From positions 1 to 46,787 of the forward strand of contig JAILNQ010000102.1 of assembly GCA_024691425.1 (NCBI GenBank): DNA of 46,787 nt, in the 5' to 3' direction. The number at the start of each line of letters is the position of its first letter. Within the stretch, counting starts at the first letter, position 1. This document shows, piece after piece, positions 1 through 46,787 of the stretch. This DNA comes from Lachnospiraceae bacterium (GTDB taxonomy: Bacteria; Bacillota; Clostridia; Lachnospirales; Lachnospiraceae). The notes beneath the pieces were generated by a model that saw only the letters and a program-made list of their open reading frames with translations, was not told where the DNA came from and ran no database searches. A program made the position numbers and the translations under genes.

Positions 1-340
<340 letters not shown>

Positions 341-398
341 TTACAGTGAAGTTTGTCTGGACGTCGAAGATCGTTATCAGTATTAGGTTGTTAAGGTC

Positions 399-437
399 AG
401 AAGACAGCTGTTTCGGCAGCCGTCTTCTTTTTTGTTT
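399..437 (+). terminator. Rho-independent terminator of the rRNA operon
   Basis: A 12-bp stem (399-410 with 417-428, one A-C mismatch) with a 6-nt loop is followed by a long T-rich run interrupted by one G. It closes the rRNA transcript about 60 nt after the 23S end, leaving no room for a 5S gene. Confidence 0.9.
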
Positions 438-522
438 TTTTGGTATGTGTGCTCTGTTTTTTCATTTCGAATGTAACAAATGTTATCACTGCTAAGATTT
501 TATGTTTTTTTCTGAGAAGTTG

Positions 523-531
523 TGATATAAT
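523..531 (+). promoter_or_regulatory. Extended -10 promoter upstream of cheV
   Basis: TGATATAAT is an extended -10 element (TG at 523-524, TATAAT at 526-531). No good -35 hexamer lies 17 nt upstream. The predicted start near 538 gives a leader of about 50 nt. The ribosome binding site GAGGTGA sits 5 nt before the cheV ATG. Confidence 0.7.
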
Positions 532-587
532 GTATTCGCCGATTGTATGTCTATCATGCGATCGTAATAAAATTATGAGGTGAAGGT

Positions 588-1508
588 ATGGATAGCAAAA
601 TCTTATTGGAAAACGGTACTAATGAGCTTGAGATTCTCGAGTTCAAGCTCGGCAACAACTCATACGGGATCAATGTTGCGAAGATCCGTGAGATTATTAC
701 ATATCAGCCGGTCACTCCGGTTCCGAATGCTCATCCCTCGGTAGAAGGTATTTTCATGCCGAGAGATAAGATGATCACGGCGATAAGTCTGAAGAATGCG
801 ATTCAGATGGGTGATGAGGACAAGAATGACGGACTTTTCATCATAACCAATTTCAATAAGCTTGATGTTGCTTTCCATGTTGACCGTGTCATGGGAATAC
901 ACCGTGTCAACTGGACTGAGATTATAAGACCTGATGCAACCGTTAATAACGAAGTAGAAGGAGTATCAACCGGTATCGTCAAGTTTGATGACAGACTCGT
1001 TATAATTCTGGACTTCGAGAAGATCGTTTCCGACATCAGTCCTGAGACAGGTCTTCGCATGAACGAGATCGAAGGTCTCGGAGAGAGAGAAAGAAGTGAA
1101 GTGCCCATCCTCATTGCCGAGGATTCACATCTTCTCAATAAGCTTATCAGCGATGCTCTTACGAATGCAGGATACATCAATGTTAAGCGTACTGAGGACG
1201 GACTTCAGGCATGGAACTATATTGTTGAGGCAAAAAAAGACGGCATGCTCAATGAAAGAGTACAGCTTGTCATCACGGATATTGAGATGCCTCAGATGGA
1301 CGGACACAGGCTTGTGCACATGATCAAGACTGATGATGAGCTTAAGAACATTCCTGTTATCATCTTCTCATCGCTCGTTAATGAAGAGATGAGAGTTAAA
1401 GGTGAGGCGCTCGGAGCTGACGCTCAGCTCAGCAAGCCTGAGATAGGAAATCTTGTTCTTCTTATTGACAAGCTGATATCAGAAAGAAACAACACATTAG
1501 CTGAATGA
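588..1508 (+). CDS. cheV: Chemotaxis protein CheV (CheW domain fused to a receiver domain)
   Basis: The protein has 306 residues. Residues ~12-150 form a CheW-type coupling domain, which links chemoreceptors to CheA kinase in the cytoplasmic array. Residues ~170-300 form a response-regulator receiver domain: an acidic start (LIAEDS), the phospho-acceptor Asp in ITDIEMPQMDG, a Ser in the switch position (FSSL) and the conserved Lys in SKPEIG. This domain order is the hallmark of CheV, where phosphorylation of the receiver tunes receptor-kinase coupling during adaptation. It is a single transcription unit with its own promoter and terminator. No other chemotaxis or flagellar gene is visible nearby, so the rest of the pathway must be encoded elsewhere. 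Family assignment is firm. Confidence 0.94.
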   Translation: MDSKILLENGTNELEILEFKLGNNSYGINVAKIREIITYQPVTPVPNAHPSVEGIFMPRDKMITAISLKNAIQMGDEDKNDGLFIITNFNKLDVAFHVDRVMGIHRVNWTEIIRPDATVNNEVEGVSTGIVKFDDRLVIILDFEKIVSDISPETGLRMNEIEGLGERERSEVPILIAEDSHLLNKLISDALTNAGYINVKRTEDGLQAWNYIVEAKKDGMLNERVQLVITDIEMPQMDGHRLVHMIKTDDELKNIPVIIFSSLVNEEMRVKGEALGADAQLSKPEIGNLVLLIDKLISERNNTLAE

Positions 1509-1529
1509 AAAACAACATGAGAGATTTTT

Positions 1530-1558
1530 ACGGAGTCGGATTTTCCGGCTCCGTTTTC
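1530..1558 (+). terminator. Rho-independent terminator after cheV
   Basis: ACGGAGTCGG and CCGGCTCCGT pair as a 10-bp stem with one mismatch around an ATTTT loop (1530-1554), followed by TTTTC and then a further T-rich stretch. Confidence 0.88.
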
Positions 1559-1570
1559 TTATTTTTTGAG

Positions 1571-1599
1571 TTGTTAGAAAGTCTGAAATATGGTAGTAT
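1571..1599 (+). promoter_or_regulatory. Sigma-A promoter for the large membrane protein-hisHF operon
   Basis: TTGTTA (1571-1576), a 17-nt spacer and TAGTAT (1594-1599) form a good vegetative promoter immediately after the cheV terminator. The start near 1606 gives a leader of ~50 nt. Because the downstream genes are closely packed, this is the likely promoter for hisH and hisF too. Confidence 0.72.
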
Positions 1600-1658
1600 A
1601 AAGTGATATTTTGCGTACATGAGCAGGTACTGTCATGTACGGTAACCCGGAGGAATAT

Positions 1659-4592
1659 ATGGCGCAGTCCACTGAAGAATATTTAGACAGTTTATTAAGA
1701 CAAGCGATGGGGGTACCGGAGCCGGAGCCTGAAAAGAAATCCGAAGAGAGGGATTATGATCTTAAAAGGGATGATGTCCTTCAGATGGCGGATGGTCTTA
1801 CAGGCTCTGATTCTGCTATTCTCGGACACGCTTATGACCATAATGCGTCGTTCACCAATCAGGGCGAGATCAGCACTGAGACATTGGAACCTGCAGCTGA
1901 GCCTCAGCCGGCCGAGATGCCTGCTGTAGAGATATTACCTGAAAATATGCCGGATCCGGATGCACCCGTTGCCGCGGCTGCGGCAGCAGAGCCCGTGATG
2001 CCGGAAATGCCTGAATTTGATATTCCTCTTGAGCCGATCCTTCCTGAAATTCCTATGCCTGAGCCGGCTGCACCGGAACCTGTTGAAATGATTCCGGTTG
2101 AAATACCCGAAGGACCGGTGATCGAACATGACGGCAGTCTCGATCTTATTCCCCAACCCGGAATCGATGAAATGCCGTTGTCTGATAATTTTTCTGATTT
2201 CATTTCTGAACCTGGTGCGGGGCCGGTTGTTGAACCTATACAGGAACATGTTGCAGAACCGATTATTGAGTCTGCGCCGGAACTTGTTTCAGAGCCGATT
2301 CCTGAGCCCATACCGGAAGCGGTTGCAGAGCCGATTCCTGTGCCTATGCCAGAATTTGCTTCAGAGCCTATTACTGAACCAGTACCGGAAGCGGCGGCAG
2401 AGCCGATTCCTGAGCCTATGCCGGAAACGGCTGCAGAAGAGCCTGCAGCACCTTCATTATCCATAGATGACCTGGATCAGAATGACGGCGCGAAAGCACT
2501 TGATCCGGATATGATATCCGCATTGTTCGAAAGCGCCAACGCTGCAACTGATGAACCTGCAGCTGAACCGGCTGAAGAGCTTTCAACAGAAGCACCGATA
2601 GCTGAGGAGGCTGTCGCAGAACCTGAAGCAGAACCGATAGTTGAAGAAGTTTCGGCAGAGCCAGAACCTGAGGTTGATGTGCCTTCAGAAGAGCCTGCAG
2701 AAGAGTCTTCAGAGGAAACTGCGGCACCTTCGCTCTCCATAGATGATCTTGATCCGAATGACAGCGCGAAAGCACTTGATCCGGATATGATAGCTGCGCT
2801 GTTCGAAAGTGCCAATGCGGCGACTGAACCTGCAGCAGAAGAGGCAGCAGCAGAAGAGGCAGCAGCGGAAGAGGCGGCGGCGGAAGAGGCAGCAGCTGAA
2901 GAGGCGGCAGCAGACGAGCCCGTGGCAGAAGAGCCTGTATCAGAGGAAGCTTCAGAAGACGGAGCCGAAGCAGATCTTTCATCCGATGCTCTCGGAGATT
3001 CGCTCGAAGCTCTTGATATTCCGATGGACGACGAGGAAGAATCGCCGCTCATGCCTGATCAGGAGATAACCGACCTGCTTTCATCGCTCGGCGAACTTTC
3101 AGGAGAGAATCCCGATGAAGGCGAGCCTGAAGCAGAAGAGATGGCAGCCGAGGAACCCGCGGCAGAAGATGCTGCTGATGGAAATGACGGAGCAGAGGCA
3201 GTTCTCGGCGGTCTTGATCTGTTCGATACGGACCTTTCCGCAATGCTCGATGACGTGACAGGTTCTCTTGAGAATGATGCACCCGCCGAAGGCGATGGCG
3301 GATCGGATGATGCGGACCTCAATGACCTTCTCGGTTCGCTGGATGACGGATCAGGCGATCTGTCTGACATAGGCGATCTTCTGAATAAAGATGAAAACTC
3401 GGAACTCGTGGATCCGAACACGGAGACGGCGGAAGCGCTTTTCGCTTCGGATTCCGAAGAAGATCTGTTCAATATAGACAACCTTATCGATGAGGAAGAA
3501 CCGAAGGGCAAGAAGAAGGGAATCCTAGGGATTTTCGGCCTGTTCGGAAAGAAGAAGAAAAAGGGTGAGGGCAATGTCGAAGTCATCGGCGGTGATGAAG
3601 AGATGCTCATTGATCCCGATCTTCTCGATATTCCTGATGAGTCAGAAATCAAGAAGAAGAAAGGTTCATTCTTCGCAAATCTTTTCGCGAAGCTCTTTGA
3701 GGAGCCTGAAGAAGAGGCCGAGGGTGAAATCCAGGGCGAGCAGAGCGCGGTTGATATCGCGGCTGAAGGAGCTGCTGAGAACGAAGAGATACTCAAAGAG
3801 CTCGAAGGCAAGGAAGGCGCAGGCAAGAAGGGTAAGAAAGAGAAGAAGAAAAAGGAAAAGAAGAAAGACAAGAAGGGCGCGTCCGGAGATGAAGAAGGCG
3901 AAGAGGGCGCGGAAGATACCAAGAAAAAGAAGAAAGAAAAGAAGAAGAAAGAAAAAATAGATATGCCGGAACTTCCGAGCAGGAAGCTTCCGAGAAAGAA
4001 AGTAGTCGCGATCGCGCTGTTCTGCATTACGGTCGGAATCGTGATCACGTTCCTTGCGTTCCTGCTTCCGTATTCGCAGGACATCAAAAAGGCGAAGAAG
4101 TTCTATACAACAGGCGAGTATCAGAAGACCTATGAATACATGCGCGGGCATAAGCTCACGAGCGAGGATCAGATACTTTACGACAGGACAGTCACACTCC
4201 TGCGCATCAAGAGACCGTATGATTCATATCTGAACTACATGAAGATGGGGCTTCGGATGGAAGCGCTCAATGCGCTCGTCCAGGGCGTACAGATGGTTGA
4301 CAGGTATGCGGAGGATGCCGCAAGCCTCGGTATAATCGACAAGTATTCGAAGCAGTCGAGGATCATCTATGATGAGCTCTATAACACGTTTGGAGTAACC
4401 GTTGATAAAGCGAGGGCATGGATCGAGATAGAAGGAACACCTGATTACACGAGGGCTCTCTATGAGTGCCTGCTCGAGTCCTCGGGCCAGGGAGGGGGTT
4501 CTGAGATTCCGGAGGAAGCACCGCAGTCTTCCGATTATGAAGTATTTCCCGATGACGGTTCGGTCATCAATGTTGAGGAGAATAATCTGTGA
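1659..4592 (+). CDS. Large acidic/lysine-rich single-pass membrane protein of unknown function
   Basis: I do not recognise a characterised family. The start at 1659 is preferred over the in-frame ATG at 1635 because GGAGG (1649-1653) is 5 nt before it; this gives 977 residues. Order: a Pro/Glu/Ala-rich acidic region (~1-600) with a duplicated 34-residue module and a run of AAEEA repeats; two short KKK-rich, Phe/Gly-containing patches (~620-675); a strongly Lys/Glu alternating, probably helical stretch (~715-770); one transmembrane segment (~782-806); and a ~170-residue helical C-terminal domain with TPR-like spacing. With no signal peptide, the long N-terminal part is probably cytoplasmic and the C-terminus outside. 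Several short acidic motifs resemble the EIDALL-type peptide of FliM, which is notable beside cheV but unproven. Its stop overlaps the hisH start by 4 bp. Confidence 0.85.
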   Translation: MAQSTEEYLDSLLRQAMGVPEPEPEKKSEERDYDLKRDDVLQMADGLTGSDSAILGHAYDHNASFTNQGEISTETLEPAAEPQPAEMPAVEILPENMPDPDAPVAAAAAAEPVMPEMPEFDIPLEPILPEIPMPEPAAPEPVEMIPVEIPEGPVIEHDGSLDLIPQPGIDEMPLSDNFSDFISEPGAGPVVEPIQEHVAEPIIESAPELVSEPIPEPIPEAVAEPIPVPMPEFASEPITEPVPEAAAEPIPEPMPETAAEEPAAPSLSIDDLDQNDGAKALDPDMISALFESANAATDEPAAEPAEELSTEAPIAEEAVAEPEAEPIVEEVSAEPEPEVDVPSEEPAEESSEETAAPSLSIDDLDPNDSAKALDPDMIAALFESANAATEPAAEEAAAEEAAAEEAAAEEAAAEEAAADEPVAEEPVSEEASEDGAEADLSSDALGDSLEALDIPMDDEEESPLMPDQEITDLLSSLGELSGENPDEGEPEAEEMAAEEPAAEDAADGNDGAEAVLGGLDLFDTDLSAMLDDVTGSLENDAPAEGDGGSDDADLNDLLGSLDDGSGDLSDIGDLLNKDENSELVDPNTETAEALFASDSEEDLFNIDNLIDEEEPKGKKKGILGIFGLFGKKKKKGEGNVEVIGGDEEMLIDPDLLDIPDESEIKKKKGSFFANLFAKLFEEPEEEAEGEIQGEQSAVDIAAEGAAENEEILKELEGKEGAGKKGKKEKKKKEKKKDKKGASGDEEGEEGAEDTKKKKKEKKKKEKIDMPELPSRKLPRKKVVAIALFCITVGIVITFLAFLLPYSQDIKKAKKFYTTGEYQKTYEYMRGHKLTSEDQILYDRTVTLLRIKRPYDSYLNYMKMGLRMEALNALVQGVQMVDRYAEDAASLGIIDKYSKQSRIIYDELYNTFGVTVDKARAWIEIEGTPDYTRALYECLLESSGQGGGSEIPEEAPQSSDYEVFPDDGSVINVEENNL
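2448..2825 (+). repeat. Direct duplication of a 102-bp coding module
   Basis: Two copies, 2448-2549 and 2724-2825, are offset by 276 bp (92 codons) and encode nearly the same 34-residue module containing LSIDDLD and ALDPDMI-ALFESAN. Differences are mostly synonymous or conservative. The in-frame spacing shows internal duplication within the acidic region of the large membrane protein. Confidence 0.9.
2832..2912 (+). repeat. 15-bp tandem repeat encoding AAEEA
   Basis: Five in-frame copies of a 15-bp unit (GCAGCAGAAGAGGCA and close variants) run from 2832 to 2906 and a degraded copy follows. Copy number could vary by slippage without shifting the frame. Third-position differences among units suggest the array is not very recent. 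Confidence 0.88.
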
Positions 4593-5194
4593 TCGCGATA
4601 ATCGATTATGATGCAGGAAATATGCTGAGCGTAGCCAAAGCTATGCGTCACCTCGGGATGGAACCCGTTATCACAAGGGACGCCGATACGCTGAGAAAAG
4701 CAGATAAGGTCATACTTCCCGGAGTCGGAGCCTTCGGAGATGCAATGGATAAGCTGAACGGTTACGGACTTGTTCCGGTCATAAGAAAGATCATAGATGA
4801 CGGCAAGCCTTTCTTCGGGATATGTTTAGGACTGCAGCTTCTGTTTGAGGAAAGCGAGGAATCGCCCGGAGTAGCGGGAATAGGAGCACTTAAGGGGAAA
4901 ATAAAGAAGATACCTGTCGGTGAATATAAGAAAATCCCTCACATGGGCTGGAATTCACTTAGCTTTCCCCGCAGAGGAAAGCTTTTTGACGGTATAAGCG
5001 AGGATGCTTACGTATATTTCGTTCATTCATATTATCTCGAAGCGGCGGACAGGGATATCGTTGTTGCGACAACGCAATACAACGTTTCGATCGACGCATC
5101 GGTAGAGAGCAGAAACGTGTTCGCATGTCAGTTCCATCCGGAAAAGAGCGGAACGGTAGGTCTTAAGATGCTCGAGAACTTCATCGGTTTCTAG
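4589..5194 (+). CDS. hisH: Imidazole glycerol phosphate synthase, glutaminase subunit HisH
   Basis: The protein has 201 residues, the usual HisH length. It is a class I glutamine amidotransferase that hydrolyses glutamine and passes ammonia to HisF in histidine biosynthesis. The nucleophile Cys79 lies in FFGICLGLQ, and the His183/Glu185 pair lies in CQFHPEKSG. Translation starts at GTG (4589), overlapping the upstream stop as GTGA, so it is probably translationally coupled to the large membrane protein. hisF follows after 10 nt. No other his genes are in the window. Confidence 0.96.
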
Positions 5195-5204
5195 CGGGGA
5201 ATGT

Positions 5205-5969
5205 ATGTACACAAAGAGAATAATCCCTTGCCTTGACGTCAACAACGGAAGAGTCGTCAAGGGCGTGAATTTTGTGAATTTAAGAGACGCGGGCGATCCC
5301 GTTGACATCGCTGCAGCGTACGATAAGGCCGGCGCAGATGAACTGGTCTTTCTTGATATAACTGCATCGTCCGATAACAGGGAGACGGTTGCAGATATGG
5401 TCCGTGCCGTTGCCGAGACGATTTTCATTCCGTTCACGGTCGGAGGCGGCATCAGGAGCGTCGATGATTTCAGGCGGCTTCTGAGAGAGGGAGCTGACAA
5501 GATCTCTGTCAACTCGGCGGCGATAATGAACCCGGATCTCATCGCGGATGCTGCGGATAAGTTCGGAAGCCAGTGCGTGGTCGTTGCGATCGATGCAAAA
5601 AGACGCGCCGACGGAAGCGGCTGGAGCATATACAAGAACGGCGGAAGAGTTGACATGGGGATAGACGCGGTCGAATATGCCATGAAGGCCGACAGGCTCG
5701 GAGCCGGCGAGATACTGCTCACAAGCATGGACGCTGACGGAACGAAGGCCGGATTCGACGTTGAGCTCACTAAGATTATCTCAGAGAACGTCGGAATACC
5801 CGTGATCGCGAGCGGCGGGGCGGGAAGCAGGGAGCATTTCCTCGAGGTGCTGACCGAAGGAGCGGCTGATGCGGCGCTCGCGGCCTCGCTTTTCCACTAC
5901 AAGGAGCTTGAGATAAGCGACCTCAAAGATTATCTCCATGACAATGGGATTTCCGTAAGGAGAAACTGA
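5205..5969 (+). CDS. hisF: Imidazole glycerol phosphate synthase, cyclase subunit HisF
   Basis: The 254-residue TIM-barrel protein uses ammonia from HisH to convert PRFAR into imidazole glycerol phosphate and AICAR. The catalytic acids are in place: Asp11 in PCLDV and Asp130 in VVAIDAKR. The phosphate-binding loops TVGGGI and ASGGAGS are intact. It directly follows hisH, with which it forms the heterodimer. The next gene starts one base after the stop, so hisHF and ung are very likely co-transcribed. Confidence 0.97.
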
Positions 5970-5970
5970 A

Positions 5971-6645
5971 TTGATAGAAAATGACTGGCTCGGACCTCTT
6001 TCGGCCGAGTTCAAGAAGCCTTATTACGCGAAGCTTTACAGGTTCGTGAACGACGAATACAGGACAAATACTATATACCCGAAGCAGAAGGACGTTTTTG
6101 CCGCATATGACAGGACGCCTCTTGCGAATGTCAAGGTACTGATACTCGGACAGGATCCGTATCATGAACCGGACCAGGCGCACGGCTTGTGTTTTTCGGT
6201 CAATCCCGGCATAGACATCCCGCCGAGCCTTGTGAACATCTACAAGGAGCTTCATGACGACATGGGATGCTACATACCTGACAACGGGTATCTGGTCAAA
6301 TGGGCCGACCAGGGAGTGATGCTCCTGAATACCGTGCTCACGGTAAGGGCGCATTATGCGAACTCGCACAGGGGCAAGGGATGGGAAGAATTCACTGATG
6401 CTACCATCGCAGCACTTAACAGCCAGGACAGGCCTATCGTCTACATGCTCTGGGGAAGACCGGCGCAGCAGAAGATGGCTATGCTGAACAATCCGAAGCA
6501 GCTCGTACTGACTGCGGCGCATCCGAGCCCGCTCTCGGCGTACAAGGGATTCTTCGGGTGCAGGCATTTTTCGAAAGCAAATGATTTTCTCGTATCGAAC
6601 GGTCTTACGCCGATAGACTGGCAGATAGAGAATCTAAAGGGATAA
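5971..6645 (+). CDS. ung: Uracil-DNA glycosylase (family 1)
   Basis: This 224-residue enzyme removes uracil from DNA, the first step of base-excision repair. The water-activating motif GQDPYH (Asp62) and the C-terminal HPSPLSA motif (His184), which inserts into DNA, are both present. The start is taken as TTG at 5971, with AAGGAGA 8 nt upstream inside the hisF 3' end. It sits in the his transcription unit with no promoter of its own visible; the link to histidine synthesis is probably only positional. Confidence 0.96.
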   Translation: MIENDWLGPLSAEFKKPYYAKLYRFVNDEYRTNTIYPKQKDVFAAYDRTPLANVKVLILGQDPYHEPDQAHGLCFSVNPGIDIPPSLVNIYKELHDDMGCYIPDNGYLVKWADQGVMLLNTVLTVRAHYANSHRGKGWEEFTDATIAALNSQDRPIVYMLWGRPAQQKMAMLNNPKQLVLTAAHPSPLSAYKGFFGCRHFSKANDFLVSNGLTPIDWQIENLKG

Positions 6646-6669
6646 TAAATAAAGGGGAACTATCGTATC

Positions 6670-7839
6670 ATGACTAAGAAGGAGGCTTTGGCCCTCAGGA
6701 TCTTCGTGGGCATCGTGCTCATAGGAACGCTTCTTTTCGGCGCGTATTACTATGCGAGCTACAGATCGGAGGCGAATGAGGTTGCCGACCTTATAAACAA
6801 GGGAAACGCATATATGGAGAACGACTGCTTCCCGGAAGCCATCGAATGCTACGAGAAGGCGCTCGAGCATGAGGAGGGCGATGAGAGGATCAAGTCGGCT
6901 ATGGTCAAGGCCTACATGTCCATGGCAGAAAGCTACGGGGAAAGCGACGAGGCGCTGCTGTGCTATCAGAATGCGATAGGGCTCAACCCCGACAATAAGA
7001 CCGCATACTGGTCGATAGCGAACATATATGAGAACCGCGGCGAAGAGGACACCATGCTCGAAGTTCTGCACAAGGGATTCGAGGATACGGGCGATGAATC
7101 GATGAACGCCAAGGTTTTTGCGATAGAAGAAGAACGAGCGAGGATACAGGCCGAGGAAGAAGCAAGGATAGCGGAAGAAGAGGCGAAGCGTGCTGAAGAG
7201 GAAGCAAGGGCCGCTATGCTCGATCCGCTTAAAGAGCTTTTTGAGGAAGAGGACTATGATGCGCTCAAAGAAAAGATGCGCGAGGAGGAATATGTTGCTT
7301 TCTCAGAGGAAGTCATAGGCGACAATTCCTATTATTCCGGAGATTATGATATCGACGGAACGCGCGAGGGATACGGGATCGCCGTGTACGAGAACGGATA
7401 TTACTACTACGGAGAGTTCCACGATGACATGAGGAGCGGCCACGGCGTTCTGATGCGCGCGAGCTATTCGGAGAGCTCATCCATCGGGTCGTTCATATAC
7501 GACGGCGAGTGGGCGGATGACAAGCCCAACGGCGAAGGATGTGCGAGATCGAACTATTTCAAGGACAGGATCTCGGCGACGGATTTTGCAACGAAGGAGA
7601 TCACCGGGAACTATACTGACGGGCTCGAGGACGGCACGATGACGCTCGTGGGCACTACGAGGAGCGGTGCGAAACGAACGTTCAAGTACACTGCGAAAGA
7701 CGGCATAGCCGAGAGATCGAGCAAGGAATCATCGGGCGCTAAGGGCCAGTACATCATAGCCCAGACCGATGACAAGAGCGAAAATCTTACCAGCGACGGC
7801 TCCAAGCGCGGAGTCGAGGGATTCATAGAAGATGAGTGA
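6670..7839 (+). CDS. Membrane-anchored TPR-MORN repeat protein
   Basis: The protein has 389 residues: an N-terminal transmembrane helix (~8-30), TPR repeats (~40-140, e.g. AEAIECYEKAL-like and LNPDNKTAYWSIANIY), a Glu/Ala/Arg-rich helix (~155-185), and MORN-like repeats (~220-330) of the YYGEF-DDMRSGHG and YDGEWADDKPNGEG type. The C-terminal ~60 residues are low in recognisable structure. TPR and MORN repeats mediate protein or membrane contacts; no catalytic motif is seen. The orientation is probably type II, with the repeats outside. AGGGGA lies 11 nt before the ATG, a rather long spacing. It follows ung by 24 bp. Confidence 0.85.
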   Translation: MTKKEALALRIFVGIVLIGTLLFGAYYYASYRSEANEVADLINKGNAYMENDCFPEAIECYEKALEHEEGDERIKSAMVKAYMSMAESYGESDEALLCYQNAIGLNPDNKTAYWSIANIYENRGEEDTMLEVLHKGFEDTGDESMNAKVFAIEEERARIQAEEEARIAEEEAKRAEEEARAAMLDPLKELFEEEDYDALKEKMREEEYVAFSEEVIGDNSYYSGDYDIDGTREGYGIAVYENGYYYYGEFHDDMRSGHGVLMRASYSESSSIGSFIYDGEWADDKPNGEGCARSNYFKDRISATDFATKEITGNYTDGLEDGTMTLVGTTRSGAKRTFKYTAKDGIAERSSKESSGAKGQYIIAQTDDKSENLTSDGSKRGVEGFIEDE

Positions 7840-7901
7840 CGCTCCGGCCCTTCGTCACAATTGAATTCTGATGGGCCGATGTTAAAAGAGGAGAAAAACT
7901 G

Positions 7902-9161
7902 ATGAGAAAAGTACCGTTTATCGACAGAAAGCTAGCCGAGGAGATCGATGCGAAAATCCCGACCCCGTACTATGTGTACGACGAGGAAGGGATGATACGC
8001 AATATCGAGAACATTAAGTCGGCATTTGCATGGAACAAAGGATTCAAGGAATACTTTGCAGTAAAGGCGACGCCCAATCCGTTCCTTCTCGCGATCATGA
8101 AGGAGCACGGTATCGGAGTTGACTGCTCGAGCCTTACTGAACTCATGATATCAAAGGCCGCGGGATTTTGCGGTGACGATATCATGTTCTCGTCTAATGA
8201 GACGCCGGCGGAGGATTATGTGCTCGCTAAAAAGCTCGGCGCGATAATAAACCTCGATGACATCACGCACATCGATTATTTCGACAGCTTATGCGGCCTC
8301 AACGAGACGATGAGCATAAGGTTCAATCCTGGCGGAATATTCACTGTCAGCAACGGAATAATGGACAATCCGCAGGATGCTAAGTACGGCATGACCGAGG
8401 AGCAGATGTATGAAGCCGTAAAGATAATGATGGACAGGGGAGTAAAGCATTTCGGCATTCATTCATTCCTCGTCAGCAACACGGTAACGAACGATTACTA
8501 TCCGATGCTCGCGCAGCAGCTGTTCGACCTGGCCGTATCGATACATGAGAAGACAGGTGCGCACATCGCGTTCGTGAACCTCTCGGGAGGTGTCGGGATA
8601 CCCTATACACCCGACCAGGAGCCGAACGACATATTCGTGATCGGTGACGGAGTCAGGAAGATATATGAGAAAGTCTTCGTCCCTAAAGGGATGGATGACG
8701 TTGCTATATACACGGAGATGGGCAGATACGTGATGGGACCTTTCGGTGCGCTCGTCACAAAGGCCATCCACGAAAAGCACATCTACAAGGAATACATCGG
8801 CGTCGACGCGTGCGCGGTCAATCTGATGCGTCCCGCGATGTACGGAAGCTATCATCACATCACGGTCCTCGGGAAAGAGGATGAGCCGTGCACATGTATG
8901 TACGACATCGTCGGCGGGCTGTGCGAGAACAACGACAAGTTCGCGATCGACAGGATGCTGCCTAAGATAGAAAAGGGAGACTATCTGTTCATCCATGACA
9001 CGGGAGCCCATGGCTACTCAATGGGATACAACTATAACGGAAAGCTCCGCAGCGCAGAGGTCCTGGTACATCCGGACAGAAGCTTCGAGATGATAAGACG
9101 GGCGGAAACACCGGAGGACTACTTCGCAACGTTCGATTTCTCTGATTTTGACTTCAGATGA
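7902..9161 (+). CDS. lysA: Diaminopimelate decarboxylase-like PLP enzyme (alanine racemase fold III)
   Basis: The protein has 419 residues. An N-terminal PLP barrel carries the Schiff-base lysine, Lys55 in FAVKATPNP, and a glycine-rich NLSGGVGIP loop. The C-terminal beta domain has the LysA/ODC-type motifs EMGR (272-275), VNLMRPAMYG and the active-site Cys341-Glu342 (GGLCENND). The best-supported role is decarboxylation of meso-diaminopimelate to lysine. Two usual PLP contacts differ: LysA HCHIGS reads HSFLVS (Phe189) and GAYG reads GAHG. From memory these changes mark a separate clade usually labelled lysA, so another amino-acid substrate is possible. GAGGAG lies upstream at good spacing. 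Its 3' end is 3 bp from a convergent gene. Confidence 0.85.
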   Translation: MRKVPFIDRKLAEEIDAKIPTPYYVYDEEGMIRNIENIKSAFAWNKGFKEYFAVKATPNPFLLAIMKEHGIGVDCSSLTELMISKAAGFCGDDIMFSSNETPAEDYVLAKKLGAIINLDDITHIDYFDSLCGLNETMSIRFNPGGIFTVSNGIMDNPQDAKYGMTEEQMYEAVKIMMDRGVKHFGIHSFLVSNTVTNDYYPMLAQQLFDLAVSIHEKTGAHIAFVNLSGGVGIPYTPDQEPNDIFVIGDGVRKIYEKVFVPKGMDDVAIYTEMGRYVMGPFGALVTKAIHEKHIYKEYIGVDACAVNLMRPAMYGSYHHITVLGKEDEPCTCMYDIVGGLCENNDKFAIDRMLPKIEKGDYLFIHDTGAHGYSMGYNYNGKLRSAEVLVHPDRSFEMIRRAETPEDYFATFDFSDFDFR

Positions 9162-9164
9162 CTC

Positions 9165-9470
9165 TTATCCGGTCCTGCCGGGAGAGGATATACGCCAGAC
9201 ATGGTCGTACGCGAAATAGACAAGGGTGATGGTCTTCTCATTTCCGAAACATGAGATCCTGCATTCAAACGGAAAGACTCCCGAGGTCGCGACCACTCCA
9301 TTCGGCATCTGGAATCTGCCCTTGTGAGACATGTCCCTGTAGGATCTGATCTTATACGCCTGAACCTGTCCGTCTTCGTCAGTAAGACGCACTTTCATCG
9401 GTATGATCGCCCCGTCCCTGCTATGCTGGCAGATCACATCAACTGCCTTGTCGTCATGATCGTTTTCCAT
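9165..9470 (-). CDS. Small LexA-controlled protein of unknown function, probably leaderless mRNA
   Basis: I do not recognise a named family. The start at 9470 is chosen because the minus-strand promoter places its predicted transcription start on the A of this ATG. An ATG six codons upstream (9488) lies inside the LexA box and upstream of the -10, so it would not be transcribed from this promoter. The 101-residue product has no signal peptide or membrane helix. It begins MENDHDDKAVDVICQHS and its composition suggests a compact beta-rich cytoplasmic domain (KVRLTDEDGQVQAYKI, FECRISCFG, TITLVYFAYDHVWRIS). Placement under an SOS operator suggests a DNA-damage role; that is inference. It converges on lysA with a 3-bp gap and diverges from the lipoprotein gene at 9526. 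Confidence 0.85.
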   Translation of the reverse strand: MENDHDDKAVDVICQHSRDGAIIPMKVRLTDEDGQVQAYKIRSYRDMSHKGRFQMPNGVVATSGVFPFECRISCFGNEKTITLVYFAYDHVWRISSPGRTG

Positions 9471-9476
9471 GACACG

Positions 9477-9505
9477 ATTATAGAACATATGTTCGAAAAT
9501 GTCAA
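9477..9505 (-). promoter_or_regulatory. Consensus sigma-A promoter with embedded LexA (SOS) box
   Basis: Read on the minus strand: TTGACA (9505-9500), a 17-nt spacer and TATAAT (9482-9477), a perfect consensus. The spacer contains the complete palindrome GAACATATGTTC (9494-9483), matching the Gram-positive LexA/DinR operator with a C at the 5' flank. A repressor bound here would block polymerase. Exactly 6 nt separate the -10 from the ATG at 9470, so the transcript should start at the AUG. Confidence 0.9.
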
Positions 9506-9525
9506 TATATTTTTTGAGGTGAACA

Positions 9526-11961
9526 ATGCTTAGAAAATCATCCGCGATTCATATGTCATGCCTTGCCGCATTAGCGGCATCACTTCTTATTGCCTGTTCG
9601 GGTACCGACAGTGCGGCAACTTTCGAAGCACCGGCGGATACGGAAAGCGTGTCTTCTGACGACGTAAGCAGCAAGCCGGCTTCTGAAGATAATGAGAAGC
9701 AGCATAAAGGAACGATCCCCATGACGTGCACAAATACGTACACGAGCATGAAACGCAGCGATTATGAGGCCACGACGGGAATCATATATTCGTTCACACT
9801 TGATGGCGAAAGCGCAAAGGAATATCCCGAGCTTGCCGCAAAGATCGACGAGATCAACGAGGAAGCATATTCTGACTTCGTAGAATCGATGGAATCTGCG
9901 ACCGCACAGTCGCTGCAGAGGCATATGGACGGCTGGGGTTATCCTTACGAGGAGGATAGAACGGCAGCTATAACACGGGCGGATGAGCGTGCGTTTTCAT
10001 ATTATGTCTGCAATTTCTCGTATCTCGGCGGAGCTCACGGATACACGGATTTCAGCGCCGAGGCGATCGATTCAGTAACGGGTGAGGATATAGAGTTTCG
10101 TGATGTAGTAAAAGACGTGAGCGATTTTCCCCAGATCGTCTTTGATGAGCTTGTCAGGCAGTGCCCTGACATGGAAGGATATTTTGACGGACTCAGCACC
10201 GATAAAGAAAACCTTCTGGCGAGGATAAAGGAAGATGCATCCTCTGACGGACCGGTATGGTCTCTCGGATATGACGGCATCACGGTGTATTTTGAGGACT
10301 ATGCGATGGGTTCGTATGCCGCAGGCGCGCAGATCGTTGAAATACCGTACAGCAGCCACAGCGAGATATTTGATGAGAAATATTTCACATACGACGGGGA
10401 TGTCCCTGATGCCGCGTCCCATGTGAACACAAAGGAAGAAGACGCGAAACTGCCGCTTGTCAGCGAAAATACTATCATGCAGGTCGGATTCGACAGGGAA
10501 TTCAAGTTCGAGGACAAAGCTCCGTACAGCCTCGGAAACGCGGATAAATACATCATAGGCGATGACTATCCTGAACTGAAGAAGAAGGTTGATGCGCTAA
10601 ATGAAGCGGATGCTGCAAAGCTTGAGAATGCGTTCGGAGATTTCTGTAAAACAGCTGACAAGGATTATGAGGCTTACAAACAGAAGGAAGGTGATGATTT
10701 CCACGGACTGTGTGAATACGGCCTCTACAAATATCTTTCAAGGGCGGATGATAAAGCTTTCTCATATGCATCGGCAATATCCCGTATCGGAATAGCGAAG
10801 AACGAAAGGACGATCGTTGGCGTGAACATCGATCCGAAGACGGGTAAGGACTTAGCGCTCGATGACGTTGTAACCGACATATACTATCTTGAGGATGCGA
10901 TCGAAGAGGTGCTCGAGGACGAAGGATATCCGGATGCGACAACAAAGATGGCTTCTGACGAGCTTCATAAACAGATAAGCTCGAAGAATCTCATAAGCAA
11001 TGAGAAGCTTTCGTGGACGATAGGTTACGATGGACTGACGATATACTGCAACAACACGGTGAATTTCACGCTTATGGACTTCGGGGCGGATGCCGTGCCG
11101 ATCTTCATACCGTATAACCTGCATGATGATCTGTTCGTTGAAGGGTTTTCAGATGTACCGAAGTGTTATGCGTACCAGATTCCGGTTTCTGGCGCTTTCG
11201 GAACATCCGTTAAACTTGACACGGAGTTCAACGGAAAATATACGGATATCAACATATATCCGAGCATGAACGAATACGGCGAGATCGATGTGCTGACATT
11301 CGGGATCAACGGTTTTCTGAACCGTGTCGAGAATTTCTATTCGTCTGATCTGCTCATGACGGTTGTGAAGGATCCGATGGGCGACAGTCTGATCTATACG
11401 CAGTGCGCTGTTGATGACGGCGGCTTGTACATGCGCGTGTTTGATCTGTCGTACGGGAATCTGAATGAAGTCACCGAGGAAGACGACTATCCGGATCAGC
11501 AAGTTGTTTACTATGCAACTGAAACCAGAAGCGGGCATGTCATGACCGATCCGCTTGACTTTTACGTATTTCAGGTTGACTACACGCTCGGATACCGTGA
11601 TACCTATGCAAGGTGCTGCATAAGTTCTCTGGGAATTCCGAAGCCGATCGATGGAAAGTGGATGTACGGGAAAGATAATCATATGTACGACATCGCGGCC
11701 GCAACAGACATAAAGACCGATGCGGGTACTATCCGCAAGGGAGAGATATTCACGCCGGTCAGCATCGAGCCTGAGGCGGAAAATGCCTATTATGAGGATG
11801 AATCCGATGACAGAAAAATCAAGAAAAGCACACTGATGCTGAACGGAAAGTCAGGCAAGAAATTCAAGCTTGAGCTTGAAAGCACGAACGGATATGAATG
11901 GACTTATAACGGTACGGATGTGAAGAAGCTGTTTGACGGATTCTTCAACTATCCGGGATGA
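9526..11961 (+). CDS. Lipoprotein with two DUF3298/RsiV-like regions
   Basis: The protein has 811 residues. A lipoprotein signal ends at Cys24 (SLLIACSG), so it should be anchored to the outer face of the membrane. Residues ~65-290 resemble DUF4163/DUF3298 domains, including the typical YLGGAHGYT followed by SVTGEDIEFRDVV. Residues ~320-550 look like a second, degenerate copy (DPKTGKDLALDDVV, WTIGYDGLTIY) without the GGAHG motif. The last ~250 residues are unrecognised and end in a small lysine-rich region. This domain pair occurs in RsiV-type extracytoplasmic sensors, but this protein has no anti-sigma helix, so its role is unknown. GAGGTG lies 4 nt before the ATG. The SOS operator at 9483-9494 is only 31 bp upstream of the start. 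Confidence 0.85.
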   Translation: MLRKSSAIHMSCLAALAASLLIACSGTDSAATFEAPADTESVSSDDVSSKPASEDNEKQHKGTIPMTCTNTYTSMKRSDYEATTGIIYSFTLDGESAKEYPELAAKIDEINEEAYSDFVESMESATAQSLQRHMDGWGYPYEEDRTAAITRADERAFSYYVCNFSYLGGAHGYTDFSAEAIDSVTGEDIEFRDVVKDVSDFPQIVFDELVRQCPDMEGYFDGLSTDKENLLARIKEDASSDGPVWSLGYDGITVYFEDYAMGSYAAGAQIVEIPYSSHSEIFDEKYFTYDGDVPDAASHVNTKEEDAKLPLVSENTIMQVGFDREFKFEDKAPYSLGNADKYIIGDDYPELKKKVDALNEADAAKLENAFGDFCKTADKDYEAYKQKEGDDFHGLCEYGLYKYLSRADDKAFSYASAISRIGIAKNERTIVGVNIDPKTGKDLALDDVVTDIYYLEDAIEEVLEDEGYPDATTKMASDELHKQISSKNLISNEKLSWTIGYDGLTIYCNNTVNFTLMDFGADAVPIFIPYNLHDDLFVEGFSDVPKCYAYQIPVSGAFGTSVKLDTEFNGKYTDINIYPSMNEYGEIDVLTFGINGFLNRVENFYSSDLLMTVVKDPMGDSLIYTQCAVDDGGLYMRVFDLSYGNLNEVTEEDDYPDQQVVYYATETRSGHVMTDPLDFYVFQVDYTLGYRDTYARCCISSLGIPKPIDGKWMYGKDNHMYDIAAATDIKTDAGTIRKGEIFTPVSIEPEAENAYYEDESDDRKIKKSTLMLNGKSGKKFKLELESTNGYEWTYNGTDVKKLFDGFFNYPG

Positions 11962-12028
11962 CAGAGAAAGCGGCAGGTCAATGTTTGCCGTAATGACATG
12001 TCTCTGAAGAAGAAAACGGGGTGAGAAA

Positions 12029-12529
12029 ATGGAGCTGAACGACAGAAGGATAATGTGGGTTCCCGGTGATACGGTCATCATCAATGAGGGTGAAGTGAAT
12101 CTCGATATGTACAAAATCGTCGAGGGAAATGTTGAGCTCTACACCGGATACAAAACTGATCAGGAGGTATTGATCGGGATACTCGGTCCGCAGGCATGCT
12201 TCGGTGAATTCGGGCTTCTTCTGAAAAAACCCGCGATCTACACGGCAGTGTCCTATTCTGACCTTTATCTGCTCCGAGTCACAGAAGACGAGCTCGGAGA
12301 TTTCGTGAGCCAGAACCATGATGACATTGTAAACATCATGCGGAACATGGCCCGGATGATGATGACGATGCAGCGGCAGATCGAGCTTCTGTCAGAGGAC
12401 GTCAAGGAGCTCGGCGGAAAGGTTGAATCGGGCACGGTGAAGCAGATGCTGAGATGCTACACATTGAAGGACGAGATGCCGTATAAGGTCGGAATGTCCG
12501 GAAAGATGCATTTCATCAACCGCAGCTGA
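12029..12529 (+). CDS. Stand-alone cyclic-nucleotide-binding (Crp effector) domain protein
   Basis: The protein has 166 residues. Residues ~8-105 form a cNMP-binding beta-roll: PGDTVIINEG near the start, the GPQACFGEFGLL phosphate-binding-cassette region, and the following TAVSYSDLYLLRV strands. A long methionine-rich helix (~107-140) resembles the Crp dimerisation helix. The final ~30 residues are not a recognisable helix-turn-helix, so unlike Crp it probably does not bind DNA and may act through a partner protein. The canonical Arg of cAMP-binding cassettes is not evident (LLLKKPA), so the ligand is uncertain. GGGGTGA precedes the ATG. The next gene starts 6 bp after its stop. Confidence 0.85.
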   Translation: MELNDRRIMWVPGDTVIINEGEVNLDMYKIVEGNVELYTGYKTDQEVLIGILGPQACFGEFGLLLKKPAIYTAVSYSDLYLLRVTEDELGDFVSQNHDDIVNIMRNMARMMMTMQRQIELLSEDVKELGGKVESGTVKQMLRCYTLKDEMPYKVGMSGKMHFINRS

Positions 12530-12535
12530 CGGCAT

Positions 12536-14071
12536 ATGATAGTTGTTGTATGCGAAAAGTGCAGATATACCGATCTCGGTGATGTAAACAAAAACGTCTG
12601 CCCGCGGTGCGGTGCCCGGATGGTCCCGTCCGGCCTAACATCTGCACAGTACAATGAATTGGTCATATCAGGCGATGATGTATTTTCGGAAGCAGAAAGC
12701 AAAGCGGAGCCGGAAACGCAAGATGAGAACCGTCTGCTGCCTTCAGAATCCTCAGATGAACCCCCAAAAATAAAAGAACCGAAAATCATAAAAAAACCGT
12801 CTTATGAACTGGATGAGCTTTCTGCGCCTTCGAGGATAAGGAAAAAAGATATCCGGGCTTTCTCCCATATTAGAGATGACGAAGATGCAGAAGCGGCCCG
12901 GAAGCAACATCACTGGTCCTTGTTTCCGATAATAGCGATAGGGTTTGCGATTGCCGCAGCTGCCGTAATATTCTTTACGGTGAGGCGATGGCAGGGCATC
13001 GGAACTTCTGACATGCCATCTGAACTTTCCGCATCTGATGATACGGAGATCGCGGCATATGATTTTGACAACTGCCTGTTCTATGATTCGATGAGCGAAG
13101 AGGACAGGGAAATATACAGGATATTCTATGATCTTGTCATGCACAAGGATGAGAGCGGATATTCAAGAACGCTGACGATGGACTATTACGAGTTCGAGAG
13201 GCGCAGCGGACAGTTTTCTCTCATCTATCATGCGATGCAGCGGGATCATCCGGAGTTCTTCTTCCTCGAGACTTCAAAAGGAAGGCAGATAAGCATGAAG
13301 GGATTGAGGACGAGCGTTCTGTCAACGGTCACGTTCAGGCTCGGCCCGGGAGATCCCGATGAGAACGAGCTTATCGAAAATTTCGAAAGCGCGGCCGATG
13401 AGTTCATGAGCGATATCGACCTTTCGGCGCCAGAAGAAGATATCGAGCTGCAGATACATGACAAGCTGATAGATATGGTGGCTTATGATCATGACCTGAT
13501 CGGAAGAAGCGGGGATGATACGGATCTGGGGTATACAGCTTACGGCGCTCTTGTCGCGGACAGCGAAGGACGCAGGAACCGGGCGGTCTGCGGCGGTTAT
13601 GCGAGTGCTTTTCAGTATCTTCTCGGCAGGGCCGGAATATGCGCCGCATATGTTTCCGGGTATGCAGACAGCGAGTCCGGAAGCCTTTCTGAGCAGGGTT
13701 CGCACGCATGGAACATAGTAAGGCTCGACGGTGAGTGGTATGAAGTGGACTGCTGCTGGGATGACATGGACCCTATGCCGGACGATCCGGATGCCGCATT
13801 ATATGCGGTTATGAAATATGAGCAGCCGCAGTACTTCTATGCGACGCATCACTGGTACAACAGGACTACGGATGAGATGATGCAGCTGCCTGAGGATGAC
13901 CGCACGGTCATAAGGATACAGGATGGCAGCCAGCTGTACGATTTTCACCATTGCTCGAGAAGCACGCATGAACGGAAGAAGGATGAGAGCGACGAGGGAT
14001 ACGAGGTTTTCGAGTTCCTCAACGGATATCTTCCGAAAGCATACGGAACAAAATACAGTCTGGACATATAG
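12536..14071 (+). CDS. Zinc-ribbon, transmembrane, transglutaminase-like protein
   Basis: The protein has 511 residues. The N-terminus carries a CEKC...CPRC zinc ribbon (residues ~6-26), then an acidic linker, one transmembrane helix (~126-147) and a large C-terminal part, probably outside the cell. That part holds a transglutaminase/papain-like core with its triad: Cys in AVCGGYA (~353), His in GSHAWNIV (~393) and Asp in YEVDCCWDD (~407). The domain could be a peptidase or cross-linking enzyme acting on cell-surface proteins; the substrate is unknown. No good ribosome binding site precedes the ATG, so translation may be coupled to the cNMP-domain gene just upstream. The start is supported because the zinc ribbon begins at residue 6. 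Confidence 0.87.
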   Translation: MIVVVCEKCRYTDLGDVNKNVCPRCGARMVPSGLTSAQYNELVISGDDVFSEAESKAEPETQDENRLLPSESSDEPPKIKEPKIIKKPSYELDELSAPSRIRKKDIRAFSHIRDDEDAEAARKQHHWSLFPIIAIGFAIAAAAVIFFTVRRWQGIGTSDMPSELSASDDTEIAAYDFDNCLFYDSMSEEDREIYRIFYDLVMHKDESGYSRTLTMDYYEFERRSGQFSLIYHAMQRDHPEFFFLETSKGRQISMKGLRTSVLSTVTFRLGPGDPDENELIENFESAADEFMSDIDLSAPEEDIELQIHDKLIDMVAYDHDLIGRSGDDTDLGYTAYGALVADSEGRRNRAVCGGYASAFQYLLGRAGICAAYVSGYADSESGSLSEQGSHAWNIVRLDGEWYEVDCCWDDMDPMPDDPDAALYAVMKYEQPQYFYATHHWYNRTTDEMMQLPEDDRTVIRIQDGSQLYDFHHCSRSTHERKKDESDEGYEVFEFLNGYLPKAYGTKYSLDI

Positions 14072-14083
14072 AGGAAAAGGAAA

Positions 14084-14641
14084 ATGATAAAAGAGAAGAT
14101 CAAATGCGGGAGCATGACGACACAGCTGATAGCACAGGCTTCGATAATAGCGGCATTGTATGTCGTTCTTTCGCTTCTGACATATCAGTTCTCATATCTT
14201 GAGATTCAGTGCAGGGTCGCGGAGGCGCTATGCATGACAGTATATTTCACACCGGCAGGTGTCTGGGGTGTGTTCATCGGATGCCTTATCACTAACATGT
14301 TCTCAGGATCGTGGATAGACATGGTATTCGGATCGCTCGCCACGCTCATCGCAGTATTTCTCACTAAGCCGATCGCATCCGCGATAAGGAAGAAATGCGG
14401 TGACAACCTTGATTTCAAGCACAGCCTGCTCATACCGATCCCGACGGTCATCGTAAATGCCGTCGTGATACCGTTCGTTCTCTATTACGGATACGGTATA
14501 GTAACGATGGGCTCGGCCACATCAAAAGGCGCGGTCCTCGGGCTTATGGCTTTCTCGATAGCTGCAGGAGAGATAATCTCATGCTATGTTTTCGGGCCGA
14601 TAATTGTAAAAATACTGCGTGAGGCAGAAAAAAGAATCTGA
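14084..14641 (+). CDS. queT: QueT-family transporter (queuosine precursor, ECF substrate-binding component)
   Basis: The 185-residue, very hydrophobic protein has about five or six membrane helices. The sequence fits QueT proteins: AALYVVLSLLTY near the start, IQCRVAEALCM, and VFIGCLITNMFSG followed by DMVFGSLATLIA. QueT proteins are thought to be S components of energy-coupling-factor transporters for queuosine precursors. The ATPase and T component are not nearby, so it would have to use a shared ECF module. It lies 12 bp after the transglutaminase-like gene. No preQ1-type riboswitch could fit in that gap. Confidence 0.82.
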   Translation: MIKEKIKCGSMTTQLIAQASIIAALYVVLSLLTYQFSYLEIQCRVAEALCMTVYFTPAGVWGVFIGCLITNMFSGSWIDMVFGSLATLIAVFLTKPIASAIRKKCGDNLDFKHSLLIPIPTVIVNAVVIPFVLYYGYGIVTMGSATSKGAVLGLMAFSIAAGEIISCYVFGPIIVKILREAEKRI

Positions 14642-14653
14642 TCCTTGCGGTTA

Positions 14654-14662
14654 TGATATAAT
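14654..14662 (+). promoter_or_regulatory. Extended -10 promoter for the L,D-transpeptidase gene
   Basis: TGATATAAT (TG at 14654-14655, TATAAT at 14657-14662) lies just past the queT stop. No -35 element is seen 17 nt upstream. The start near 14669 gives a ~28-nt leader containing AGGGGAAAGGG before the ATG at 14697. Confidence 0.65.
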
Positions 14663-14696
14663 ATGTCAAGCAATTTATGGACAGGGGAAAGGGAAA

Positions 14697-15470
14697 ATGA
14701 ACGAGAATCAAAGAACAGTAAAGGGAATGATGCGCAAACTTATAATGCTTCTGCCGGCCGTGGCGGCTTTTGCACTGATCATGAATCCGGTCCGCGCGCG
14801 TGCGGATGAAGTACCGCCCATTATGACCGTGCAGCAGCAGGTCGAGTATGATGCGCTTCTTCTTCAGATGGCTCAGATGCAGCAGGATGCTCTGTCGGCG
14901 CAGGCTCTTCAGCAGGCCGCACAGCAGGCGGCCATTCAGCAGCAACAGGCACTTGCGGCGCTTGCGGCACAGCAGCAGCAAGCACTTGCAGCATTGGCAG
15001 CACAGCAGGCTGAAGCACAGAAAGCCGCACTGAAGGCGGCGGAAGAGGCACAGGCCATGCAGGCTGCGCTCGCAGCACAGGAAGCTTCGATGAAGGCTGC
15101 CGAAAATGGGATGACCTACATAGATGTCAGTCTGGACAACCAGATACTTACATATTTCGTGAACGGAGCGCCCGTGCTCACAACGCCGTGCGTTACGGGC
15201 GGACCGAGAAACAGCACTCCGAGAGGCGTGTTCGCGATCAACAGTCTTGTTCCCGGGAAATACCTTTCAGGGCCTACATGGCATGTATGGGTCAACAGAT
15301 GGATGCGATTCTGCGGCAACTGCGGAATACATGATGCCTCATGGCGCAGGAGTTTCGGCGGCAACATATACAGAAGCAACGGTTCTCACGGATGCGTCAA
15401 CATACCGCCGTCAGTAGCTAATCAGCTGTACGGCATGGTAACGCTCGGAACGGTTGTTATCGTTCACTGA
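14697..15470 (+). CDS. Secreted L,D-transpeptidase (YkuD domain) with Gln/Ala-rich coiled coil
   Basis: The start at 14697 is supported by the purine-rich AGGGGAAAGGG just upstream; the product has 257 residues. An N-terminal signal peptide ends near ARA (~residue 40). Residues ~50-125 are a Gln/Ala-rich coiled coil built on AALAAQQQQ-type repeats. The C-terminal ~120 residues are a YkuD domain with SxGSHGCVN-type catalytic motif (NGSHGCVNIP) and upstream IHDASWRR. Such enzymes form 3-3 crosslinks in peptidoglycan or attach proteins to it, via an acyl-enzyme on Cys. The coiled coil probably spaces the enzyme in the wall. It has its own promoter and is followed by a hairpin with a poor T-tract. 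Confidence 0.93.
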   Translation: MNENQRTVKGMMRKLIMLLPAVAAFALIMNPVRARADEVPPIMTVQQQVEYDALLLQMAQMQQDALSAQALQQAAQQAAIQQQQALAALAAQQQQALAALAAQQAEAQKAALKAAEEAQAMQAALAAQEASMKAAENGMTYIDVSLDNQILTYFVNGAPVLTTPCVTGGPRNSTPRGVFAINSLVPGKYLSGPTWHVWVNRWMRFCGNCGIHDASWRRSFGGNIYRSNGSHGCVNIPPSVANQLYGMVTLGTVVIVH

Positions 15471-15491
15471 ACAATATTAACTATTAAAGCG

Positions 15492-15519
15492 GAAGAAGCC
15501 CTCAGACGAGAGCTTCTTC
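15492..15519 (+). terminator. Hairpin after the L,D-transpeptidase gene, weak terminator
   Basis: GAAGAAGC (15492-15499) pairs with GCTTCTTC (15512-15519), and CTC/GAG extends the stem inward around an AGAC loop. Only TGTAAT follows, so termination efficiency is doubtful; it may act mainly as a 3' end stabiliser. Confidence 0.5.
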
Positions 15520-15580
15520 TGTAATATGTGAACATAGGACGGGGTCTGTTTGCTTTAAGCGTATCAGACAAAAAGGATCA

Positions 15581-17740
15581 ATGATAAAACCGGATTTCAA
15601 AGAGCTCAAGACAAATTTAAGAACCATCGCTCAAACAGATGCCGCGTTAGATGCGATCTTTGCCAAGAGGGATGAGCAGGCGGAAGCTATCAGGAGCATC
15701 TGCGACAGCATCGGAGCCGTATATGCAAAAGACGCCCTTGTGCAGTTTTCGGCCGAAGAACTGAAGAACGCTAAAGCAGGCATAAGGGTTCAGGCGCTCA
15801 TTGATGCCGGCTATAAGGATCTTCGTAGCCTGGCGGAAGCATCGGACATGGAACTGATGAGCGTTGAGGGAATCGGAGAAAAGCAGGTCGCATCCATCAG
15901 GCATATCGTAGCTGAGTTCGCGAACAGTCTTGCAGGAAAGTATTCGATAAGGCTTGAGGCCGAGGATGACGGGAAATCCGGGACGGATAATGCAAAGCTT
16001 ATTGCGCTTCTGTATAAATACAATAAATGCGAAACAGTGCGCAAGGATGCAGAGGATGCGGCATCTAACTTAAAATCGTTCCGCGAAAAATGTACCCAGG
16101 CGAAAATCGTAAGGAACGGGCTCACCTGGCTGATCGCTGGAGCACAGATGAAAGAGCGCACTGTCATGATGGCGGATGATGTCTCCGCTTTTTGTTCCGG
16201 AGCATTCTTTGAAAGGCTGCTTCATATCATCGATATGCATCAAGAAGCGCTTCAGACGTCTGATGAAGAGGCGATGACAGCCTTCAAGGCTAACGGCGCG
16301 GACTTCTATGCACTTCTTGAAAAGATCGACGGAACAAGGTCAAGAAGGAGTTTTGTATACGACAGCATACCGGCAGCTCTCGCGGAAGAGGTCGGAGCTG
16401 AGGTGCTTGACCTTAAGCATTTTACCGGAAACTTACGTTCATATCAGGAGTTCGGTGTTAAGTATATAATCCACCAGAAGTATGTTCTCCTTGGCGACGA
16501 GATGGGGCTCGGGAAGACTATACAGGCGATTGCAGCGATGTCAGAAGTCGCATCATCATCTGATGGGACATGCCATTTTCTCGTGATCTGTCCCGCCAGC
16601 ATTCTTATAAACTGGGCCAGGGAAATAGGAAAGTTTTCTGACATAGAGGCTTATATCCTGCATGGACAGAAACTTGAAGATACATTGTCCATCTGGAAGG
16701 AAAACGGTGGCGCGGCGATTACGAACTATGAATCTCTCGGGAAGATCGTTGATAAGATAGATGAGAAGATGAAGCTTGCGATGCTGATCGTTGATGAAGC
16801 GCATTACATGAAAAATCCGGATGCGCAGAGGACAAAATACATCAAAAGGCTCGACAATGAATCCGACCGTATTGTCATGATGACTGGAACCCCTCTCGAG
16901 AACAGGGTTGAAGAAATGTGCAGCCTGATCAGCTTCATACGTCCGGACATGGAAGCGGCCGTGCGGAGCATGGCGCATATAAGCCACCTGTCCGAGTTCA
17001 AGGAAAAGCTCTCTCCGATGTACCTGCGAAGAACGAGGAAACAGGTTCTGAAGGAACTTCCTTCGATGGAGGAGAAGATCGAATGGTGCGAAATGACCGA
17101 TCTCGACAGAGATGAATATATTATGGCCGTAAGAGACCGCAGCTTCATGAAGATGAGAAGACTGTCATTCCTGCAGGATGACATGGAAAACAGCGCAAAG
17201 GCGAGGCGTCTTATAGAACTGTGTGATGAAGCCATTGATGAGGGAAGAAAGGCTGTCGTTTATTCATTTTTCCGTGAGACTGTCGGTAAAGTCAGCACGG
17301 CACTCGGAGATAGATGCATCGGCGTCATAAGCGGCGATACGAAGATCGAGGGCAGGCAGGGTCTGCTGGACCGTTTCGCGAAGGCCGAAGGCGGAGCCGT
17401 TATAGTCTGCCAGATTCAGGCAGGCGGCATAGGTCTCAACATACAGGCCGCGAGCATAGTCATATTCTGCGAGCCTCAGATCAAGCCGAGTCTTACATGG
17501 CAGGCGCTTTCACGTGTGTATCGGATGGGACAGGTCAGGAACGTTCTCGTGTATCATCTTCTCTGTCCCGGAACGGTTGATGATGAGATGACAAAACTGC
17601 TTGAAGAAAAGAAGTTCGAGTTCGAGAATTTCGCGGATGAATCGGCCGTTGCAGAAGCATTCGACAACATCATGGATAAGGACTGGATACAGAAAGTCAT
17701 TGAGGATGAGAACAGGAAGTACCTTCCTGCGGTGATCTGA
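15581..17740 (+). CDS. SNF2-family DNA helicase/translocase with helix-hairpin-helix region
   Basis: The protein has 719 residues. The N-terminal ~280 residues contain a helix-hairpin-helix-like stretch (MSVEGIGEKQVASI, ~90-105) suggesting DNA binding. Residues ~290-700 form the two RecA-like lobes of an SNF2 ATPase: Walker A DEMGLGKT (~307), DEAH box (~405), motif III MTGTPLENRVEE, and motifs V/VI in QAGGIGLNIQAA and QALSRVYRMGQ. These proteins move along duplex DNA and remodel bound complexes; the bacterial targets are mostly unknown. AAAGGA lies 5 nt before the ATG. No restriction, toxin or other defence gene flanks it, so there is no case for a defence system here. The closest neighbours are the L,D-transpeptidase gene and a convergent tRNA. 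Confidence 0.93.
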   Translation: MIKPDFKELKTNLRTIAQTDAALDAIFAKRDEQAEAIRSICDSIGAVYAKDALVQFSAEELKNAKAGIRVQALIDAGYKDLRSLAEASDMELMSVEGIGEKQVASIRHIVAEFANSLAGKYSIRLEAEDDGKSGTDNAKLIALLYKYNKCETVRKDAEDAASNLKSFREKCTQAKIVRNGLTWLIAGAQMKERTVMMADDVSAFCSGAFFERLLHIIDMHQEALQTSDEEAMTAFKANGADFYALLEKIDGTRSRRSFVYDSIPAALAEEVGAEVLDLKHFTGNLRSYQEFGVKYIIHQKYVLLGDEMGLGKTIQAIAAMSEVASSSDGTCHFLVICPASILINWAREIGKFSDIEAYILHGQKLEDTLSIWKENGGAAITNYESLGKIVDKIDEKMKLAMLIVDEAHYMKNPDAQRTKYIKRLDNESDRIVMMTGTPLENRVEEMCSLISFIRPDMEAAVRSMAHISHLSEFKEKLSPMYLRRTRKQVLKELPSMEEKIEWCEMTDLDRDEYIMAVRDRSFMKMRRLSFLQDDMENSAKARRLIELCDEAIDEGRKAVVYSFFRETVGKVSTALGDRCIGVISGDTKIEGRQGLLDRFAKAEGGAVIVCQIQAGGIGLNIQAASIVIFCEPQIKPSLTWQALSRVYRMGQVRNVLVYHLLCPGTVDDEMTKLLEEKKFEFENFADESAVAEAFDNIMDKDWIQKVIEDENRKYLPAVI

Positions 17741-17780
17741 TGCCATTTACGGCATGCCTTTTTATGATATGCTCAAATAA

Positions 17781-17809
17781 CTGAGGTTCAGCCAAAGGCT
17801 GAACCTCAG
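17781..17809 (-). terminator. Terminator of tRNA-Leu, possibly bidirectional
   Basis: CTGAGGTTCAGCC (17781-17793), loop AAA, GGCTGAACCTCAG (17797-17809): a perfect 13-bp stem. Read from the minus strand it follows the tRNA 3' end and leads into TTATTTG; read from the plus strand it follows the SNF2 gene and leads into TTTAT. It probably serves both convergent units. Confidence 0.8.
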
Positions 17810-17813
17810 TTTA

Positions 17814-17896
17814 TGCGGATGGTGGGACTTGAACCCACATGTAGTTGCCTACGGCAGATTTTGAGTCTGCTGCGTCTGCCATTCCGCCACATCCGC
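17814..17896 (-). tRNA. tRNA-Leu (anticodon CAA)
   Basis: Read on the minus strand: acceptor GCGGATG pairs with CATCCGC; D-arm GCGGAATGGCAGACGC; anticodon stem GCAGA/TCTGC closing loop CTCAAAA, so the anticodon is CAA (reads UUG); a long variable arm typical of class II tRNA; T-arm with GGTTCAAGTCC. It is 83 nt including the discriminator A. CCA is not encoded (TAA follows), so it must be added by CCA-transferase. It opposes all neighbouring genes. Confidence 0.97.
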
Positions 17897-17906
17897 AACA
17901 AACCAT

Positions 17907-17935
17907 ATCTTAACATATACATGAGCATGATTCAA
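17907..17935 (-). promoter_or_regulatory. Promoter of tRNA-Leu
   Basis: On the minus strand TTGAAT (17935-17930), 17-nt spacer, TAAGAT (17912-17907). The -10 lies 10 nt before the mature tRNA 5' end, implying a very short 5' leader for RNase P to remove. Confidence 0.6.
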
Positions 17936-17976
17936 TTACATACTTTTTGGTGGTAGTAAATGAACAGATGAAATTA

Positions 17977-17982
17977 TATAAT
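17977..17982 (+). promoter_or_regulatory. Possible -10 element for the lipoprotein pair
   Basis: TATAAT at 17977-17982 lies 37 nt before the GTG start at 18020. No convincing -35 hexamer is spaced 16-18 nt upstream. A second TATAAT (17998-18003) is too close: its transcript would start within the ribosome binding site. Confidence 0.35.
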
Positions 17983-18019
17983 TAAGAAAATCGACCATAT
18001 AATACTGCGGAGGTTAGCT

Positions 18020-19351
18020 GTGAGCAAAAGAATAAGCATATTGATCATCTGTTTTATACTGTGCGGAATGATTTTCGCAGGATGCGCCAGAGCATCCGTT
18101 GATTCCGTAACTGTTGAAGCGCCGGAAGAGTCAACTCCTGCCGAGGAAGAAGCAAGCGAAGAGAAAGAAGAAAAAGAAGAGGAAGTAAAAGCTCATGAAG
18201 AAGCAGAGGACGAAGAAGAGCCGGTCAAGGAACTGCCCGGCGCGAAAATATACCGCGAGTTCTATGATATAGTCTCTGATGCCGATCCGAAAAAATGGGA
18301 TGCTTTTGCGCTTCTCGATCTTGACGGAGACGAAATATATGAACTTCTAGCGACCAATATAGACGGTGAACGGTTAGATCCCGGCATGCAGCCGTACATG
18401 ATTGTCGGTCATGACGGCGACAGGACGTTTGAAAACGACGAACTTTCTGACGGGGTTGCAGGCGCCGGCGGATACCGTGGAACGCTTCTTTATCTTCCGG
18501 GCAAGGGAATACTTCATGAAAGCATGTTTTTTGCGCCTTTCGGCGAACCTGCTGACAATATTTATACGATGAAGAACGGAAAGATCGAGCTTAGGGATAG
18601 CGGATATTTCTACACGGACAGGTCTGTAGAATTTGATGAAAACTACGATCCGTTAGAGCACGGCGAATGGAGCTGGAACAACAGAACAGTTACAGAAGAT
18701 GAATACAAGCACTTGCTCGATGATGCCACAGATGGCATTGAGGGCGAGCCTCTGTCCGAGATCGGCTGGATGAGCAGAGTGAAAGTGCTCCGTGAACTGA
18801 AAGGGCTTACGGATGGTACGGATACTGCTGAGCCTGCCGATGAAGAAAGCTCTGATACTGAAGAGGAATGGGAGCCATACTGCGGAATACTCTACTGGTA
18901 CAAACAGCTTCAGGAGAGCGGAAAGTCATGGGAGGAGATGGAACAATATGAATCCCGGACGGCGCTCGTGCAGCACGGATGGCCTTATTCGACAGACAAC
19001 AGTGAGGTCAGATACGTCTATAAGGATGTGAACGGAGACGGCTATGATGAGCTGATAATAACATATTACAATGATCCGGTTGATATTTATTCGAACGAGG
19101 GTGATGCTGTATATGCATATGGTGTTCCCTACAGGGCGATCGCCGAGATATACCCGGACGGAACGATAATGGAAGGCCTGACTATGGGCACGAAAGGCTG
19201 GAATGAGACATGGTACAGATATGATGATAAAACATACAAGTATGTACCTGTTAAGGAGAAGATGGAAGGCGGTAAGACTCCTATGACTTTTACCGGCGGC
19301 AAGCTGATATCTGATGTAGTTGTACCAGACGGATTGGATATGCTGAATTAG
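18020..19351 (+). CDS. Lipoprotein with acidic linker and DxDxDG-type loops, unknown function
   Basis: The protein has 443 residues and is read from GTG at 18020, with GCGGAGG 6 nt upstream. A lipoprotein signal ends at Cys22 (MIFAGC). A Glu-rich linker (~35-70) would hold the rest away from the membrane. Two stretches, LLDLDGDEIYELL (~residue 95) and DVNGDGYDELII (~338), resemble calcium-binding loops of FG-GAP/dockerin type. They head two similar segments separated by a second acidic linker (~265-290), suggesting an internal duplication. I do not recognise a named family. It is followed after 15 bp by another lipoprotein gene, and both end at the terminator at 21198. Confidence 0.85.
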   Translation: MSKRISILIICFILCGMIFAGCARASVDSVTVEAPEESTPAEEEASEEKEEKEEEVKAHEEAEDEEEPVKELPGAKIYREFYDIVSDADPKKWDAFALLDLDGDEIYELLATNIDGERLDPGMQPYMIVGHDGDRTFENDELSDGVAGAGGYRGTLLYLPGKGILHESMFFAPFGEPADNIYTMKNGKIELRDSGYFYTDRSVEFDENYDPLEHGEWSWNNRTVTEDEYKHLLDDATDGIEGEPLSEIGWMSRVKVLRELKGLTDGTDTAEPADEESSDTEEEWEPYCGILYWYKQLQESGKSWEEMEQYESRTALVQHGWPYSTDNSEVRYVYKDVNGDGYDELIITYYNDPVDIYSNEGDAVYAYGVPYRAIAEIYPDGTIMEGLTMGTKGWNETWYRYDDKTYKYVPVKEKMEGGKTPMTFTGGKLISDVVVPDGLDMLN

Positions 19352-19366
19352 GGAGGAACTGGGAAG

Positions 19367-21175
19367 ATGAAGAGAAAATCGCTTGCAGCACTTATATGCA
19401 TGCTCTGCCTTGCGGGCTGCTCGGGGAAGCCGGCCGACACGCAAAAGCCTGCCGAAACCGAAAAACCTGCGGTTTCTTCCGATACGGCTGAAAATGATAT
19501 AAAAGAAAATGATTCTGCAGAACAGAAGAGGGAAGCAGATCTTGGAAGCGAAGAAGGCATACGCAGATTTCTTGCAGGCACTTGGACATTGCTCGATTGC
19601 GACGACGGAGAGGATTTCGGTACGCTTTCTATAAAGGCCGATGGGTCTTTTGAGTTTACGAGAATATCAGATGGAGCATGCGGAAAAGGAACGTTATCGT
19701 TTACAAACCTGCTGTCTGAAGAAGGCGATGCACCCGACGGATTCAATCTTGAATTTTCAGACTGGGGAAAACTTGCGCTGGCAGAGGATATTTACAGCAA
19801 TGGAACGGGCGGATCGTTCCATATAGGTTCGTTTCCTGATGAGGATTATCTTTACTTAAAAGAGATCGGCAACGGCGATTCAGCCGTCTCGATGTATGCG
19901 TTCAATACGAATGCCGAATCGGATGAGATAGGGGCATGGCCGTATGACTGGCTTTTCTACAGAAAAGGCGGTACCGGTTCTGACGCAGAAGCGATAGCTG
20001 ATGACAGATTTTATGCTTGGGCATGGGAGATCGATGATGACGGCGACGGTGTCTGGCTGCAGCCTATGAACATGCATGAATTCGAGACGGTGGACGAATA
20101 CAGCAACCGGAAGTTCATGGGAGGATATTTCACCGAGAAGGAAGATATCGGCATCGCATACTATCCGCTGACGGATAATACAGATCTTTCGCATATTCTG
20201 GATACTGCGGCATGGAACAGCGGATATCCGCTCTTTATGTGCGTGGCCAAAACCGATGATAAGGGGAACGTAAAAGAGCTCCATGATGTCGATATCGAAA
20301 TGTACGGCGTGTATGAATTGTGGGGACTTGATCCGGAGTTCACGTATGACGGTACGATCTTTACCATCAACGATTTCGCCATTGACATGCGGGATTATGT
20401 GGCGGCAACCGATGCCATCGTAGACTGCATGCGCATAGGTGACTGGATCGCCGTGGAATGTCATATCAACCCGGAAAAGAGCATTTACGAATTCTATAGC
20501 ATATCAAACGGCGACATAGGATATTTTGAATATGAGATCGAGGGAGCACAGCTCACCTGGCTCGATGATGATCTCTCTACTGCCGTATACGCAAGGGATA
20601 ACGCTATATATGACTTCTGGGGGAATATGATCGCTTATGTCGATGAGGGGCAGATCGGAAGGATCGATATTAAAGATGAAACGACAGTCAGTGTGACTAT
20701 CAGGGTAACGGATGAGATCGGACGGCTGAAAGAATACGTGAAGGATTACGCATATGAGCCGTGCGACCGTGCGGTGCTCGCTTATTATGAGTACTGGCTC
20801 GGAGGAGGGCAGCAGTGGAGAGAGCTGAAAGACCTCGCAGGAGATGCTTCGGCACTTATTATCGTCAATCCTCCGGAGGCTATGCTTGACAGAATGTATA
20901 ATACGCTGACATTCAAGGAGGGTGCGCTCGACAAGGTTGTTGTCGTACCGCTCGTGGATGACGCAGAAATAACGATAGAATCGACAATTCCCGACGATAC
21001 GCAGAAGGTTTCTGAAAAAGTTGAAAAAGGAAGACCCATTGTCTGTGAAGTGACCGTATCAGAAGCCATGCCTGCGGCAATGATAACCGTAAAGGCTCCT
21101 GGAATCGAAGATGCAAAATGGGATGTTGTTCAGTTATCAGGCAGGATTCCGCAGAAGAGCACATTCATTAAATAA
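19367..21175 (+). CDS. Large lipoprotein of unknown function
   Basis: The protein has 602 residues. The lipoprotein signal ends at Cys18 (LCLAGCSG), followed by a Lys/Pro/Glu/Thr-rich linker to ~60. Residues ~62-200 look like a small beta-barrel (FLAGTWTLLDC, GTLSIKADGSFEFTR), similar in flavour to lipocalin-like domains common in Firmicutes lipoproteins. The middle (~200-510) is rich in aromatic and acidic residues (YYEYWLGGGQQWRELKDLA), and the last ~90 residues are mostly beta. No catalytic motif is evident. GGGAGG precedes the ATG. Its position 15 bp after the preceding lipoprotein suggests one operon and perhaps one surface complex. Confidence 0.85.
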   Translation: MKRKSLAALICMLCLAGCSGKPADTQKPAETEKPAVSSDTAENDIKENDSAEQKREADLGSEEGIRRFLAGTWTLLDCDDGEDFGTLSIKADGSFEFTRISDGACGKGTLSFTNLLSEEGDAPDGFNLEFSDWGKLALAEDIYSNGTGGSFHIGSFPDEDYLYLKEIGNGDSAVSMYAFNTNAESDEIGAWPYDWLFYRKGGTGSDAEAIADDRFYAWAWEIDDDGDGVWLQPMNMHEFETVDEYSNRKFMGGYFTEKEDIGIAYYPLTDNTDLSHILDTAAWNSGYPLFMCVAKTDDKGNVKELHDVDIEMYGVYELWGLDPEFTYDGTIFTINDFAIDMRDYVAATDAIVDCMRIGDWIAVECHINPEKSIYEFYSISNGDIGYFEYEIEGAQLTWLDDDLSTAVYARDNAIYDFWGNMIAYVDEGQIGRIDIKDETTVSVTIRVTDEIGRLKEYVKDYAYEPCDRAVLAYYEYWLGGGQQWRELKDLAGDASALIIVNPPEAMLDRMYNTLTFKEGALDKVVVVPLVDDAEITIESTIPDDTQKVSEKVEKGRPIVCEVTVSEAMPAAMITVKAPGIEDAKWDVVQLSGRIPQKSTFIK

Positions 21176-21197
21176 TAATATGTTTCGTATAAGCTGG

Positions 21198-21230
21198 CGG
21201 CTTCCGACTTTTGTCGGGAGCCGTTTTCTA
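21198..21230 (+). terminator. Rho-independent terminator of the lipoprotein pair
   Basis: CGGCTTCCGAC (21198-21208), TTTT loop, GTCGGGAGCCG (21213-21223), an 11-bp stem with one G-T pair, followed by TTTTCTACTT. Confidence 0.88.
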
Positions 21231-21231
21231 C

Positions 21232-21260
21232 TTGCCTGAAAAAGAAAAAGAAGGTACAAT
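21232..21260 (+). promoter_or_regulatory. Sigma-A promoter for the zinc-finger gene-polA-coaE unit
   Basis: TTGCCT (21232-21237), a purine-rich 17-nt spacer, TACAAT (21255-21260). It begins right after the preceding terminator. The start near 21267 gives a ~50-nt leader. Confidence 0.75.
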
Positions 21261-21315
21261 ACTTAGTATTGGGTGGAGTATGTCTAAACCACATGTTGTT
21301 GTATGCGGGTGATTT

Positions 21316-21666
21316 ATGGAATACATTGACTGCGACGTCTGCGAACAGAATATGAACGCCTTCATAGAGAACAAGCTCGTAGGGGAACATCTCTGGCAGT
21401 TCCTGACGCATGTCGAGAGCTGTCCCGACTGCTATGAGGAGCTCGAGATAAAATACCTGATCGCAGAAGCGCTCGGCAGGCTTGAGAACGGTGAGGCGAT
21501 AAACTTGAAGGATGAGCTCGCGCAGAAGATAAAACTTACGAAGCGTGCGATGTATTTCCATTATTTCAATGAGGACGTTCTCAGGATACTCGAGATAGTT
21601 TCGATGATAATAATCGTGTATGAGGTTTTCGGGTTCCTGTCTCATTTCTTCGGCATAGTTTTTTAG
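21316..21666 (+). CDS. Small zinc-finger membrane protein (anti-sigma-factor-like)
   Basis: The protein has 116 residues. The N-terminal ~50 residues contain CDVC and, 20-odd residues later, HVESCPDC, the His-x3-Cys-x2-Cys arrangement of ZAS-type anti-sigma factors. A single hydrophobic helix near the C-terminus (~residues 92-112) should anchor it with the finger in the cytoplasm. The protein ends almost at the membrane, so there is no outside sensor domain. No ECF sigma gene is adjacent, as would be usual for an anti-sigma factor; instead polA starts 8 bp downstream. It may bind a distant sigma factor or have another regulatory role. Confidence 0.82.
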   Translation: MEYIDCDVCEQNMNAFIENKLVGEHLWQFLTHVESCPDCYEELEIKYLIAEALGRLENGEAINLKDELAQKIKLTKRAMYFHYFNEDVLRILEIVSMIIIVYEVFGFLSHFFGIVF

Positions 21667-21674
21667 GGAGCATT

Positions 21675-24308
21675 ATGGCAAAACTTGTTCTTATAGACGG
21701 AAACAGCATAATAAACAGGGCATTCTTCGGACTGCCCGATCTTACGAATGCGCAGGGCCTTCATACGAATGCGATTTATGGCTTTCTCAATATAATGTTC
21801 CGCATACTCAACGAGGAGAACGCGGATTACCTCGTCGTCGCATTCGACGTGCACGAGCCGACTTTCCGCCATAAGATGTATGAGGCATATAAGGGCACAA
21901 GGAAGGGGATGCCGGATGAACTGCGCGAGCAGGTTCCCGTGCTCAAGAAACTTCTTAAGGCCATGAACATCACCACGATGGAAAAGGGCGGGCTTGAAGC
22001 CGATGATATTCTCGGTACGCTCGCAAAGCGCGGTGAAGCTGAAGGGTTTGACGTGACGCTTGTTTCCGGAGACCGTGATCTTCTTCAGATAGCGACTGAC
22101 AGGATACTGATCCGCATACCGAAGACTAAAGGCGGCAAGACGGAAATAGAGGATTATCATACTGCAGATGTTATCAATAAATACGGACTTACGCCTTCGC
22201 AGATAATCGAACTTAAAGGGCTCATGGGTGATTCGTCCGATAACATTCCCGGCGTTCCGAAGATCGGCGAGAAGACTGCCACAGAGCTTTTAAAGGAATA
22301 TCACGATATAGACAATCTCAAGGAACATATCCCGGAGATCACGAAAAAATCGGTCCGCGAAACGCTTACCGAAAACTTCGATATGGCGATCCTTTCAAGG
22401 AAGCTTGCGACCATAGAGGTGAATGCGGACATAGAGCTTGATTTTGATGATGCAAGGCTCGGCGACATATACACTGATGATGCTTATGTCATCGTTAAAG
22501 AGCTCGGCTTCAAGAACATGCTCGCTAAGTTCGAGAAAGCCGCGGCATCCGTAGACAGCTCGTACCGGGAAACGTTTATCCGTCCGGATGATCCTCTTTC
22601 TGTTATGGAAGACATAAAGGATGCCGAGTACGTTTCGTTCTTCATCTGCGAGGCAGGGCTTTCCGTAACATTTACAAAGGACAGGACGGCATACATACCG
22701 GCATCGGGGGAATGGAACCTCGAAAAGCTCGGCCGCAGTTTCGTTCGGTCCGTAAAAGAAGGCGGAACGGATATCTGTACTTTCGACATAAAATCACAGC
22801 TCCCGCTGCTTCCTGACTTAGGCGGATGCAGCTTCTTTGAAGAGCATGTGACCGATATATGCGTTGCGGCTTATCTGTGCAATCCGCTCAAGAATGATTA
22901 TGCGATCGAGGATGTCGCGAACGAATACTGCAATCTCGTCATAAAGAGCAGGACGGAGATTTTCGGCAAGAGCACTATCGCTGAAAGCATGATGATCATG
23001 CCCGATGAGGTGATGGAGTATTCCTGCACGGTTTCATATGTATGCTCTGCCGCCCGTGACGCAGTCATGTCGAGACTGGCTGGTTTCGGAATGAGCGATC
23101 TTTTTGCGAAGATCGAGATGCCGCTGATACCCTGCCTGTACGATATGGAACGGATAGGCATAAAACTGGAAAGTGCGCAGCTCATATCATACGGAGAGAC
23201 GCTCGCGGCGCAGATAAGAGAGCTTGAAAAGGAAATACATGACTTAGCAGGCGAGGAGTTTAACATCAATTCTCCGGTCCAGCTCGGCGAGATATTGTTC
23301 GGGAAGATGCAGATACCCGGAGGCAAGAAGACAAAGAAAGGATACTCGACTGCGGCCGATGTACTTGAGAAGCTCGCTCCAGATTATCCGTTCGTTTCAA
23401 AGATTTTAGAGTACCGCGCTATCGCAAAGCTCAAGTCCACATATACCGACGGCCTTGCGGCATTTGCCGGCGCCGACGGAAGGATACATTCTACGTTCAA
23501 CCAGACGATAACCGCGACAGGCAGGATATCGAGCACGGAGCCGAACCTTCAGAACATCCCGGCGAGAATGGAGCAGGGAAGGCTTATCAGGAAATATTTC
23601 GTTCCCGAGGAAGGCTGCCTTTTCATAGATGCCGATTATTCGCAGATCGAGCTCCGTATAATGGCGCACCTGAGCGAGGATGCTTCGCTCATTGAAGCGT
23701 TCAGTTCCGGTGCCGATGTTCATGCGATAACCGCGTCGAAGGTTTTCCATGTACCGCTTTCTGATGTTACGAAGCAGATGCGTACGAACGCTAAGGCGGT
23801 CAATTTCGGGATCATATACGGCATCAGTGCATTCGGGCTTTCCGAGGACCTTAACATATCGAGAAAGGATGCGAAGGAATTCATCGAGGAATACTTCCGC
23901 ACGTTCCCGAAAGTAAAAGAATACCTTGACAGAGGCGTTGAGGAAGCGAAAAAGAAAGGGTATGTCCTGACCGAGTTCGGACGGCGCCGTCCGCTTCCTG
24001 AGCTGAAAAGCTCGAATTTCATGCAGAGATCTTTCGGCGAAAGAGTTGCAATGAATGCCCCGATACAGGGTACTGCTGCCGATATCATGAAGATAGCGAT
24101 GATAAAGGTCAAGAACAGGCTCGAAAGTGAAGGGCTGAAATCGCGCGTGATACTTCAGGTTCATGATGAGCTTCTCGTTGAAGCCCCGGTTTCGGAGGCA
24201 GAAGCTGCCGAGAGGATCCTCAAGGAAGAGATGGAGAGTGCGGTAAGCTTTTCCGTACCGATGATAGTGGAAACATCGACCGGCGACAGCTGGTACAGCG
24301 CAAAATGA
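21675..24308 (+). CDS. polA: DNA polymerase I
   Basis: The protein has 877 residues and acts in Okazaki-fragment maturation and excision repair. Residues ~1-290 are the 5'-3' exonuclease (VLIDGNSIINRAFFGL; acidic GLEADDILGTLA; GLMGDSSDNIPGVPKIGEKTA). Residues ~300-470 sit where the proofreading domain lies, but the DxE motif is not conserved (FFICEAG), so 3'-5' exonuclease activity is probably lost, as in Bacillus enzymes. The polymerase domain is intact: motif A DADYSQIELR (~652), motif B with KAVNFGIIYG, and motif C QVHDELLVE (~829). Its stop overlaps the coaE start by 4 bp (ATGA). Confidence 0.97.
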   Translation: MAKLVLIDGNSIINRAFFGLPDLTNAQGLHTNAIYGFLNIMFRILNEENADYLVVAFDVHEPTFRHKMYEAYKGTRKGMPDELREQVPVLKKLLKAMNITTMEKGGLEADDILGTLAKRGEAEGFDVTLVSGDRDLLQIATDRILIRIPKTKGGKTEIEDYHTADVINKYGLTPSQIIELKGLMGDSSDNIPGVPKIGEKTATELLKEYHDIDNLKEHIPEITKKSVRETLTENFDMAILSRKLATIEVNADIELDFDDARLGDIYTDDAYVIVKELGFKNMLAKFEKAAASVDSSYRETFIRPDDPLSVMEDIKDAEYVSFFICEAGLSVTFTKDRTAYIPASGEWNLEKLGRSFVRSVKEGGTDICTFDIKSQLPLLPDLGGCSFFEEHVTDICVAAYLCNPLKNDYAIEDVANEYCNLVIKSRTEIFGKSTIAESMMIMPDEVMEYSCTVSYVCSAARDAVMSRLAGFGMSDLFAKIEMPLIPCLYDMERIGIKLESAQLISYGETLAAQIRELEKEIHDLAGEEFNINSPVQLGEILFGKMQIPGGKKTKKGYSTAADVLEKLAPDYPFVSKILEYRAIAKLKSTYTDGLAAFAGADGRIHSTFNQTITATGRISSTEPNLQNIPARMEQGRLIRKYFVPEEGCLFIDADYSQIELRIMAHLSEDASLIEAFSSGADVHAITASKVFHVPLSDVTKQMRTNAKAVNFGIIYGISAFGLSEDLNISRKDAKEFIEEYFRTFPKVKEYLDRGVEEAKKKGYVLTEFGRRRPLPELKSSNFMQRSFGERVAMNAPIQGTAADIMKIAMIKVKNRLESEGLKSRVILQVHDELLVEAPVSEAEAAERILKEEMESAVSFSVPMIVETSTGDSWYSAK

Positions 24309-24892
24309 AAACAATAGGCATAACAGGCGGAGTTGGGGCCGGAAAATCAGAAGTGCTGAATCTCATCAAGGGGATGTGCAGCTGCGTCATCATAAGGGCA
24401 GACGAACTTGCAAAGTCCCTGGAGATGCGCGGCGAGATCTGCTATGAACCGCTCGTTGCCCTTCTCGGAGAGGGAGTTCTAGGAGAAGACGGGGAGATAG
24501 ACAGCAGAAAAATGGCGGAAATGATTTTCGCCGAAGGCGGAAAACTTCTGTCAGATGTCAATGCCATTGTGCATCCTGCGGTGAAAAAGCGCATAAAACA
24601 GATGATAAAAGACACTGCCGCTAAAGGGACTGCAGACTATTTCTTCATCGAGGCCGCGCTTCTTATCGAGGACGGATATGAGAAAATCGTCGACGAGCTA
24701 TGGTACGTGTACGCCGACGAGAAGGTCAGAAGAAAGCGGCTAAAGAAGAGCCGCGGCTATTCTGATGCGAAAATTGATGGGATAATGGCTTCGCAGTCAA
24801 GCGATGACGTGTTCAGAAAGCACTGCAGCGTCGTCATCGACAACAGCAATAGCCTTGAAGAGACAAAAAAACGATTGTCTGAAATCTTATGA
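24305..24892 (+). CDS. coaE: Dephospho-CoA kinase
   Basis: This 195-residue P-loop kinase phosphorylates dephospho-CoA, the last step of coenzyme A synthesis. The P-loop GITGGVGAGKS is at residues 5-15. The lid region with R-RKRLKKSRGYSDAKI and the IDNSNSLEETKKRL C-terminus fit the family. It starts within the polA stop (ATGA overlap), so translation is coupled; polA-coaE adjacency is common in Firmicutes. Confidence 0.95.
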   Translation: MKTIGITGGVGAGKSEVLNLIKGMCSCVIIRADELAKSLEMRGEICYEPLVALLGEGVLGEDGEIDSRKMAEMIFAEGGKLLSDVNAIVHPAVKKRIKQMIKDTAAKGTADYFFIEAALLIEDGYEKIVDELWYVYADEKVRRKRLKKSRGYSDAKIDGIMASQSSDDVFRKHCSVVIDNSNSLEETKKRLSEIL

Positions 24893-24905
24893 AATACAGT
24901 GAGGT

Positions 24906-27095
24906 ATGAGGGTGACTGAGAGAAAGAAGAATCCGGGAAATCTTGTTTTCGGACTGGACATCGGAACAAGGAGCGTTGTCGGCACGGTCGGCTACAGAAC
25001 GGGGGAAACGTTCCATGTCGTGGCGCAGTGCGAGAGGCAGCACGAGACCCGCTCGATGCTCGACGGGCAGATCCATGACATTGAAAAGGTCGGACATACG
25101 ATCAATGATGTTAAATCCGATCTTGAGGCGATCATCGGCAAACAGCTTCATGAAGTCTGCATTGCGGCCGCAGGAAGAGTGCTGAAGACGATAAATTCAT
25201 CTGCGACGCTGGAGTTTCCTGAGGAGACGACGATAGACGCGGAGCATGTTTACACGCTCGAGATGCTCGGCGTTGAGAAGGCGTACGAGGATTTCCAGGC
25301 AGCAAACAATACGGATCTGAAATTCTACTGCGTAGGCTATACGGTCGTGAAATACTACCTGAACGGATATGCGATAACTACGCTCGAGAGGCATAAAGCG
25401 ACGAGCATTTCGGTCGACCTGATCGCGACATTTCTTCCGGATGATGTTGTCGACGGACTTTACAAAGCAGTTGAGATAGCGGATCTTGAAGTCGCGAATC
25501 TTACTCTCGAGCCTATAGCGGCGATGACCGCGGCGATTCCCGACATGTATCGGATGCTGAACATAGCGCTTGTCGATGTCGGCGCGGGCACGAGCGATAT
25601 ATCGGTAACAAAGGACGGAAGCATCATTGCCTACGGCATGATACCTAAGGCGGGAGATGAGCTGACGGAAGCGATCGCATCCGCGCTCCTTCTTGATTTC
25701 AACGAAGCGGAGCATGTGAAGATCGATTCAGGCAAGAAAGCCCCGATAAAATTCACTGATATCATGGGCTTAGAGCATAAGATAGAGCCCAAGGAAGTGC
25801 ATAAGATTGCCGAGGGAGTTATAGCCGACATCACGAAGGACGTATCCGACAAGATCAAGGAGCTTAACGGCGACAGGCCGGTCTCCGCGGTTTTCGTTGT
25901 CGGCGGAGGCGGCAAGATAACAGGATTCACAGATGCTCTTGCAAAGGAAATGGGCATCATGGCAGAGCGCGTGGCCCTTCGCGGCGAGGAGGTCCTGAAG
26001 GAAGTCGACTATCAGTTCAGCGGTGCGGTGCTTGACAGCACGTATGTCACTCCTGTCGGAATCTGCCTGAATTTCTATGATCAGAAGAACAATTTCATCT
26101 TCGTGACTTTCAACGATAAGCGCATCAAGCTTTATGACAACGGGCACCTTACTATAGCGGATGCCGCGATGCAGGCAGGATTCCCTAATGAAGGCCTGTT
26201 CCCCAAGCGCGGTCCGGAGCTTAACTTCATCGTCAACGGCAAGCCGCACATGATCCGCGGCGAAGTCGGTGAAGGCGCATGCATCAAGCTCAACGGAAAA
26301 GAAGTGAGCCTTACGGCATCGATAGTTGCCGGGGACCGCATCACGGTAGATGAATCGACGGAAGGAGAGGCGGCGGCCGCAACGATAGGTTCACTCCTTG
26401 AATACGGCAGCACGATCTCAGTCATCGTGAACGATAAGAAGGTCGAGCTTCCGAAGTTTGCAGAGGTCAACGGAAATCTTCAGTCCGAGTTCTATGACAT
26501 ACGTTCCGGCGATGACATCAAGATGCTCAACTACTATACGGTTTCGCAGATCATCGAGTTCATGGATGTTCTGCTCAATCCGGAAATGAACATATACGTC
26601 AACAATAAGAAGGCTGACAGGGATACGAAGTGCTATGACAATTTCTCCGTGATATGGACTATGGAGGAGCTGACTCTCTCGGATGTTTCAGAAGAGGAAG
26701 CCGAGAGCGCTAAGGCGAGCGTCAACCAGAAGGTCAAAAAGAAAAAGATAGAGAACTATGAGGATGCCGTTGAGGCCGAATCGCTTGAGAACAGCGAATA
26801 TGCAGACGACGGCACGCTTGACGAGGAATACATCGAATACAAGCAGCAGAAGGAAGAAGAAAGACTCCGTGAAGAGGCAAAGAATTACAAGACAGTCACC
26901 GTATTCGTAAACGGCGATCCTGTGATGATGAACAATAAGTCCGAGTATGTATTTGTTGACATATTCGACTACATCGACTTCGACCTGAAGAACCGTCCCG
27001 CGGGCAAAGGCATCGTCACTATGCTGAACGGCCACAAAGCCATTTTCTCGGAGCCGCTCAACGAGGGCGATTTCCTTGATATAAGCTGGCAGTAG
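24906..27095 (+). CDS. FtsA-like actin-fold ATPase with long C-terminal extension
   Basis: The protein has 729 residues. Residues ~13-370 form an FtsA/PilM-type actin fold: phosphate-1 loop FGLDIGTRSVVG, phosphate-2 loop VDVGAGTSDISV, and adenosine motif VFVVGGGGKITGF. The segment between the first two loops fits an SHS2/1C-like subdomain. The ~350-residue extension is absent from classical FtsA. It contains repeated VNGK-x-LNGKEVSL...GDRI and LNGHKAIFSEPLNEGDFLDI patterns that suggest small beta-grasp-like modules, with an acidic helix (~595-660) between them. No typical FtsA membrane-targeting helix ends it. A cell-envelope or division role is plausible but unproven. GAGG (24901-24904) is only 1 nt from the ATG; GTG at 24912 (7-nt spacing) may be the real start. 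Confidence 0.85.
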   Translation: MRVTERKKNPGNLVFGLDIGTRSVVGTVGYRTGETFHVVAQCERQHETRSMLDGQIHDIEKVGHTINDVKSDLEAIIGKQLHEVCIAAAGRVLKTINSSATLEFPEETTIDAEHVYTLEMLGVEKAYEDFQAANNTDLKFYCVGYTVVKYYLNGYAITTLERHKATSISVDLIATFLPDDVVDGLYKAVEIADLEVANLTLEPIAAMTAAIPDMYRMLNIALVDVGAGTSDISVTKDGSIIAYGMIPKAGDELTEAIASALLLDFNEAEHVKIDSGKKAPIKFTDIMGLEHKIEPKEVHKIAEGVIADITKDVSDKIKELNGDRPVSAVFVVGGGGKITGFTDALAKEMGIMAERVALRGEEVLKEVDYQFSGAVLDSTYVTPVGICLNFYDQKNNFIFVTFNDKRIKLYDNGHLTIADAAMQAGFPNEGLFPKRGPELNFIVNGKPHMIRGEVGEGACIKLNGKEVSLTASIVAGDRITVDESTEGEAAAATIGSLLEYGSTISVIVNDKKVELPKFAEVNGNLQSEFYDIRSGDDIKMLNYYTVSQIIEFMDVLLNPEMNIYVNNKKADRDTKCYDNFSVIWTMEELTLSDVSEEEAESAKASVNQKVKKKKIENYEDAVEAESLENSEYADDGTLDEEYIEYKQQKEEERLREEAKNYKTVTVFVNGDPVMMNNKSEYVFVDIFDYIDFDLKNRPAGKGIVTMLNGHKAIFSEPLNEGDFLDISWQ

Positions 27096-27170
27096 ATATC
27101 ATAGCAGACAGGTTCTTCTGATGGTTCTGGTTTCTTTGAAATCAAGGTTGATATAAAAGGGGAGTATGAA

Positions 27171-27968
27171 ATGAGGATCTGCAGCATTGCGAGCGGCAGC
27201 AGCGGGAACTGCATTTATGTCGGCTCGGACAACACGCATGTAATAATCGATGCCGGAATCAGCGGCAGGAGGATCGAGGAGGGCTTAGCAAAGCTCGGGC
27301 TTTCGGTAAGCGACCTGAGCGCTCTTCTCATAACACATGAGCATAGCGATCACATCGCATCAGTCGGCGTTCTTTCGAGGAGATATGACCTTCCGATGTA
27401 TGCCACGCGCGGCACGATCGAAGGCATTATGGGGCAGAAATATCTCGGGGCAGTAAACTCTGAGCTTTTTACTGAGATCCGAGCGGACGATCCTTTTGCG
27501 ATAGACGATCTTCTGATAAAGCCCGTTGAAGTAAGCCATGACGCCAATGAACCCGTTGCCTACAGAATAGAGAACAAAAACAGGTCGGTCGGAGTCTGTA
27601 CTGACCTCGGAACGTATTCTGATAAGATAATCAAGGGATTTTCGGGCGTGGATGCACTTTTCATTGAAGCGAACCACGACGTCAACATGCTCCAGGTCGG
27701 CAGATATCCGTACATGCTGAAGCAGAGGATCCTTTCCGACAAAGGCCATCTGTCGAACGAGAAATGCGGACAGCTGCTCTGTCAGCTTCTTCACGATGAC
27801 TTAAAGTCAGTTGTGCTCGGACACTTAAGCGCGGAGAACAATCTTGCGGAGCTCGCGTATGAAGCGGTCAGGGTCGAGATACTGATGGATGACAGCGAAT
27901 ATGCTCCGTCTGATTTTGACATAAGAGTTGCATCAAGATCAGAAGTCTCACAGCCCATAGCAGTCTGA
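27171..27968 (+). CDS. walJ: MBL-fold metallo-hydrolase, YycJ/WalJ type
   Basis: The protein has 265 residues. It starts with ICSIASGSSGNCIYVG, characteristic of this beta-lactamase-fold group. The metal-binding HxHxDH motif is THEHSDH (55-61), with later ligands in EVSHDA, VCTDLG and GHLSAEN. In bacilli this protein is encoded with the WalRK wall-homeostasis genes and is thought to be a nuclease affecting cell division and replication coordination. Here no walRK genes are present; it follows the FtsA-like ATPase by 75 bp. AGGGGAG lies 6 nt before the ATG. Confidence 0.88.
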   Translation: MRICSIASGSSGNCIYVGSDNTHVIIDAGISGRRIEEGLAKLGLSVSDLSALLITHEHSDHIASVGVLSRRYDLPMYATRGTIEGIMGQKYLGAVNSELFTEIRADDPFAIDDLLIKPVEVSHDANEPVAYRIENKNRSVGVCTDLGTYSDKIIKGFSGVDALFIEANHDVNMLQVGRYPYMLKQRILSDKGHLSNEKCGQLLCQLLHDDLKSVVLGHLSAENNLAELAYEAVRVEILMDDSEYAPSDFDIRVASRSEVSQPIAV

Positions 27969-27976
27969 AAATGACA

Positions 27977-28006
27977 TTGTATATACAGTTCGGAAGCGGA
28001 TAGAAT
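27977..28006 (+). promoter_or_regulatory. Sigma-A-like promoter for the ACT-PFL pair
   Basis: TTGTAT (27977-27982), 18-nt spacer, TAGAAT (28001-28006). It starts 9 nt after the preceding stop codon; the leader of ~30 nt includes AGGAGG before the ATG at 28043. Confidence 0.55.
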
Positions 28007-28042
28007 ACCGAAAAATTCTCAAATGATCTTCAGGAGGATATC

Positions 28043-28315
28043 ATGAAAAAAACCATAATCACAGTCGTGGGTAAAGATGCGGTCGGAATAATCGCGAAAG
28101 TCTGTACGTATCTTGCGAACAACAGGATAAACATTCTCGACATATCACAGACTATAGTCAACGGATACTTCAATATGATGATGGTCGTGGATATGAACGA
28201 GAGCGCGAAGCCTTTTGCCGATGTTTCTAACGAGCTCGTTCAGATCGGCGAAGAGATCGGTGTCGTCATCCATTGCCAGAGAGAAGAGATATTCGAGTCG
28301 ATGCACAGGATATAG
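28043..28315 (+). CDS. ACT domain protein (UPF0237 family)
   Basis: The protein has 90 residues and consists of one ACT domain: [19 protein letters not shown] at the ligand-binding end, then the [21 protein letters not shown] strand-loop. ACT domains bind small ligands, often amino acids. This family almost always lies directly before a PFL/UPF0210 gene, as here, and probably regulates or forms a complex with it. AGGAGG precedes the ATG at good spacing. The physiological ligand is unknown. Confidence 0.93.
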
Positions 28316-28323
28316 GTGATAAG

Positions 28324-29676
28324 ATGATCAATACATATGAAGTCAACGAAACAAATAAGATGATCGGGGAACAGAATCTCGACGTGAGGACGATCACGCT
28401 CGGGATCAGCCTTCTCGACTGCGTTTCCTCAGATTTAAATGAACTTAGCGACAACATTTATGCGAAAATCACCCGCGTGGCAAAAAACCTCGTCTCGGTC
28501 GGAAAAGAGATAGAGCTTGAGTTCGGCATTCCCATTGTGAACAAGAGAATATCGGTCACACCGATATCGCTCGTCGGGGCTAATGCGGCACATACGCCGG
28601 ATGATTTCGTCAAGATAGCGTTGAGCCTTGACAGGGCCGCAAAAGCGGTTGGAGTCAATTTTCTCGGAGGTTATTCTGCGCTCGTCTCAAAAGGAATGAC
28701 TGAGGCGGACAGGAATCTCATAAAATCGATTCCTGATGCGCTCGCTACAACTTCTCTTGTATGCTCATCCGTTAACGTGGGCTCGACGAGGTGCGGTATA
28801 GATATGGATGCCGTCAGGCTCATGGGACGGATAATCAAGGAATCCGCCGAGAAGTCGGCTATATCGCCTGCGAAGCTCGTTGTTTTCTGCAATGCGCCTG
28901 ATGACAACCCGTTCATGGCGGGGGCTTTCTGCGGCGTCACGGAAGGAGATGCCGTGATCAATGTCGGCGTTTCCGGTCCCGGTGTCGTAAAGCGTGCAGT
29001 TGCTGAGACGAAGGGACAGGGATTTGAAGAACTGTGCGAAACGATAAAGAAGACCGCATTCAAAGTCACGAGAGTCGGACAGCTCGTAGCAAAGGAAGCT
29101 TCGGAGCGCCTCAGCGTTCCGTTCGGAATAGTCGATCTTTCTCTTGCACCGACGCCGGCAATAGGCGATTCTGTTGCCGACATACTGTGCGAGATGGGAC
29201 TTGAAAGAGCAGGAGCTCCGGGTACTACGGCGGCTCTTGCGCTTCTGAACGACCAGGTTAAAAAGGGCGGAGTAATGGCAAGTTCGTATGTTGGGGGCCT
29301 CAGCGGGGCATTCATTCCTGTGTCAGAGGATCAGGGAATGATAGATGCTGTAACCGCCGGCGCGCTGACTTTGGAGAAGCTCGAGGCTATGACGTGCGTC
29401 TGCTCTGTCGGACTTGACATGATCGCTATTCCCGGAGATACTAGTGCATCAACGATTTCCGGCATAATTGCCGATGAGATGGCAATAGGCATGGTTAACC
29501 AGAAGACGACGGCCGTACGCCTGTGTCCGGCACCCGGAAAGAGTGTCGGCGAAGTGGTCGAATACGGCGGGCTTTTAGGACATGCCCCCGTCATGGCGGT
29601 CAATCCGTTCTCATGCGAAGAGTTCATTTCAAGAAAGGGAAGGATACCCGCACCGATTCACAGTTTCAGAAACTGA
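28324..29676 (+). CDS. PFL-family protein (UPF0210/DUF711)
   Basis: The start at 28324 is preferred over upstream in-frame codons because AGGTGA overlaps the previous stop 4 nt before it; this gives 450 residues. The sequence is typical of UPF0210: [12 protein letters not shown] near the start, [31 protein letters not shown], and a glycine-rich end with [24 protein letters not shown]-type sequence. The fold resembles pyruvate-formate-lyase-like barrels, hence the name, but there is no glycyl-radical motif and the reaction is unknown. It is paired with the ACT protein 8 bp upstream and probably responds to the same ligand. Confidence 0.93.
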
Positions 29677-29684
29677 GGTAGATC

Positions 29685-30929
29685 ATGAAGGTCTGTGCCT
29701 GCATATGTGAGCTCAATCCTTTTCATAACGGCCATGAATATCTGTTCCGCGAGGCAAGGTGCCTTAGCGGAGCGGACTATATAATTGCGGTTATGAGCGG
29801 CAATTTCGTGCAGCGCGGCCTTCCTGCGATTTGCGATAAGTATTCACGTGCGGCGTTCGCCCTTATGGGCGGCGCCGATCTTGTTATAGAGCTCCCTGTA
29901 ATGTATGCGACTGCTTCGGCGGACTATTTTGCATTCGGCGCGGTATCTCTTATAGACAGCCTAGGATGTGTTGACAGCATATGCTTCGGCAGTGAATGCG
30001 GCGATCCGGAAATGCTGAGATCGTGTGCGGGACTTACCGAGACGCACGATCCGGGACTCCACATACTTTCTCAGGGATCAGATTCCGAGACAACAAAGAA
30101 ATATAAGATAACGAAGCTTCTGAAGGAAGGCATGTCCTATGCGAAGGCTTATGCCACAGTGACCGGCAATGAGTCGGCGTCAAACGATATGCTCGCTGTG
30201 CGCTACATCAAGTCGCTTCACATGCTGAACTCGGGAATCGAAACTGTATGCATAAAAAGGACCGGCGGAGGATATTTCGAAAAGGACGGCGATTCTCTTT
30301 CGGCATATTCGATAAGACATAAGATCATGAAGCGCGAACCGTTCGCACATCTGGTTCCGAAGTATGTGTACAGGAAGCTCGAGAGCATGGCAGGTAAAGA
30401 ATATCCGATAAGGCCCGACGATTTCTCGATCCAGCTCTATACGATAATGAGCACTATTATCGAAGCCGAGGAATACGAGGGCAGGAGCCTGTCGGATTAC
30501 ATGGATGTATCAGCGAATATTGCCGGGCGCATCAGGTCGCATATCGGCAAGTACAGTAACTATGAGGGATTTGCTGACATGATCCATTCGAAGGAATACA
30601 CGAAGAGCCGGATATACAGGGCGCTTGTGCACCTTCTTCTTGAGATCAGGAAAGAGGATTACCCCCTTGAACTTGATGAATGCACTGTTCCTTATGCCAG
30701 GATACTCGGCTTTCGAAAATCATCCGCCGCGCTTCTTTCGCAGATAAAGGAAAACTGCGTGGTACCTGTGATAAGCAAGGCAGGAGATGCCGCCTCTTAT
30801 CTCGATGAAGAGGCTCTTTATGTATTCAACAAAGATATTAAAGCGGCAAATCTCTATGACAGAGCTTGCACGTTCAAGTTCGGGAAGGAACCTGTTCACG
30901 ATTTCGCGCGCGAGCTCATTATCATCTGA
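29685..30929 (+). CDS. tmcAL: tRNA(Met) cytidine acetate ligase (YlbM family)
   Basis: The 414-residue protein starts with a nucleotidyltransferase fold: ICELNPFHNGHEYL has the HxGH ATP-binding motif, and MSGNFVQRG and DLVIELP are diagnostic of TmcAL. The enzyme activates acetate with ATP and acetylates C34 of elongator tRNA-Met. Its C-terminal half (~190-410) matches the helical tRNA-binding region. Placement just before the phosphate acetyltransferase gene is typical of clostridia and could match acetate use to acetate metabolism. Confidence 0.94.
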   Translation: MKVCACICELNPFHNGHEYLFREARCLSGADYIIAVMSGNFVQRGLPAICDKYSRAAFALMGGADLVIELPVMYATASADYFAFGAVSLIDSLGCVDSICFGSECGDPEMLRSCAGLTETHDPGLHILSQGSDSETTKKYKITKLLKEGMSYAKAYATVTGNESASNDMLAVRYIKSLHMLNSGIETVCIKRTGGGYFEKDGDSLSAYSIRHKIMKREPFAHLVPKYVYRKLESMAGKEYPIRPDDFSIQLYTIMSTIIEAEEYEGRSLSDYMDVSANIAGRIRSHIGKYSNYEGFADMIHSKEYTKSRIYRALVHLLLEIRKEDYPLELDECTVPYARILGFRKSSAALLSQIKENCVVPVISKAGDAASYLDEEALYVFNKDIKAANLYDRACTFKFGKEPVHDFARELIII

Positions 30930-30966
30930 TGTTCGTGATTTGGAACAATCTGATGTCATTTTTCCC

Positions 30967-30995
30967 TTGTATACAAAATATGCGGGCGCTATAAT
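30967..30995 (+). promoter_or_regulatory. Sigma-A promoter of pta
   Basis: TTGTAT (30967-30972), 17-nt spacer, TATAAT (30990-30995). The start near 31002 gives a ~60-nt leader ending in GGAGG before the ATG at 31063. Confidence 0.82.
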
Positions 30996-31062
30996 ATTTT
31001 ATGCCGCAAAATACTTATAGGCGTTTTTGCGGCTTTTGGGAGAAGCTAGAGGAGGTATTGCT

Positions 31063-32064
31063 ATGAATTTCATTGAAACAATCAAAGAACGTGCAAAACA
31101 GGATATAAAGACTATCGTTCTTCCCGAGAGCAACGACAGGCGCTCGCTGATCGCCGCATCGAAAATACTCGAGGAAGGCATCGCTAACCTCATTATGATC
31201 GGTAAAGAAGAAAAGATCATGGACGGTGCAAGGTGGCTTGAGCTCGATCTTTCAAAGATCGTAGTAGTGGATCCGGAGACGAGCGATAAATTCGAGGAAT
31301 ATGCTCAGAAACTGTTTGAGCTCCGCGAAAAGAAGGGAATGACGCTTGAGAAGGCAAGGGAGCGTCTTCACAATGACAACCTCATGTGGGGCGTCATGAT
31401 GGTAAAGATGAACGATGCAGACGGAATGGTAGCGGGAGCTTGCCACGCAACTGCAGATGTTTTAAGACCGTCGCTTCAGATATTGCGTACCGCGCCGGGA
31501 GTTGACCTTGTATCAGGATTCTTCATCCTTGATGTGCCCAACTGCGAATACGGTGAGAACGGAACATTCCTTTTCGCGGACTGCGGACTCAATCAGGATC
31601 CGACCGCAGAAGAGCTCGCAAGCATTGCGAACACTTCGGCAAAGAGCTTCACATCACTTGTCGGTGCAAAACCTATAATCGGTATGCTGTCGCATTCAAC
31701 GAAGGGAAGCGCGAAGCATGCGCTGGTTGATAAAGTTGTTGAGGCTACGAGGATCGCTAAAGAGAAATATCCTCAGCTGCTCCTTGACGGAGAGCTTCAG
31801 ACGGATGCTGCGATCGTTCCGGCCGTTTCAAGGCATAAATCACCCGACTCTGAGATCGGCGGCATGGCCAACGTGCTCATTTTCCCGAACCTTGATGCCG
31901 GCAACATCGGCTACAAGCTAGTTGAGAGACTTGCGAAGGCAGAGGCGTACGGACCGATGCTCCAGGGCCTTTCAAGACCGGTAAATGACCTGTCGAGAGG
32001 ATGCGATGCCGATGATATCGTGGGAGTAGTGGCACTTACCGCAGTACAGGCGCAGCTGCTTTAA
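31063..32064 (+). CDS. pta: Phosphate acetyltransferase
   Basis: The start at 31063 is set by GAGGAGG 6-12 nt upstream, giving 333 residues, a normal length for the short clostridial Pta. It interconverts acetyl-CoA and acetyl phosphate in fermentative acetate production. Family motifs include KTIVLPESNDRR at the N-terminus, MVAGACHATADVLRP, SCFF-like GFFILDVP, MLSHSTKGSAKH and the C-terminal GLSRPVNDLSRGC. It has its own promoter and terminator. The acetate kinase gene that usually follows in related genomes is absent here and must be elsewhere. Confidence 0.95.
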   Translation: MNFIETIKERAKQDIKTIVLPESNDRRSLIAASKILEEGIANLIMIGKEEKIMDGARWLELDLSKIVVVDPETSDKFEEYAQKLFELREKKGMTLEKARERLHNDNLMWGVMMVKMNDADGMVAGACHATADVLRPSLQILRTAPGVDLVSGFFILDVPNCEYGENGTFLFADCGLNQDPTAEELASIANTSAKSFTSLVGAKPIIGMLSHSTKGSAKHALVDKVVEATRIAKEKYPQLLLDGELQTDAAIVPAVSRHKSPDSEIGGMANVLIFPNLDAGNIGYKLVERLAKAEAYGPMLQGLSRPVNDLSRGCDADDIVGVVALTAVQAQLL

Positions 32065-32067
32065 TAC

Positions 32068-32094
32068 TGACGGGGTATTCTCTGTCATTTTGTT
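32068..32094 (+). terminator. Rho-independent terminator of pta
   Basis: TGACGGGG (32068-32075), TATT loop, CTCTGTCA (32080-32087), an 8-bp stem with two G-T pairs, followed by TTTTGTTG. It ends just before the rpmF promoter. Confidence 0.7.
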
Positions 32095-32095
32095 G

Positions 32096-32124
32096 TTGAC
32101 AAACCCCCGCGGTCTATGTATAAT
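32096..32124 (+). promoter_or_regulatory. Consensus sigma-A promoter of rpmF
   Basis: TTGACA (32096-32101), 17-nt spacer, TATAAT (32119-32124), a perfect match. The start near 32131 gives a ~39-nt leader with AAGGAGGTG 7-8 nt before the ATG, as expected for a strongly expressed ribosomal protein gene. Confidence 0.93.
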
Positions 32125-32169
32125 TTTCAAGTGCGTTACCGAAACATCCTTGAAAAGGAGGTGTAAATT

Positions 32170-32349
32170 ATGTCAATTTGTCCTAAAAATAAGTCTTCCA
32201 AGGGAAGAAGAGATAGAAGAAGAGCGAACTGGAAAATGACCGCTCCTACGCTAGTTAAATGCAGCAAGTGCGGAGCACTCATGGTTCCCCACAGAGTATG
32301 CAAGGCTTGCGGTTCTTATAATAAGAAGGAGATCATCAGCCAGGACTGA
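32170..32349 (+). CDS. rpmF: Ribosomal protein L32 (zinc-binding form)
   Basis: The 59-residue protein of the 50S subunit begins MSICPKNKSSKGRRDRRRAN and contains the two zinc knuckles CSKC and CKAC. The cysteine-containing form is the zinc-dependent C+ type. A strong consensus promoter and AAGGAGGTG drive it, and a dedicated terminator follows, so it is largely monocistronic. A DUF177 (YceD) gene normally precedes rpmF in related genomes but is not present here. Confidence 0.95.
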   Translation: MSICPKNKSSKGRRDRRRANWKMTAPTLVKCSKCGALMVPHRVCKACGSYNKKEIISQD

Positions 32350-32365
32350 TTTTTCATCAGAAATT

Positions 32366-32391
32366 ACCACGGGTTTTCCCGTGGTTTTTTT
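32366..32391 (+). terminator. Rho-independent terminator of rpmF
   Basis: ACCACGGG (32366-32373), TTTT loop, CCCGTGGT (32378-32385), followed by six or more T residues: a textbook terminator. Confidence 0.95.
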
Positions 32392-32399
32392 ATTTGATT

Positions 32400-32427
32400 T
32401 TTACAGACATGTCATGTATAGTATTAT
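32400..32427 (+). promoter_or_regulatory. Probable promoter of plsX-acpP
   Basis: TTTACA (32400-32405), 16-nt spacer, TATTAT (32422-32427). It lies between the rpmF terminator and plsX. An overlapping TATAGT (32417-32422) is spaced too closely to this -35. No FapR-type operator was recognised. Confidence 0.55.
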
Positions 32428-32459
32428 AGGTTTCAAATAAACATGCGCTGGGAGACTGT

Positions 32460-33470
32460 ATGGTACACGTTGTTCTAGACGCGATGGGCGGCGATAATGC
32501 CCCTGAAGAAATAGTAAAGGGAGCACTTTCCGCACTGTCGGATTCGGAATCGATAAAGATAACCCTGTGCGGCAGGCAGCAGGACATCAAAGATGCGCTT
32601 ACTGGAAAAGACTATCCCTCAGACCGTCTTTTCATCGAGAATGCGGAAGAAGTCATCTCTACTGAAGAAGCGCCGGTTATGGCGATAAGACGCAAGAAGG
32701 ACTCTTCCATAGTAAAGGGTCTTGCTCTGGTTAAGGAGAAGAAGGCCGATGCATTTGTTTCTGCGGGTTCGTCAGGTGCCATTCTTGTAGGAGGGCAGCT
32801 GATAGTCGGCAGGATCAGAGGTGTGGAACGTCCGCCGCTTGCACCGCTCATTCCTTCTACGACGGAAAAAGGCGTATCTCTCATAATCGACTGCGGGGCG
32901 AATGTCGATGCGAGGAGCTCGCATCTTGTCCAGTTTGCTAAAATGGGAAGCATCTACATGGAGCATGTTATCGGCGTGAAAAATCCGAAGGTTGCGATCG
33001 TCAACATCGGAGCCGAGGAAGAAAAGGGCAACATGCTCGTAAAGGAGACATTCCCGCTTCTCAAGAACTGTCCCGACATCAACTTTATAGGTTCGATCGA
33101 GGCGAGGGAGATACCTAACGGAGGCGCGGATGTCATAGTCTGCGAGGCTTTCGTCGGAAATGTCATACTCAAGATGTATGAAGGCGTCGGCAAGATGATG
33201 CTTAAGACGATAAAGGAAGCTCTTATGAGCAGCTTTACCGGAAAGCTCGGAGGACTTCTCATAAAGCCGTCTCTGAAGGGCGTGATGAAGACATTCGATG
33301 CCACGGAATACGGCGGAGCACCGCTTCTCGGACTGAACGGACTTGTTGTGAAGGTTCACGGAAACGCCACGAGCAAAGAAATAAGTAATGCGATAAAGCA
33401 GTGCGAGACATTCAAAACGCAGAACATCAGCCAGCGCATAGCTGACCGGATAATAATAAAGGATGAATAG
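32460..33470 (+). CDS. plsX: Phosphate acyltransferase PlsX
   Basis: This 336-residue peripheral membrane enzyme converts acyl-ACP to acyl phosphate, the first step of phospholipid synthesis in the PlsX/PlsY pathway. The N-terminal DAMGGDNAPEEIVKGA is diagnostic, with SAGSSGA and GLNGLVVKVHG further along. GGGAG lies ~6 nt before the ATG. acpP follows after 14 bp, so enzyme and substrate carrier are made together. Confidence 0.96.
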   Translation: MVHVVLDAMGGDNAPEEIVKGALSALSDSESIKITLCGRQQDIKDALTGKDYPSDRLFIENAEEVISTEEAPVMAIRRKKDSSIVKGLALVKEKKADAFVSAGSSGAILVGGQLIVGRIRGVERPPLAPLIPSTTEKGVSLIIDCGANVDARSSHLVQFAKMGSIYMEHVIGVKNPKVAIVNIGAEEEKGNMLVKETFPLLKNCPDINFIGSIEAREIPNGGADVIVCEAFVGNVILKMYEGVGKMMLKTIKEALMSSFTGKLGGLLIKPSLKGVMKTFDATEYGGAPLLGLNGLVVKVHGNATSKEISNAIKQCETFKTQNISQRIADRIIIKDE

Positions 33471-33484
33471 AAAGGGATATTGTT

Positions 33485-33715
33485 ATGGAACTCGAAAAGC
33501 TTAAAAAAATCATCACAGAGGTGCTCAACGTGGATGAGAGCGAGATCACCATGGACACGAAGTTCATTGATGACCTCGGTGCGGACTCTCTTGATGTTTA
33601 CCAGATCATTATGGGCGTCGAGGAAGAATTCGACATTGAAATAGATGCTGATAACGCTGAATCGATCGTTACCGTTGCTGATGCGATCGAACAGATCAAG
33701 AATGCGATAAGCTGA
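33485..33715 (+). CDS. acpP: Acyl carrier protein
   Basis: The 76-residue acidic four-helix protein carries acyl chains during fatty-acid synthesis. The phosphopantetheine attachment site is Ser35 in LGADSLDVYQ. Length and charge are normal. It lies between plsX and a terminator, so plsX-acpP form a short operon. Confidence 0.96.
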   Translation: MELEKLKKIITEVLNVDESEITMDTKFIDDLGADSLDVYQIIMGVEEEFDIEIDADNAESIVTVADAIEQIKNAIS

Positions 33716-33743
33716 CGTATATCTTATTTTTTGCATTCGGCCG

Positions 33744-33772
33744 ATAGAGTTCCGGAAGCGGAACTCTATTTT
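33744..33772 (+). terminator. Rho-independent terminator of plsX-acpP
   Basis: ATAGAGTTCCG (33744-33754), GAAG loop, CGGAACTCTAT (33759-33769): a perfect 11-bp stem followed by only TTT and ATG. With no clear promoter in the 30 nt before rnc, some read-through into rnc is likely. Confidence 0.75.
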
Positions 33773-33804
33773 ATGCAGGGTCAACATAGGAGATAGGAGG
33801 GAAA

Positions 33805-34509
33805 ATGAATATTAACGGGGGATATACTAAAATTCAGAAACTCATAGATTATGAGTTCAGCGACAGCGCCCTCATAATAAGAGCACTTTCCCACAGCTCG
33901 TATGCGAATGAGATGAAGCTTAATAAGCATGATGATTACGAGAGGCTTGAGTTCCTCGGTGATGCAGTCCTCGAGCTTACGGTCAGTGAATTCCTTTACA
34001 GAGAGCATCCGGAGATGATGGAAGGCGACATGACGAAGCTCCGTGCTTCGCTTGTTTGCGAGCCTACTCTTGCATATTGTGCGAAGCAGGGATTAGACCT
34101 CGGAAAGTTCATTCTTCTCGGTAAAGGCGAAGATTCTTCAGGGGGACGCAACAGGGATTCCATTGTCTCGGACGTGTTCGAGGCGATCGTCGGAGCATTG
34201 TATCTTGACGGAGGCATCGAACCTGCAAGGAAGTTCATAGAAAGGTTCGTCCTTACGGATTATGAGAAGAAAATCGAATTCATAGACTCTAAGACTCTGC
34301 TCCAGGAGATAGCGCAGGATCAGGGTGCAAGTCTTGAGTATGAGCTCGTTGAGGAGAGGGGGCCGGCGCATGATCGGGATTATGTCATGCGGGCGGTTTT
34401 CGACGGGAAGATCATCGGAAACGGCATCGCCAAGAACAAGAAAGCAGCCCAGCAGGCTGCGGCGTACGAGATTCTTAAGAAACTGGCGAGCCATTCGGAG
34501 AATAATTAA
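33805..34509 (+). CDS. rnc: Ribonuclease III
   Basis: The 234-residue enzyme cuts double-stranded RNA in rRNA maturation and mRNA turnover. The signature ERLEFLGDAVLEL (46-58) holds metal-binding acids, with the second acidic set in DVFEAIVGALYLD. A double-stranded-RNA-binding domain occupies ~160-230 (DSKTLLQEIAQDQG ... NKKAAQQAAAYEIL). GGAGGG precedes the ATG. Its stop codon shares one base with the smc start. Confidence 0.96.
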   Translation: MNINGGYTKIQKLIDYEFSDSALIIRALSHSSYANEMKLNKHDDYERLEFLGDAVLELTVSEFLYREHPEMMEGDMTKLRASLVCEPTLAYCAKQGLDLGKFILLGKGEDSSGGRNRDSIVSDVFEAIVGALYLDGGIEPARKFIERFVLTDYEKKIEFIDSKTLLQEIAQDQGASLEYELVEERGPAHDRDYVMRAVFDGKIIGNGIAKNKKAAQQAAAYEILKKLASHSENN

Positions 34510-37500
34510 TGTATTTAAAAAACATCGAAGTGCAGGGGTTCAAATCCTTTGCCAACAAGATCAACTTTGAATTCCATAACGGCATAACCGCAATAGTCGG
34601 CCCGAACGGCTCGGGAAAGAGCAATGTTGCTGATGCGGTCAGATGGGTCCTCGGTGAGCAGAGCGCGAAGCAGCTCCGCGGTTCATCGATGCAGGACGTA
34701 ATCTTCTCCGGAACGGAGATGAGAAAGCCCATGGGATATGCATATGTTGCGATAACTCTCGACAATGCGGATCATGCGCTTCCGATCGATTATGAAGAGG
34801 TTACGGTCGCAAGGCGTGTATACCGCTCGGGTGAAAGCGAATACCTGATCAACGGCTCAACGTGCAGGCTCAAAGATATAGCGGAAATGTTCTATGACAC
34901 GGGTATCGGGAAAGAAGGATACTCGATCATCGGACAGGGGCAGATCGACAGGATCCTGTCCGGAAAACCTGAGGAACGCCGTGAGCTTTTCGACGAAGCG
35001 GCCGGAATAGTTAAGTTCAAGAGAAGAAAAACGACAGCGCTCAAGAAACTGGAAATTGAGCGTAATAATCTTGTGCGCGTTTCCGATATACTTGCTGAAC
35101 TTGAGCGTCAGGTTGAACCGCTCGAGAAACAGTCCGAGGTCGCGAAAGATTATCTGAACAAGAAAGAAGAACTTAAAAAGCTCGATGTAAACATCTTCCT
35201 CATCGACAACGAAAAGTCGAAGGCCGTACTTGAAGAATGCGAAAAGAAGATAGAGATCGCTGCAACGGATTACGAGGCGGCAAAGGAAGAAGATGAGCGT
35301 TTAAAGGAAGAGTTCGGCGAGGTCGAGAAGAAGATCGCCGAGCTTGACGAAGAGATAGAGGAGAAGAGGAAAAAACTCTCGGACGATAGCCTTACGAGGC
35401 AGAAGCTTGAGGGTGAGATAGATGTCCTGACGGAGAAGATCAATTCCGCCAACAGCTCGACCGAGCATTACAAGAACCGTGAGAAACAGCTGAATGAGGA
35501 TATACAGAGCAAGGAATCTGAAGCGAAAACTCATGAGGCTGAACTTGCCGATCTCAATAAGAATTCGGAAGAACTCATAAAGACGAGAGATGAAGCGGCT
35601 GCCGAGCTCGAAAAGATACAGGCGGAAATTGAAAAAGAGAACTCCTTCATTGAGGAGAATAAGAATCATATTATAGAGCTCTTAAACGACAGAAACGAGA
35701 TCAGATCAAAACTCGGACAGTTCGGGACAATGCTTGAGCAGACCAGGATACGTGAAGCCGAGATCCAGTCGAAGCTTATCAGTGCAAAGAGCGAGGAGGC
35801 CGAGCAGGATACGCTCGTTAATGCTCTTACACTCGAGCTTGACACGATCAATTCTGACATAAAATCAACAGATGAGAAGCGCGAATCCGCAGAAGAAAAG
35901 CTCGGTGATTTCAGATCAACGTTAGAAGCCCTTGACGGAAAATACGGCGAAGCCCAGATGGCATATCAGAGGGTTAAGTCAAAGCTCGACACTCTTAAGA
36001 ATCTCGCCGAGAGATATGAGGGATACGGCGGAAGCATAAAGCGCGTGATGGAGCAGAAGAACAAAGTAGCAGGAATCATCGGCGTTGTTGCGGATATCAT
36101 GAATGTCGATCCTGAATATGAGACCGCGATTGAAACTGCTCTTGGCGGAAACATACAGAATATCGTTACGAAGGATGAGCATGTAGCCAGAAGACTGATC
36201 CAGTTCCTGAAGGATAACAAGGCAGGAAGAGCGACATTCCTTCCGCTCACTACTACGAGAAACCGCGGGGAATTTGACAAGCCTGAAGTCAGGAACGCCA
36301 AAGGCTTCATCGGTATGGCCAATGAGCTCGTCAAGACGAAATCAGAATATGAGGATGTTATAAGCCAGCTGCTCGGAGCGATAATCGTCATCGATAACGT
36401 TGAGAATGCTTTAGCGCTTGCGAAGGAATACAATTACACTCTCAGGATCGTAACGCTCGAAGGCGAGTATCTTACGCCCGGAGGTGCGCTTGCCGGAGGT
36501 TCGTTCAAAAATGCGTCCAATCTTCTCGGAAGAAACAGGGAGATCGATGCCCTCGAAGATGAGGCAAAGAAGGGGCTTCACGAGATTGAGGCCATAATGG
36601 ATGAGATCGACAGGACGAAGGAAGAACGTTCAAAGGTCCGCGGCGAGATAGAAGAATACAAGGCTAAACTGCAGGATCTTTTCATACAGAAGAACACTGC
36701 TTCGATGAATGTCGATTCTGCTAACAAACATAAGGAAGAGATGGTCAAAGGCCATGCTGATCTTGCACGGGAATTCGAGCAGATGCAGGAAGCTGCCAAA
36801 GGCATAACAACTGATCAGGACAGCGCAAAGGAACAGCTGGCAGATTCGGAAAAGAAAGAACAGGAGCTGAATGACGCCATAAACGAGGCGGGAGAAAGGC
36901 TCGAGAAGCTCCGTGATGTCGAAACCGAAAAAGTGCTCGCAAAGTCTGAACTTGATATAGAAGTTTCACAGAGGGATCAGAAGGTTGATTTCGCCCGCCG
37001 GAACGTTGAACGTGTTCATTCGGAGATCGAGCATCTTAAAAATGAGCTCGCGGAAATAGCAAAGAATATTGAAGAAGCCGCAAATGAGATCGAGCAGAAA
37101 CAGAACGACATCGAAGAGATAAAGAAGACGATCGAAGCGTCAATCGGAACCGCTGATGAGAATGAGGCAGCTCTGAACGAAGCTATTGGCCGCAAGCAGG
37201 AATTTACTGATAAGCAGAAGACGTTCTTCGAAAAAAAGGAAGAAGTCACGAAAAAGCTATCAGATCTTGATAAGGAGCTTTACCGTCTCAATGCCCAGAA
37301 GGAAAAGAATGAGGCTGATCAGGAAAGCCGCATCAACTATATGTGGAATGAGTACGAGATATCGCTCATGAATGCGGTGCAGATGCGCGATGAAACACTA
37401 GACGATCCTTCGGCCATGCGTAAGCGGATCAATAAACTCCGCGAAGAGATAAGAAATCTCGGGGATGTCAATGTCAATGCCATCGAGGACTACAAGAACC

Positions 37501-38069
37501 TGATGGAAAGATATACGTTCACGAAGACGCAGCATGATGACCTTGTTCAGGCCGAGAAGGATCTGCTCGGCATCATCGAGGAACTTGATAAACAGATGAA
37601 GATCCAGTTCGAGGAGAACTTCAAGCTCATAGGATCGGAGTTTGACAAAGTGTTCAAGGAACTGTTCGGAGGAGGAACAGGTACCCTGAAGATAAATGAG
37701 GATGAGGACATCCTTGAAGCGGGTATCAACATAAATGCACAGCCCCCGGGCAAAAAACTCCAGAACATGCTCATGCTCTCGGGCGGTGAGAAGGCACTCG
37801 CGGCCATCGCGCTTCTTTTCGCAATACAGAACCTGAAGCCTTCGCCTTTCTGTCTCCTGGACGAGATAGAGGCAGCGCTCGATGAATCGAACGTCGGAAG
37901 GTTCGCGGGCTATCTCAATAAGCTTACAGAGCATACGCAGTTCATAGTTATAACGCACAGACGCGGAACTATGGAGAAGGCCGACCGGCTCTACGGTATA
38001 ACGATGCAGGAGAAGGGCGTTTCCGCGCTCGTTTCCGTCAACTTGATCGACAAGGATTTAGATGATTAG
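34509..38069 (+). CDS. smc: Chromosome partition protein SMC
   Basis: The 1186-residue condensin ATPase organises and segregates the chromosome with ScpA and ScpB. Walker A GPNGSGKSN is at 31-39. Long coiled coils (~165-500 and ~680-1020) flank a hinge (~515-670, including GYGGSIKRVMEQ). The C-terminal head has the ABC signature LSGGEKALAA (~1089) and Walker B CLLDEIEAALDE (~1114). It starts at the last base of the rnc stop (TAATG) and is followed by ftsY after 2 bp, a standard Firmicutes order. Confidence 0.97.
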   Translation: MYLKNIEVQGFKSFANKINFEFHNGITAIVGPNGSGKSNVADAVRWVLGEQSAKQLRGSSMQDVIFSGTEMRKPMGYAYVAITLDNADHALPIDYEEVTVARRVYRSGESEYLINGSTCRLKDIAEMFYDTGIGKEGYSIIGQGQIDRILSGKPEERRELFDEAAGIVKFKRRKTTALKKLEIERNNLVRVSDILAELERQVEPLEKQSEVAKDYLNKKEELKKLDVNIFLIDNEKSKAVLEECEKKIEIAATDYEAAKEEDERLKEEFGEVEKKIAELDEEIEEKRKKLSDDSLTRQKLEGEIDVLTEKINSANSSTEHYKNREKQLNEDIQSKESEAKTHEAELADLNKNSEELIKTRDEAAAELEKIQAEIEKENSFIEENKNHIIELLNDRNEIRSKLGQFGTMLEQTRIREAEIQSKLISAKSEEAEQDTLVNALTLELDTINSDIKSTDEKRESAEEKLGDFRSTLEALDGKYGEAQMAYQRVKSKLDTLKNLAERYEGYGGSIKRVMEQKNKVAGIIGVVADIMNVDPEYETAIETALGGNIQNIVTKDEHVARRLIQFLKDNKAGRATFLPLTTTRNRGEFDKPEVRNAKGFIGMANELVKTKSEYEDVISQLLGAIIVIDNVENALALAKEYNYTLRIVTLEGEYLTPGGALAGGSFKNASNLLGRNREIDALEDEAKKGLHEIEAIMDEIDRTKEERSKVRGEIEEYKAKLQDLFIQKNTASMNVDSANKHKEEMVKGHADLAREFEQMQEAAKGITTDQDSAKEQLADSEKKEQELNDAINEAGERLEKLRDVETEKVLAKSELDIEVSQRDQKVDFARRNVERVHSEIEHLKNELAEIAKNIEEAANEIEQKQNDIEEIKKTIEASIGTADENEAALNEAIGRKQEFTDKQKTFFEKKEEVTKKLSDLDKELYRLNAQKEKNEADQESRINYMWNEYEISLMNAVQMRDETLDDPSAMRKRINKLREEIRNLGDVNVNAIEDYKNLMERYTFTKTQHDDLVQAEKDLLGIIEELDKQMKIQFEENFKLIGSEFDKVFKELFGGGTGTLKINEDEDILEAGININAQPPGKKLQNMLMLSGGEKALAAIALLFAIQNLKPSPFCLLDEIEAALDESNVGRFAGYLNKLTEHTQFIVITHRRGTMEKADRLYGITMQEKGVSALVSVNLIDKDLDD

Positions 38070-38071
38070 CC

Positions 38072-39022
38072 ATGGCGATTTTCGATAAGCTGTTCTCGGG
38101 ACTTTCGAAATCGAGAGCACAGATTGACGACAATCTCTCGGAGGTTTTCGACCGGGAGAAGATAGATGACGATTTCTATGATGATCTCGAGGAGCTCCTG
38201 ATACTTTCAGATATCGGGGTTGGCGCCACACAGAACATCATTGAGGGACTTCGTACCGATGCAAAGGAAAAACACATAAAGACTCCGAATGCGCTCGGAG
38301 TGCTTCTGATGGATAAGATAAAGGAGCAGATGTCCACGTGCTCGGCGGACTATGAGTTTGAACAGAAGCGTTCTGTGGTGCTCGTTGTCGGAGTGAACGG
38401 AGTCGGCAAGACAACCACGGTTGGAAAGCTTGCAGGAAAGTACAGGGCAGAGGGCAAGAAAGTTATGATCGCCGCCGCGGACACTTTCAGGGCGGCTGCT
38501 CTTGAACAGCTTTCAGTCTGGGCCGAGCGGAGCGGGGCCTATCTTGTGACCGGCAAAGACGGACAGGATCCGTCATCGGTCGTCTATGATGCCGTATCCT
38601 CAGCAAAAGCAAGGGATAACGACATACTTCTGATCGATACTGCGGGAAGGCTCAACAACAAGAAGAATCTCATGGAAGAGCTCGCTAAGATGAAAAGGAT
38701 CATCGACCGCGAGTATCCTCAGGCTATAAAGGAGACTCTGATCGTTCTTGACGGAGCGACCGGTCAGAATGCCGTAAACCAGGCAAGGGAATTCAAAGAA
38801 GTTACCGATGTTTCCGGAATAGTCATTACTAAACTTGACGGAAGCTCAAAAGGCGGCATAGCGATCGCCATACAGTCAGAACTATCGATACCCGTGAAAT
38901 ATGTCGGCGTCGGCGAGGGGATCGATGATCTTCTTAAATTCAACGCAGATGACTATGTAAAAGCCCTGTTTTATAAGGAGGAATATGAAGAAGATGGCGC
39001 AGAATCAGAAGAACAAGAATGA
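38072..39022 (+). CDS. ftsY: Signal recognition particle receptor FtsY
   Basis: The 316-residue GTPase docks SRP-ribosome complexes at the membrane. The N domain (~1-95) leads into the G domain with P-loop GVNGVGKTTT (107-116), DTAGRLNNKKNL, TKLDGSSKGG and GVGEGIDDL. Canonical FtsY proteins end near the ALF sequence at ~residue 300; here an acidic tail (EEYEEDGAESEEQE) follows. That tail is encoded in DNA that also carries the ribosome binding site and first codons of ilvA in another frame. No strong ribosome binding site precedes the ATG, so translation probably depends on smc. Confidence 0.96.
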   Translation: MAIFDKLFSGLSKSRAQIDDNLSEVFDREKIDDDFYDDLEELLILSDIGVGATQNIIEGLRTDAKEKHIKTPNALGVLLMDKIKEQMSTCSADYEFEQKRSVVLVVGVNGVGKTTTVGKLAGKYRAEGKKVMIAAADTFRAAALEQLSVWAERSGAYLVTGKDGQDPSSVVYDAVSSAKARDNDILLIDTAGRLNNKKNLMEELAKMKRIIDREYPQAIKETLIVLDGATGQNAVNQAREFKEVTDVSGIVITKLDGSSKGGIAIAIQSELSIPVKYVGVGEGIDDLLKFNADDYVKALFYKEEYEEDGAESEEQE

Positions 39023-40235
39023 AATGATGACTCTCGACAGGTTCGAGGAGGCCAGCGCTGTCGTCAAGGAAGTCACAAAAGAGACTAAACTCGTATACAG
39101 TTCATATCTCAGCGAGCGCACAGGCAACAAGGTATATTTAAAGCCCGAGAACATGCAGATGACCGGAGCCTACAAGCTCAGAGGCGCATATTACAAGGTC
39201 AGCACGATGTCCGAGAAGGAACGTAAGAAGGGCATCATCACTGCATCCGCCGGAAATCATGCGCAGGGAGTTGCATATGCGGCAAAGCAGTTCGGACTTA
39301 AAGCAGTTATCGTTATGCCCACGACAACTCCGCTGATCAAGGTCAACAGGACAAAGAACCTCGGCGCTGATGTCATACTTTACGGAGACGTATATGACGA
39401 GGCATGCGATAAGGCGCTGCAGCTTGCGAAAGAGGAAGGTTACACGTTCATCCATCCTTTTGATGACCCGGTAGTTGCAACGGGACAGGGAACAGTGGCG
39501 ATGGAGATATTCCAGGATCTTCCGATCGTTGACTATATCCTCGTTCCGATAGGCGGGGGCGGACTTGCCGCAGGCGTTTCAACTCTTGCAAAGCTTCTGA
39601 ATCCGAAGATAAAAGTCATCGGCGTGGAGCCTGAAGGGGCCGCATGCATGAAGGCTTCTCTTGAGGCGGGTGAAGTAGTAAGCCTTGATAGCGTATCAAC
39701 TATCGCTGACGGTACCGCCGTCAAAACTCCGGGTGCAGATATATTCCCGTATATCCGGCGCAATGTTGACCGAATAATTACGGTCGGCGATGAAGAGCTC
39801 ATAGTAGCATTCCTCGATATGGTCGAAAATCATAAGATGATCGTTGAAAATTCAGGACTTCTGACCGTCGCCGCGCTTGATCACCTGAAGGTCAAGAACA
39901 AAAGGATAGTATCGATCCTGTCCGGCGGCAACATGGATGTCATAACGATGTCATCGGTCGTATCGCAGGGCCTTATTATGAGAGACAGGATTTTCACCGT
40001 TTCGGTGCTCCTTCCGGACAAGCCCGGACAGCTTTCTCTAGTTGCGAGCGTTATCGCTGCCGAGAACGGAAACGTAATAAAACTCGAACACAATCAGTTC
40101 GTTTCAACCAACAGAAATGCCGCGGTTGAACTGCGTATAACGCTTGAGGCATTCGGCACGGAACATAAGAACAGAATACTTGATTCTCTTGAAGCTAAAG
40201 GCTATAAACCTAAGATAGTGCGTACCGTTATATAA
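38985..40235 (+). CDS. ilvA: Threonine ammonia-lyase with C-terminal ACT domain
   Basis: The PLP enzyme has 416 residues from the ATG at 38985. It deaminates threonine to 2-oxobutanoate, for isoleucine synthesis or threonine catabolism. Schiff-base Lys64 lies in TGAYKLRGAYYK, the phosphate-binding loop is GGGGLAAG, and TASAGNHAQG is conserved. A single ACT-like domain (~335-416, VSVLLPDKPGQLSLVASVIA) suggests allosteric control. AAGGAGG (38975-38981) is only 3 nt from this ATG; the ATG at 38994 (12 nt) is an alternative. Either way it overlaps ftsY by 29-38 bp in a different frame, which is unusual for an unrelated enzyme inside an SRP gene block. Confidence 0.94.
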   Translation: MKKMAQNQKNKNEMMTLDRFEEASAVVKEVTKETKLVYSSYLSERTGNKVYLKPENMQMTGAYKLRGAYYKVSTMSEKERKKGIITASAGNHAQGVAYAAKQFGLKAVIVMPTTTPLIKVNRTKNLGADVILYGDVYDEACDKALQLAKEEGYTFIHPFDDPVVATGQGTVAMEIFQDLPIVDYILVPIGGGGLAAGVSTLAKLLNPKIKVIGVEPEGAACMKASLEAGEVVSLDSVSTIADGTAVKTPGADIFPYIRRNVDRIITVGDEELIVAFLDMVENHKMIVENSGLLTVAALDHLKVKNKRIVSILSGGNMDVITMSSVVSQGLIMRDRIFTVSVLLPDKPGQLSLVASVIAAENGNVIKLEHNQFVSTNRNAAVELRITLEAFGTEHKNRILDSLEAKGYKPKIVRTVI

Positions 40236-40242
40236 TTTTTGG

Positions 40243-40271
40243 TTGTGCATTCGCAAAAATAGTAGTAAAAT
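40243..40271 (+). promoter_or_regulatory. Sigma-A promoter for the secreted helical protein
   Basis: TTGTGC (40243-40248), 17-nt spacer, TAAAAT (40266-40271). The start near 40278 gives a ~60-nt leader with GAGGTGG before the ATG at 40338 and a small ACGA/TCGT inverted repeat. Confidence 0.72.
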
Positions 40272-40337
40272 ACATACGTTATTATGACAATGATCAACCA
40301 AACGACGTAAAATCGTGGAACGAGGTGGAAAAATCAG

Positions 40338-41075
40338 ATGCTTAAAAAAGTAATGATGACAATTTCAGGTGTTATGCTGGCAGGCGTTATTTTCTGCGCT
40401 TCATCGGTTGATACAAAGGCTGCACTTCCGTGTACCTATGATATCATAAATGATGCTAACGGCGACATCAATCAGGCGAATGCCATGTATACTCAGTCAA
40501 AGGCAAAGGAGGCTGAATACCTGGCAGCATTGAATGCGATAAAGGCTAATCCCGGCGCATATACTCAGCTTGAGTACGAGCAGGCCGTGTTCAATTACAA
40601 CAATCAAGTAAACATCAGCCAGTGGTGGCTTACGAATCTGAACAATGCCAAAGCTTATCTTACGAACATCACCGGACGTGGGGCTTTCGAGGACAAGTTC
40701 GCGGCCAACAGGGCGGCTCTTGCAGACCTTACGACGCTCGGTGCGGCAAAGACAGATGCTCAGGGAGCAGCAAACATTGCGAACGGAGTCCTTATGCAGA
40801 TTGCGGATGTTGAGAAGGCTATCGCAGGATATCAGCTTCAGGTTGCGGCGAATCCTTCACTCCAGAAGCAGATCAACGATCTGACTGCAAGGCTTGCAAC
40901 GCTTAAAGCCGATTATGCGGCAAAGGCAGCTATAGCGGCCCAGAAGGCTGAGCTTTATAACACCTATCTGAAGACGCTCAATTATCAGGGATACAGCGTC
41001 GGATTTGAGAACTATCAGTTCAACAGGGAATATCAGAGAGATAACCTCAACTGGGATCCTAAAGGATACTATTGA
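40338..41075 (+). CDS. Secreted Ala/Asn/Gln-rich helical protein, unknown function
   Basis: The protein has 245 residues. A signal peptide ends near DTKA-A (~residue 28). The mature part is almost wholly helix-forming, with heptad-like Ala/Leu spacing (~35-215: ALNAIKANPGAYTQLEYEQA, DLTARLATLKADYAAKAA) and a Tyr/Asn-rich C-terminus with YQGYSVGFENYQFNREYQ. No enzyme motif, lipobox, sortase signal or membrane helix is present, so it is probably released or held in the wall by non-covalent contacts. It has its own promoter and a strong terminator. I do not recognise a family. It separates ftsY-ilvA from ylxM-ffh. Confidence 0.88.
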   Translation: MLKKVMMTISGVMLAGVIFCASSVDTKAALPCTYDIINDANGDINQANAMYTQSKAKEAEYLAALNAIKANPGAYTQLEYEQAVFNYNNQVNISQWWLTNLNNAKAYLTNITGRGAFEDKFAANRAALADLTTLGAAKTDAQGAANIANGVLMQIADVEKAIAGYQLQVAANPSLQKQINDLTARLATLKADYAAKAAIAAQKAELYNTYLKTLNYQGYSVGFENYQFNREYQRDNLNWDPKGYY

Positions 41076-41106
41076 TCACGAGATATATAGAATTTATGCA
41101 GTTCAT

Positions 41107-41142
41107 GCGGTGTCAAGAATATATACTTGACACCGCTTTTTT
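41107..41142 (+). terminator. Rho-independent terminator of the secreted-protein gene
   Basis: GCGGTGTCAAG (41107-41117), an 8-nt AT loop, CTTGACACCGC (41126-41136): a perfect 11-bp stem followed by TTTTTT. The second arm also contains the -35 element of the ylxM promoter. Confidence 0.95.
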
Positions 41143-41155
41143 ATTGTTGTAACAT
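41127..41155 (+). promoter_or_regulatory. Putative ylxM-ffh promoter embedded in the upstream terminator
   Basis: TTGACA (41127-41132) is part of the terminator's second arm. A 17-nt spacer leads to TAACAT (41150-41155), a 4-of-6 match. The predicted start near 41162 is only ~4 nt before the ylxM ATG, consistent with the absence of any ribosome binding site there. Confidence 0.55.
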
Positions 41156-41165
41156 ATCGCTTGTT

Positions 41166-41480
41166 ATGGACGATATCGCAAAAAAGAATCTGCTCTATGA
41201 TTTTTACGGAGAGCTTCTTACGGAACACCAGAGGCTCATTTATGAAGATGCGGTATATAACGACTGTTCTCTGTCAGAGCTTGCCAGTGAATACGGCATT
41301 TCCAGGCAGGGCGTTCATGATCTTCTGAAGCGGTGCGACCGCATTCTTGAGGATTATGAGGAAAAGCTGAAGCTCGTGGAAAGGTTCATGAAGCTGCGAG
41401 CTATTGCTGACAGGATAGTGGAAGTCTCCGATGATGAGGAAGTTAAGGAACTGGCGCGGAAGATGGTCGGGATCCTCTGA
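41166..41480 (+). CDS. ylxM: YlxM, helix-turn-helix protein associated with SRP
   Basis: The start is taken at 41166 (MDDIAKK) because the longer frame runs into the upstream terminator; the product has 104 residues. A sigma-70-region-4-like helix-turn-helix (~20-65: LTEHQRLIYEDAVYND, CSLSELASEYGISRQGVHDLL) is followed by a long charged helix. YlxM is the usual partner gene of ffh and in streptococci modulates SRP function. No Shine-Dalgarno sequence precedes the ATG, suggesting a nearly leaderless transcript. ffh starts 21 bp downstream. Confidence 0.92.
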   Translation: MDDIAKKNLLYDFYGELLTEHQRLIYEDAVYNDCSLSELASEYGISRQGVHDLLKRCDRILEDYEEKLKLVERFMKLRAIADRIVEVSDDEEVKELARKMVGIL

Positions 41481-41501
41481 TTTCCTTGATGGGAAAAAGA
41501 T

Positions 41502-42854
41502 ATGGCATTTGAAAGCCTTACAGATAAACTGCAGAATGTTTTCAAGTCTCTTCGCGGTAAAGGAAGACTTACAGAAGCCGATGTAAAGGCGGCACTCAAG
41601 GAAGTCAAGATGGCGCTCCTTGAGGCGGACGTAAACTTCAAAGTCGTCAAACAGTTCGTAAAAAGCGTCGAGGAAAGAGCTGTCGGCGCGGATGTGATGA
41701 ACGGCCTGAATCCCGGGCAGATGGTCATTAAGATCGTCAACGAAGAGATGACCGCCCTGATGGGAAGCGAGACGACAGAGCTGAAGTTTGAGCCCGGACA
41801 GTCAAAGACCGTCATAATGATGTGCGGACTTCAGGGTTCGGGTAAAACGACGAGTGCGGCGAAGATCGCGGCGAAGCTTACGAAGAAGGGCAAGAAGAGC
41901 CTGCTCGTTGCGTGCGACGTTTACAGGCCTGCCGCTTTTGAGCAGCTTCGTATAAATGCAGAAAAGGTTTCCGCAGATTTCTTCGGCATCGAAGGCGAAA
42001 AGGATCCCGTGAAGATCGCCAGCGCGGCGATGGATGCGGCCGCAAAGAACAATGACAATGTAATAATCATCGATACGGCCGGACGTCTTCAGATAGATGA
42101 CGTACTGATGGATGAGCTGAAGAACATTAAAGAGGCGGTGACCGTCCATCAGACACTTCTTGTCGTTGATGCTATGACTGGACAGGAAGCCGTCAACGTA
42201 GCCGGGGTTTTCAATGATAAGATCGGAATCGACGGTGTCGTTCTTTCCAAGATGGACGGCGATGCAAGAGGCGGTGCGGCGCTTTCCGTTAAAGCCGTAA
42301 CCGGAAAGCCGATTCTTTTTGTCGGTATGGGTGAAAAGCTCACCGACATGGATCAGTTCTATCCGGACCGTATGGCTTCGAGAATACTCGGCATGGGCGA
42401 TGTTTTAAGCCTCATAGACAAGGCTGCCGAGCAGATAGATGCCGACAAGGAAAAAGAAATGTCCGCCAAGCTCAAGAAAGGTAAGTTCGATTTTGAGGAC
42501 TACCTTGAGAGCATGAATCAGATGAAGAAGATGGGCGGCCTTACATCAGTGATGTCGATGCTTCCGGGAATGGGCGGTATGCTTCCTAAAGGCGCATCGA
42601 TGGCTGATATAGCCGACCAGGTGGATGATAAGAAGATGGCAAGGTCAGAAGCTATAGTGCTTTCAATGACGAAGGCAGAAAGGCAGGATCCGGATCTTAT
42701 CAATCCTTCGAGAAAACACCGTATTGCTAAAGGTGCGGGGGTTGACATTTCAGAGGTCAACAGGTTCATTAAACAGTTCCGGGAAGCTCAGAAGATGATG
42801 AAACAGCTTCCGAACATGATGGGAAAACGCGGCAGATTCAAGCTCCCGTTTTAA
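41502..42854 (+). CDS. ffh: Signal recognition particle protein Ffh (SRP54)
   Basis: The 450-residue GTPase binds 4.5S/6S SRP RNA and signal sequences of membrane proteins. The N domain (~1-95) is followed by the G domain with GLQGSGKTTSAAK (109-121), DTAGRLQIDD, SKMDGDARGG and GMGEKLTD. The C-terminal M domain (~320-450) is methionine-rich, with the RNA-binding SGRGxxx-type region represented by SRKHRIAKGAGVD. Its receptor FtsY is encoded ~2.5 kb upstream. Confidence 0.97.
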   Translation: MAFESLTDKLQNVFKSLRGKGRLTEADVKAALKEVKMALLEADVNFKVVKQFVKSVEERAVGADVMNGLNPGQMVIKIVNEEMTALMGSETTELKFEPGQSKTVIMMCGLQGSGKTTSAAKIAAKLTKKGKKSLLVACDVYRPAAFEQLRINAEKVSADFFGIEGEKDPVKIASAAMDAAAKNNDNVIIIDTAGRLQIDDVLMDELKNIKEAVTVHQTLLVVDAMTGQEAVNVAGVFNDKIGIDGVVLSKMDGDARGGAALSVKAVTGKPILFVGMGEKLTDMDQFYPDRMASRILGMGDVLSLIDKAAEQIDADKEKEMSAKLKKGKFDFEDYLESMNQMKKMGGLTSVMSMLPGMGGMLPKGASMADIADQVDDKKMARSEAIVLSMTKAERQDPDLINPSRKHRIAKGAGVDISEVNRFIKQFREAQKMMKQLPNMMGKRGRFKLPF

Positions 42855-42898
42855 CTATAGAAAATCATTAATAATTTAATTTATGGAGGAATTAAAAA

Positions 42899-43144
42899 AT
42901 GGCAGTAAAGATCAGACTCAGAAGAATGGGACAGAAGAAGTCTCCCTACTACAGGATCGTTGTGGCAGATTCAAGAAGCCCTCGTGACGGAAGATTCATC
43001 GAAGAGATCGGAACATACGATCCCAATCATGATCCCAGCACATACGAGATTGATGCAGAGAAGGCTAAGAAGTGGCTCAATAACGGCGCACAGCCCACAG
43101 ATGTAGTCGGAAAGCTTTTCAAGCTTGCAGGCATTGAGAAATAA
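42899..43144 (+). CDS. rpsP: Ribosomal protein S16
   Basis: The 81-residue 30S subunit protein starts [20 protein letters not shown] and matches S16 along its full length ([20 protein letters not shown]). GGAGG precedes the ATG by 9 nt. It heads the conserved rpsP-khpA-rimM-trmD-rplS order of ribosome maturation genes. Confidence 0.97.
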
Positions 43145-43174
43145 TATTCTCATATTTATCGCGGAGGAATACTT

Positions 43175-43405
43175 ATGAAAGAACTCGTTGAGGTTATCGC
43201 AAAGGCACTGGTCGATAATCCGGATCAGGTTGCGGTGACCGAGAAAGAAGATTCCAGATCGATAGTGATCGAACTTAAAGTTGCTCCTTCTGATATGGGA
43301 AAGGTCATAGGCAAGCAGGGAAGGATCGCGAAGGCGATCCGCGGAGTGGTAAAAGCCGCTTCTGCCGATCTTCCCAAGAAAGTACTGGTAGATATAGTTC
43401 AGTAA
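43175..43405 (+). CDS. khpA: KH-domain RNA-binding protein KhpA (YlqC)
   Basis: The 76-residue protein is a single KH domain with the GKVIGKQGRIAKAIRGVV loop that grips RNA. In Firmicutes KhpA pairs with KhpB and affects cell elongation and division by binding many RNAs. GGAGG precedes the ATG. It lies 30 bp after rpsP, its usual place. Confidence 0.95.
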   Translation: MKELVEVIAKALVDNPDQVAVTEKEDSRSIVIELKVAPSDMGKVIGKQGRIAKAIRGVVKAASADLPKKVLVDIVQ

Positions 43406-43418
43406 TCTGGAATGCTGA

Positions 43419-43446
43419 TTAAGGAGGGATTAACATCCCTCCTTAA
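43419..43446 (+). promoter_or_regulatory. Perfect hairpin pairing AAGGAGG with CCTCCTT between khpA and rimM
   Basis: TTAAGGAGGGAT (43419-43430), TAAC loop, ATCCCTCCTTAA (43435-43446): a perfect 12-bp stem. One arm is a full Shine-Dalgarno sequence, the other a full anti-Shine-Dalgarno. No T-tract follows, so it is unlikely to be a terminator. It could be a processing site, an attenuator of rimM translation, or a 3' stabiliser of the rpsP-khpA message. Confidence 0.8.
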
Positions 43447-43469
43447 AATTGATAACGGAGAAAATCATT

Positions 43470-43985
43470 TTGGAAGAATTACTTCAGATAGGCGTCATAA
43501 CGAAAACGCACGGTGTTCATGGGGAAGTGCGGGTATTTCCGATGACCGATGACGTAAAGAGATTCAAGAAGCTGAAAAGAACGTTCGTCGAGCGCAAGGA
43601 CGGATATGATGAGATAGTCTGTGCATCGGCAAAGTTTTTCAAACAGTTCGTGATACTGAAGTTCGAAGGATTCGATTCTATCGAATCGATAGCAAAATAC
43701 TGCGGCAAGGGGATTTTCGTCACTAGAAGCGATGCCGTAAAGCCCGGAAAGGATGAGTATTTCATAGCAGATCTCATAGGGCTTGAGGCCGCTGATGAAA
43801 CTCTGGGCATTAAGGGAAAGATAACGAATGTCATAGCCACGGGTGCCAATGATGTTTATGAGATAGCTCTTGATGACGGAAGGACGCTGCTCCTGCCTGC
43901 CATAAAAGAATGCGTTTTAGATGTCAGCATCGAAGACGGCACGATGAAGATGCATGTGCTTGACGGACTGCTCGATGATAAATAA
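43470..43985 (+). CDS. rimM: Ribosome maturation factor RimM
   Basis: The start is taken as TTG at 43470 (CGGAG 9 nt upstream; family similarity begins at LLQIGVITKTHGVHGEVRV), giving 171 residues; an upstream in-frame TTG at 43449 lacks a ribosome binding site. RimM helps assemble the 30S head and contacts S19. The N-terminal barrel (~1-85) and PRC-barrel C-terminal domain (~95-168, IADLIGLEAAD, LLLPAIKECVLDV) are complete. trmD begins 9 bp after the stop. Confidence 0.94.
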   Translation: MEELLQIGVITKTHGVHGEVRVFPMTDDVKRFKKLKRTFVERKDGYDEIVCASAKFFKQFVILKFEGFDSIESIAKYCGKGIFVTRSDAVKPGKDEYFIADLIGLEAADETLGIKGKITNVIATGANDVYEIALDDGRTLLLPAIKECVLDVSIEDGTMKMHVLDGLLDDK

Positions 43986-43994
43986 GGAGCCGGA

Positions 43995-44759
43995 ATGAAT
44001 TTTCATATAATGACTCTTTTCCCGGAAATGGTGATGAGCGCGCTCAGCGGCAGCATCATCGGAAGGGCGATCGAAAATGGAACAGTGTCGGTTGAAGCGG
44101 TGAACATCCGCGATTTTGCCGGCAACAAACACAATAAAGTTGACGATTACACGTACGGGGGCGGTGCCGGAATGCTCATGCAGGCGGAGCCCGTGTACAG
44201 GTGTTATGAGGATATTATCAGGAGGATAGGGGAAAAGAAGGCGGAGACGGGAACGGTAAGAGTTCTTTACATGACTCCGCAGGGCGCGCTTTTCGACCAG
44301 AAGATGGCTGAGGAGCTGTCAGAAGAAGAAAACATCATTATCCTCTGCGGACACTATGAGGGAATAGATGAGCGTGTTCTTGAGGAGATAGTAACAGACA
44401 ATGTTTCCGTGGGAGATTATGTACTTACAGGCGGGGAGATTCCTGCGATGATCATTGTTGATGCGGTATCAAGACTCGTTCCGGATGTGCTCTCGAATGA
44501 TGAGTCGAGCCTTTATGAGTCGTTCGGGGACGGACTTTTAGAGTACCCGCAGTATTCGAGACCTGAGGAATGGCATGGACAAAAAGTACCGCCTGTTCTT
44601 ATTTCGGGTGATCATGAAAAAGTCGCCAGATGGAGGCATGAACAGTCGCTTCTTCGCACGATGGAGCGCCGGTTCGACCTGTTCAAGAAGTATGTCACGG
44701 AGCATCCGGACGAATTTGTGCCCAAAAAACCGCGCCGAAAGAAGAAGAAAATCGAATAA
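43995..44759 (+). CDS. trmD: tRNA (guanine-37-N1) methyltransferase
   Basis: The 254-residue SPOUT enzyme methylates G37 next to the anticodon, preventing frameshifts. Trefoil-knot SAM-binding motifs are present: MTLFPEM at the N-terminus, YGGGAGMLMQAEP, LCGHYEGIDERVLE and YVLTGGEIPAM. The C-terminal tail is Lys/Arg-rich. It directly follows rimM, the usual order. Confidence 0.97.
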   Translation: MNFHIMTLFPEMVMSALSGSIIGRAIENGTVSVEAVNIRDFAGNKHNKVDDYTYGGGAGMLMQAEPVYRCYEDIIRRIGEKKAETGTVRVLYMTPQGALFDQKMAEELSEEENIIILCGHYEGIDERVLEEIVTDNVSVGDYVLTGGEIPAMIIVDAVSRLVPDVLSNDESSLYESFGDGLLEYPQYSRPEEWHGQKVPPVLISGDHEKVARWRHEQSLLRTMERRFDLFKKYVTEHPDEFVPKKPRRKKKKIE

Positions 44760-44763
44760 TCCC

Positions 44764-44792
44764 TTGCATTTGCAAGGTCTGTATGTTAATAT
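44764..44792 (+). promoter_or_regulatory. Promoter of rplS
   Basis: TTGCAT (44764-44769), 17-nt spacer, TAATAT (44787-44792). The -35 lies in a small inverted repeat (CCTTGC-ATTT-GCAAGG, 44762-44777). The start is predicted near 44799. Confidence 0.6.
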
Positions 44793-44798
44793 ATCAAA

Positions 44799-44867
44799 GT
44801 TGTTATTAAAGACGGTCCTCTGATTTTTCGTAAGTCAAGAACGTCCGGATCAATAGGAGGAAGTACA
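44799..44867 (+). promoter_or_regulatory. Structured leader of rplS, possible L19 autoregulatory leader
   Basis: The leader can fold so that CCTC-TGAT (44817-44824) pairs with ATCA (44849-44852) and GAGG (44857-44860), hiding the Shine-Dalgarno sequence. GACG/CGTC (44811-44814 with 44842-44845) offers a competing pairing. Firmicutes L19 genes are known to carry leader RNAs thought to bind the ribosomal protein; whether this matches that motif needs a covariance search. Confidence 0.45.
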
Positions 44868-45215
44868 ATGAACGACATCATCAGAGAGATCGAGCAGGAA
44901 CAGCTGAGGGAAACGGTTCCCGAGTTCTCAGTAGGCGATACCGTAAAGGTTTATGGTAAGATCAAAGAGGGTAATCGCGAGAGAATCCAGGTTTTTGAAG
45001 GAACAGTCATCAAGCGTCAGGGAGGTTCAAACCGCGAGACATTCACAGTCCGCAAGAACTCGAACGGCGTAGGAGTAGAGAAGACATGGCCGCTTCATTC
45101 CCCTAATGTTGAGAAGGTGGAAGTCGTAAGACGCGGTAAGGTCCGCAGGGCTAAGCTCTTCTACTTGAGACAGCGTTCCGGTAAGAGTGCTAAGGTTAAG
45201 GAACTCATTCGCTGA
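44868..45215 (+). CDS. rplS: Ribosomal protein L19
   Basis: The 115-residue 50S protein sits at the subunit interface. Typical sequence: [58 protein letters not shown], and the basic C-terminus [25 protein letters not shown] lies 7 nt before the ATG but may be masked by leader structure. A strong terminator follows. Confidence 0.97.
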
Positions 45216-45227
45216 TATGAAGTATAC

Positions 45228-45257
45228 GGGAAGCACCTGCAGGTGCTTCCTGTTTTT
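45228..45257 (+). terminator. Rho-independent terminator of rplS
   Basis: GGAAGCACC (45229-45237) pairs perfectly with GGTGCTTCC (45242-45250) around TGCA, followed by TGTTTTT. lepB starts only ~20 nt later, so it is probably transcribed by read-through. Confidence 0.9.
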
Positions 45258-45276
45258 ACATCCTGAGGAAAACGAT

Positions 45277-45879
45277 TTGTTTGCCAGACGTCCAAAAAGG
45301 GCAGGGGGACTGTCCCTTTCGTATATAAATCACGAGAGAAAATTCAATATCAACATTCTCTATCAGATACTGCAGTGGATATTTCTTATTTTCATTGCGG
45401 TATTTCTCGGTGTTGCGCTTGTTTTCGCCTTCGGCATAAGAACGAGCGTTGTCGGTGAGTCAATGGAACCGAGCCTTACAAACGGGCAGGAGGTTCTCAT
45501 CAATAAGATCGCATATCAGTTTGCGGCTCCCGTTCCGGGAGATGTCATAGTTTTTCGCCCTAACGGAAATGAAAATGCCCATCTTTCAGTAAAAAGAGTA
45601 GTTGCTACCCCCGGAGATACTGTCCAGATAATTCAGGGCAAGGTTGTGATCAACGGAGCGGTCTATACAGGTGACAGGGCAGAGGATACCAGGGATGCGG
45701 GAGTTGCCGGTTCTCCGATTGTTCTTGGGGCGGATGAATACTTCGTGCTCGGCGATAACAGGAACAATTCCGAGGATTCAAGAAGCGCGAACATTGGAAA
45801 CATAAGCAGGGGCATGATAGAAGGAAAAGCCTGGTACAGGCTGAAGTTCAAGAACCTCCAGTCAGGGAGGATAAAGTGA
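45277..45879 (+). CDS. lepB: Signal peptidase I
   Basis: The start is taken as TTG at 45277, with TGAGGA 7 nt upstream; a longer frame from 45187 overlaps rplS and its terminator and is not credible. The product has 200 residues. One N-terminal membrane helix (~29-52) is followed by the extracellular catalytic domain with Ser62 (GESMEPSL), Lys106 (SVKRVVATPGD) and the C-terminal GDNRNNSEDSR. The enzyme removes signal peptides from exported proteins such as the secreted helical protein and L,D-transpeptidase encoded in this window. Its stop overlaps the start of rbgA. Confidence 0.94.
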   Translation: MFARRPKRAGGLSLSYINHERKFNINILYQILQWIFLIFIAVFLGVALVFAFGIRTSVVGESMEPSLTNGQEVLINKIAYQFAAPVPGDVIVFRPNGNENAHLSVKRVVATPGDTVQIIQGKVVINGAVYTGDRAEDTRDAGVAGSPIVLGADEYFVLGDNRNNSEDSRSANIGNISRGMIEGKAWYRLKFKNLQSGRIK

Positions 45880-46718
45880 TGAATGTCCAGTGGTATCCCG
45901 GTCATATGACCAAGGCAAAAAGAATGATGCAGGAGGATATGAAGCTCATTGACCTTGTCATAGAGCTTCTTGATGCCAGAGCACCTCTTTCTTCGCGTAA
46001 TCCGGATATCGATGAGCTCGCAAAGGGCAAGAAGCGTCTCGTTCTTCTTAATAAATCTGACCTTGCTGATCCGTCAAAGAATGAGGAATGGGCGTCATAT
46101 TTTAAAGACATAGGATTGCCGGCGCTGCTTCTGGATTCAAGGAACAGGGCCGGATTTGAGCCGATAAAGAAAACTATCGGGGAGATATTTAGTAAGAAGA
46201 CGGAAAGAGACAGGAAGCGCGGGATCATCAACAGACCGGTCAGGGCAATGGTAGTAGGCATTCCCAACGTAGGAAAATCGACGTTCATCAATTCCCTGAT
46301 CAGAAGGGCGAGCACGAAAACGGGAAACAAGCCCGGTGTGACGAAGGGCAAGCAGTGGATAAAGCTCGATAATAGCGTTGAGCTATTAGATACACCGGGA
46401 ATACTCTGGCCGAAATTCGAAAATGAGAGCATAGGTACGGCACTTGCCATCATCGGTTCGATAAATGATGAGATATTGGATGAAGCAGAACTGTCGCTAA
46501 AACTCATTGAGATTCTTAAAAGCGCATATCCGGGAATTCTTGCGGAAAGGTTCGGATGTGATGAGAGCGAGGATAATGTACATATCCTTGAGGCAGTCGC
46601 AGTAAAGCGCGGCTGCATTAAAAAAGGAAATGAAACTGATTACGATAAGGCCGCAAGGTGCCTTCTCGATGAATACAGAGCAGGAAGACTCGGCCGGATC
46701 AGCCTTGAAACACCGTAG
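45879..46718 (+). CDS. rbgA: Ribosome biogenesis GTPase RbgA (YlqF)
   Basis: The 279-residue circularly permuted GTPase is needed for late 50S assembly. Motif order is permuted: G4 LLNKSDLAD (~53-61) precedes G1 GIPNVGKSTFIN and G3 LDTPG. The conserved start MNVQWYPGHMTKA supports the ATG at 45879; a GTG three bases earlier (45876) is also possible, and GGGAGG serves either. It overlaps the lepB stop by one base, indicating coupled translation. Confidence 0.96.
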   Translation: MNVQWYPGHMTKAKRMMQEDMKLIDLVIELLDARAPLSSRNPDIDELAKGKKRLVLLNKSDLADPSKNEEWASYFKDIGLPALLLDSRNRAGFEPIKKTIGEIFSKKTERDRKRGIINRPVRAMVVGIPNVGKSTFINSLIRRASTKTGNKPGVTKGKQWIKLDNSVELLDTPGILWPKFENESIGTALAIIGSINDEILDEAELSLKLIEILKSAYPGILAERFGCDESEDNVHILEAVAVKRGCIKKGNETDYDKAARCLLDEYRAGRLGRISLETP

Positions 46719-46745
46719 CTTTTATTGCGATTAAGGAGCATATGC

Positions 46746-46787
46746 TTGAAGAATAAAAGAAAAAAGAGAAAAGCCGGCGGCTTTATA
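46746..46787 (+). CDS. rnhB: Start of a gene running off the window, probably ribonuclease HII
   Basis: AAGGAG (46733-46738) is followed after 7 nt by TTG at 46746, opening a frame that reads KNKRKKRKAGGFI to the window end. The nearer ATG at 46742 encodes only four residues. Identity rests mainly on gene order, because rnhB commonly follows rbgA; a basic N-terminal extension is compatible but not diagnostic. Confidence 0.4.
   Translation, partial: MKNKRKKRKAGGFI

What the first reader, a model, noticed from the sequence alone, without database searches (positions are those of the whole stretch)
9165..9505. LexA-controlled small gene with a predicted leaderless mRNA
A perfect TTGACA-17-TATAAT promoter on the minus strand carries the full palindrome GAACATATGTTC in its spacer, and the ATG sits exactly at the predicted transcription start (7th base after the -10). 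The 101-residue product has no family I can name. Gram-positive LexA binds GAAC-N4-GTTC sites; a damage-induced leaderless gene of unknown function is a strong candidate for a new SOS component.
Basis: partly seen in the sequence, partly recalled or inferred. Interest (0 to 1): 0.75.

Follow-up and report, generated by a model that had tools for sequence, protein, structure and literature searches.

The report
SOS-controlled ImuB-C-like repair-polymerase accessory protein
A small bacterial gene that looks set to be switched on by DNA damage encodes a distant, free-standing relative of a known accessory piece of error-prone repair polymerases, and its messenger seems to have lost the usual ribosome landing site; it extends a known kind rather than founding a new one.

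Summary
On the minus strand TTGACA-17-TATAAT (9505-9477) carries GAACATATGTTC (9483-9494) against the -10, and the ATG at 9470 lies on the predicted transcription start. LexA control is strongly supported: of 104 homologous places, 52 have a perfect GAACN4GTTC within 250 bp upstream (reversed motif: 0 of 104) and 37 others lie just behind a Y-family polymerase gene. Leaderlessness is local: of 31 loci with a recognisable box and -10, only this one and its nearest relative have leader length 0. The protein is not without family: its profile joins clostridial, often DinB-linked proteins (98.4%), and these join DUF6504, taken here as standalone ImuB-C (92.3%); the direct comparison fails (1.1%). 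Best reading: a LexA-repressed, divergent ImuB-C-like accessory of translesion synthesis, detached here from the UvrX-YolD pair, which has its own LexA box. Against: LexA was not found in this 83.8%-complete assembly, and the polymerase is common in the genus without this gene. Nothing was tested at the bench.

The parts
9500..9505 (-). -35 element TTGACA
   Evidence: at most one mismatch to TTGACA at this position in 24 of 31 loci
9483..9494 (.). LexA operator (SOS box) GAACATATGTTC in the spacer, touching the -10
   Evidence: perfect box upstream in 52 of 104 homologous places, control 0 of 104; the same 12 letters lie upstream of lexA in the nearest relative (L061)
9477..9482 (-). -10 element TATAAT
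9468..9470 (-). start codon ATG on the predicted transcription start (leader length 0, no ribosome-binding tract)
   Evidence: same in the nearest relative L001; start inferred, not mapped
9165..9470 (-). gene for a 101-residue, predicted all-beta protein, divergent and ImuB-C-like
   Evidence: profile links

Best explanation
The gene is a LexA-repressed SOS gene. Shown by sequence: the operator covers the promoter spacer against the -10, where a bound repressor would exclude RNA polymerase. Inferred: after DNA damage, RecA-stimulated LexA cleavage frees the promoter; the transcript begins on the A of the start codon and is translated as a leaderless mRNA; the product, a six-stranded beta protein of the ImuB-C kind, binds the SOS-induced Y-family polymerase (here UvrX with YolD, encoded elsewhere under its own LexA box) and/or RecA and helps place it at stalled forks, promoting translesion synthesis. 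In about half of the wider clostridial places examined (33 of 61 group-B places) the same kind of protein is encoded just behind dinB; in the Lachnospiraceae examined it is mostly a separate SOS unit.
For: Operator: 52 of 104 places perfect, control 0 of 104. Polymerase linkage: of the places without a perfect box, 37 lie within 700 bp downstream of a Y-family polymerase gene on the same strand; of 33 polymerase genes in these loci with readable upstream DNA, 25 have a perfect LexA box, control 0 of 33. Butyrivibrio proteoclasticus pCY186 has a Y-family polymerase, a YolD-like protein and this family as consecutive genes. In L021 the family domain lies behind a Y-family polymerase and shares an open frame with an upstream stretch that I read as a YolD-type N-terminal arm (my reading, Pfam finds no domain in that frame). 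The own genome's only detected Y-family polymerase has TTGACA-17-GATAAT with GAACGTCTGTTC in the spacer and is followed by a YolD-like gene. lexA promoters of the genus: of 26 readable loci, 25 have a box with at most one mismatch (control 1) and 11 a perfect one (control 0). Homology chain. All-beta model without a PDB counterpart at E 0.001, as reported for ImuB-C (PMC12926913, passage). Leader length 0 in both close species; A9 identical, V10 and D11 kept with synonymous changes between them, so translation should start upstream of codon 11.
Against: Direct comparison of the own subfamily with DUF6504 is not significant (1.1%), so ImuB-C membership is transitive. One-mismatch boxes (9 places) are no more than the control shows at that threshold (9 of 104). 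In the genus the gene is in 16 of 37 genomes while a Y-family polymerase is in 36 of 37, so polymerases are found without it; YolD detection does not clearly track it (6 of 16 with the gene, 4 of 21 without). LexA was not found in this assembly nor in G100, which also carries the gene. No LexA box was found within 200 bp of the pCY186 polymerase (L106). L108 and L022 have neither box nor polymerase neighbour in the stretch examined. No expression, binding or mutagenesis data. Leaderless mRNAs are reported as rare in mapped relatives (PMC5171806, PMC7438776, passages).
Confidence: 0.66

Rival explanations
1. LexA-controlled and SOS-induced, but not part of translesion synthesis: a damage-induced beta protein that binds something else (damaged DNA, RecA, a nuclease or a replication factor).
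For: None of the 17 places of the genus lies behind a polymerase gene; the polymerase is common without the gene. One homologue is followed by an Mrr-type nuclease gene (L005). ImuB-C has also been reported with Ku/ligase and SplB genes (PMC3765255 section 7).
Against: 37 of 104 homologous places sit behind a Y-family polymerase gene; pCY186 has polymerase, YolD-like and this protein in a row.
Confidence: 0.22
2. The mRNA is not leaderless: transcription starts further upstream, or translation starts at codon 12 (GTG here, ATG in the relative) behind an AAGG/AGGG tract.
For: Codon 12 has a possible ribosome-binding tract 8 nt upstream in both species (read from the sequence). In Clostridium phytofermentans the potentially leaderless genes generally have another upstream start site and a normal ribosome-binding site (PMC5171806, passage).
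Against: D11 is invariant in all 16 proteins and would be lost; the 33 nt ahead of codon 12 keep their length and frame between the two species. The nearest other minus-strand promoter-like site upstream is a 9-of-12 match at 9809-9781 (where such matches are no more frequent than in shuffles). A second frame in this genome (229 codons, plsY-like by my reading) also starts 8 nt past a TATAAT without a tract.
Confidence: 0.3
3. Not a LexA site: the palindrome arose by chance or serves another repressor.
For: The palindrome alone is expected 0.6 times per window; no lexA gene was found in this assembly.
Against: Conservation in place across homologues and in lexA and polymerase promoters of relatives; the assembly is 83.8% complete and 17 of 17 good genomes of the genus have LexA.
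Confidence: 0.05

Closest known systems
Standalone ImuB-C domain proteins (taken here as Pfam DUF6504, PF20114)
   Same: Small, predicted all-beta, invariant Trp near the C terminus, SOS-type control, relatives beside Y-family polymerases; profile link through the clostridial group A2.
   Different: The own subfamily has an extra stretch between the third and fourth strands (alignment), no direct profile match to DUF6504, its own promoter away from any polymerase, and here no leader. That DUF6504 is ImuB-C rests on its gene context and on recall.
Clostridial YqjH/DinB-linked ImuB-C (PMC6511836, passage)
   Same: Group A2 (40 sequences, 20 to 83% identical to its first row) fits: 23 of the 40 lie behind dinB, with LexA boxes ahead of most of the dinB genes examined.
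   Different: That paper's sequences were not at hand, so that the groups are the same is inferred from context. The window gene is alone.
YolD/YqjX and UmuD (small subunits of UvrX/YqjW and UmuC)
   Same: Small SOS-induced accessory proteins of a Y-family polymerase.
   Different: No YolD match for this protein; a separate YolD-like gene follows the own polymerase. PMC12926913 reports that the ImuB-C barrel differs from the SH3-type barrel of UmuD' and YqjX (passage).
[quoted passage not shown]
   Same: LexA-controlled standalone ImuB-C, role unsettled.
   Different: There it is in an operon with an inactive polymerase and DnaE2; here it is alone.

Membership tests
LexA (SOS) regulon of Gram-positive type | GAACN4GTTC operator within the promoter | tested here: met
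   conserved in homologues; consensus as quoted for B. subtilis in PMC4234289 (passage)
LexA (SOS) regulon of Gram-positive type | A LexA repressor encoded in the genome | tested here: inconclusive
   not found in the 83.8%-complete own assembly; present in 33 of 37 genus genomes
LexA (SOS) regulon of Gram-positive type | Induction by DNA damage through RecA and LexA | not testable with these tools
   needs expression data
Leaderless gene | Start codon at the transcription start, no ribosome-binding tract | tested here: inconclusive
   sequence fits; no 5' end mapped
ImuB-C / DUF6504 | Sequence-profile homology | tested here: inconclusive
   direct: not met (A1 against A3 1.1%; no DUF6504 hit among Pfam results). 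Through A2: met (A1 to A2 98.4%, E 6.4e-15 without shared rows; A2 to A3 92.3%, E 5.6e-7; reversed and shuffled controls at most 1.6%)
ImuB-C / DUF6504 | About 80 residues, mostly beta strands, conserved C-terminal Trp | tested here: met
   strands between residues 9 and 95, six of them; W92 in 16 of 16 and 48 of 48
ImuB-C / DUF6504 | Gene neighbourhood with a mutagenic polymerase | tested here: inconclusive
   not met for the own gene; met for 37 of 104 homologous places
ImuB-C / DUF6504 | Physical interaction with ImuA/RecA or a polymerase | not testable with these tools
   needs binding assays or complex modelling
YolD-like (PF08863) | Match to the YolD profile | tested here: not met
   a separate YolD-like gene exists in the genome

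The most novel reading that the evidence does not exclude
In Lachnospiraceae the ImuB-C subunit has been cut loose from its polymerase and turned into an independently dosed, SOS-induced switch for the UvrX-YolD-RecA mutasome; in this lineage a deletion removed the leader and ribosome-binding tract, so that its synthesis depends on leaderless initiation and could be favoured when ribosomes are altered by stress.
Probability: 0.2. Interest if true: 0.7.

Novelty: new variant of a known kind. Interest (0 to 1): 0.48.

Why it matters
The role of standalone ImuB-C is an open question (stated in PMC8072749, passage). A clostridial branch that keeps LexA-type control whether behind a polymerase gene or alone, with a named member on Butyrivibrio proteoclasticus pCY186 (WP_013283172.1), gives a concrete handle on it. 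The apparent leader loss between close species would be a natural test of leaderless translation of a stress gene in a group where leaderless mRNAs are reported as rare.

Tried and rejected
Weak Pfam hits of single members (Mrr_cat_2 in 3 of 16, best E 0.0032; PsiB in 1, E 0.12; others; different ones for group A2) were set aside: for the window protein they lie under the curated cut-offs, and no family is shared by more than 3 of 16 or 2 of 40 members. Two PDB sequence matches (filamentous haemagglutinin chains, E 0.0044 and 0.0072, 28 profile positions) were judged chance; A2 had none at E 1. Foldseek against the PDB gave no match at E 0.001 for either model. The viral library gave one good match, an uncharacterised siphovirus protein (A0A8S5PG70, E 4.7e-6, TM 0.67), not followed up in itself; homologues in viruses were sought with the window protein (one phage; none).

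YolD membership: rejected. Start at 9488 inside the operator and at codon 12: considered and judged unlikely (see rivals).

Literature: the listings of searches (each showing at most 15 papers, often of many more) held no paper that I recognised as describing a leaderless LexA-controlled gene of this kind or this lachnospiral subfamily; only openly licensed PMC papers are searched. PMC3765255: section 7 whole plus passages. PMC6511836, PMC12926913, PMC4234289, PMC8072749, PMC5171806, PMC7438776: passages only.

A fused ImuB was looked for in three places. In L171 and L172 the DUF6504 stretch lies at the end of an open frame of 677 and 257 codons whose earlier part I take for noise, beside frames that I read as polymerase-like and DnaE-like; in L173 no such neighbours were seen. 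A fused ImuB-C was thus not seen, nor strictly excluded. That Caulobacter, the only one of 14 control genomes where DUF6504 rings, has a fused ImuB is recalled.

Rows left out: one search used 35 loci of the own subfamily and left out L018 and L107 (duplicates of L003 and L001), L020 (frame with a stop), L024 (near-identical to L023) and L104-L106. One search left out L018 and L107 and kept places of at least 14 bits; related genomes are not independent. One search used 26 of 30 lexA loci (4 at contig edges). A2 holds 38 of the 61 group-B proteins plus L015 and L016. A3 holds 9 clear small frames from the 20 DUF6504 loci.

Full report
What is there. No ribosome-binding tract lies before the ATG. 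The palindrome alone is unremarkable (0.60 expected per window); the genome holds 26, fewer than its control motif (76), and 21 of the 25 other copies lie inside mechanical reading frames. Five of 26, this one included, lie between frames.

Homologues. A search of 150 genomes drawn from the family found the gene in 14; of 37 in the genus, 16 have it; a profile of 16 members found relatives in 68 of 391 genomes of the class. One phage record and one plasmid record also hold a homologue. Pfam, NCBIfam and PHROGs have no model for the window protein; the 16 members share no Pfam or NCBIfam family.

LexA control. In one search, 104 homologous places were classed: 52 with a perfect GAACN4GTTC within 250 bp upstream; of the rest, 37 within 700 bp downstream of a Y-family polymerase gene on the same strand; 9 with a one-mismatch box; 6 with neither (L108; L022; L020, whose frame holds a stop; L039, with a box at -352; L079, near a contig end; L096, whose locus holds a dinB gene with a box, outside the rule used). 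The reversed motif occurs perfectly in 0 of 104 and with at most one mismatch in 9, so the one-mismatch class by itself is no evidence. Of 33 polymerase genes in these loci with readable upstream DNA, 25 have a perfect box and 29 one with at most one mismatch; the reversed motif is perfect in 0 of 33. The pCY186 polymerase (L106) has none. Of 26 readable lexA promoters of the genus, 25 have a box with at most one mismatch (control 1) and 11 a perfect one (control 0); that of the nearest relative contains the very same twelve letters (L061). No lexA gene was found in the window's assembly (83.8% complete) or in G100, but 33 of 37 genus genomes, and 17 of 17 that are at least 90% complete and at most 5% contaminated, have one.

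Leader. In one search, 35 loci of the own subfamily were examined. Box and -10 were both recognised in 31 (at most one mismatch each); in 28 of the 31 the box touches the -10 as in the window. Leader length is 0, without any tract, only in the window and in L001 (Lachnospiraceae MAG RUI387, 77% identical protein; apparently the same genome appears as G536 and G563, compare). In the other 29 the first start codon with at least a three-base ribosome-binding match lies 8 to 97 nt downstream; the match is weak in L019, L114 and L119. An alignment of five genus members fits a lost stretch of leader in the two leaderless species, but is short and gapped. Four places in the genome match TTGAC-N18-19-TATAAT-N5-8-ATG; two head long frames, this one and a 229-codon frame that I read as plsY-like (name from recall), and two head frames of 14 and 10 codons. 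Leaderless mRNAs are reported as uncommon in Clostridium phytofermentans (PMC5171806, passages) and Clostridioides difficile (PMC7438776, passage).

What the protein is. The alignment of 16 has invariant D11, P24, R28, D31, F68, C70 and W92. AlphaFold2 gives six strands (mean pLDDT 79.9 with 16 rows, 81.6 with 48) and Foldseek finds no PDB counterpart at E 0.001. Of the wider clostridial relatives in alignment A2 (40 rows), 23 sit behind dinB. PMC3765255 (section 7) describes ImuB-C as beta-rich with a conserved C-terminal tryptophan, often standalone beside DinB or with UmuC and YolD; PMC6511836 (passage) reports its coupling with YqjH polymerases mostly from Clostridia; PMC12926913 (passage) reports a beta-barrel with no close PDB structure. 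In Bacillota, the DUF6504 stretches of L161 and L163-L170 lie beside frames that I read as Y-polymerase-like and/or DnaE-like, the arrangement described for standalone ImuB-C. Profile comparison: own subfamily against A2 98.4%, E 6.4e-15 after removing the two shared rows (99.7% with them); A2 against DUF6504 92.3%, E 5.6e-7, with reversed and eight shuffled controls at most 1.6%; own subfamily against DUF6504 directly 1.1%, not significant. Membership is therefore transitive.

Partners in this genome. One Y-family polymerase was detected, frame C104:2255-3751, with TTGACA-17-GATAAT and GAACGTCTGTTC in the spacer, followed by an overlapping YolD-like gene (Pfam E 4.8e-6, 27.0 bits against a cut-off of 27.5). 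The nearest relative has a like pair (YolD E 8.6e-4). Butyrivibrio proteoclasticus pCY186 has polymerase, YolD-like and this family in a row. Against an obligatory partnership: a Y-family polymerase is in 36 of 37 genus genomes, the gene in 16, and YolD was detected in 6 of 16 genomes with the gene and 4 of 21 without. The name UvrX-type is my reading from the YolD neighbour.

Mechanism. Shown by sequence: operator position and conservation, polymerase linkage of relatives, the homology chain. Inferred: LexA release after damage, leaderless initiation, and an accessory role in translesion synthesis. PMC3765255 proposed DNA binding for ImuB-C and PMC12926913 modelled contacts with ImuA and DnaE2; neither was tested here.

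Verdict. A well-placed SOS gene by its sequence; a divergent branch of a known accessory kind, detached from its polymerase, with a local loss of the leader.

Noticed in passing
9526-11961 (+): The divergent gene (lipoprotein-like by its N terminus; Pfam PdaC and DUF3298) starts 32 bp from the operator and could share LexA control; the divergent pair is also seen in L001.
   Followed up: no
G000:C104:2255-4146 (L149): Y-family polymerase (UvrX-type by my reading) and overlapping YolD-like gene with a LexA box in the promoter spacer, the same architecture as the window gene.
   Followed up: partly
G000:C32:4626-4665 (L205): Second candidate leaderless start: TATAAT, 8 nt, ATG of a 229-codon frame that looks plsY-like, no ribosome-binding tract.
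   Followed up: no
L105:3986-4267 (phage PV036455.1, 29279-29560): A phage of Lachnospiraceae carries a homologue on the strand opposite to most of its neighbours, not far from the terminase gene, with a one-mismatch box upstream.
   Followed up: partly
L104 (G495:C8:2923 and 8399) and L020: One genome has two copies 5.5 kb apart with equal scores, and two further places whose frames hold a stop.
   Followed up: no
L021:1321-1776: The family domain shares an open frame with an upstream stretch resembling a YolD N-terminal arm, right behind a Y-family polymerase; it may be a fusion or merely an open frame, since an inner start with its own tract exists.
   Followed up: partly
G000:C53:19-30 (L131): A GAACAACTGTTC site with a further half-site lies upstream of a small heat-shock-like gene (my reading) at a contig edge.
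   Followed up: no
32096-32124 (+): A second perfect TTGACA-17-TATAAT in the window.
   Followed up: no
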